IMG/VR virus record: IMGVR_UViG_3300009170_000011
Location: 1 to 37,379 of that record
Reading direction: 5' to 3' (one strand)
DNA from: a virus
Length of the DNA stretch: 37,379 bases
Numbering within the stretch: the stretch's first letter is position 1; each line of letters starts with the position of its first letter. Shown here piece after piece: positions 1 to 37,379 of the stretch. Both the position numbers and the translations under genes were made by a program. Under the pieces are notes generated by a model that ran no database searches, was not told the DNA's origin, and worked only from the letters and a program-made list of their open reading frames with translations.

Positions 1-1167
1 AGCCCTCTCGACCGCAGCAGCACTGATCTGCGTCGGGTCCACGTAGAGGATGTGGGTCTTGGCGTACCGGGTGGTGATCTTGATGGGGTCCTTCCCGCCG
101 GTCACCTTGATCTGCCACTGGCCACCCAGCCCCGAGCCGTCCTCGAAGTGGATGTTCATGTAGGGGATGGAGTCCTTGGAGCCCGCCGTCCACTCCGGGC
201 CGATGTACGCCGTCTCGTCACCATTGGAGCGCACGAACCGTGTCTCGATGACGCGCGACGCGGTGCGGTTCGGCGGCAGTGCGATCCGCAGGTACAGGAA
301 GTGGTGCTCGCTGGAGTCCTCCTTGATCCCCGACACGGGCTGCTTGCCGATGTCGAGGTTCTTCCACTCCCCGTTCGGGATGGTGACCTCGTTGGTTTTC
401 TTCCCCGAGTACCACTTCCACAGGCCGAACTGGTCCACGACGTACGGCTCAGTCTCAGGCCCCGGATCAGGAACCTCCGGCTCCGGCGTGGTGTCGTCGA
501 TCACCTTGTTCCCAGTCCCGGCAAACAACTCCTCGGCCTGCGCGGCAGTCACCAGCGACCCGTTGATGACCGACTTGTCGGTGGCCTTCTGCGTCTGCCA
601 CAGCATGACCTCGTTCGCGGTCTGGTCGCCGTAGTTGCCGGTGATCGGCAAGTTGCTGCCACCCGACAACTTGACCCCATTCAGGGTCGCCTGCAACCGG
701 CTCACCGAGTCGGAGTCCTTCTGGCCCTTGACCAACTTCGACACGTACACGTTGCCCGGCCCGCTGCTCGCAACGGAGAACCTGACCCCGTTGTACTGGT
801 CAGTCCAGATGTACGAGCCCGCGCCCCACTTCTTCGGGTACGACAACGGCTCGACGCCAGTCTTGCCGGGCTTGTTGGTCGGGTCCGTGGTGGCGATCTT
901 GCCGCTGCCGTAGGAGATCGCGGCGTGCCCGTTGTTCCCGTACTTCCACAGCACGAGCGCCCCGCGCGGAGGCTCAGTCGTCCAGTACCGACCCGATGCC
1001 TTCACCTTGTCGTAGACAGCGTTCGCGTTCTTGCAGCCCCACGCGGGCGGGTTGCCGTAGTCACCCCCAAGAGAGTGCCACGAGTGCTGCGCGCACATCC
1101 CTGATCCTGACGGGTTGTGCGACAGGAACCAGTCGATGCGTGCCTCGGTCGTGCGCGGTGTGCTCAT
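1..1167 (-). CDS. Endolysin, CHAP/NlpC-P60-like peptidoglycan hydrolase with peptidoglycan-binding domain (partial, open at left edge)
   Basis: The frame is open for 389 codons from ATG 1167 and leaves the window before a stop. Residues 1-127 look like the catalytic domain of actinophage lysins: a candidate nucleophile Cys25 (GMCAQHSWHSLGG), then PRGALVLW and His81 in GHAAIS, then an ATTD...YPKKWG...WTDQYNG segment. Residues about 145-218 resemble a PG_binding_1 domain (SRLQATLNG, ITGNYGDQTANEVMLWQ). A Pro/Glu-rich linker (about 224-240) leads to a beta-rich C-terminal region I do not recognise, perhaps cell-wall binding. Its role is cleavage of host peptidoglycan at lysis. The ATG overlaps the stop of the preceding membrane-protein gene (ATGA), which supports a lysis cassette. 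Whether it cleaves an amide or a peptide bond cannot be read from the sequence. Confidence 0.85.
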   Translation of the reverse strand, partial: MSTPRTTEARIDWFLSHNPSGSGMCAQHSWHSLGGDYGNPPAWGCKNANAVYDKVKASGRYWTTEPPRGALVLWKYGNNGHAAISYGSGKIATTDPTNKPGKTGVEPLSYPKKWGAGSYIWTDQYNGVRFSVASSGPGNVYVSKLVKGQKDSDSVSRLQATLNGVKLSGGSNLPITGNYGDQTANEVMLWQTQKATDKSVINGSLVTAAQAEELFAGTGNKVIDDTTPEPEVPDPGPETEPYVVDQFGLWKWYSGKKTNEVTIPNGEWKNLDIGKQPVSGIKEDSSEHHFLYLRIALPPNRTASRVIETRFVRSNGDETAYIGPEWTAGSKDSIPYMNIHFEDGSGLGGQWQIKVTGGKDPIKITTRYAKTHILYVDPTQISAAAVERA

Positions 1168-1448
1168 GCTCGATCCTCACTCTCGGGCTCAATCTCCGAT
1201 ACTTCCTTCGTCACTACCGTCACCTCGTCTACCAGCCCTAGCGGCTGCCGGTTCGTGTCGTGGTGGTGCCACACCTCGACCGTCAACCATGAGCCGAGGA
1301 CGACGAACCCGGCGGCGACCAGCATCACCGCGAACGAGGAGTTCGCGCTGGACGTGTCGCCCCCGGCGATCCTCAGTTGGATACCGGCGCCGATCAGCAG
1401 GAACACGGCAGCCGCGAGCGGGCCGAGCCGCTTCCACGCGCTGCTCAT
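1164..1448 (-). CDS. Small two-helix membrane protein, holin-like
   Basis: From ATG 1448 the product is 94 aa (MSSAWKRLG...). It has two hydrophobic segments, LGPLAAAVFLLIGAGIQLRI and FAVMLVAAGFVVLGSWLTV, separated by a short polar stretch (AGGDTSSANSS), and an acidic C-terminus. GTG 1454 is an equally possible start, because the purine-rich GGAGGACGAAGGGG lies upstream of both. It sits between another small membrane protein and the endolysin, and its stop overlaps the endolysin ATG. Size, two membrane spans and position suggest a holin or antiholin that permeabilises the cell membrane. Holins are too diverse for this to be more than an inference. Confidence 0.65.
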   Translation of the reverse strand: MSSAWKRLGPLAAAVFLLIGAGIQLRIAGGDTSSANSSFAVMLVAAGFVVLGSWLTVEVWHHHDTNRQPLGLVDEVTVVTKEVSEIEPESEDRA

Positions 1449-1461
1449 CTTCACTGCGCTG

Positions 1462-1776
1462 TCACGCCCCTTCGTCCTCCGGCGGCCCATCCGCGCTAGT
1501 CGTCGGCCTGTCCTCGTCATCGAGCCCACCTGACTTCGCCGTCGTCGCCCCGGCCCAGTAGCCCAGCGCACCACCAGCGATGCTGCCGATCGTGCCCATC
1601 CCAGCGACGATCACCAGTTGGCCGTTGTCGCTGATCGCAGTCTGCCCGTTCAGCGCCAAGTCCACCCCAAGGGCAAGGATCACGCACGACAGGAACACTC
1701 CGATCATGATGACCGCCGCGTAGGCCACGTCGTAGCCGTCGCGGCGCCGCTCCGGCCCAAGACTGATCCGTGCCAT
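1462..1776 (-). CDS. Small membrane protein, holin candidate
   Basis: This 104-aa protein has a short charged N-terminus (MARISLGPERRRDGYD) and two membrane segments: AYAAVIMIGVFLSCVILALG and a Gly/Ala-rich stretch, VIVAGMGTIGSIAGGALGYW. The tail is acidic (DDEDRPTTSADGPPEDEGA). The ATG overlaps the upstream stop (TGATG), with GAGGAG about five bases before it. It is the first of two adjacent small membrane proteins before the endolysin. A holin/antiholin pair is the simplest reading, with this one the more holin-like because of its charged tail and glycine-rich second helix. The assignment rests on topology and position, not on a recognised family. Confidence 0.65.
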   Translation of the reverse strand: MARISLGPERRRDGYDVAYAAVIMIGVFLSCVILALGVDLALNGQTAISDNGQLVIVAGMGTIGSIAGGALGYWAGATTAKSGGLDDEDRPTTSADGPPEDEGA

Positions 1777-2033
1777 CAGGACTCCTCGGGCTCCTCGTCA
1801 AGTCCGGGCAATTCGGTCAGCACATCAACCCACTCGCCGGGAGCGTAGCGCGCCACGATGTTCGCATCCGAGTCCGACAGCACAAGATGCACCCCGCCGT
1901 CCTCGTCCGCGTACTGCGCCCACCCAGTCGCCACCACCACGTCGATGACATCGCTGTCCGCAGAAAGCCGCTCGCCGCCGTTGGGCAGGACCACGCCGAA
2001 CGCGTGACCGCTGCCATCTGCAAGTCGTCCCAC
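1776..2033 (-). CDS. Hypothetical acidic protein between fibre and lysis genes
   Basis: I place the start at GTG 2033, directly after an AGGAGGGG Shine-Dalgarno that itself overlaps the upstream stop, giving 85 aa. The frame is also open further upstream, inside the preceding gene. The protein is acidic and predicted beta-rich (FGVVLPNGGERLSADSDVID, GGVHLVLSDSDANIVARY, GEWVDVLTELPG). It has no signal peptide, membrane segment or recognised motif. Its stop overlaps the ATG of the first holin-like gene, so it is translated with the lysis cassette. Its C-terminal half (FxxxGxxVxxLxxGEW) is loosely like the extra C-terminal region of the neighbouring collagen-like protein. Function unknown. Confidence 0.6.
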   Translation of the reverse strand: MGRLADGSGHAFGVVLPNGGERLSADSDVIDVVVATGWAQYADEDGGVHLVLSDSDANIVARYAPGEWVDVLTELPGLDEEPEES

Positions 2034-2041
2034 AGCCCCTC

Positions 2042-2872
2042 CTACAGGGTCGTCCGTCCGCCGATGAGGTATTCCTTCTGGACGCTGGTCCATTCTCCAC
2101 CGGCGAGTTCGTCCACCAGCGTTCCCGACGCGTCGAAGAACCGGAGCCGCCCCGTGTCCAAGTCCACGTCGTGCGACACCGCCTCGATCAGGACGTGGCC
2201 GTTCGGCACCTCCGGCACCTGCACGAAGAACACGTGCTGGCTGAGATCGCCCCAGCGCGCCCGCTCCTCAGCCATCATCATCGTCGGGCGCACCCCGGCG
2301 GCCATGAAGTCCACGTAGCAGCCGGTCGTGTTCGCCCGGTACACCACCGGGTAGAAACCTGCGGCGGTCAGGCCGGTGTGCGACACGCCGACCCATGTGT
2401 CGCCCGGCACCCCGGAACGCATCGACACCACGCACTGCGGCACCGAGCCGTACGCCGTCGAGAACGCCGTCCAGTCTCCCTGCGAGTTCGCGTTCGCCGC
2501 CGGGTACACCCATGAGCCACCGACCCGGAACACGACCGGGTGGTTCGCCCCAGCCGCACCCTGCGGGCCCTGCGCGCCGCTGACGCCCTGCGCGCCCTGC
2601 ACGCCCTGCACACCCTGACCACCTGTCGCGCCGGTGGGGCCGATCAGACCTTGCGGCCCAGTCGCACCACGCACACCCTGCGGGCCGGTGGGACCTGTGG
2701 AACCGATCCCTCCACCGACCCCCTGTGGCCCAGTCGCGCCCGCCTGCCCGGTGGGGCCGATCAGGCCGGTGAGCCCAAGCGGTCCGGCTGGCCCGGTCGG
2801 TCCAGCCACGCCGATCAGGGGGACCAACTTCCACTGCTGATCCGCCGGGTCTTGGAAGTACAGCCTGCCCAT
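2042..2872 (-). CDS. Collagen-like tail fibre protein with lectin-like head and extra C-terminal domain
   Basis: This is a 276-aa protein from ATG 2872. Residues 1-20 form a cap ([20 protein letters not shown]) shared in pattern with the neighbouring fibres. Residues about 24-109 are Gly-X-Y repeats (GPTGP, GVQGVQG), which in phage fibres form a collagen-like trimer. Residues 110-194 form a beta-rich head ending [18 protein letters not shown], the same ending as in five neighbours and reminiscent of H-type lectin folds. Residues 195-276 are an additional domain ([13 protein letters not shown]...[20 protein letters not shown]) not present in the other small fibres. It is the last fibre gene before lysis. 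Surface or glycan binding is inferred, and the ligand is unknown. Confidence 0.8.
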
Positions 2873-2873
2873 G

Positions 2874-3467
2874 TCAGACCCCCATCGCAATGAAGTGCAG
2901 GCCGGTGGCGGTCGTGTTCGTCCGGTAGATCATCAGGTTGCACCCGGATGCGGTGATCGCGTCCGAGCCGACGGCACGGACTGTCCCGGGCACGGTGGTG
3001 TTCGCCGCGACGAGGACGATCGGCGGCTGGGTGAACGACCCCACGCCGTAGTAGTTCCCGAACGCGATCGCTGTCGCCGTCGGGGTGTTCGCCACCGGGT
3101 TGACGATCACGTACCCGAACCGGACGATCAGCCCGACCGGCTGACCGGGCAGACCCGCTGCACCCTGCGCCCCCTGCGCGCCCTGCGCGCCCTGTGGGCC
3201 CTGTGACCCTTGCACGCCCTGTAGGCCCAGAGGACCGGTGGGGCCACGGGGCCCCGTGGGACCGGTGTCGCCGAGCAGACCGGCCAGACCAGTCGGCCCC
3301 AACGCGCCGAGCAGCCCCGCCAGACCAGTCGGTCCGGTCGGACCCTGCACCCCGGTGGGGCCGAGCAGCCCTTGAGCGCCGGTGGGCCCAGTGGGGCCGA
3401 CGGGGCCGGGGTCAGACAGCGGCACCCACGCCTTCGTGATCGGGTCACGGTAGTACAGCAGCGGCAT
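2874..3467 (-). CDS. Collagen-like tail fibre protein with lectin-like head
   Basis: A 197-aa protein with a cap at residues 1-20 ([20 protein letters not shown]), Gly-X-Y repeats at about 21-109, and a roughly 88-residue C-terminal domain. That domain contains a [17 protein letters not shown] segment, VPGTVRAVG, and the family ending [18 protein letters not shown]. The start has GGGAGGGTGAGCC directly upstream, and the stop is one base before the next ATG (TGACATG). The architecture is that of a trimeric fibre with a globular tip. It belongs to a set of six similar small fibres in this region. The tip probably contacts a host-surface structure, which is an inference from architecture. Confidence 0.8.
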
Positions 3468-3481
3468 GGCTCACCCTCCCA

Positions 3482-4075
3482 TCAGTAGACCGTGCCCCAG
3501 ACGGCCCAGTCCACGTAGGTGTTCGTGGTGTTCGTCCGCGTCACCGTGACCCAGATCGCAGTGGTCGTCACATCGGAAACGCCAGCGCCCTTCACGGTGG
3601 AACCCATCACCGACGACGACCCGGTGCAGATCGGGAACGGGGTCGCGTTGTAGGTGATGCCGAACGCGACGCCGACCGGCGTTGACGGTGCCCCGTTGTT
3701 GCCCGGCACCGCTGTGCGACCACGGACCATCCGCCAGCGGTCGTGCGCGTCGCCGTACGGACCCTGCACACCCTGCGGGCCCTGCGGCCCCTGAGCGCCA
3801 CCCGGACCCGTCGCACCCTTGATGCCCTGCGCGCCGGTCGGCCCCGTTGCCCCCGCCGGGCCCGTCGGACCGAGCAGCCCCTTGACGCCCTGCGGGCCGG
3901 TCGGGCCAGCCGCGCCCTGCGGCCCCTGCGCGCCCGTCGGACCGAGCAACCCACCTGCACCCGTGGCTCCCGTGACACCCGTCGGGCCCGTCGGACCCGC
4001 AGGCCCAGTCGGGCCCATGAAGTTCAACGGCACCCAGTTCCCGGTCCCCGGGTCGCGGTGGTACAGGCGGGCCAT
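3482..4075 (-). CDS. Collagen-like tail fibre protein with lectin-like head
   Basis: A 197-aa protein. The cap ([20 protein letters not shown]) matches the R-D-P-x-T-x-x-W-x-P-L pattern of the adjacent fibre. Gly-X-Y repeats span about 21-108. The C-terminal domain includes [33 protein letters not shown] and the ending [23 protein letters not shown] lies eight bases before the ATG. It is the first fibre after the glycosyltransferase gene in transcription order. The clear N-terminal likeness to the next gene, with a divergent tip, suggests duplication followed by tip divergence. Confidence 0.8.
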
Positions 4076-4079
4076 GAGG

Positions 4080-5015
4080 TCATCCTCCCGCGATCAACCG
4101 CAAGCGCTCGTCATCCCACGCGTGCGACTCAGACATGTAGTCCCCAGTCCGACCCCGGATCAGCAGCGCCCGCGCCGCATACCCAGCCGCCTGCTCCTTC
4201 TGGTCGTGGGCCAACCAGTGATCGGCGAGGCCCACCCACACCTCCCGGCGACCCGGGTCCTCAGCAGCCGCCTTGAGCAGCCACCGCTCCGGGTAGTCGT
4301 CCATCTTGGCGAGGTACCGGTAGGACTGCGCCCGCTCCGCTGCCCACACCGCCGTCGGCAGCGACAGGTGCCGCACGAACTCGGCACGAGCCCCGGCCCA
4401 GTCGCCCCGGAAGAACAACTCGCGGGCGTAGTAGTGCGCCATCCGGTCATCGTCCGGGGCCTCAGCGACGGCCTGCGCCAGCAGCGGGAGGTACTGCGAG
4501 CGGGGCTTCGTGTCGTCAGCCAGATGCTCGATGGTGAACGGCAGGTGAACGGTCACCGGAGCGTTCGGCCCCGTGAAGTGCAGCGCCTCATGCACCGGGT
4601 GCCGCCACTGCCAGTTGAACCGGGTGTGCGTGTGGTCGGCGGCGAACACCACGTCCGGCTCACCGTCCGGGCGGTGGTTCCAGATGTACTCGTAGGAGTA
4701 CCGGTCCGCCGGTGGGGCGTCCTCGATGGCGTCCCGCCAGCCCGGCAGCAGCACCTCGTCCACGTCCACCTTGACCACGAGGTCGGCGTCGGCTGGCAGC
4801 AATGCCAGCGCGGTGTTGCGGGCCACGTCGAACCGCCACGGGCGCACCGCGATCTCGTGGACAGTGATGCCGAGGTGACGGGCGAACCCGATCTGCTCCG
4901 GCGAGGAACCGGTGTCAACGAGCACCATCTCGTCAGCGTCCAGAGCCGACTTCGCCCAGCGCTCGATGAACTCCAGCGGCTCGTCCAACATGATCGAACT
5001 GACGACGACCTTCAT
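4080..5015 (-). CDS. Family 2 glycosyltransferase with helical/TPR-like C-terminus
   Basis: A 311-aa protein from ATG 5015, which overlaps the methyltransferase stop (ATGA). The N-terminus is a GT-A fold of GT2 type: [19 protein letters not shown] (2-20), [11 protein letters not shown] (31-41), FDVARNTAL (62-70) and a DxD-type motif at Asp84-Val-Asp86 in [13 protein letters not shown]. The DxD is expected to bind the nucleotide-sugar/metal complex. A conserved-looking HPVHEALHF follows. The last third is alpha-helical with repeat-like [17 protein letters not shown] and [20 protein letters not shown] segments, like the TPR tails of some phage and bacterial GT2 enzymes. No membrane segment is seen. 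The acceptor is unknown: neighbouring fibres, host wall glycan, or another target are all possible. Confidence 0.85.
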
Positions 5016-5602
5016 CGCACCTTCCTCGCCCAGACCTGTAGGTCGATCTCCAGCACCTCGTAGCGCTGCTCGTAGCACCGCAGGAACGCGTCAATCGCTG
5101 GCTTCGGCACGTCCCGCGCGCCACCGCCCCACGCGTAGTCATCGAACGCGAGCAGCCCACCGACCTTGAGGAACCGGTCCGCGTTCACCGCGTCGCGGAG
5201 CACCTGCTCGGCGGTGTGCGCACCGTCCACGTAGATGAAGTCGAACGCCGCCGGGCGCATGGAGAAGTAGTCATCCGACGTGCCGGTGAACTTGCCCACC
5301 CGGGTGTAGTGCTTCATCCGGTCGAGGTAGAACTGGTTGACCGCACCGAAGTTGATCGCCTCGTGGTCGATCTCAGCGGACCCCACCCACGTGTCCACGT
5401 CCACCAGCCAGCCGCCGACCTCGGTCAGCACGTTCTCCAGCAGCCACACGCTCGCGTCGCCGCAGTACGCGCCGATCTGGAGGCACTGCAACGGCTGCCC
5501 GGCCAACGGCAGCAGATGCCGGGCGAACGCGGCCTCCGCGTACCCGCCGGTGAACCAGTCCGGGCCGGGCCGAGTTCCCACCGTGGGAAATGCCGCCGTC
5601 AC
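5012..5602 (-). CDS. Class I SAM-dependent methyltransferase (Methyltransf_24-like)
   Basis: A 196-aa protein with a Rossmann methyltransferase signature: SAM-binding motif [12 protein letters not shown] (41-51), acidic VDVDTW (67-72), [18 protein letters not shown] (120-137) and [13 protein letters not shown] (148-160). This arrangement resembles small-molecule and sugar O-methyltransferases (CmcI/TylF-like and Methyltransf_24). The substrate cannot be read from sequence. The stop overlaps the ATG of the GT2 gene and the ATG overlaps the upstream small gene's stop, so the three are co-translated, and a sugar added by the GT could be the methyl acceptor (inference). A perfect copy of the 15-bp palindrome lies 12 bases into the gene and encodes part of AFPTVGT. 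Confidence 0.85.
5575..5589. promoter_or_regulatory. 15-bp palindrome, site 1 (inside methyltransferase 5' end)
   Basis: TTCCCACCGTGGGAA, seven-base arms around a single C, perfect. It begins 12 bases inside the methyltransferase gene and encodes part of AFPTVGT. A bound protein here could hinder transcription of the methyltransferase/glycosyltransferase pair. Confidence 0.7.
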
Positions 5603-5820
5603 GGCTCACTCACGATCTCGATGGTCACGTCCGGCAGGGCGAAGATGTAGGTCATCGTGCCCTCCTTGCCGTCCCAGAAGTGCACCATCTGGTTGCCCCA
5701 CCCGATGATGAGGTCGTCCTTGCTCTCGAACTCCAGTTGGCCGAGGTTGCCCTCCAGCACCGAGTCGTCTCCATCCCAGTGCACTCGCACACGCTGGCCT
5801 GCCGTGAATGGACCTGTCAC
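5599..5820 (-). CDS. Small hypothetical protein upstream of methyltransferase
   Basis: GTG 5820 preceded by GAGGAGAGAACA is the best start and gives 73 aa; the frame extends upstream but lacks a comparable signal. The protein begins VTGPFTAGQRVRVHWDG, continues with LEFESKDDLIIGWGNQMVHF, and looks like a small beta-barrel or SH3-like fold. It has no cysteine, signal peptide or membrane segment. Its stop overlaps the methyltransferase ATG, so it is the first gene of a three-gene block (small protein, methyltransferase, glycosyltransferase) set within the fibre array. Function unknown. Confidence 0.65.
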   Translation of the reverse strand: MTGPFTAGQRVRVHWDGDDSVLEGNLGQLEFESKDDLIIGWGNQMVHFWDGKEGTMTYIFALPDVTIEIVSEP

Positions 5821-5830
5821 TGTTCTCTCC

Positions 5831-6349
5831 TCATCGCTCGCCGACGGCGAAGTAGTCAACGACCGTTGCGGTCGTGTTCGTACGGTAGACGTAGATGGTG
5901 ACCTCACCCGCAGTCGGTGTGTTCACAGCCACGTTGCGCACAGTCGTCCCGATCACTGACGACCGCGCCGACACGACCACCGTCGGCACCACCCTGAACG
6001 CTGCGGAGAACGCCACCGACAGGGCCGTGTTCGTGTTGGCGACCGGGGTGATCGTCGGCGAGCCAGCCCTGATCTGCCAGTAGTGGTTAGGGCCCTTCGG
6101 CCCCTGCACCCCGCCACCGCCCTGAATGCCCTGCGCACCCTGCGCCCCGGTGTTGCCGACCGCGCCCTTGGTCCCCTGCGGACCAGTGGGCCCGGTCGCG
6201 CCGACCAGCCCCGTTCCACCCGTGGCACCCTGCGGCCCCGTCGGACCCTGCGCCCCCGCGTTGCCAGCCGGACCAGCCGGACCAGTCGGACCGCGCAAGC
6301 CGACGATCTCCCACGTGTCCGGCCCCGTGCGTCGCTTCAAGACAGCCAT
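5831..6349 (-). CDS. Collagen-like tail fibre protein with lectin-like head
   Basis: A 172-aa protein with cap [18 protein letters not shown], Gly-X-Y repeats at about 20-87, and a C-terminal domain of about 85 residues. The domain contains [36 protein letters not shown] and the family ending [17 protein letters not shown]. Its ATG follows the upstream stop by one base (TGACATG). The head is clearly related to those of the fibres at 2874-3467 and 6896-7438, which share the SP/TPVANT and TVxGTxV segments. It lies immediately before the methyltransferase/glycosyltransferase block in transcription order. Confidence 0.8.
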
Positions 6350-6350
6350 G

Positions 6351-6899
6351 TCACCAGTACCCCCACGACATCCACGCCACGTAGCAGGAGTCCGCGCCGC
6401 CCTTGTTGTAGATCACGCCCTCCACGCTGCCTGCGTTGTGCGCGGTCAGGCCAGCACCCGCCGTCGTGTCGCCCCAGTTGTTCTTCACCCCGGTGCAGAT
6501 CGCGGTCAGGCCGCCGGTGTAGTTGAACCCGAACCCCGCCGACCATGCCGTGTGCGCAGTGGCGGCAGCGTTGACGAACACCGTGCCCCACGCGATACGC
6601 CACCGCAGCGATCCGTAGCCGCCCGTGGATGGGTCGCCGTCAGGGCCGACGGCGCCCTGCGGACCCTGTGGACCCTGAATGCCCTGAGCGCCCGTGGCAC
6701 CCTTGTCGCCGGTGAGGCCCTTCGCCCCCTGCGGGCCAGTAGGGCCGGTCCCACCCGTTGCCCCAGTGTTGCCCGTCGGCCCGGTGGGCCCAGTGGGGCC
6801 GACGGGGCCCGCGTTCCCCTGCGGCCCCGTCGGGCCAGAGGGGAGGTCCAGCAGGGTCCACGCCCCATCCGATGAGCGCCTGTAGCGCACGACGCTCAT
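6351..6899 (-). CDS. Collagen-like tail fibre protein with lectin-like head
   Basis: A 182-aa protein from ATG 6899, which overlaps the upstream stop (ATGA). The cap [19 protein letters not shown] is nearly the same as in the upstream gene (KYRRSSDGA), pointing to a recent duplication. Gly-X-Y repeats occupy about 22-90. The head includes [40 protein letters not shown] and a variant ending, [19 protein letters not shown], in which the usual RTNTT is replaced. It is probably a fibre subunit with a tip divergent from its neighbour. Confidence 0.8.
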
Positions 6900-7438
6900 T
6901 GGGTGCTCGGCGTTCCCACGCCGACAGCGATCCACTGCACGTACGTGGTGGTGGTGTTCGACCGGACCACGTTCACCGCTGAACTGGTGGTGCTCGGGCC
7001 GGTGTACGCGCCGCACGAGACGACGGTCCCGGGAACCGTCGTGCGCGCGCACGCAAACACCGTCGGGGCGGACGTGAACCCGGAGTAGGAGATGCCGACA
7101 CCGGTGGAGGTGTTGGTCACCGGTGTGATGGCCGCCTCCCCGCGCCGGAACGTGATCCCAGCAGGAGAGCCCGCCGCCCCACCCGGACCCTGCGCACCTT
7201 GAGCACCCTGCGGTCCTTGGGCTCCAGTGTCACCAGTCGCACCCTTGTCGCCGACAACACCCTGCGCACCAGTCGGGCCGGTCGGGCCGCGCAACCCAGT
7301 CGCCCCACCCGGCCCCGTCGGACCTGTCGGCCCAGTGCCACCAGCGGTCCCCTGTGGACCAGTGGGGCCAGTCGGCCCCTTGAGAGGTTGCAGCACGATC
7401 GCCCCATCGGACGAACGCCGGTACTTGAGGACAGCCAT
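6896..7438 (-). CDS. Collagen-like tail fibre protein with lectin-like head
   Basis: A 180-aa protein with cap [20 protein letters not shown], Gly-X-Y repeats at about 21-91, and a head containing [35 protein letters not shown] and the ending [17 protein letters not shown]. That last string is close to the conserved C-terminal strand of H-type lectin-like domains (hydrophobic-W-I-A-x-G). The ATG overlaps the upstream stop (TGATG). The head is a paralogue of those in the fibres at 5831-6349 and 2874-3467. Confidence 0.8.
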
Positions 7439-8157
7439 CAGGGGTAGTTGCTCCCCTCGTCAATCCACAGCAGCACTGACGGATCAGTCGGTGCCGTGGT
7501 TCCGACCTCCACCTCCTTGAGCGCGGCGGCCTCTGCTGCGGTGAGGTACTGCGGGTGGGGGTCCGCCGCCGCCTCGTGGCCTGCCAACTGCCCGTCGGTG
7601 TAGGAGTAGGCGTCATTGCGTGCCGTTGTCGCGGACCCAGCCGGGTCAGCGCCGACGTTCGCCGCCGTCGGGAACGGGTGCACATGGTCGGCTCGGGCCA
7701 GCGCCGCCGAAGTGCCGACCGCCGCCGACGCGCCCAGCGCCGACGCGACCACGTTCGCGGTGATCGCGTGCGCATGGTCGTTGCGGGCGAACGACGCCCC
7801 CGTGCCCTCCGCGTTCGTGGTGGCAGCGGTCAGGTTGGCGACCGGGGCGGCAGCCGGGACGTTGTGGACGTGATCCGCGCGGGCCGCTGTCGTGCCCACG
7901 CCGACGGCGCCAGCGACGTCCGGGGTCAGCGCGGCGCCCGAAGTCGAGGACAGCGGGGCGCCCGGACCCGTCGGACCCGTCGCTCCCGTCGCCCCAGTCG
8001 GACCGGTCGGACCGGTCGGGCCGATGACGCCCTGCGGGCCTTGCGGACCCGTGGGGCCGACCGGGCCAGTCGGGCCAACCGGGCCCGTGGGCCCCTGCGA
8101 GCCGACGACCGGCACGTACTGCTGGGTCACCTCGTCCCAAACCTTCAACACGCCCAT
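7438..8157 (-). CDS. Collagen-like fibre protein with repeated A-R-A-D-H-V-H segments
   Basis: A 239-aa protein. The cap [19 protein letters not shown] is followed by Gly-X-Y repeats at about 22-68. The rest is an Ala-rich region with three imperfect repeats around [20 protein letters not shown] and [10 protein letters not shown]. Such D-H-x-H repeats recur in phage tail fibres, where they can form metal-binding or triple-stranded fibrous segments. The C-terminus has [13 protein letters not shown] and ends [28 protein letters not shown] precedes the ATG. It lacks the lectin-like head of its left-hand neighbours, so it may be a shaft or adaptor rather than a tip. Confidence 0.75.
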
Positions 8158-8173
8158 CGGCTCATCATCCTCC

Positions 8174-9034
8174 CTACGGCGCTTCCATCGGCTTCCATTC
8201 GGCTCCGTTCCACACCTCGGGTGTCACCCATGCTGCCCCATTCCACGCCTCGCCACCGACCCATGCTGACCCGTTCCAGACCACGGCCTTCGTCGGCGGT
8301 GTCACCTCGATGACTGTGGGGGCCGAGTCGTTCGTCCCCGCCGAGTTCCCTGCGCGCAACACCACCGAGTACGTGCCGACCGTATTGAAGGTGACCAGCG
8401 GGTTCTGCGTGTCCGGCGGGATGACGCTCGTCTGCCCGCTCGGGGTGATGAACCAGCCCCACGTGTCCGGGGAGTTCGTGGACGTGTCGGTGAACTGCAC
8501 CGTCTTGCCGACCTCGATGGTGGTCTTGTTCACGGTGAACGACGCGACAGGGGGGACCGTGTAGTTCACCACCACGTCCACGTAGTCGATGGAGAACGTG
8601 CCCGCCTGCGTGCCGTTGAACCGGGTGGCGGTGACGCGGACCTTGAACGTGGCCGACTTGAGTTGTGCCAGCGTCGGGTTGAACGTGGTCGTGTCCGACC
8701 GTGCGGAGGTAGCACGGGTGGCGGTGAACAGGCTGCCGATTGCAGTCGTGCCATCCCACGGCTGGAACTGCACATTGGCAAGGCGGGTCGTGTTCGACTC
8801 CAGATGTCGCAGCGTCACCGTGATGCTGTTGATGACCGACCCGGCAGGGATCGAGGCGAACTGCGAGCCGAACCCCAACTCGATGGTGCCGACCGCGTTG
8901 GCCGTGGTGTTCGTCCACACCGAGTACGTGGCGTTGTTGGCCCCGAACGCGCCATCGACCGCGTTGGCCGTCGTGCCCCACGTCGTGTTCGTGGTGCCAG
9001 CGACGACCGACGCGCGAGCATTCAGAGTGGGCAT
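8174..9034 (-). CDS. Virion protein with PKD-type domain and W-N-G repeats
   Basis: A 286-aa protein from ATG 9034; the frame is open upstream but only inside the previous gene. Residues about 1-165 are a beta-rich Thr/Asn-rich domain ([39 protein letters not shown]). Residues about 168-245 resemble a PKD/Ig-like domain ([51 protein letters not shown]). The C-terminus carries three W-N-G-x-x-W repeats ([22 protein letters not shown]) spaced 11 residues apart. The same type of repeat opens the beta-helix protein at 12816-14537. It is probably an adhesin-like component of the distal tail; the ligand is unknown. Confidence 0.75.
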
Positions 9035-9038
9035 GGCG

Positions 9039-10685
9039 CTACGGGGCCGGTGCCCAGATTGTGCCCACCGGCGGTGACACCGGGCGAGCCGCGGACACCA
9101 CAACCGCCACCGGTCCCGTCGAGCCAGTCGGGCCCTGAATGCCCTGCGATCCAGTGGGACCAGTCGGCCCGGTCGGACCCACCGGCCCCGTCGGGCCGAC
9201 GTTGCCCTGCGGGCCGGTAGGCCCGGTCGGACCCTGCACACCCTGAATGCCTTGGATGCCCTGAATGCCTTGGATGCCCTGCGGCCCAGTCGGCCCCGTC
9301 GGCCCTTGGATGCCCTGCGGACCCGTCGGTCCCGTCGGGCCGATCGGACCCACCGGACCAGTGCCCACCGGGTCGCCGTCGGTGTCCCACCACAACGCGG
9401 TCCGCTCGCTGATCGGCACCGGCAGCGGCGGGGTGTCCGGCTGCGCGAACATCAGCGGGTACTGGAGGTGGTCGTCGTCGGCCAACCCCGTCAGGGCGCC
9501 ATGATCCCCGGTGCCGCCGCCCATGCCGGACGCATCGACGTAGATGTACCCGTCACCGCCGAGAGTGGCCGCGTTGTCTGGGTCGGTGGATACCACCGTC
9601 GGGCCGGGCGCCCCGGTCGGGCCGGTCGCACCGACAGTCCCAGCGGTGCCGGACGCACCCGTTGGGCCGGTCGCACCAGAGGCCCCCGTGGGGCCTGTCG
9701 GGCCCACCGTTCCAGACGCGCCAGTGGGGCCAGTGGGGCCGATGGAACCAGCCGGTCCCGTTGGGCCGGATGCGCCGGTGGGTCCAGTCGCCCCAGTCGA
9801 GCCAGCCGTTCCTGACGCCCCCGTCGGACCGGTCGGACCCACGCTGCCCTGCGCACCCGTGGGACCAACGACACCCTGAATGCCCTGCGGTCCCGTCGGC
9901 CCGACCGCGCCCGTCGGCCCGGTCGCACCCGCAGTGCCAGCCGTGCCGCTCGCACCCGTCGGCCCGGTGGCCCCCGTGTTGCCCTGAATACCCTGCACGC
10001 CCTGCGGGCCAGTCGGCCCCTGAATGCCCTGCGGGCCAGACGCACCCGTCGGCCCGGTCGCACCCGTGGACCCAGCCGTTCCGCTGGCACCGGTCGGACC
10101 TGTCGGGCCAGCGACGGTGGACGCCGCACCCGTGGCACCAGTCGGGCCGATGACGCCCTGCACACCCTGCGGGCCGGTGGGCCCGATGACGCCCTGCGGG
10201 CCAGTCGGACCGGCAACACCCTGAATGCCCTGTGAGCCGGTCGGGCCGGTCGGACCCGTGGCACCAGCGCTACCCGTGGAGCCCGCCGTGCCGGACGCCC
10301 CAGTCGGACCCGTCGGACCGACGGACCCTGCCGCCCCGGACGCACCAGTGGGGCCGGTTGGCCCAGCGACGCCCTGCGGCCCGGTCGGGCCGACGGTACC
10401 GGCTGTCCCTGACGCACCCGTCGGGCCTGTGGGGCCGATCCCGCCCTGCGGCCCAGTAGGACCGGACGCCCCACTCGGGCCGGTCGGGCCAGTCGCACCA
10501 GCGGCACCGCCCACTCCTGTCGGGCCGGTGGGGCCAGCGACACCCTGCGGTCCCGTTGGGCCGAGCGGTCCCTGCGCGCCGGTGTCGCCGACCGGGCCGG
10601 TGGGACCGGCCACACCCGTCGGACCCGTCGCACCAACGGCGAGGCACTGCCACTGCGCGCCGTCCCAATACTTGAGCGATGCCAT
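9039..10685 (-). CDS. Large collagen-like tail fibre protein
   Basis: A 548-aa protein. The cap [18 protein letters not shown] resembles the W-N-G-x-x-W unit of nearby proteins. Gly-X-Y repeats dominate residues about 18-370. A globular insert follows ([47 protein letters not shown]), then a second Gly-X-Y tract containing a run of GIQ/GVQ triplets and a short tail ([12 protein letters not shown]). The STDPDN...GGDG module recurs in the fibre at 14548-16293. The glycine repeats make the DNA highly repetitive, including a perfect 18-bp tandem duplication at 9241-9276. It is probably a long trimeric fibre shaft. Confidence 0.8.
9241..9276. repeat. Perfect 18-bp tandem duplication in collagen-like gene
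   Basis: CCCTGAATGCCTTGGATG is present twice head to tail and encodes GIQGIQ repeats on the minus strand. It could expand or shrink by slippage without a frameshift. Confidence 0.8.
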
Positions 10686-10686
10686 C

Positions 10687-12801
10687 TCAGACCACCCTCA
10701 TCCGCACCGACGGAACGACCAGTGACTGCCGGTCACCCGCCACATAGTTCCACGGGTTCGGGGCTGAACCGCCGACGAAGGTGATCGTCCGGCGCAGCGC
10801 CGTCACGTACGAAGTAGCCGCGTTCGTCAGCAGACCCAGCGAGCGCACACCGCCAACTGCGATCCCGCGCAGCGTCGCCGTGGAGGAGGCCCAGACCCCG
10901 ATCCAGTACGTCCGGCCCTGCTGAAACGTCAGGCTCGTCGCCGCCACCTTGTCGCCAGTCGTGGAGAAGTCGAGGTCACCGGACACGAAGATCGGCGCGT
11001 TCGGCAGCCCAGCGGCGGTGGAGTCGTAGATGACGATGCGGCCCAGCGCGCCCGCGATCAGCGTGGACACCGACACGCCGACCTGATCCACGGAGAACGT
11101 CTTGGGTGCCACGTACGGGGCGAGCACGATGGTGTTCGCCACCCCGGCGATCGTGCCCGGGGCCAGTCCGACGAACGACTGGTCCACGAACGACCCCGGC
11201 AGGATCAGCGGGAGGAACGCGACAACATCGGCCTTCGCGTCGAGAGCGGCCTGCAACCCGGTGACCGCGCCGATCGGGTGCGAGTCCGGGTCGGCCAACC
11301 CCGTCAGGTCGCCGTGATCGGTGACCCCACCACCACCACCGCCCGTGCCGCAGGAGAAGTCGTCCTCGTCCACCCACAGCGGCACGTTGGCCGTGCCCGG
11401 TGGCAGCAAGGTCGGGTCGCCCGGGTCGCCCGGCTGGATGATCGTGTACGTCCCGCCAGCCGCCCCAGTGGGACCAGTCGGCCCAGCAGGACCCGTGGGG
11501 CCGACGATCGGGCCAGCGTCCACCCACGAGTCGCCGTCCCACGTCCACAGATGGCCGGTGTCCGTGGTGATGTACCCGTCGCCGGTCTGGTTCCCCGTCG
11601 GCGGCAGCGCCCCCGAGTTGGAGACGGAACCCTTGATCGTGACACCCGTGCCCGGCTGGCCCTGCGAACCAGTCGGCCCGGTGGGGCCGGGCACCGTGGA
11701 CGCAGCCCCAGTCGCCCCCGTGGGTCCAGTCGGCCCGGACGGCCCGGACGGCCCGGACGCACCCGTCGGGCCAATCGCTCCAGTGGGACCGACCGGACCC
11801 TGAATGCCCTGCGGGCCCTGAGTCCCGGTGGGACCTGTCGGACCCGCCACGCCCTGCACCCCAGTCGGACCTGTCGGACCCACGACACCCTGTGGTCCTG
11901 TCGGGCCGACGTTGCCCTGCGGACCAGAAGCGCCAGTCGGCCCCTGAATGCCCTGCGGGCCGCTCGCCCCGGTCGCGCCCGTCAGGCCAGTGGCACCCGT
12001 GGGGCCTATGTTGCCCTGAATCCCCTGCGGGCCGGTGGGGCCAGTGCGACCAGTCGGGCCGGTCGGGCCGATCTGACCCGTCGGCCCCGTCGGTCCCGGT
12101 ACCGTCGAGGCCGCCCCCGTAGCACCCGTGGCACCGGTCGCCCCCGTTGGGCCAGCCGGGCCCTGCGCCCCAGCGGAGCCAGCCGGGCCCTGCGCCCCAG
12201 TCGGCCCAGTCGCGCCTGTCGAACCGGGAGCGCCTGTCGCCCCGGTCGCGCCCGTGGCCCCGGATGCACCGGTCGGCCCGGTCGCACCAGCGGCACCCTG
12301 AGCGCCGGTCGGGCCCAGCGCGCCAGCCGGGCCCTGCATCCCCGTCGGCCCCTGCGCGCCGGTCGGCCCTGTCGGCCCGGACTGACCGGTCGGCCCCAGA
12401 GGCCCAGTCGGGCCAGCAGAACCCGTCGGCCCAGTCGGGCCCTGAGCGCCCGGCACCGGGATGATCGGCCCCGGCACACAGTCCGTCGGCAGCACGTCGG
12501 ACAGCCGGATCGGCTCCGACCCGGTGAAGATCGCCCGGTACGTCAGGTCCACCCCATCGAGGCGGACCCGCACCTTGTAGATCACCGGGCCATCGACCAT
12601 CCAGCCCGGGTCGAACGAGTCGATCAACTCCGCGCTGAACGACCCATCATCGAGCGGGGCCTCCACCGGAGTCTCCGTCACGGTGCCCGGTGCGTTGATG
12701 TTCGGCGCCGTCGTCAGCGGGGTGAACGCGACACTGCCCGTGTGCGGCGTCCCATCGGCACGCAAGTACCGGTCGAACACCGTCACCATCAGCAGGCTCA
12801 T
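10687..12801 (-). CDS. Large collagen-like fibre with N-terminal attachment domain and beta-sandwich tip
   Basis: A 704-aa protein from ATG 12801 with GGAGG eight bases upstream. Residues 1-110 form a non-repetitive domain ([38 protein letters not shown]), probably for virion attachment. Gly-X-Y repeats run from about 115 to 400 with short interruptions. A module [15 protein letters not shown]...[18 protein letters not shown] follows, also present in the fibre at 14548-16293. Then come a poly-Gly stretch and [14 protein letters not shown]. The last 170 residues are a beta-sandwich-like domain ([35 protein letters not shown]). It is the longest of the ten collagen-like proteins. Confidence 0.8.
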
Positions 12802-12815
12802 GGCGTCATCCTCCC

Positions 12816-14537
12816 CTACGAGTTGTCGATCGAGCCGTCGCTGACAGTGTTGTCGTAGACGATCACCGCGCCCGCGTTGTTACTGCCCTTCTCCCGGTAC
12901 TTGTTGTACGCCTGCTCCGCAGCCAGCGACAGGTTCGACGGTGCAAACAGGTTCTCGCGGATGACGACCGTGTGAACCGACGAAGGCAGCGTCTCAGTGC
13001 CGGTGTCCTCGATTGCCACGAAGTAGTCCGAACCGCCCCATGTGCCGTCCACGTTGTTCAACTCCACGATCACCTGCTCATGGCGCATCGACGCGTGCCC
13101 CGAAGTCGCGGTGATACCCGGGCGGGTCGAGGTCTTGTTGCGGATCACGTTCCCGGCCACCCGGTAGAACCGGGGCTCACCGTTGGCTGTGATCGCCTTC
13201 TCGTTGATGTAGAAGTTGATCGGCTGGAAGCAGTCGATGAACGTGTTGCTCAACACCTGCACGTTCGACCACACGTAGGCCCGGAACGCCCCCTCCGACC
13301 CGGCGCCGTTCGCCCCGTTGCCGTAGGTGTTCGGGTCGATCTCTTGGAAGGTGTTGTTCTGGACGAGGATGTTCGCGGGGATGCCCTTGGGGTACCCGTT
13401 CCCGGCGTCCTGCTCGTAGTGATGGCTGCCAATGCCACGCGGTGCGCGGTAGAACGTGCAGCCCTCCACCCTCACGTTGTTCGACACCGTGCCGTCGTCA
13501 GCCACGTCCGACGCCGACCCCGCCCATGAGTAGTCCAACTGCACGCACTCGTCCTCAGCCCGACGCGGCTTGTCGGGGTTGGATGACGCGTTCGACATCG
13601 TGAAGTAGCAGTTCAGCAACTCCACGTTGAACGTGCCGTCCGCACGCGCACCGCCCGACGAGTTGATCTCGATGTAGTGCTTCTTCCCGCCCATGTTGGA
13701 GAAGTCGCAGCCATTGACACGGAACCGGCGGCAGTGCGAGATCGACATGCCACCGGTCCACCCCGAGCAGTTGACGCGGACGTTCTCCAGCAACCAGTCG
13801 TAGTTCGGTGAGTTGTAACCGCCGCCGCCGTTGTCCTGAATGCGGAACACCACCGAGTCCACAGCCGGTGCGTTCAGCAGGGGCCGCGACGCACCGGACC
13901 CGGCACCGACCAGACGCACCCCACGGCGCATGAACAGGGTGCCGTCGAGGTTGTACGTGCCCGAGGCCAGTTCGACACAGGCCATCGTCAGATGGTTGTC
14001 GAAGTTGACTGCCGTACCGGTCTGGTTGGCGACGAAGAAGTTTCTGGCTCTGTCCAGCGCCGCCTGAATCTGGGCCCGAGACGACCCAGCCGGAACGACC
14101 TCATGGAAGTGTGTCGGCGCCGGAACGGTGGCCGTCTGGGTGGTCGGCCCGAACGTGGTGTTGCCGCCCTTGGTCGCCACGTCGGCGTACCACGCGAACG
14201 ACCCAGCCGAAGCGTGCGATGCCCCAGAGATGGTGGCCGTCGTCGCACCCTCTGCCGGGTTGACCGTGGTCGAGTAGCCGGTGAACCGGAACGTGACCAC
14301 AGCACCCTCGGGGAACCCGCCCGGAGCGGTCAGGGTGACGCTGTACGCCTCGCCCGTGCTGACCCCGGTCTTGGACAGCGACAGGGTGGCCGAGACGACT
14401 GGCGGCACCCATGCGAGCACCCATGATGAGCCGTTCCACACCTTCGCCTTCTTGCCCGCCACCCACGACGAGCCGTTCCACACGGGCATCGCCTTCGCAG
14501 GCACCCACGACGAGCCGTTCCACACCGACACCGGCAC
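12816..14537 (-). CDS. Right-handed beta-helix (pectate-lyase-like) tailspike protein with W-N-G repeats
   Basis: The best start is GTG 14537, five bases after GGAGG, giving 573 aa. The N-terminus has three 14-residue repeats of [10 protein letters not shown], encoded by near-identical 42-bp units. An Ig-like domain follows ([18 protein letters not shown]...). From about residue 135 comes a parallel beta-helix with repeated N-x-x-V/F-x-x-C/N-x-F steps: [79 protein letters not shown]. This fold is typical of polysaccharide-degrading tailspikes and GH28/pectate lyase families. Catalytic residues cannot be assigned. It is a likely capsule or wall-glycan depolymerase or binding protein. Confidence 0.8.
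14418..14525. repeat. Three 42-bp-period repeats encoding W-N-G units
   Basis: Near-identical 24-bp blocks start at 14418, 14460 and 14502, exactly 42 bases apart, and encode V-W-N-G-S-S-W at the N-terminus of the beta-helix protein. Confidence 0.8.
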
Positions 14538-14547
14538 GGGGACCTCC

Positions 14548-16293
14548 TCAGTATTGGACCCACACGGTGCCGACTCCTTGGCTGGGCGTGCCCGACGGTG
14601 CCGCCGTGGACGAGATGACCGCCTCGCTGTTCCCGGTGCCCGCATCACGGGTCAAGTACCGGGCGTCAGCGAACGCGGTGTCCAGCGCCACCAGATCAGC
14701 GGCCACCGAGATGCCCGTCCCGGCGCCCACGTTGATCGTGCGATCAGCAGTCAGCGCGCCGCCGCCGGTCAGGCCGTTGCCCGCGACCACACTGCGGCCC
14801 GCCACCGCGTCCACGTCACTCTTGCGGGCCGCGTTGGATGCACCCAGCGGGGCCGGGAGCGCCAGTTGCCCGGTCAGCGTGCCACCGGCCAGCGCAAGGT
14901 AGCGGGCGTCCCCACGCGCGTCGTTGAGGTACTGCGGATGGTCGTCAGCGCCGAGCGCTGCCAGCGCCGAGTGCTCCAGCGACAGCGCCCCTGCTGACGC
15001 ACTCGGGTCCACCCACAGTTCCAGATCGGGGTTGTCGGGCAGCGACGGCTGGATGATGACCTCATCCTTGCCGTCCCCACCACCGGTCACGGTGGGGACG
15101 AACAGCAGCCCGTCACCACCGAGCACCGCCATGTTGTCCGGGTCGGTGGACACCGCCGTCGGCCCGGGAACGCCCTGTGTTCCCTGCACACCCTGCTGGC
15201 CCTGCACACCCTGCGGGCCCTGTGGCCCGGTCGGCCCGGTGGCCCCGGTCAGCCCGGTCGCACCCGTGGGGCCGGTGGCCCCGGTCAGCCCCGTCGGCCC
15301 TGTCCGCCCAGTCGGGCCGGTGGCACCAACCGCTCCCGCCGCACCCGTGGGGCCGGTCACGCCTGCGGCCCCCGTTGGCCCAGCCGCACCCTGCGGGCCA
15401 GAGGCGCCGGTCGGACCTGTGGCGCCAGCCGCCCCCGACGCACCTGTCGGGCCAGTCGCGCCAACCGTCCCGGCGGCACCGGTCGGGCCGGACGGGCCAC
15501 GGATCAGCCCGGCGTCGCTCCACGCGCTCCCGGTCCACACCCACAGGTGGCCGGTGTCGTTCGTGATGTACCCATCGCCTGCCGTGTTCCCAGTCGGCGG
15601 CAGGTTCGCCGACGACGCGACCGAACCCTTGATGCTGACCGACGTACCCGCCGCACCCGTCGCACCGGTCGGCCCCGTCGGACCCCCCGACCCTGTGGGG
15701 CCGGACACCCCCGTCGGCCCCGTGGACCCGGTGGGTCCGATCAAGCCCTGCGGCCCGGTCGGACCAGAGGCACCCGTCGGGCCGGACGCACCGGTCGGGC
15801 CAGCGTTGCCCTGCACACCCTGCGCACCGGTCGGGCCGGACGCGCCGGTCGGACCCTGCACCCCAGTCGGACCAGCGACACCGGCGGCACCGGTCGGACC
15901 CTGAGCCCCCGACGGACCGGTCGGGCCGAGCACACCCTGCTGGCCCTGCACACCCTGCACACCCTGCGGCCCCGTTGGGCCGTCGAGTCCCCGGTCGCCC
16001 CGGTCACCCTTGTCACCCTTCGGGCCGACCGGACCCTGCCAGCCCTGCAACCCCTGCTGCCCCGTCGGACCCGTGGGCCCCAACGGCCCCGCCTCACCCG
16101 TCGGACCCGTCGGACCACCGAACGGACCCGTCGGACCGACCGGGCCACACGGACCAGTCGGACCCGTCGGGCCGAGGTCGCCCTTCGCCCCATCCGGGCC
16201 GATCGGCCCGGGAGGACCAGCGGTGAACGCCGGGCTGTAGCAGTCCTCAACCGACGCCGGGCGCGGGATGTTGCCGGGGTTCCTGCTCGTCAT
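14548..16293 (-). CDS. Large collagen-like tail fibre protein
   Basis: A 581-aa protein with AGGAGG four bases before the ATG. Residues 1-25 ([20 protein letters not shown]) are unique. Gly-X-Y repeats span about 26-225 and include a charged stretch ([16 protein letters not shown]), as in stable collagen triple helices. The [15 protein letters not shown]...[13 protein letters not shown] module interrupts, and a second Gly-X-Y tract runs to about 385. The C-terminus carries [34 protein letters not shown] and [15 protein letters not shown], the last a segment common in phage fibre trimerisation regions. It ends [14 protein letters not shown]. It is the first fibre gene after the minor tail genes, so it may be the fibre closest to the baseplate. 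Confidence 0.8.
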
Positions 16294-16331
16294 GGTTCCT
16301 CCTGACGCTCATGGTAGGGGGGCGACGACGG

Positions 16332-16595
16332 CTACGGGGCCGGTTCCCACGCGCGCGTCACGGGGTCTTGCTCGTACACCGCGCCCTCATCGAGGACGAA
16401 CACCGTGGTGCCGGGCTCCAGATCAGGAATCTCGTCCCGCGTGCGGACCGCGAGAGCACCGAGCAGCGCCACGTCCTCCACCGTGCCCGGGAGCAGGTCC
16501 ACGCGCCCCTTGCGCTCCAGCCGGGCGACCCGCTTGTTGACCAACCGCATCCACGACAGGAAGTTGTCCTGCGAGTCCAGACGATTCGACTTCAC
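16332..16595 (-). CDS. Small minor tail protein (hypothetical)
   Basis: An 87-aa protein from GTG 16595, which overlaps the upstream stop (GTGA). It starts with a basic, helical segment (SWMRLVNKRVARLERKGR) followed by a beta-rich half (GALAVRTRDEIPDLEPGTTV, FVLDEGAVYEQDPVTRAWEP). The end, Y-E-Q-D-P-x-T-x-x-W-x-P, matches the cap motif that opens several fibre proteins here (R-D-P-x-T-x-x-W-x-P-L). It lies between the Gp37-like minor tail gene and the first fibre. It is perhaps a small connector between tail tip and fibres; this is inference from position and the shared motif. Confidence 0.65.
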   Translation of the reverse strand: MKSNRLDSQDNFLSWMRLVNKRVARLERKGRVDLLPGTVEDVALLGALAVRTRDEIPDLEPGTTVFVLDEGAVYEQDPVTRAWEPAP

Positions 16596-17686
16596 AGTTC
16601 CACCACGTTCTCCGGCGCAGCCGTCGTCGTGATCGACACCTTCTCCTCGCCGCCCTCCTGCCGGACGTGGACCCGATCCAACTTGTGCCACTGGTCCACC
16701 GAGCGGCACAGGTCGTTGGACACCACCTGCACCCACGCACCGGCCACCAGTTCGTTGATGCCGTACGGGGCGTCCGGCACCAGCGTCGAGTTGTCCGGCA
16801 CCCGTACCCGTACCGGCGCCGGGAACGACGCGTCCAGCGAGGACTGCGCCTGCTCCTGCCACGAACGCAAGTCCTGCGAGGTCGGCACCTCCAGCCCTGC
16901 CGCCTCGTTGTACGTCGAGATGACGTGATCGAGGTACCCGTACTTGGAGATCGCCCACGCCGGGGCCACCGCCTGCGACGCGTACCCGTTGCCGTTCGTC
17001 ACGATCACCCGGGTGGCGAACTCATTGCCGTACTCCACCACCTCCATCCCCCCGGTCATGTAGTCCGCGACCAGCGGGTACGGCAGCGTCATCCACTTGA
17101 GGTGCGTGTCCCAGAAGTAGACATCCCGCCCCACCACCGTGTAGTCCATCCCACGGTCCTCGGCGTACTTGTCGAAGTCCTCCCATGTCGTCATCGACCA
17201 CGCCTTCACGGCAGCCGACGTGGACGGGTCATCCGAGCCCCGCACCCAGTTGATGCGATCGTCAGCGTTCCACGGGTCGCCGTACTTGGCGAACGTCTGG
17301 TCCTTGAGCAGCCAGTTCATCACCCACCCGCACTTGGCGATGTTCGGGAACGCCTTGTTGTACGCCTTCTCCAGCGCCGTGTTCTTCGCCACCCACAGGA
17401 TGTCGTTCGCGTAGATCGTCACCGAGTCGGCGGCGAACTCCGGGCGGACCACCGGCCCCTCCCACACCTTGTCCCCGTTGCGGTACAGGTGCAGTTCGTG
17501 GTGCCCGGCCAGCAGTCCGCCGAGTTCCCCGCAGCAGCCCGCACCCGCACCGACCCGGACGTACGCCTGCGAGATGTCGTCGCGGGTCCGCTCCCAGTCC
17601 ACGAACTCCAGCCGGTCCAACTCGTACAGGATCGTGTTGCCACCACGGGCCACGATGAACGCCTGATGCTCCCCACAGCCGAGCAT
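16592..17686 (-). CDS. Minor tail protein, Gp37-like (siphovirus ReqiPepy6 type)
   Basis: A 364-aa protein. The ATG overlaps the upstream stop (TGATG). The opening (ILYELDRLEFVDWERTRDD, ISQAYVRVG) followed by ELHLYRNGDKVWEGPVV is typical of the Gp37-like minor tail proteins of actinobacterial siphophages. Those act at the tail tip next to the distal tail protein. The middle (WNADDRINWVRGSDDPSTSA, FDKYAEDRGMDYTVVGRDVY) and C-terminal DNSTLVPDAPYGINELV continue the family pattern. No enzymatic motif is seen. Position after the distal tail-like gene and before the fibres fits a baseplate hub role. Confidence 0.75.
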   Translation of the reverse strand: MLGCGEHQAFIVARGGNTILYELDRLEFVDWERTRDDISQAYVRVGAGAGCCGELGGLLAGHHELHLYRNGDKVWEGPVVRPEFAADSVTIYANDILWVAKNTALEKAYNKAFPNIAKCGWVMNWLLKDQTFAKYGDPWNADDRINWVRGSDDPSTSAAVKAWSMTTWEDFDKYAEDRGMDYTVVGRDVYFWDTHLKWMTLPYPLVADYMTGGMEVVEYGNEFATRVIVTNGNGYASQAVAPAWAISKYGYLDHVISTYNEAAGLEVPTSQDLRSWQEQAQSSLDASFPAPVRVRVPDNSTLVPDAPYGINELVAGAWVQVVSNDLCRSVDQWHKLDRVHVRQEGGEEKVSITTTAAPENVVEL

Positions 17687-18879
17687 CAGGGGCTCACCCG
17701 ACCCATCATCGTCACATCCACCGCCAGCGGGTCGGTACCCAGCGCCCGGTCCACCGCCAGCACGTACTCACCCTTCGGCAGGTCACGCGGCCACCGGGCC
17801 GGGCCACCGGACGGGTCCGTCACGAACGTGTCGTTGCGGCGGCTGACCCCGTTCGACTCGGTGGTCACCATCCGCGCCCGCAGATCGAGGGTGACTTTCC
17901 CACCGGTGGGAAATCCCTCCATCCACCACTGGCCGACGATCGCACCCGAAGCGTCCGAGAGGGTCAGGCGCACTGACGGGACGAACACGTCAGAGGCGAC
18001 CCGGATGATCGGGGACACCGACGTGCCGAACTCCGGCGCCGGGACCGTGACCTGCTGCCGCTCCCACACCGTGCGCGGCAGGAACCGGGGCTGCGGGGAC
18101 AACGACGGCGGGCGGACCGGGGCGGCGGCGACGGCGAACGCGTCCGACAACTGCATCGCGCTGTCGGGCTGCGGGTCCTCCCACATCAGCGCCTCCGGCT
18201 CCGCAGCCGCGTACGCGGGCACGAACGAGTAGATGTACGGGTCCGTCACCGTGATGACGAACTCCACCTCAGCCATCGCGCCGCGCCCGTCCATCTCCCG
18301 GCGGCGCAGCACCGTCGGCCCCGAGGTGATCCGCGACCCGAAGAACAGCCGCAGCCGACGCTGGATGCACTGGTCGATGCACTCCGGGTCCTCGCAGTCG
18401 GTCTGCGTCACGTTCGGGCAGCAGTCATACATCTCGGTCGTCACCGAGTCGCAGGTCGAGCCCGCGTCGATCGAGCGCAACCACTCCAGCCCGAAGCCCA
18501 ACGCACAGTCCGACGCCGCGACCGCGATGGCCCGCACCGTCAGCGAGCGCACCGTGTACCGCAGCGCCCCGAAGTGACCACCGCCCGAAGCCCCGGACAG
18601 CACCTCGATCCGGCGCGTCGAGTCGTCGGCGTTCGACACCGAAATGCCCATCAGGCCGAAGAACTCAGCCGCGTCCATGCTGCCGTCCCACCACGGCGGC
18701 GGGTCAAGGCGATTGGCGTCCAGCAGCGGCGTCTCGTACTCGCCGCCCAGCCCGGCGACGACACTGGAGCACGCCGAGCAGCCGCGCACCCACGACAGGC
18801 CACCGGCAGCCGCGTACGCCGCAGCCCGGTGCGTGTTGACGACCTCGATGCCGTCCATCGCCAGATAGCCCTCGTACAC
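17686..18879 (-). CDS. Minor tail protein (distal-tail-like)
   Basis: A 397-aa protein from GTG 18879, with AGGAGG four bases upstream. It follows the tape measure gene, where the distal tail protein lies in siphophages. Features are VNTHRAAAYAAAGGLSWVRG, a double-cysteine patch (TEMYDCCPNVTQTDCEDPE), FGSRITSGPTVLRRREMDG, and EFVITVTDPYIYSFV, a phrase common in actinophage minor tail proteins. The C-terminal third is beta-rich and ends RALGTDPLAVDVTMMGRVSP. It has about nine cysteines, several clustered, which may bind metal or form disulfides. The 18-bp palindrome variant at 17896-17913 lies inside it and encodes FPTGGK. Confidence 0.7.
   Translation of the reverse strand: MYEGYLAMDGIEVVNTHRAAAYAAAGGLSWVRGCSACSSVVAGLGGEYETPLLDANRLDPPPWWDGSMDAAEFFGLMGISVSNADDSTRRIEVLSGASGGGHFGALRYTVRSLTVRAIAVAASDCALGFGLEWLRSIDAGSTCDSVTTEMYDCCPNVTQTDCEDPECIDQCIQRRLRLFFGSRITSGPTVLRRREMDGRGAMAEVEFVITVTDPYIYSFVPAYAAAEPEALMWEDPQPDSAMQLSDAFAVAAAPVRPPSLSPQPRFLPRTVWERQQVTVPAPEFGTSVSPIIRVASDVFVPSVRLTLSDASGAIVGQWWMEGFPTGGKVTLDLRARMVTTESNGVSRRNDTFVTDPSGGPARWPRDLPKGEYVLAVDRALGTDPLAVDVTMMGRVSP
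17896..17913. promoter_or_regulatory. 18-bp palindrome variant, site 2 (inside minor tail gene)
   Basis: TTTCCCACCGGTGGGAAA is a perfect 18-bp palindrome. Its arms are the same as in the other sites but the centre is two bases (CG), so the half-sites are one base further apart. It encodes FPTGGK in the distal-tail-like protein. It may be a weaker or chance relative of the 15-bp sites. Confidence 0.5.
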
Positions 18880-18887
18880 GACGCCTC

Positions 18888-21197
18888 CTACCCGGCCATC
18901 GCGGCCATGCGGTTCATCACCTGTGACGCGACCACCCTGCTATCCATCCCCGGCGTCGTGATGTTCCAGTTGTTCACGACCATCGACCCGGTTGGGCCCA
19001 CCTGAGCATCCATCGACCGACCCCACGAGCCCCCGCCGCCGCCGCCCGGGGCACTACCGCCCGCGATGCGACCGATAACCGGGATGCGCTTGATCCACTC
19101 GATCAGCCGCTTCACCTGCTCGATCACGAACCCGATCGACGTCTTGAGGGCGTTGAACCCGATCTTGACCGGGGTCAGTGCAGCGGAGATACCGGCCAGC
19201 GCCCACCGACCGATCGTGAACATCACCTTGAATGTGGCGATGATGGCCCGGATCACGTCGAGAAGGAACAGGAAGAATCCCCGGTTCGTGTCATTGTTCA
19301 GCGACGCAAACAGGTTCGACACGTCCTTTATCACCTGCCAAAGGGCCTTGGCGACGACCTTCGCGTCATTGAACCATTGCTCCAACTTGCCATTCTCGGA
19401 CACCTCGTTGATCCAGTCCCGGAACTTCCCAATCTCGTCCAGCAGGAATCCGAACAGGTCCTCAGCGGCGCCCTTCGTCGCGTCGGCGGTGAACAGGTCG
19501 AACAGGGCCAGCCCCAACTCCTTGATGACATCCCACACCTGCTTGCCGATGTTGTAGGCGTCGGTGAAGAAATCGACGATGGCCTGACGCCCACTCTCCG
19601 TCTCAGTCCACTTGCGGAAGTTCTCCGCGACCGTGGCCAACCCGCCGGTGAACCGCTCCACCAGCGGGGAGATTGCGGCGAAGAAGTTGGTGAATCCGGC
19701 GAACAGGTTGGTGGCGATCGAGCCGACATCGCGGATGATCGTGGCGCTCAGTTCCCACATCTTGTTGAACGACGCAATGAACTTCGTGTTCTCTCCGAGC
19801 GCCAAGAACCCATCAACCGCATCGCCGACCGCACCCGCGACCAGCACAAGCCCGTTCTTGACCGCATTTATCAGCGGCGCGGCCTTGCCGAGCGAATCGG
19901 CCATTCCCTCAAACAGGGCCTCCCCGGCCAACTTCTTGAGGTTCTTGAACTGCTCCACCAGCGGCTTCATCGCGGCGACAGCCGAGCGCGCGTTCGGCCC
20001 CAACTTGGCCAGTTCCTCGTTGTACGCAGCCCACGCCTCAGCACGCTTCTTCGGGTCCGTCTCGTTGACCGCAGTCCACAACTTCCCGATCGCCTTGGTC
20101 GCGTCGATCGCCCCGATCGCAGCCCCGACGAACCCCACGCCGAGAGCGCCGAGGATCGGTACCAGCAGGACCACGTTGGACAGCGCGTAGAACAGGGCCG
20201 ACCCCAGTGCCACCACCCCGGCGGTCAGCGTGCTGACGAGGATGGAGATGCTGGACAGCAGCCCTTGGAGGAGGGCCAGTGCGGCGACGATGGCAGCGAT
20301 GGCAGCAGGCCCGCCGCTGCCGAACTTGGTCAGCACCTTGCCCACTGCGGCGAACGCTGTGCCGAACTGCCCGATCTGCCCACCGGCGGACATCATCTTC
20401 ACGCCGAGGTCGGTGAACGAGTCACCCACCTTGGCCATCAACTTCGGGATGACAGAGCCCACCTTGAACGCCGTTCCCAGCATCCCGGCGAGGATGTTGG
20501 TCAGGGTGTCGTACCAGCCGCCGGTGCCCGTCCTGCGCAGCCGGGCCTGCACCCTCCCAATCTGCTTGCCGAGTATGGTGATGTTCCGCCACGAGTTGCG
20601 CCACGACCTGTCGTAGTCGCGCCAGAACGCCTTGTTCTCCTTGTCGAGAGTCGTGTACGTCTCCTTGATGAGCCGTTCCGTCTCGTCCATCTGCGCGTTG
20701 AGCGCCTTGATCCGCTCACTGCGCTCGAAATCGGCCAGCGACTTGATCCGCCTGCGTTCCTCCTGCGCCTCCTGCTCGCGCAGCACCCCGAGACGTTTGA
20801 TCGCGGCACGCTGCTCCTCCTCTGCGGCGCGCAGAGCCTCCGGCATCGCCTTCTTCAAGTACGCGGCGAGTTCCCGGGCGGGAACCTCCATCCGCTCGGC
20901 TAGGTCCGCGATCTCCGCAGCAGAGATCACGTCGCCGATGTTGATGGGGAAGTCGATCTTGTCGGTCGCTGAACCGATCGTCTTGGCCAGATCACGAGCC
21001 CACGACTTCATGCGCCTGTCGAGTGCGTCGAACGCGCGCATCTTGTTGAACTTCTTGGACAGGTCGTTGTCGAACTTTGTGCCGAACGAACGCGCCGCCG
21101 TGGTGCCAGCCTTGCCGTAGTCGCGCTCAAGTTCGCCCTTGATGCCAGAGGTGTCCGAGACGACACGGACGTACATGGCACCGACTGAGTCGTACAT
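18888..21197 (-). CDS. Tape measure protein
   Basis: I choose ATG 21197 (MYDSVGAMYVRVVSDTSG), seven bases after GGAGG; a GTG two codons earlier is too close to that signal. The product is 769 aa. It begins with the conserved V-x-V-x-x-D-x-S-G-I-x-G-x-L pattern of tape measure N-termini and continues as long helices (RLGVLREQEAQEERRRIKSL). Hydrophobic stretches follow at about 330-400 (AAIAAIVAALALLQGLLSS, VLLVPILGALGVGFVGAAIG), and the C-terminus has a Gly-rich linker and VVNNWNITTPGMDSR. It sets tail length and is ejected into the cell. At a common rule of about 0.15 nm per residue the tail would be roughly 115 nm, an estimate only. Confidence 0.9.
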   Translation of the reverse strand: MYDSVGAMYVRVVSDTSGIKGELERDYGKAGTTAARSFGTKFDNDLSKKFNKMRAFDALDRRMKSWARDLAKTIGSATDKIDFPINIGDVISAAEIADLAERMEVPARELAAYLKKAMPEALRAAEEEQRAAIKRLGVLREQEAQEERRRIKSLADFERSERIKALNAQMDETERLIKETYTTLDKENKAFWRDYDRSWRNSWRNITILGKQIGRVQARLRRTGTGGWYDTLTNILAGMLGTAFKVGSVIPKLMAKVGDSFTDLGVKMMSAGGQIGQFGTAFAAVGKVLTKFGSGGPAAIAAIVAALALLQGLLSSISILVSTLTAGVVALGSALFYALSNVVLLVPILGALGVGFVGAAIGAIDATKAIGKLWTAVNETDPKKRAEAWAAYNEELAKLGPNARSAVAAMKPLVEQFKNLKKLAGEALFEGMADSLGKAAPLINAVKNGLVLVAGAVGDAVDGFLALGENTKFIASFNKMWELSATIIRDVGSIATNLFAGFTNFFAAISPLVERFTGGLATVAENFRKWTETESGRQAIVDFFTDAYNIGKQVWDVIKELGLALFDLFTADATKGAAEDLFGFLLDEIGKFRDWINEVSENGKLEQWFNDAKVVAKALWQVIKDVSNLFASLNNDTNRGFFLFLLDVIRAIIATFKVMFTIGRWALAGISAALTPVKIGFNALKTSIGFVIEQVKRLIEWIKRIPVIGRIAGGSAPGGGGGGSWGRSMDAQVGPTGSMVVNNWNITTPGMDSRVVASQVMNRMAAMAG

Positions 21198-21218
21198 GGG
21201 CACACCTCCGGGATCAGG

Positions 21219-21527
21219 CTAGCCCTTCGCAGGCGGGGTGACCCCGAATGCACCCGCGAAGGCGGCGAACGAATCCATCTCGTCGGCCACGGTGGCCTGA
21301 GTCGGAACCCGACCGGGGATCGGGGCACTCAACTGGTACAGCCACTTGTCCCGCTCCTGCGGGTCGATCCTTGGTAGGCACCACGCGTAGATCGCGTTCA
21401 GGAACCGATCCACGCGCAGACCCATCAGGTCGTGGCCCGCGAGCGCGGCTTCGCCGTCGATCTCGACCCAGCGGTCCGCCGCGATGAGGAGGAGACGGAC
21501 GGCGACTTGGTAGGGCGGGCGGACCAC
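21219..21527 (-). CDS. Tail assembly chaperone, second ORF (probable frameshift extension)
   Basis: This ORF lies between the first chaperone and the tape measure. It overlaps the 3' end of the first chaperone in the -1 frame (21425-21527). Counted from GTG 21527 it is 102 aa (VRPPYQVAVRLLLIAADRW ... FAAFAGAFGVTPPAKG), but that GTG has a Shine-Dalgarno only immediately adjacent to it. The -1 frame stays open well upstream without a good start codon. In most siphophages the two ORFs are joined by programmed frameshifting into a G-GT-like fusion that binds the tape measure. I see no canonical X-XXY-YYZ slippery heptamer in the overlap, so the shift site is unresolved. Confidence 0.7.
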   Translation of the reverse strand: MVRPPYQVAVRLLLIAADRWVEIDGEAALAGHDLMGLRVDRFLNAIYAWCLPRIDPQERDKWLYQLSAPIPGRVPTQATVADEMDSFAAFAGAFGVTPPAKG

Positions 21528-21835
21528 TCCTCGACAAGGCCCTCCACGATGTCGTTCACGGTGTCGAAGTCGAACGGGTCGTTGCGGTCCATCAGCCGCT
21601 TGCGGTACATGGCCTGCGCGTCCTCATCGAGGATGCCGTCGAGGAAGTCGATGATGGCGGCCATCGACTCGGACACGTCCCGGCTGTCGGCCTGCGCGGC
21701 GATCAGCATGGCCATCTGGCCGGGCGATGGTGGGTACGCGGTGAACGTCTCGCCGTCGATGGCGAACTCGATCGGTTGCGCGTCCTCGACGAACGTGGGC
21801 GCGGATGCTCGCGCTGCTGTCTTGAACTCCCTCAA
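21425..21835 (-). CDS. Tail assembly chaperone, first ORF
   Basis: A 136-aa protein that starts at TTG 21835, the only start codon properly spaced (six bases) from a strong AGGAGG. It is acidic and helical (FTAYPPSPGQMAMLIAAQAD, SRDVSESMAAIIDFLDGILD, YRKRLMDRNDPFDFDTVNDI), ending in a Ser/Arg-rich tail where the second ORF overlaps. This matches the size and position of siphophage G-type chaperones that coat the tape measure during tail assembly. A 72-bp intergenic gap precedes it, unusual in this packed operon, and that gap holds one copy of the 15-bp palindrome. It may therefore have its own promoter or operator. Confidence 0.75.
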   Translation of the reverse strand: MREFKTAARASAPTFVEDAQPIEFAIDGETFTAYPPSPGQMAMLIAAQADSRDVSESMAAIIDFLDGILDEDAQAMYRKRLMDRNDPFDFDTVNDIVEGLVEEWSARPTKSPSVSSSSRRTAGSRSTAKPRSRATT

Positions 21836-21877
21836 GGTGGACCTCCTGTGTTGGACCTTGGTGTGGCGAGCCTACCG

Positions 21878-21894
21878 TTTCCCACGGTGGGAAA
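21878..21894. promoter_or_regulatory. 15-bp palindrome, site 3 (before tail chaperone gene)
   Basis: A 17-bp symmetric block, TTTCCCACGGTGGGAAA, in the 72-bp gap between the gp10-like gene and the TTG start of the first tail chaperone, ending 42 bases before that start. It is the only copy in an intergenic gap within the late operon, which makes a regulatory role likely. Confidence 0.75.
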
Positions 21895-21906
21895 CAGCGC
21901 CCGGTA

Positions 21907-22500
21907 CTACGTGTACCGCATCCCGCTGAACCGGGTGTCGGCGATGAGGAAGTCCACCTGATACTTCTCGGTGCTCCACTTCCACGAGTCCAGCAGGACG
22001 TACTTGCCGTCCCGCCCGCTTGTGCCCGCGTACCAGCGCACGATGCCGGAGTGCGCCGTCCACCCGAACAACTCCCAGTTCCCCTTGCTGCGGAGCACGC
22101 TGTTCGATCGCAGGTCGGTGAACACGATGTGGTTGTTGCCCGGCATGGCAGGCCAGCCCGGCCAGTGCTTCGCGTAGAACGAGTCCCCGAACCGGGTGCT
22201 CCTGCGCCCGTACTCCACGTACGGGGCGTGCGGCGCGACGTTGAGCAGCGTGCGGCGCAGGATGTGGCCGTTGCTGCCCTTGCGGCTGGACTTGAACGAC
22301 GCCTTGTACGTGCCGACCACACCGCCCCGGTGCGTGGCGTTCATCGGGTCGTTCACCGGCGACGTGTTGATCGCCCTCAACTTGCACCGCTTCGCCCAGT
22401 CGTTCATCTCCTTGGCCACCCCACCGGACCCGCCGGGGGTGTTGCACGCCTTGATGATGAGCGTGTCGGAGATGACGACCTTCACCGATGACCTAGCCAT
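21907..22500 (-). CDS. HK97 gp10-like tail completion / neck protein
   Basis: A 197-aa protein from ATG 22500, which overlaps the upstream stop by eight bases. It contains AKEMNDWAKRCKLRAINTSP and NVAPHAPYVEYGRRSTRFG. The A-P-H-A-P-Y-V-E-Y-G phrase is the hallmark of HK97 gp10-like proteins. The C-terminus is aromatic-rich (YVLLDSWKWSTEKYQVDFLI). Family members act in the neck, completing the tail end that joins the head. Position just before the chaperones agrees, and the length is slightly above the usual 110-180 aa. Confidence 0.75.
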   Translation of the reverse strand: MARSSVKVVISDTLIIKACNTPGGSGGVAKEMNDWAKRCKLRAINTSPVNDPMNATHRGGVVGTYKASFKSSRKGSNGHILRRTLLNVAPHAPYVEYGRRSTRFGDSFYAKHWPGWPAMPGNNHIVFTDLRSNSVLRSKGNWELFGWTAHSGIVRWYAGTSGRDGKYVLLDSWKWSTEKYQVDFLIADTRFSGMRYT

Positions 22501-22987
22501 CGAGCAGCACCGTGACCGTCCACTCACCACCGACACAGCCGCCCTGCGGGCCCTGCGGCTCGTAGTTGCCGAGGAAGTAGTCAGGGAACCCGCAGCACGC
22601 AATGGCCCGGTGCATGGCGCCCATGTCGGCGACCGTCGCCAGCCACGACTCCTGCATCTGCTCCTCGGTGGGCAACTCCCCATCCTCGTCGGGCAGCGGG
22701 GCGCACCGCAGCGCACCGACGGTCAACTCCACCGCGAGGTACGAGTTGCACTTGGAGAACTCCCGCCCGCCGGGGAACGTGGTCGTGGCGAACACCGAGT
22801 TGACCTTCACGTACCCCATGCCACAGTTGCCGCCGGAGCACTCCCCGCAGTAGTCCCACGCGACCTGATCGCCGGGCACCGCACCGCAGAAGCACGTCGG
22901 CCCGGCGCCTTCCTCGGCCAGCGCCTTGCACAGGCACTCCACCAGCGAGGCGACTGCCACGGCCAGCCGGGTCGCGTTCGGGGTCAC
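22493..22987 (-). CDS. Head-tail connector protein, cysteine-rich
   Basis: I place the start at GTG 22987 because it overlaps the upstream stop (GTGA) and has GGGGTGGG just before it, giving 164 aa. A GTG four codons earlier is also possible. The protein begins VTPNATRLAVAVASLVECLC and has about 12 cysteines, many in pairs or CxxC-like spacing (TCFCG, YCGECSGGNCG, IACCGF). Further segments are YLAVELTVGALRCAPLPDED and WLATVADMGAMHRAIACC. Gene order (adaptor, this, gp10-like) suggests a head-tail stopper or tail terminator. The cysteine clusters could bind zinc or form disulfides. Confidence 0.6.
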   Translation of the reverse strand: MTPNATRLAVAVASLVECLCKALAEEGAGPTCFCGAVPGDQVAWDYCGECSGGNCGMGYVKVNSVFATTTFPGGREFSKCNSYLAVELTVGALRCAPLPDEDGELPTEEQMQESWLATVADMGAMHRAIACCGFPDYFLGNYEPQGPQGGCVGGEWTVTVLLDG

Positions 22988-23811
22988 TGCCCACCCCACG
23001 GATCACTGGCCACATCCGGGCGGGCCTGCCACGTCGTGTACCGGTGCCCGGCGGTGACCAGATCGGGCGACCAGACACGCGGCGGCATCTTGAGCCCGTT
23101 CGGGTTGATCGACGTGAGGTACGCGTCCACCTCGCGGATGCCGGTCATCCCGTCGGGGAACATCCCGGTGCTGATGTCCATGGAGATGCCCTGCCGGGAG
23201 ATCGACGTGACCGCCGACGGCAGGCGGCACTTGCCACCCGAGCACGCCTTGGAGAACTCGCACGTCAGGACCCCGGCAGCCCACAGCCCGGCGGCGTCCG
23301 GCACGATCCCGGGCACGTACCAGACCCCGAGGGTGCCCTCGTCGGAGTCCACGTCCTTGCTCATGTGCTGGCACGACGGCCAGTTCTGGCCATCGGTGCG
23401 CACGAGCCTGTTGCCGTTGTCGATCCGGTAGGCGTCCACCGGCAGGGTCACCCCATCGACCTTGACCTGCCACACCTCGGCCACCAACCCGGGCAGGACG
23501 ATCTCGGACAGCGCCGAGCAGGAGCAGCCCCGCCCGCCGCACGCCGAGTTGACCCAGCAGCCCTGACAGTCGCCGGTGCGGACCACCCGGGGCCCGCTGG
23601 AGGCGCACGCGTTGCACGGCTCCGACAGGCACGGGCGGACCAGCACCGGGCAGTTGCCGACCATCCCCCCGCTCAGGACACGCAGGGTGTCCCAAGCGAG
23701 GGTGATGGACCGGCACAGCAGGTCGTCGTCCAGATCGCCCCAGTCGGGGCAACACGACATCGTGGGCGAGTACGGGACACAACTCCCGCACGCCGCGCAG
23801 AGGTCAGACAT
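22984..23811 (-). CDS. Head-to-tail adaptor, very cysteine-rich
   Basis: A 275-aa protein with GGGAGGGG before the ATG. About 19 cysteines are concentrated in the first 100 residues (CAACGSC, MSCCPDW, PCNACASS, DCQGCW, ACGGRGCSCS). After that comes VWQVKVDGVTLPVDAYRIDN and RLVRTDGQNWPSCQ, a stretch typical of actinophage head-to-tail adaptors (gp6-like connectors). It ends GHRYTTWQARPDVASDPWGG. It should form a ring below the portal. The cysteine density is far above normal for a cytoplasmic protein and suggests metal clusters or virion disulfides. Confidence 0.65.
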   Translation of the reverse strand: MSDLCAACGSCVPYSPTMSCCPDWGDLDDDLLCRSITLAWDTLRVLSGGMVGNCPVLVRPCLSEPCNACASSGPRVVRTGDCQGCWVNSACGGRGCSCSALSEIVLPGLVAEVWQVKVDGVTLPVDAYRIDNGNRLVRTDGQNWPSCQHMSKDVDSDEGTLGVWYVPGIVPDAAGLWAAGVLTCEFSKACSGGKCRLPSAVTSISRQGISMDISTGMFPDGMTGIREVDAYLTSINPNGLKMPPRVWSPDLVTAGHRYTTWQARPDVASDPWGGQ

Positions 23812-23833
23812 TGCCCCTCCCTCGGGGTGTCGA

Positions 23834-24577
23834 TCAGGCGGCGACCGGCAGGGTTCCGTCGGCCAAGAACGCCGTGTACTCCACGTCGGTCAGGCACATG
23901 CCGTCCGTCGGCTCCGGCGGCGCCATCGTGGTGAACAGCACCGCGAGGTGGTCGTTGGTGTCCAGCGCCTCCGGCAACTTCGCCGGAACCCCACCGACCT
24001 CCATCGTGTTGTACGGGCCCATGCCCCACGAGTTGCCGTCGAGGGTGACCGCACCGGAGATCGTGAACGACACCGCCGCGTTCTCGATGGTGAAGTCGCC
24101 GACGACACCTGCCCGCAGGAACGGCAGCACGAGGTAGCCGAACGAGCCGGACTCGGTGGTCTGACCCTGACACCCCTCGGCGCCCGGCGACCCGGCCCAC
24201 ACCTCCAGCGAGAACGCGTTGTCACACGCCTTCTTCTTGGAGTTCATGCGGAAGCCGATCGGGTTGCCCTCGGCGTCGTTGATGGTGTCCTGACCGGTCA
24301 TCAGCGAGTACAGGCACGGGTCCACGTTGCAGAACACCACGTCCACGTTGTAGCCCTTGAACTCCGCACATCCGGGGTCGCGGACACACGTCTGGCCGTT
24401 GGCGTTGGTGACGACCAACTCCTCCGGCTCGTTGATGTTCGCGGTCAGGGCGACGGACACGTACCCGTCGGTGACCGAGATCGCCGAGCCGTCACCTGCG
24501 AGGGGAACCCCACAGCCGTTCAACTTGGTAGCCCGCATCGTCCGACCCCGGACGAGAGGGAAACTGGTACCACCCAT
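23834..24577 (-). CDS. Major tail protein (probable)
   Basis: A 247-aa protein from ATG 24577, preceded by AGGAGGCACAGC. Segments are MRATKLNGCGVPLAGDGSA, FKGYNVDVVFCNVDPCLYSL, SFGYLVLPFLRAGVVGDFTI and EVGGVPAKLPEALDTNDHLA. The compact beta-rich composition, length and the RATKLNGCG opening resemble major tail tube proteins of actinophages. It lies upstream of the adaptor and stopper genes, whereas many phages place the major tail gene after them; similar orders occur in some actinophages. No other gene before the chaperones fits the tail tube better. It has about eight cysteines. Confidence 0.6.
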   Translation of the reverse strand: MGGTSFPLVRGRTMRATKLNGCGVPLAGDGSAISVTDGYVSVALTANINEPEELVVTNANGQTCVRDPGCAEFKGYNVDVVFCNVDPCLYSLMTGQDTINDAEGNPIGFRMNSKKKACDNAFSLEVWAGSPGAEGCQGQTTESGSFGYLVLPFLRAGVVGDFTIENAAVSFTISGAVTLDGNSWGMGPYNTMEVGGVPAKLPEALDTNDHLAVLFTTMAPPEPTDGMCLTDVEYTAFLADGTLPVAA

Positions 24578-24587
24578 GCTGTGCCTC

Positions 24588-25424
24588 CTAGGCTTCTGCG
24601 GGGATCGTCGGCATCGCCGACTCAAACGGCTTCGCAACCTTGACCTTGGCTGCCCCGCACTCGATCAGCGGGACGTAGGTGCGCTCCGCGATGACCCGGG
24701 GCGGAACGCACTCCAACCCCACGTTCATCGACGGAGCGGACCGGACCATGACAGGGCCGCGAAGCAGGGTGATCTGGCCCGTGGCTGCGGCGTAGTTGTC
24801 CGCGTCCACGTACCCGGCGCCGTTGGCCACCGGGGTGCCCTGACAGGTCGCCAGCGTCCCGTCGAGCCCGGCGCCGATCACCTGATGGTGGCAGCCCCAC
24901 ACGGCAGCCACCCGGCTCATGTGGATCAGCCCGGCACCCTCGTAGTTCTCGGCCAGCCAGCCCTCCAGAAGCCCGATGGCCTCACCCGGCAGGGCACCAT
25001 TGCCGGGAGCCAGATCGACGGCCATGTCAACGATGAGCGTTTCCACCCACCGCTCCACAGCCTTCTGCTCCTTGAGCGCCAGCCCGGAACGGACCCGCGA
25101 CTCGTAGTGGTCCGCCGGTGCACCCATCAGTTCGCAGTCGATGCCGTCGTACACGGTGAACGGATCACCCACGACCAGAGAGGTGCCGTGGAAGTCCTTG
25201 AGCATCGGGCTGCCGTCCGGGTTGCACGGAGTCGCCGGGAACCCGGTGTCGCAGTTCCCGTCCCACAGCCCAGCCGGGGTGCAGGAGTCCGTCTCGTACT
25301 CAGCCCCGAGAAGGACATGCGGGTCGTCCACGTCGATGACGTTCGCCACGGCGAACAGCCCACCGCGTCGCGGCGCCGGTGCAGGCACCTCAACGTACTG
25401 GCGCGCCCCTGTGATGTTCGGCAC
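24588..25424 (-). CDS. Virion structural protein between capsid and major tail genes (unknown role)
   Basis: A 278-aa protein from GTG 25424 with GAGGAGGTGAGG upstream. It begins PNITGARQYVEVPAPAPRRG and contains GLFAVANVIDVDDPHVLLGA, YETDSCTPAGLWDGNCDTGF, KEQKAVERWVETLIVDMAVD and IHMSRVAAVWGCHHQVIGAG. The helical ALKEQKAVERWVET segment followed by beta-rich sequence is seen in proteins encoded directly after the capsid gene in several actinophages, whose exact role is not established as far as I know. Capsid stabilisation, pentamer or connector functions are possible. It has about eight cysteines. A hairpin separates it from the capsid gene. Confidence 0.6.
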   Translation of the reverse strand: MPNITGARQYVEVPAPAPRRGGLFAVANVIDVDDPHVLLGAEYETDSCTPAGLWDGNCDTGFPATPCNPDGSPMLKDFHGTSLVVGDPFTVYDGIDCELMGAPADHYESRVRSGLALKEQKAVERWVETLIVDMAVDLAPGNGALPGEAIGLLEGWLAENYEGAGLIHMSRVAAVWGCHHQVIGAGLDGTLATCQGTPVANGAGYVDADNYAAATGQITLLRGPVMVRSAPSMNVGLECVPPRVIAERTYVPLIECGAAKVKVAKPFESAMPTIPAEA

Positions 25425-25455
25425 TGGACCTCACCTCCTCACGGGGTGGTGGGTT

Positions 25456-25490
25456 CCGGGGAGGCTGGCAGGTCCAACCAGCCCCCCCGG
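25456..25490 (-). terminator. Strong hairpin after the capsid gene (possible attenuator/terminator or RNA-stability element)
   Basis: Arms CCGGGGAGGCTGG (25456-25468) and CCAGCCCCCCCGG (25478-25490) pair over 13 bp with a nine-base loop. On the transcript the single non-Watson-Crick position is a G-U pair. It lies seven bases past the capsid stop codon, in the 72-bp gap before the next gene. No U-tract follows, so it may be a partial terminator or a 3' stabiliser that lets capsid mRNA outnumber downstream mRNA. Confidence 0.55.
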
Positions 25491-25496
25491 AGTGAG

Positions 25497-27155
25497 TTAC
25501 GCCGCTTCTGCGAGGCAGGCGACCAGATCGGACGCCGCCGTCTGGCCGGAGACGCAGATCGGGATGGTCACCTTGCAGGTGTGGGTGCACTTCTGCACGG
25601 CGAGGACGCCCTGCTCCACGAAGATGCCGGTGAAGGTGTTGGACTCCAGCCCCACGGAGTCGTACACGGCGTCCATGGAGATCACGTCCGCCGTGCCCTT
25701 GGCCCACGTACCCGCCGGGTACATGAGGACCGACACGTTGGCCGGGATGGTGACCGCGCAACCTGCGACGGCCAAGTCCTGCCAGTCGTAGACCCACTGG
25801 ACCTTGATGTTGCGGGCCGAGAAGTTGGCCTCGATCTGGGCGTCGGTGACGCTGTTCCAGTCCTGCCCGTTGCGGCGGGCCACGTCCATGCGGATCAGGG
25901 ACTTGAGGAACACCGGGGCGACGACCTCGATGGTCGCGTTCTCACCGAGGCGGTACTGGTACCGCATCCCGATGGCCTGCAACTCCAGCGCGTCCAGCGC
26001 GAAGGAGATCGGGTCGGTGCCGGGGACGGTGACCCCAGCCCCGGCGGCGGTGTTCATCTGGCCGATGACCCACGCGTTGACCTTGTGCGCGTGGGCGACC
26101 AGCGCGCCCTCGGTGTAGCGGCGGACCAGTTCGGGGTAGGCCGCGTTCGTGAGGATCGGGACCTTGACGCACATGCCCACCGCGTCGAGGCGGACCTCCT
26201 CGAAATCGGGGCAGGTCACCTCGCAGCAGGTCTTGCACTCGCCCGCGATGGCCTCAGCCTCGGTCTGGTGGAACCCGCAGTTCGCGTAAATCTCCGAGAA
26301 GTCCGGGCCCGGGGTGTACCGGATGCCGCCGCGCGACACGCCGAACTCGGGGAGGTCGAGGATGCCGCTGACTGTCTCCATCTGGCACATGTCGTACAGC
26401 GTCTCCGACGGGGCGCACCAGCCACCGGCGGCGACCAGCGACCCACCGGACAGGCGGGACTCGTCACCGGCGCGCTGGATCAGCGAGTAGTCGTCGTACT
26501 CGCGTCCCTGCATGAGGTTGCCGTGGTCCATGCGGATGACGGCGGCCCCGAAGCGCTGGCGGACCGGCGACGGGGCCATGCCACGGGGCAGGCCCTTGAG
26601 CCGGGCGACGAGCGCGGCACCGGCGACACCGAGGTCGTCCAACTCCTGCCCGGCGGCGAAGCCGGACACGTCGGCTGCGGCCACGAGGGCCACGACCGGC
26701 TGGATCGCTGCGGCCACGACGGGCTCGGGCGCGTTCTGGGCGGCGCGGGCAGCCGGGCTCTGGGTAGAGGCGGCGACCGGCACGGGGGTGTTCTCGGCCA
26801 CGGGGGCCTCCTCGTTCTCGATGGGGGTGGGTGCCTCCTGCTCCACCTCGGCCACGGGCTCGGCCACGGGGGCCTCCTCCGCGATCTCGGTGTCCTCGGC
26901 GGTCTGCTCGGGCACGGTGGCCAGCAGTTCTGCGGCGCGCTGGGCGCGGGCCTCGGCAGCGGCCACACGGGCCTGCTGCTCGGCGCGCACGGCGCTGACG
27001 AGGGGCGCGATGCGCTCGCCCTCGGCGATGGTGTCCTCGTCGGAGTCGGCGGTGATGCCCAACTCCTTGAACGCGTCGAGTCCGGCGTTCAGGGCGGCGT
27101 TCAGTTCGTCGTCGGACAGGGCCGACAGGTTCTCAGGCAGTTCGTACTGGGCCAT
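25497..27155 (-). CDS. Major capsid protein, HK97 fold, with N-terminal scaffold (delta) domain
   Basis: A 552-aa protein with GGGAGAG upstream of the ATG. Residues 1-165 are charged, helical and Ala/Glu/Pro-rich (LSALSDDELNAALNAGLDAF, RVAAAEARAQRAAELLATV), as expected of a scaffolding delta domain removed by the prohead protease. The mature part begins near GLPRGMAPSPVRQRFG and includes LVAAGGWCAPSETLYDMCQM, FGVSRGGIRYTPGPDFSEIY, MRYQYRLGENATIEVVAPVF and DVISMDAVYDSVGLESNTFT. About 13 cysteines are present, including ECKTCCEVTC and KCTHTC, unusual for HK97-fold capsids in general. The G-G-W-C-A-P-S-E string also occurs in the protease fusion upstream. Confidence 0.85.
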   Translation of the reverse strand: MAQYELPENLSALSDDELNAALNAGLDAFKELGITADSDEDTIAEGERIAPLVSAVRAEQQARVAAAEARAQRAAELLATVPEQTAEDTEIAEEAPVAEPVAEVEQEAPTPIENEEAPVAENTPVPVAASTQSPAARAAQNAPEPVVAAAIQPVVALVAAADVSGFAAGQELDDLGVAGAALVARLKGLPRGMAPSPVRQRFGAAVIRMDHGNLMQGREYDDYSLIQRAGDESRLSGGSLVAAGGWCAPSETLYDMCQMETVSGILDLPEFGVSRGGIRYTPGPDFSEIYANCGFHQTEAEAIAGECKTCCEVTCPDFEEVRLDAVGMCVKVPILTNAAYPELVRRYTEGALVAHAHKVNAWVIGQMNTAAGAGVTVPGTDPISFALDALELQAIGMRYQYRLGENATIEVVAPVFLKSLIRMDVARRNGQDWNSVTDAQIEANFSARNIKVQWVYDWQDLAVAGCAVTIPANVSVLMYPAGTWAKGTADVISMDAVYDSVGLESNTFTGIFVEQGVLAVQKCTHTCKVTIPICVSGQTAASDLVACLAEAA

Positions 27156-27273
27156 GGTGGCTCTCCCGGTTCTAGGAACGGCTAGGTCGCTCCTCTACTC
27201 CGAGAGGCCGCTCGCAGGGCTACTCCATGCGCGCGCTGCCGCTGACGTTACAGCACGCCGCCAGCGGTTTGCA

Positions 27274-27420
27274 TCAACTGGCCTTCGGACGCCACGATCC
27301 GCCGGTCTTGCGCACCAGCGCGAGCGCGGCAGTGCGGGAGTCCACGACGGTCACCTTGCCATCGGCGGCGACCACCTCGTACTGCTGCTTACCCTTGCCG
27401 CTGTTGCATCCGCACCCCAT
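27274..27420 (-). CDS. Small conserved-type protein between protease and capsid genes
   Basis: A 48-aa protein from ATG 27420, one base after the upstream stop (TGACATG). It begins MGCGCNSGKGKQQYEVV and continues AADGKVTVVDSRTAALALV to a basic end. The C-G-C start followed by Y-E-V-V-x-A-D-G resembles small proteins encoded near the capsid gene in other actinophages, whose function I do not know. The two cysteines at positions 3 and 5 are the only obvious special residues. A 118-bp gap follows before the capsid gene. Confidence 0.65.
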   Translation of the reverse strand: MGCGCNSGKGKQQYEVVAADGKVTVVDSRTAALALVRKTGGSWRPKAS

Positions 27421-27421
27421 G

Positions 27422-30145
27422 TCAGACCTCCACCTTGTCCTTGAGCGCGGCAACGCGCAGCGCCCTCGTATCGTCCAGCAGTGCCGCCGCGCGCGCACGC
27501 CGCGTGGCCCGCGCCTCCACCTCGTCGGCCACGGCCCTCACGAAGTCGGCCACGTCGTCGGCGTCGCCGCTGTCCGGCATGACGATGCCTGCGGCGACCA
27601 GCGACTCCTGCCGGTCCCCGGACGCGGCCAGAGCCACCCGGGGGATCGGGAACCCGGGCACGTTCACGCCCAGTGCGGCGACCAGTTCCAGCGACCCGCC
27701 GATGTCGCGCCAGTCCCCGGACACCGCCCCCGCTGCGCGCAGTTCGTAGCGCTGCTGCTCCGTGGCAGTCGGGCGCATCGCCCCGGCCATCCAGATGCCG
27801 TACTCGTCCTGACCGACCCGGATGTCGGCCACAGCGGCCCCGGTGTTGTCGTAGTGGGCTGCCGCCTGCCGGGCGCTGACCCCGCGCGCGGTGCTCGCGT
27901 GGCCGGTGCCCATGGTGATCTGGCCGACGTGCACATCGGTGCCCTCGGCGGTGCGGACCACCCCGGTCATGAAGTAGGCGTAGTCCGAGGCTGAGGTCGG
28001 CGGCTCCGTGCACACCCCGGTGATCCCGATGTGGCAGGTGCCCCACTGGGCGACGTGGCCGAACACGCGACCGTCGTCGGTGATGGTCAGCGCGGTCGGC
28101 CCCTCCAACTTGGGGTCCTCGTACCACTCCGACGGTGCGCACCAACCGCCCGAGGCCACGAGGTGCAGCGCCGGGGCCGGGGTGCCGAGGGCCATCGGGT
28201 TGCCCGGCTTGCCCTTCTCGCCCGGCCAGTAGCCCAGCGCGTCGTGGTGCCACTGGGCCACCGTGCGGTTGAGGAACTGCGGGCCGATGTACTTGGCCAG
28301 ATGCGCGCGCAGCCGCCGGAAGTCGCCCGGGGTGCCCCAGCCGATCTTGGCGTAGCCCTCCTCGCCGGGCTTGGTCCAGTAGTCGTGGATGCGCTTGGTG
28401 GCCACCGGGTCGGTCACCCAGCCCGGTCCGCGCTTGAACGCCTCCGTCTCGCTGGACGCGGCGACCGCCAGTGGCACGTCGGCCACGAACGGCAGCGGCA
28501 CGTCCTGCCCGCCGGTCACCGGCCCGGTCGGCGAGTTGACGCTGACCCGGAACTCCTCCGGGGTGACCAGCCCAGCGGCCATCGCATCCACCTCGGGCTC
28601 CACCCACTCGCCCAGCACGACGTACGCCTCGGCGAACGCGGGGATCGCGCACAGGGTGGCGGCGCTGATCCGGCCCTTGTTGAACAGGATCGACTGCGCC
28701 TCCTCGTCCTCCACGGCCATCTCCGCACTGTCCACGTCCACGGACACCCCGCGCGCGTGGCCCTCCGCGTACAAGCCGATCACCTCGTCGGCCTCCGGCG
28801 TGTCGGCGAAGAACCCGGCCCCGCGCAGCAGGTTGCCGTCCCGCCAGATGTTGTTGATCTGCCCGACGATGACCGCGCCCTCGTGGCCCATGCCGTTCGA
28901 CTTCTGCCACAGCAGCGGGATCGGCAGGTCGCGCCACTCCAGCGCGCCCGGCGCGAACCGGCGCCCGTCACCGGACGGGATGCCCTCGGGGGCGAGCACG
29001 CCGTTCCACGGCACCGGCTCCACCGACCAGTCCTCGTCCGGGTTCCCACCGTGGGAAATCGGCTCGTCCTCGTCCACGACGGGCATATCTTCCTCGACCG
29101 CGACGCTCATCGGGTACTCCTCACCCTCGTAGTCACCGTCCCAGACTGCCAGACGATCGAACCGAATCGTCTCACCCGGCTCACCCTTCGCGGGAGTGGT
29201 CGGGTATCCGAGGGTCAGGTGCGGGGTCCACTGCGGGTACTGGTCCACCGCGTCGTGTGCGGCCTTGATCGTCTCGTGGGTGAGCATGTAGTCGCGCAAC
29301 CGGGTCATCGGGCCGGGGTCCAGCATGAGCACGTCGGCGTCGTCGTCGCCCAGCGGCTCCCGGCTGGTGACCGCCAACTCCTGCGGGCCCTCAGCCGCGC
29401 CGAACTCCATCGCCGCTCCCTTGACGCCGCCGAGGATGGAGCCCCACTGCTCCGGGGTGAACTCCTGCTTGCCCAGCCAGATCATCGTCATGTGCGGCTT
29501 CGGCTCACTGGAAGCGTTCCAGATCGGGTCATCCTGCGCTGGGATGGCCACGATCACCTTGCCGGTGGCCTCTGGGTCGGCGGCGGCGGTCACCGGGCCG
29601 GGGAGCACGGCGGGCGCCGCGACACACCGGCAGTTCAGCCAGCACTCCGGGTCACCCACCGGCTCACCGGGGAACGCCATCTCCTCGCCGCAGGCGATGA
29701 AAGGGACACCCCACGGCACCACCTGCCCATCGGCCTCGACATGCTTGGGCCGCACCTTCGCGTCGCGGCGGGACAGCCACATCTTGCCGCCCTCGCTCTC
29801 CGTCCCGGCGACCTTGGCCCCGTTGACGGTGGCGGTGCCCAGCCAGTCGGCGATCCGCTTGGCCTCCGACGACTCGACCACCGCCTCCAGCCCGGACCTC
29901 ACCCGTCCGTAGAACCAGTCCCACGCCTTGCGCGGGGAGTCGAAGATGGCGAACGGGGACAGCCCCTCGGCCTCGTACTGGGCGAGGAACGACGCGTACA
30001 GCGGGTCGGCGATGTACTCGGCGAAGTCCTTGCCGACCAGCCCCGCCTTGAGGGCTTCGTCGATCGCACCGAACAGGTCGGCGGACACCCGGTCCATCTC
30101 CTTGAGCCGGGAGATACGGAACTCCTCGCGTGCGGTGTCGGACAT
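27422..30145 (-). CDS. MuF / 2H-phosphoesterase-like / prohead protease fusion protein
   Basis: A 907-aa protein with AAAGGAGG before the ATG. Residues 1-180 look like the C-terminal part of a MuF minor head protein, ending PECWLNCRC. Residues about 195-345 carry the two H-x-T motifs of 2H phosphoesterases, His218-Met-Thr220 (KPHMTMIWLG) and His309-Leu-Thr311 (WTPHLTLGYP), as in 2'-5' RNA ligase-like proteins. Residues about 375-515 are a caudoviral prohead protease (NGVLAPEGIPSGDGRRFAPG) with likely catalytic His421 (GMGHEG) and Ser468 (ARGVSVDVD). Residues 570-840 are an actinophage-type extension: KRGPGWVTDPVATKRIHDYW, GGWCAPSEWYEDP, WGTCHIGITG, AHYDNTGAAVADIR. It should cleave the capsid delta domain. 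The role of the 2H domain is unknown. One 15-bp palindrome lies at codons 363-368, in the linker. Confidence 0.8.
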   Translation of the reverse strand: MSDTAREEFRISRLKEMDRVSADLFGAIDEALKAGLVGKDFAEYIADPLYASFLAQYEAEGLSPFAIFDSPRKAWDWFYGRVRSGLEAVVESSEAKRIADWLGTATVNGAKVAGTESEGGKMWLSRRDAKVRPKHVEADGQVVPWGVPFIACGEEMAFPGEPVGDPECWLNCRCVAAPAVLPGPVTAAADPEATGKVIVAIPAQDDPIWNASSEPKPHMTMIWLGKQEFTPEQWGSILGGVKGAAMEFGAAEGPQELAVTSREPLGDDDADVLMLDPGPMTRLRDYMLTHETIKAAHDAVDQYPQWTPHLTLGYPTTPAKGEPGETIRFDRLAVWDGDYEGEEYPMSVAVEEDMPVVDEDEPISHGGNPDEDWSVEPVPWNGVLAPEGIPSGDGRRFAPGALEWRDLPIPLLWQKSNGMGHEGAVIVGQINNIWRDGNLLRGAGFFADTPEADEVIGLYAEGHARGVSVDVDSAEMAVEDEEAQSILFNKGRISAATLCAIPAFAEAYVVLGEWVEPEVDAMAAGLVTPEEFRVSVNSPTGPVTGGQDVPLPFVADVPLAVAASSETEAFKRGPGWVTDPVATKRIHDYWTKPGEEGYAKIGWGTPGDFRRLRAHLAKYIGPQFLNRTVAQWHHDALGYWPGEKGKPGNPMALGTPAPALHLVASGGWCAPSEWYEDPKLEGPTALTITDDGRVFGHVAQWGTCHIGITGVCTEPPTSASDYAYFMTGVVRTAEGTDVHVGQITMGTGHASTARGVSARQAAAHYDNTGAAVADIRVGQDEYGIWMAGAMRPTATEQQRYELRAAGAVSGDWRDIGGSLELVAALGVNVPGFPIPRVALAASGDRQESLVAAGIVMPDSGDADDVADFVRAVADEVEARATRRARAAALLDDTRALRVAALKDKVEV
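29043..29057. promoter_or_regulatory. 15-bp palindrome, site 4 (inside protease fusion gene)
   Basis: Perfect TTCCCACCGTGGGAA. It falls in the linker between the 2H-like and protease domains and encodes ISHGGN on the minus strand. This is a different reading frame from the FPTVG-encoding copies, so conservation of the DNA rather than of the peptide is implied. Confidence 0.7.
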
Positions 30146-30155
30146 GACCCCTCCT

Positions 30156-31922
30156 TTAGGGTTCGACCACCCCAGCGGCGATCAGCGCGGCCTCCAGCAG
30201 GTCACGGTGGTGCTTGCGCTGGTCGTTGATGATGAACCGGACGTACCCGTCGATGGCCGCACAGATGCGGGCGGTGTCCACCGGGCTGCCTGTTGCCTCA
30301 AGCACCTCAGCGGCGAACGCCCACGCGCCATCGACAGCATTCTCCGGCACCGTGTCCACGTACATGTAGCGCCAGTGCGACGGCGTGTCGGCCAACTGCG
30401 CCTTCATCGTCCCGTTGCACAGCCGGTTGCCGACCCGCTCCAGCGCCCGGTAGACCAGCGCGTCGGCGGCGGCGATCATGCCCTCCCGGGACTCCCGGTC
30501 CTTCGTGGACCGCTGGAGGTCGGGCACCCGGTTCTCCGGGTGGCCCTCCAGTGACCGGCGCGGTTGCAGCACCGGTGGGATCGTCGGCTGGGCCTCGCCC
30601 TCGACGGCCAGCGGACCGAGGTCGGCGCCGAGCAGCCGGAGCGCGGCCTGCGTCTGCTCCGGGCTGGTCGAGCCGGTGGCGATCCGGCGCAGCAGCCACT
30701 CGCGCTCCTCCTCGCCCTTCGGCTCGTCCTCGGGCAGGAAGCCTGTCTCCCGGCGCAGCGCCGTGCCCGACAGTTCGCCACGGTCGTAGAGTTCCACGGC
30801 CTCCCGCGAGCGGTTCGGGCGCAGCCGGATGTCGGAGGTGTCGGCCAGCACGTAGTAGTCCTCGGCGTCGGCGGCGCCGGTCAGCGCCGGACGCAGGTAT
30901 GCCTCGGTCAGCGCGTGACAGATCACCTGCAACCGGGGCTCCAGATGGCTCTTGATCGCGGCCTCGTCCACCAACCACGCGTTCCAGTGGTTGCTGTCAC
31001 CCATGCCGAGCAGCACCTCGGGCGGGGTGTCGAGGCCGATGGCCAGTCGCTTCACCGCGTTGTCGCGCATGTTGATCGTCTCGGCGTCCAACTCCGACCA
31101 GAAGGTCATGTGCCGGGCCTTCTCCAGATACTCGCCCGGGGCGGTGACCACGATCGGCACGATCGCGCTGGCCGACGCGCGGTCCTTGATCGGGGTGACC
31201 ATCGCCTCGCCGAGGACGGCCATGAACTGATCGGCCACCGACGCCGACGGGTCGGCCTCCTTCGGGGTGGGGAAGGTGATCTCGGAGGGCACCCAGAGGA
31301 TGCCCGCACCGGCCAGCCGGGACTCCAACTGCGCGGCGATGTGGTCGGACAGGGTGGCGATCTCGGCCAGCGTGCCCCGGTTCGACTGGGTGGGCGAGTC
31401 GGCGCGCAGCGGCTCCCGGGGGTGCGGTGTCCACACCCGGATGGCCATGTCCTTCTTCGACTGGATCGGGGTGCGGGCCCCGTCGCCGAGGTCGCAGGTC
31501 AGCGACCCGCTGGACCCGTTCACCTTGTCGTTGGCCAGCACCGTCCACATGTCCTTGAGCATCACGTCGTAGAACTCGCCCGCGACGGTCAGGTGCACCC
31601 CGGCCTGCTGGAGCATCTGCTGCTGGCCCTGCAACCCGCCGTGGTACGCGGCCAGCGCCTCGACCGCCTCCCCGTCGTGCTGGACCACGAGGGTGTCCTC
31701 GACCCGCTTGGCGACGACCAACTTGGCCCGCGACATGACGTTGCCGACCCAGTTGGCCACGAACCGCAGTTCGGCCACCCGGTCGTAGAACTGCCACGCC
31801 TCGGCCTGCCACGCTTGGGCCTTGCCGACAGCGTTGCGCTGCACCGGCGGCATCCGCAGGGCGCTGGCGATCAGTGAGTTGTGCTCCGGCACCGGGGCGG
31901 GTCGGGTGCGGGTACGGGCCAT
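30156..31922 (-). CDS. Portal protein
   Basis: A 588-aa protein from ATG 31922, one base after the upstream stop (TGACATG). It begins with a basic tail (ARTRTRPAPVPEHNSLIAS). Next come FYDRVAELRFVANWVGNVMS, LVVAKRV, QAGVHLTVAGEFYDVM, VWTPHPREPLRADSPT, LAIGLDTPPEVLLGMGDSNH and WNAWLVDEAAIKSHLEPRLQ. This series is characteristic of actinophage portals, with the L-D-x-P-P-E-V-L-L-G-M motif especially diagnostic. It forms the dodecameric DNA channel at the capsid vertex. Gene order terminase, membrane protein, portal, protease fits. Confidence 0.9.
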   Translation of the reverse strand: MARTRTRPAPVPEHNSLIASALRMPPVQRNAVGKAQAWQAEAWQFYDRVAELRFVANWVGNVMSRAKLVVAKRVEDTLVVQHDGEAVEALAAYHGGLQGQQQMLQQAGVHLTVAGEFYDVMLKDMWTVLANDKVNGSSGSLTCDLGDGARTPIQSKKDMAIRVWTPHPREPLRADSPTQSNRGTLAEIATLSDHIAAQLESRLAGAGILWVPSEITFPTPKEADPSASVADQFMAVLGEAMVTPIKDRASASAIVPIVVTAPGEYLEKARHMTFWSELDAETINMRDNAVKRLAIGLDTPPEVLLGMGDSNHWNAWLVDEAAIKSHLEPRLQVICHALTEAYLRPALTGAADAEDYYVLADTSDIRLRPNRSREAVELYDRGELSGTALRRETGFLPEDEPKGEEEREWLLRRIATGSTSPEQTQAALRLLGADLGPLAVEGEAQPTIPPVLQPRRSLEGHPENRVPDLQRSTKDRESREGMIAAADALVYRALERVGNRLCNGTMKAQLADTPSHWRYMYVDTVPENAVDGAWAFAAEVLEATGSPVDTARICAAIDGYVRFIINDQRKHHRDLLEAALIAAGVVEP

Positions 31923-31923
31923 G

Positions 31924-32247
31924 TCATGCCTCCGGTGGGATGTCGCGGACATTCAGCATGGCTGCGAGGTACGCGACCGCCAGCCAGCCATGGAACAGCC
32001 ACCATGACCAGTGCAAGTCAGAGAGAACCGCCCACGCGATCGACGCGGCGGTGAAGTAGGGGGCCACGCAGAACGGGCACTCGATGAGGGTGACCCATGA
32101 GGACTGCCCCCATGCCCGGTCCCAGATGCGGCGGAACCACAGCATCGGCGGCCAGTCGTCGTCCACGACCAAGCGGGTGAGCCGGGCGACGCCGAGGGTG
32201 CCGACCACGACAGCGGCCAGCAGCGTCGGCCAGTCAACGCCCCACAT
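31924..32247 (-). CDS. DUF1360-like membrane protein
   Basis: A 107-aa protein with GGGAGG four bases before the ATG. It has three hydrophobic stretches: LLAAVVVGTLGVARLTRLVV at the N-terminus, PYFTAASIAWAVLSDLHW in the middle, and FHGWLAVAYLAAMLNV near the end. The motif LIECPFCVAPYF matches the conserved C-P-x-C region of DUF1360-type proteins. Such genes recur between terminase and portal in actinophages, with unknown role. A 33-bp gap separates it from the terminase stop; its own stop is one base from the portal ATG. Confidence 0.7.
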   Translation of the reverse strand: MWGVDWPTLLAAVVVGTLGVARLTRLVVDDDWPPMLWFRRIWDRAWGQSSWVTLIECPFCVAPYFTAASIAWAVLSDLHWSWWLFHGWLAVAYLAAMLNVRDIPPEA

Positions 32248-32280
32248 CGAACCTCCCGCGAGGAGTATGGCAGTCGGACC

Positions 32281-33675
32281 TCACGCGGCACCGCCTTTGA
32301 TGACCCGCAGCCGCCCGTCCGCGTCGCGCTTGAGGTTCGTCGGACTGCTGATCCCCGCCGGGAGCAGGCCCTTGGCCAGATGCGTGACCGCGTACACGAG
32401 GGCGTCCACCCGGTCGGGGGAGTCGGTGTCCTCGTAGGGCACCCACTCGGTCATCTGCGACTCAAGGTCCGGCAGCCCGTCGTGCGGGTGGTGCACCAAC
32501 TTCCGCTCGTACTGCCCGACGACGGGCTCCGCGCGCAACGCCTTGCCGCGCTTGGCGTTGACCTCCTGAATCCGGGGGAACGAGTCAGCGGCCCGCAGGT
32601 TGGAGGTGACCATCTCGCCGCCGAAGTTCGTCTCGGCGATCACCGCGTCGGCGCTGAACTCGTCGTGCGCGGCCATCACCGCCCGCGCCCACCCGTTCGG
32701 CGAGTAGTGCCCGGACCGGTCGGCCAGCACGTAGAAGTGGTCCCCGGACCGGCCCACGACCACGATGCCCGTCTCGTCGTTCTTCTTCTTCTTCGACCCG
32801 GCGGGGTCCACCGCGACGACGATCCGGTCCATGTGCTCCGGCGGGTCGGTGAACCGCAGCGACTCGATCATGTCCCAGTTCCACAGGGCGCCCTCGACAT
32901 CCTCCAGCACCTCGGCGTTCAACTCCTGACGGCCCAGCCGGGTGCCCTCGTACTTGGGGATGATGATGTCCCGGTACACCGCCGACAGGTTGGCGAGGTT
33001 GTCGTAGGTGGAGGCCACCGACATCCGGGTGGTCGGGTCCTTCATCAGGGCCTTGAGCCACGGGCGCGGCTTGGGGGTGGTGGTGACCACGATCCGGGGC
33101 TTGGCCCCCAACCGCAGCCCGAACAGCAGGTTGTCCCACACCTGCTGGACGAGCGCCCAGTGCGCGGCCTCGTCGCACCACGCCCAGTAGTGCTCCGGGC
33201 CACGCAGCCGGTCGGGTTCCTCGGCGCTGAACAGGGTGGCCACGGCCCCGTTGTGGAAGGTGACCCGGCGCTTCGACGGTTCGTGGACTGGTTTCTTGCC
33301 CGGCGGGTACACGTTGAGGATGCCGGACTCGCCCTCCAGCATGATGTCGCGCACGTCGGCGCCGGTGGCCCCGATGAGGGCGATCCGGGGCACCTTCTCC
33401 ACGACGCGGTGGGTCATCTCGGTGCCGGTGCGGGTCTTGCCGGAGCCGCGCCCGGACTTGAGCAGCCAGACCAGCCAGTCGGCGTCGGTGGGGGGGCGCT
33501 GGTCGGCGCGGGCGTGGTTCCACTCCCACTTGTCGTGCGGCATCCCGTTGCAGGCGGGGTCGTGGCAGTAGAACGGGCGCCAGTTGTCGTTCTGGGCGGC
33601 GCGCAGCGCTTCCAGCGCCTTCTCCTGCGCGGCGGGGGTCCAGCGCTTGAACGCCTCCGGGTCGATGGTGGTCAT
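32281..33675 (-). CDS. terL: Terminase large subunit
   Basis: A 464-aa protein from ATG 33675, which overlaps the upstream stop (ATGA). The ATPase domain shows a Walker A GRGSGKT (75-81) in WLLKSGRGSGKTRTG and a Walker B hydrophobic-D-E at Asp168-Glu169 (WAWCDEAAHW). A coupling-type TTTPKPRPWLKAL segment follows. The nuclease domain has Asp290 (VVAVDPAGSKKKK), Glu348 (AVIAETNFGG) and Asp421/Asp424 (DSPDRVDALVYA), the expected RNase H-like acidic cluster. It translocates DNA into proheads and cuts it at packaging. Confidence 0.95.
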   Translation of the reverse strand: MTTIDPEAFKRWTPAAQEKALEALRAAQNDNWRPFYCHDPACNGMPHDKWEWNHARADQRPPTDADWLVWLLKSGRGSGKTRTGTEMTHRVVEKVPRIALIGATGADVRDIMLEGESGILNVYPPGKKPVHEPSKRRVTFHNGAVATLFSAEEPDRLRGPEHYWAWCDEAAHWALVQQVWDNLLFGLRLGAKPRIVVTTTPKPRPWLKALMKDPTTRMSVASTYDNLANLSAVYRDIIIPKYEGTRLGRQELNAEVLEDVEGALWNWDMIESLRFTDPPEHMDRIVVAVDPAGSKKKKNDETGIVVVGRSGDHFYVLADRSGHYSPNGWARAVMAAHDEFSADAVIAETNFGGEMVTSNLRAADSFPRIQEVNAKRGKALRAEPVVGQYERKLVHHPHDGLPDLESQMTEWVPYEDTDSPDRVDALVYAVTHLAKGLLPAGISSPTNLKRDADGRLRVIKGGAA

Positions 33676-34049
33676 GTGCGCAGCGCCCGGGCCCGGTTCC
33701 CACGCGGCTTGCTGTACCGGGTCAGGTTCTCCCGCAAGTCCTCCGGCGCACACCCGGCGCGGGCGGCGAGGTCGGCCAGCACCGTGTTCCTGATGTACTC
33801 GCTGGGGTGCACCCCGTCGGCGGCTGCCGCCTTGGCCACCTCGCGGGCGGCGACCACCCCGAAGGTGACGTAGCAGTTCCACCGGTCGGGGGTGGACTCG
33901 CGGGCGACGACGGCGGGCGGGCCCCCGGCGGTGGTGGTGCGCCAGTCCCGGGCTTCCCGGGCGCGGTCGGCGTCGGTGGCCAGCATCCGGCCCGCCTCCT
34001 TGTCGGCGTCCACGATCTCGGGCGGGTCACGCCTCAATGGCGAGGACAT
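33672..34049 (-). CDS. Hypothetical protein between small and large terminase genes
   Basis: A 125-aa protein from ATG 34049, six bases after GGAGG; the gene overlaps the preceding one by 23 bases and its stop overlaps the large terminase ATG. The N-terminal half is polar (DPPEIVDADKEAGRMLATDA, DRAREARDWRTTTAG). The C-terminal half has AAADGVHPSEYIRNTVLADL followed by a basic end (RYSKPRGNRARALRT). The segment H-P-S-E-Y-I-R-N-T-V-L-A-D-L-A resembles the helical part of ribbon-helix-helix proteins, so DNA binding is possible. It may be a packaging accessory; family not recognised. Confidence 0.55.
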   Translation of the reverse strand: MSSPLRRDPPEIVDADKEAGRMLATDADRAREARDWRTTTAGGPPAVVARESTPDRWNCYVTFGVVAAREVAKAAAADGVHPSEYIRNTVLADLAARAGCAPEDLRENLTRYSKPRGNRARALRT

Positions 34050-34485
34050 CGGCCTCCTCCACGTCGATGACCGATGACGACTTGGACAGCATCTCGGCGA
34101 CCCATGTCTCGATCTCGGTGGTGGTGGGGGTGTAGACGATGACCTCGGTGGGCATGTCGAGGCCGAGGAGCCGGGCGTGCCGATCGACCATGCTGAGGGC
34201 GACGCGGGCGGCGGGCAGGTGTTCGGGGTCGTGCGGGTTGGTGGCCTTGGCCCACACCCCGCGCAGCAGGCGTTCGATGCGGGCGGCTTCCTCGGCGCGC
34301 AGCGCGATCCGCTCGGAGGCGTCCACGTCGCGGGCGGCGAGTTCGTTGCACACGAGGTCCCGTGCCTCGGCGGCGTCGGCGAGGGCCAACGTGTCGGCGA
34401 TCTCGGCGTAGGAGGCCCCGGCGAGGCGCAGGGCCAGCCCGGCGCGTCCGGGGGCTTGGGTCACGGCGCGGCGCTTGCGGGGCAT
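34027..34485 (-). CDS. Terminase small subunit (probable)
   Basis: A 152-aa protein whose ATG follows the ParB-like gene's stop by one base. A basic start (MPRKRRAVTQAPG) leads into a helix-turn-helix-like LALRLAGASYAEIADTLALA. The middle is a long helical region (EEAARIERLLRGVWAKATNP), and VALSMVDRHARLLGLDMPTE is typical of actinophage small terminases (R-x-A-x-L-L-G-L-D-x-P). The acidic C-terminus could contact the large subunit. Small terminases recognise the packaging site. Length and position two genes before the large subunit agree. Confidence 0.7.
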   Translation of the reverse strand: MPRKRRAVTQAPGRAGLALRLAGASYAEIADTLALADAAEARDLVCNELAARDVDASERIALRAEEAARIERLLRGVWAKATNPHDPEHLPAARVALSMVDRHARLLGLDMPTEVIVYTPTTTEIETWVAEMLSKSSSVIDVEEADVLAIEA

Positions 34486-34486
34486 G

Positions 34487-34975
34487 TCAGTCTCCGAGGG
34501 TGAAGCCGCAGTTGGGGCAGCGCGGCGGTTCGATGTCGGTGACCCCGAAGCCGTGACCGGGGTCCTCGATGGAGTTCAGCAGGGCGGCGAGGTCGTCGTT
34601 GTCGTAGCCGGTGCCGATCAGCCCGGCTTCGCTGTCGAGGTCGCGCAGCAGCCGGGCGAGCAGCCCGTCGTCGTAGTTGCCGAGGTCGGCGGTGCGGTTG
34701 TCGGCGAGCAGGATGCGGGTGGCCTCGGTGGATGCGGGGTGGATCGGCAGCCGCACGATGTCGCACTGCTCCCGCCCCAGTTCGCCCAGCGCGAGCCACA
34801 GGTGGTGCCCGGCGAGGATGGTGCCGTCGCGGGCGACGATGACGGGCCGGTACACCCCGTTGGCGAGGATGGATTCCTTGATGGCTTCGATGTCACCGTT
34901 GCGCGGGTTGGATGGGTGCTGGGTGAGGCTGTCCCAGTCCACCCGTTCGACGGTGAGGTCAGGCAGCGTCGTCAC
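34487..34975 (-). CDS. ParB/Srx-like N-terminal domain protein
   Basis: A 162-aa protein from GTG 34975, with GGGAGG five bases upstream. Residues about 14-95 match the ParB-like nuclease (ParB/Srx) fold: HPSNPRNGDIEAIKESILAN, GVYRPVIVARDGTILAGHHL, RLPIHPASTEATRILLADNR. The G-x-x-x-x-P-V-I-V and I-L-A-G-H-H elements correspond to the CTP/phosphate-binding region of such proteins. A C-terminal C-P-x-C-G (PPRCPNCGFTLGD) looks like half a zinc ribbon. No ParB helix-turn-helix is evident, so a centromere-binding partition role is unlikely. ParB-like proteins are often encoded beside phage terminases; the role is unknown. Confidence 0.7.
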   Translation of the reverse strand: MTTLPDLTVERVDWDSLTQHPSNPRNGDIEAIKESILANGVYRPVIVARDGTILAGHHLWLALGELGREQCDIVRLPIHPASTEATRILLADNRTADLGNYDDGLLARLLRDLDSEAGLIGTGYDNDDLAALLNSIEDPGHGFGVTDIEPPRCPNCGFTLGD

Positions 34976-35153
34976 GGCGTCCTCCCCGGCTCGGTTGGAG
35001 CCTGCTGGTGTCGATCATGGCCCGCGCGGCCCAGAGCAGCCAGTCGTTGATGGTCATGCCGCGCCGGTCGGCTTCATCCTCCATCATGCGGGCGAGGTTG
35101 GCCGGTACCCGGGTGGTGAATCGGGTGCGGACACCCTTGGATGGTCGTCCCAT
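34959..35153 (-). CDS. Ribbon-helix-helix (Arc-type) DNA-binding protein
   Basis: From ATG 35153 the product is 64 aa: a basic lead (MGRPSKGVRTRF), a beta strand RFTTRVP, then two helices (ANLARMMEDEADRRGMTIND, WLLWAARAMIDTSR). This is the Arc/CopG ribbon-helix-helix pattern with the G-M-T-I-N-D-W turn. The frame is open to GTG 35210, but that would place the palindrome inside the gene; neither start has a strong Shine-Dalgarno. A perfect 15-bp palindrome lies 29 bases upstream of ATG 35153. RHH proteins bind inverted repeats as dimers of dimers, so this is the best candidate in the window for a factor recognising the palindrome, although nothing in the sequence proves it. It is the first gene of the leftward operon. 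Confidence 0.7.
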   Translation of the reverse strand: MGRPSKGVRTRFTTRVPANLARMMEDEADRRGMTINDWLLWAARAMIDTSRLQPSRGGRRDDAA

Positions 35154-35182
35154 GGGCTCACGGTAGCGGTTTCGGGCCCCAT

Positions 35183-35197
35183 TTCCCACGGTGGGAA
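35183..35197. promoter_or_regulatory. 15-bp palindrome, site 5 (upstream of RHH gene)
   Basis: Perfect copy, 29 bases before ATG 35153, at the head of the leftward late operon. The position suits an operator overlapping the promoter or 5' leader of the structural operon, possibly autoregulated by the RHH protein. Confidence 0.75.
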
Positions 35198-35211
35198 CCC
35201 TCCACGACACG

Positions 35212-35248
35212 CCAGAGCCCCCCGGAGGCTACTCACAGGGGGCTCTGG
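35212..35248. terminator. Hairpin with perfect 11-bp stem near the operon head
   Basis: CCAGAGCCCCC (35212-35222) pairs with GGGGGCTCTGG (35238-35248) around a 15-base loop. It lies upstream of the leftward operon and just before the 20-codon ORF. There is no U-tract on either strand. It could end read-through or belong to a packaging-site or leader structure. Confidence 0.4.
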
Positions 35249-35285
35249 TACGGTGTCGTTGCGGCGACAGGAGAGAGGCTACCAG

Positions 35286-35348
35286 ATGGACTCGATCGGC
35301 ACCCCAGAGGGCCGGTCCTTCGCGCGCACTGAGGCTGCCCGCACCTGA
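35286..35348 (+). CDS. Possible 20-residue leader-type ORF
   Basis: ATG 35286 is preceded by a purine-rich AGGAGAGAGG that ends seven bases before it, and the frame runs 20 codons (MDSIGTPEGRSFARTEAART) to TGA. It lies just to the right of an 11-bp-stem hairpin (35212-35248), in the divergent region and on the opposite strand to the late operon. The good ribosome-binding signal is the only support. It could be a leader peptide of a rightward transcript or chance. Confidence 0.25.
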   Translation: MDSIGTPEGRSFARTEAART

Positions 35349-35823
35349 CGCGGCGGGGGAGCCAGCGCAGCCCGGTGCGCGAGCGACGATCCCAGACACA
35401 ATCCCGGGGCCGGGGCCACGGAGGTCCGGTCTAACCCGCGTCAGAGGCGGCACAGCCCGCTGTGGGAGATGGGCTCCCCACGAGGTCACCGAGACAACAC
35501 GCAGGTGACCCGCAGGACTCGGAGTGAGAGTCGGCACGCAGCACGGACGAATGCGCGCAAGGGTGGCGAACGCTGGCACCAGTCTGACTTGGGAGCCTGT
35601 CACCGAGAGTCCGAGACGAGGGTGACGCGCCAGCGTCGTGACGCACGCCTCTGGGTGTCCAACCCAGTGAGATCAGTCCGTCCAGTCCGGTATCTGCGCC
35701 GGAAACGGGGTGGAAATCTCACATATTCCACGGGACACCAGTGCATAGGGGTGCTCCGCGCCGATCACGCTCCGTGACCGTGCCCCCACCCGGGGTTCGT
35801 ACAGGTGTTCGGGTTGAGCACGT

Positions 35824-35838
35824 TTCCCACGGTGGGAA
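35824..35838. promoter_or_regulatory. 15-bp palindrome, site 6 (divergent intergenic region)
   Basis: Perfect copy with centre base G on the plus strand, in non-coding DNA, 20 bases left of the tandem TAGGTGCC repeat. Confidence 0.75.
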
Positions 35839-35858
35839 TGTCACTCACTGTGCCGGAT

Positions 35859-36409
35859 TAGGTGCCTAGGTGCCGCAACCCGTAGTGTTCTCGTCGTGGG
35901 GCACCGTGCCCCGGACAGGACAGCCGCCGGACGACCGGCCCGCATCGGACGCGGGTCGCAGGTGGGATGACAAACTCAACAATGGAACGCACCGCGAGGC
36001 GGGCAACGCACGGGCATGAGGGGTCGCTCCCTCTACTTTGAACCGTGCGACCCGCGTGGGAGGACAGGACCGTGCCCCGGATAGCCAATGGGGGCCATGA
36101 GTGTCGGCGGGTTAGTCGTGGGTCCTACCTGATCGGGACCGATGCGCACCTAGGGATTCTAGGGTTGCGTGGGATCAGGCGGTTGCATCACCTAGCGCAA
36201 GTCTGCGAGCGGATGCCGGAACACGTGTTAGGGACCTAGCGGGCCCTATGCGATGGAACGGATACGCACCTAGCGGGCGACCACGGGACCGGCCCAACCC
36301 CCGGACCGTGCGAGCGGACATTCCCACCGTGGGAACCGCGCAACGATGGGATGCAAGCACATAGTGCCGATAGCCTCTAGTGGCCTAGGTCAGGGCAACC
36401 TAACCTAGG
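35859..36409. repeat. Cluster of seven ACCTAG repeats in both orientations
   Basis: ACCTAG followed by C or G occurs at 36148, 36190, 36234, 36268 and 36403, and its complement (CCTAGGT) at 35865 and 36384. The first four have start spacings of 42, 44 and 34 bases. The 35859-35874 copy is part of a perfect tandem duplication of TAGGTGCC. I count nine CTAG tetramers in this 550-bp stretch against roughly eight spotted in the other 37 kb. The arrangement resembles an array of protein-binding sites (regulator, replication or packaging). Confidence 0.6.
36321..36335. promoter_or_regulatory. 15-bp palindrome, site 7 (divergent intergenic region)
   Basis: Perfect copy with centre base C, among the ACCTAG repeats and about 160 bases before the first rightward gene. 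Confidence 0.75.
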
Positions 36410-36446
36410 CGCGCTATGGACGATCGGATATCGCCCAACCTCCCGT

Positions 36447-36461
36447 TTCCCACCGTGGGAT
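36447..36461. promoter_or_regulatory. 15-bp palindrome, site 8 (upstream of first rightward gene)
   Basis: TTCCCACCGTGGGAT, one mismatch in the last base. It ends 32 bases before ATG 36494, a typical operator position for the rightward unit. Confidence 0.7.
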
Positions 36462-36493
36462 TCGGGTCCGCCAGAATCACAAGGAGAATCACA

Positions 36494-37099
36494 ATGAACA
36501 CCATCACCATTACCGCCGATGAGCGCAAGTCTGCCCAGTACGCCATCGACATGCTGACGAAAGCCGCCAGCACCGAGGACGACATCGCTACGGGCATCGG
36601 AGTCCTGCGGGACAAGATCGCAGAGGGTGCGACGATCGCCATTCTGTCCAGCCTGACCGGTCGCAGCGACTCGGCCATCGGACGTGTCCGCACCGTGGTC
36701 ACGCTCTCGACCCTGCTCGACTCGGACCTGCCCGGAGCCGGAATCCTCCGGGCCAACAGCGCGGTCAACGCTGCGAACAAGGTCAAGGGCCTGAACCTGA
36801 CCAAGAAGCACGTCAACGTGTGGGTCAAGGACGGGCGCCGGTTCGGCTCATGGAACGCCATCGCCGACGCCATCGAGGCTCTGGTCAAGGGCGCCACCAC
36901 CGAGGCCGACGACAAGAAGAAGCAATCCGACAAGACCGAGACAGAGCGGTTCGCCGACCTGCTCGCCGCCGTGTCCGCCCACGCCCGGAAGTTCGACCTG
37001 TCCGAGCACGACGTGGCCACCCGGATCTTCGATCACTTCGACAAGTCCGCTGCCGAGGTCGCCGATGAGGCCGCCGACGCCGCCGAGTTGGCCTCCTGA
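36494..37099 (+). CDS. Hypothetical 201-aa protein, first rightward gene
   Basis: ATG 36494 with AAGGAG seven bases upstream gives 201 aa. The frame extends upstream through a palindrome but without a ribosome-binding site. The protein is helical: ADERKSAQYAIDMLTKAAST, LRDKIAEGATIAILSSLTGR, SDSAIGRVRTVVTLSTLLDS. A basic patch follows (KKHVNVWVKDGRRFGSWNAI), then a charged linker (TEADDKKKQSDKTETERFAD) and a terminal helical region rich in Asp/Glu/Ala. The basic centre and acidic tail would fit a nucleic-acid-binding or regulatory protein. No family is recognised. The palindrome at 36447-36461 ends 32 bases before the ATG. Confidence 0.75.
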   Translation: MNTITITADERKSAQYAIDMLTKAASTEDDIATGIGVLRDKIAEGATIAILSSLTGRSDSAIGRVRTVVTLSTLLDSDLPGAGILRANSAVNAANKVKGLNLTKKHVNVWVKDGRRFGSWNAIADAIEALVKGATTEADDKKKQSDKTETERFADLLAAVSAHARKFDLSEHDVATRIFDHFDKSAAEVADEAADAAELAS

Positions 37100-37130
37100 C
37101 CTGCCCGGTTGCTCGTGGTGCGGGCCCGGT

Positions 37131-37145
37131 TTCCCACCGTGGGAA
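37131..37145. promoter_or_regulatory. 15-bp palindrome, site 9 (between rightward genes)
   Basis: Perfect copy in the 103-bp gap between the 201-aa gene and the Cys-rich gene, ending 57 bases before ATG 37203. Confidence 0.75.
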
Positions 37146-37202
37146 TCGGGCCCTGCGCCATGTCCACCCGGACATCCTGACGCTCTCTGGAAGGAGCACG
37201 CA

Positions 37203-37349
37203 ATGCCCGCACCAACCACCGTCCCGCCCTGTGAGTGGGAGCACGAGATCGACGGCGAGGCCGAAGAATGCCCCGCCTGCCACCAGCACACGTCCGCCTG
37301 CGGCTGGCAATGGGGAGCCTCCTGCGAACACCCGGCGTGTGCCGCATGA
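37203..37349 (+). CDS. Small cysteine/histidine-rich protein (possible zinc finger)
   Basis: A 48-aa protein from ATG 37203, with AAGGAG seven bases upstream. Cysteines at 10, 23, 26, 33, 41 and 46 and histidines at 14, 27, 29 and 43 (CEWEH, ECPACHQHTSAC, SCEHPAC) suggest one or two zinc sites. Such mini zinc-binding proteins are common in the early regions of actinophages, mostly of unknown role. The stop overlaps the ATG of the next gene (ATGA), indicating co-translation. Confidence 0.7.
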   Translation: MPAPTTVPPCEWEHEIDGEAEECPACHQHTSACGWQWGASCEHPACAA

Positions 37350-37379
37350 CCAACCTCCACGTTCCCACCGTGGGAATCG
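37346..37379 (+). CDS. Start of a further rightward gene (partial)
   Basis: ATG 37346 overlaps the stop of the zinc-finger-like gene (ATGA), the junction style used throughout this genome. Only eleven codons lie in the window (MTNLHVPTVGI). A perfect 15-bp palindrome at 37362-37376 falls inside these codons, much as in the methyltransferase gene. The product cannot be identified. Confidence 0.4.
   Translation, partial: MTNLHVPTVGI
37362..37376. promoter_or_regulatory. 15-bp palindrome, site 10 (start of partial rightward gene)
   Basis: Perfect copy 16 bases downstream of ATG 37346, at the window edge, encoding VPTVG. Confidence 0.7.

What the first reader, a model, noticed from the sequence alone, without database searches (positions are those of the whole stretch)
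27422..30145. 2H-phosphoesterase-like domain fused between MuF and prohead protease
Two H-x-T motifs (218-220 and 309-311) at the spacing seen in 2'-5' RNA ligase/2H proteins lie between the MuF region and the S78-type protease. A MuF protein is normally packaged in the capsid and can be ejected, so a 2H enzyme carried there could act on nucleotide messengers (for example cyclic or 2'-5' linked signals of host defences) on entry. That would be a virion-borne anti-defence activity, which is speculation.
Basis: partly seen in the sequence, partly recalled or inferred. Interest (0 to 1): 0.68.

Follow-up and report, generated by a model that had tools for sequence, protein, structure and literature searches.

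The report
Phosphodiesterase cassette inside capsid polyprotein
A phage of actinobacteria carries an intact two-histidine (2H) phosphodiesterase domain inside a fused capsid protein, which may carry an enzyme against bacterial nucleotide alarm signals into the host; the idea was already published as a prediction and no test of it was found.

Summary
The 907-aa minus-strand ORF at 27422-30145 holds a well-folded 2H phosphodiesterase domain (residues 194-348) between MuF and an HK97/T4-type prohead protease. AlphaFold2 gives pLDDT 92.7; the best PDB matches are LigT/2H proteins (Z up to 12.7). Both H-x-T motifs are kept in 76 of 76 metagenomic relatives, under varied codons. The family profile's nearest solved sequence is the penguinpox cGAMP phosphodiesterase.

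Substrate, packaging and injection remain untested.

Added here: (1) 2H is an optional cassette at a protease-like junction. A motif shared with the coat-protein site sits in the disordered MuF|2H linker, and mycobacteriophage versions without 2H carry a near-copy of the coat site there, which predicts self-processing in the prohead. (2) Every complete stand-alone relative in the sample carries a 25-aa DUF7211 box (58/58; 0/16 polyproteins). That box also occurs on toxin-fold proteins and an annotated structural protein, so it is a candidate virion-loading tag. The tagged relatives are one clade, so this is a single fusion event.

The parts
27422..30145 (-). capsid polyprotein, 907 aa: MuF - 2H - prohead protease - helical domain - C-terminal domain - helix
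   Evidence: 50 phage records hold 80% or more of it at up to 41% identity
29612..30145 (-). MuF region, residues 1-178
   Evidence: PHROG 2468 at residues 104-180, E=1e-15; Pfam Phage_Mu_F 91-176, E=6e-4; folded block
29579..29593 (-). VTAAA, residues 185-189, predicted prohead-protease site in the MuF|2H linker (179-193)
   Evidence: motif shared with coat-protein site; 10 of 15 such linkers carry it, shuffle mean 0.67; low pLDDT; cleavage itself is inferred
29102..29566 (-). 2H phosphodiesterase domain, residues 194-348
   Evidence: AF2 pLDDT 92.7; PDB Z up to 12.7, nearly all 2H proteins; PF13563 in 12/12 members
29486..29494 (-). first catalytic motif HMT, residues 218-220
   Evidence: H-x-T in 76/76 viral-contig relatives
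29213..29221 (-). second catalytic motif HLT, residues 309-311
   Evidence: H-x-T in 76/76 viral-contig relatives; H-x-S in the portal-fused relative Hendrix gp47
28601..29020 (-). prohead protease domain, residues 376-515 (candidate catalytic Ser468, His421)
   Evidence: TIGR01543 E=2e-4; Foldseek matches T4 gp21 and herpes assemblins; Ser468 invariant, His421 column not invariant
28208..28405 (-). small helical domain (PHROG 6439), residues 581-646
   Evidence: E=9e-16; found in other phage proteins
28148..28162 (-). LVASG, residues 662-666, start of LVASGGWCAPSE, near-copy of the coat-protein site
   Evidence: low pLDDT linker
27731..28147 (-). C-terminal domain, about residues 667-805
   Evidence: PHROG 18402 head maturation protease family at 671-892; matches several hundred actinophages
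27587..27601 (-). LVAAG, residues 849-853, third site of the same motif
   Evidence: low pLDDT stretch 806-865
25497..27155 (-). major head protein, with SLVAAGGWCAPSE at its residues 239-251
   Evidence: PHROG 777 E=3e-152; motif
30156..31952 (-). portal protein, with three copies of the motif
   Evidence: PHROG 776 E=8e-148; motif

Best explanation
The segment is a catalytically intact 2H phosphodiesterase carried as an optional cassette in a capsid polyprotein. Fusion to MuF and to the prohead protease brings it into the prohead. The embedded protease is predicted to cut the A-A-rich linkers (at least MuF|2H), as it cuts the coat protein, leaving the 2H domain as internal head cargo that leaves with the DNA. 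In the new host it most likely hydrolyses a nucleotide signal of host defence (CBASS- or CRISPR-type cyclic oligonucleotides first). Shown: fold, catalytic residues and their conservation, architecture, head-gene position. Inferred: packaging, cleavage, ejection, substrate.
For: 2H fold with high confidence; both H-x-T motifs invariant under varied codons, which speaks for an active enzyme; nearest solved sequence is a cGAMP PDE, E=2e-5, and Acb1 is among the fold matches; fusion to MuF and protease in a head operon; coat-like motif in the MuF|2H linker and in the same junction of 2H-less relatives; the same 2H family is also joined to a portal protein and, as a separate gene, to the DUF7211 box.
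Against: No activity, proteomics or ejection data. The fold serves many substrates. The motif was chosen after looking, homologues are not independent, and the window's own 2H|protease linker (349-375) lacks it, so clean release on both sides is not supported for this protein. No defence system of the host is known, because the host is unknown.
Confidence: 0.45

Rival explanations
1. The packaged 2H domain acts on RNA rather than on signals: it opens 2',3'-cyclic phosphate ends left by host RNases, or trims host RNA like Usb1, soon after DNA entry.
For: Fold matches include LigT, plant-type CPDase and Usb1 at higher Z than Acb1. Iyer et al. 2017 favoured an RNase role by analogy with other MuF-fused RNases (PMC5512222).
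Against: Nearest solved sequence is a cGAMP PDE. Iyer et al. note that these phage 2H domains are not associated with RNA ligases, which weakens a repair role. No RNA ligase was seen among the window genes examined, but the record may be a fragment.
Confidence: 0.27
2. The enzyme works late in the producing cell, before or during assembly, against signals set off by phage late proteins; its place in the head protein only couples its expression to assembly.
For: It is encoded among late head genes, and in some relatives it is a free gene beside terminase or between protease and coat genes.
Against: A head-assembly fusion is an odd way to make a cytoplasmic enzyme, and the same domain is independently joined to MuF, portal and DUF7211.
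Confidence: 0.17
3. The 2H domain is a structural spacer or nucleic-acid binder in head assembly without catalysis.
For: It sits in a polyprotein with other domains of unknown function.
Against: All four catalytic residues are invariant in the 53-row alignment; homologous polyproteins do without the domain.
Confidence: 0.08

Closest known systems
2H domains fused to MuF or portal (Iyer et al. 2017, PMC5512222; 2022 survey, PMC9503650)
   Same: 2H fused to a head protein; proposed packaging, injection and action on nucleotide signals
   Different: Those passages do not describe the MuF-2H-protease order, the coat-like linker sites or the DUF7211-bearing relatives
'Capsid maturation protease and MuF-like fusion protein' of Arthrobacter and Microbacterium phages (e.g. 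MellowYellow gp21, Hyperion gp22)
   Same: Same architecture over 89-94% of the length, 2H included
   Different: 35-41% identity; the 2H part is not named in those annotations; Curtobacterium Kithara gp23 is named 'RNA ligase'
MuF-protease fusion of Mycobacterium Bclasvirinae (Obutu gp12, HSavage gp9)
   Same: MuF, protease and C-terminal domain in one chain; coat-site motif at the MuF|protease junction
   Different: No 2H domain, so 2H is optional
Acb1, anti-CBASS phosphodiesterase
   Same: 2H fold and HxT/HxT tetrad (Z 8.4; PMC9117128)
   Different: Acb1 is a free protein made after infection; sequence similarity is very weak (E=0.27)
Avian poxvirus cGAMP PDE (9bkq; PMC11410667)
   Same: 2H fold; best sequence match of the family profile (E=2e-5)
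   Different: Virus of animals, separate gene; substrate of the phage domain unknown

Membership tests
2H phosphoesterase superfamily | two H-x-(T/S) motifs about 75-120 residues apart | tested here: met
   218-220 and 309-311; conserved in 76/76 viral-contig relatives
2H phosphoesterase superfamily | LigT-like fold | tested here: met
   AF2 pLDDT 92.7; PDB matches up to Z 12.7, nearly all 2H proteins
2H phosphoesterase superfamily | profile match to PF13563 | tested here: inconclusive
   window domain E=0.0016, below gathering score; family members up to 4.5e-11
2H phosphoesterase superfamily | phosphodiesterase activity | not testable with these tools
   needs the purified domain
Acb1 (anti-CBASS protein 1) | Acb1 profile match | tested here: inconclusive
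   PF23474 E=0.28 for the window domain, best 0.016 in the family; fold Z 8.4
Acb1 (anti-CBASS protein 1) | hydrolysis of cyclic oligonucleotides and rescue from CBASS | not testable with these tools
   needs assay
MuF head proteins | MuF domain in a head operon | tested here: met
   PHROG 2468 E=1e-15; Pfam Phage_Mu_F E=6e-4 though below its gathering score; next to portal and head protein genes
HK97/T4-type prohead protease | protease fold | tested here: met
   Foldseek matches T4 gp21 (E=3e-3) and herpesvirus assemblins; TIGR01543 E=2e-4, below cut-off
HK97/T4-type prohead protease | catalytic Ser and His | tested here: inconclusive
   Ser468 invariant in 15 rows, His421 present but its column not invariant
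packaged and injected phage effectors (MuF fusions, polyvalent proteins) | effector domain fused to a virion protein domain | tested here: met
   2H between MuF and protease
packaged and injected phage effectors (MuF fusions, polyvalent proteins) | presence in the virion and ejection into the host | not testable with these tools
   needs virion proteomics and an ejection assay

The most novel reading that the evidence does not exclude
Phages load one 2H anti-signalling enzyme into virions by two interchangeable routes: a protease-cut capsid polyprotein in which coat-like sites free the cassette, and a 25-residue DUF7211 box (HYGVKGMKWGVR) that acts as a general virion cargo tag for phage effectors (2H, glutamine-deamidase and ADP-ribosyltransferase folds).
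Probability: 0.22. Interest if true: 0.78.

Novelty: new member of a known kind. Interest (0 to 1): 0.42.

Why it matters
If the enzyme is packaged, released and ejected, it could disarm a signal-based defence before any phage gene is expressed, unlike Acb1, which is made after infection. Annotated relatives grow on standard laboratory actinobacteria, so packaging, cleavage and activity are directly testable. The DUF7211 lead, if it proves to be a loading tag, would flag many unknown phage proteins as virion cargo.

Tried and rejected
PDB sequence searches with the single domain, the whole protein and the coat protein found nothing; only the family profile reached solved 2H enzymes. PADLOC gave no hit. 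The annotation 'RNA ligase' on relatives is not taken as a function: it most likely echoes the '2'-5' RNA ligase' name of the 2H family (inference). A chance HxT pair was rejected by fold and conservation. Counting the DUF7211/2H association as 58 independent events was rejected: all tagged 2H proteins form one clade (100/100), so the fusion arose once. L025 was first counted among MuF polyproteins by a length rule; it is a polyprotein without a recognised MuF, though with VTAAG just before 2H. The 1708-aa open frame of L066 may include a 5' extension and was not read as a portal fusion. No paper in the library mentions DUF7211 or prints KGMKWG; GMKWG gave one unrelated paper. My protease His regular expression missed many relatives, so that residue is left open.

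Full report
What is there. The ORF at 27422-30145 on the minus strand starts with ATG and encodes 907 aa. It lies between a portal gene (30156-31952) and the major head protein gene (25497-27155). MuF is recognised near the N-terminus (PHROG 2468 E=1e-15; Pfam Phage_Mu_F E=6e-4, below its cut-off) and a prohead protease at 420-509 (TIGR01543 E=2e-4, below its cut-off). The H-x-T motifs are at 218-220 and 309-311. The window is a 37-kb virus record; its full-length relatives are phages of Arthrobacter and Microbacterium, with MuF-less versions in Curtobacterium phages.

The domain is a real 2H domain. A 53-row alignment of the window domain with viral-contig relatives gave an AlphaFold2 model with pLDDT 92.7 and pTM 0.88. 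Its best PDB matches are nearly all 2H proteins: TT0787 Z 12.7, PH0099 12.3, drCPDase 12.3, YjcG 12.2, LigT 11.7, rotavirus VP3 2'-5' PDE 11.4, Usb1 11.2, MHV ns2 10.0, penguinpox cGAMP PDE 8.8, Acb1 8.4. All 12 members of the first family alignment match Pfam PF13563 at E<=1, best 4.5e-11. A profile of the family finds the penguinpox cGAMP PDE first among PDB sequences, E=2e-5 with the 12-row and 1e-3 with the 53-row profile. Both motifs are present in 76 of 76 viral-contig relatives, using two His and four Thr codons at each place. The scan patterns covered part of the second motif but not the first, so conservation of the first is not a product of the search.

Anatomy of the whole protein. 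A model of all 907 residues from 15 rows is weak overall (pLDDT 65.8, pTM 0.29) but separates folded blocks (MuF 1-178, 2H 194-348, protease 376-515, helical 581-646, C-terminal domain about 667-805, helix 863-906) from low-confidence stretches (179-193, 349-375, 516-580, 647-666, 806-865 and some shorter ones). In a Foldseek search the model matches T4 gp21 and herpesvirus assemblins besides LigT-type proteins. Ser468 is invariant in the 15 rows; the candidate His421 column is not.

A processing code in the linkers (new here, inferred). Coat proteins of these phages carry L(V/T/I)AAGGWC(A/S)PSE, where I presume the mature protein starts. In this window the coat protein has LVAAGGWCAPSE and the polyprotein has LVASGGWCAPSE at 662. 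The shorter motif [LIVM][VTI]A[AS][AGSD] occurs 9 times in 2057 aa of polyprotein, coat protein and portal, and twice in 5849 aa of 13 other gene products of the window (Fisher p=1.7e-4). It occurs in 10 of 15 MuF|2H linkers (shuffle mean 0.67, highest 5 in 2000 shuffles) and in 6 of 12 2H|protease linkers (mean 0.14, highest 2). All three polyprotein sites (185, 662, 849) lie in low-pLDDT stretches. Mycobacterium phages Obutu and HSavage have the MuF-protease-C-terminal polyprotein without 2H, and carry RVAAGGW(A/T)APSE at the MuF|protease junction, like their own coat proteins. Limits: the motif was chosen after looking, the homologues are related to each other, no cleavage has been measured, and the 2H|protease linker of this very protein lacks the motif.

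2H as a mobile cassette. The same 2H family appears at the C-terminus of a portal protein (Hendrix gp47), at the start of a 2H-protease chain without MuF (Kithara, Sunfish), in a polyprotein without a recognised MuF (L025) and as a gene next to the large terminase gene. Annotated 'RNA ligase' genes with the two motifs are also found between protease and coat genes (YungMoney 19) and in a chain with the C-terminal domain first (Vivi2 gp16). Isolates annotate the family as 'RNA ligase' or 'phosphoesterase'.

The DUF7211 box (new lead). Every complete stand-alone 2H protein among the viral-contig relatives (58 of 58, counting the KGMQWG variant in L030; two further ones run off their contigs) carries a box like HYGVKGMKWGVR after the 2H domain; none of 16 polyprotein-type relatives does. 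In the 2H tree the tagged proteins are one clade (100/100), so this counts as one fusion that has been kept. Pfam names the box DUF7211, function unknown; of 62 such proteins four also match a glutamine-deamidase toxin fold and one an ADP-ribosyltransferase. Lactococcus phage 1706 orf7, annotated as a structural protein, has the box (GVKGMKWG) and a divergent second copy (GVIGMRWG), and sits in the same place before the terminase gene. I propose, as a hypothesis only, that the box loads cargo into virions.

What it does. Shown: fold, catalytic residues, conservation, architecture and head-gene setting. Inferred: packaging through MuF and the prohead, cutting by the embedded protease, ejection, and hydrolysis of a defence nucleotide. 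The signal reading is favoured because the nearest solved sequence relative is a cGAMP PDE and the 2H fold is repeatedly used against such signals (Acb1, PMC9117128; poxvirus PDE, PMC11410667). RNA chemistry is a serious rival.

Prior work. Iyer et al. 2017 state that 2H domains are fused to MuF or portal domains and may be RNases or degrade nucleotides of counter-invader systems (PMC5512222). The 2022 survey says that such fusions suggest packaging into heads and injection to counter nucleotide signalling (PMC9503650). The MuF-protease fusion of Microbacterium cluster EG is described in PMC7302621. The finding is therefore a new member of a known, untested kind, with the processing sites and the DUF7211 complement as added detail.

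Noticed in passing
L031-L098 stand-alone 2H ORFs; L100-L179; L219:2501-3889: A short DUF7211 box (HYGVKGMKWGVR) follows 2H in every complete stand-alone relative and also begins many unrelated phage proteins, up to eight per locus, some with toxin folds. Possible virion cargo tag.
   Followed up: partly
L005 / L022, between MuF and 2H: A basic insert of about 90 aa sits between MuF and 2H in this close relative, starting at LTAAA and ending at FAAD, as if another cassette had entered at the same linker.
   Followed up: no
L004, L005/L022, L006, L067, L075: Relatives carry an extra module (DGSYPIADEEDLRNAIQAIGRAKDP...) between protease and helical domain that the window's protein lacks.
   Followed up: no
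window 30156-31952: The portal protein carries the protease-like motif near its N-terminus (27), at 492 and near its C-terminus (590), which suggests that it too may be trimmed.
   Followed up: no
window 9039-16293 (-): Three long ORFs (9039-10685, 10687-12801, 14548-16293) match collagen-like tail fibre families.
   Followed up: no
window 34027-34485 (-): A 152-aa ORF near the terminase gene matches PHROG 645 (described as RNase E), E=1e-19.
   Followed up: no
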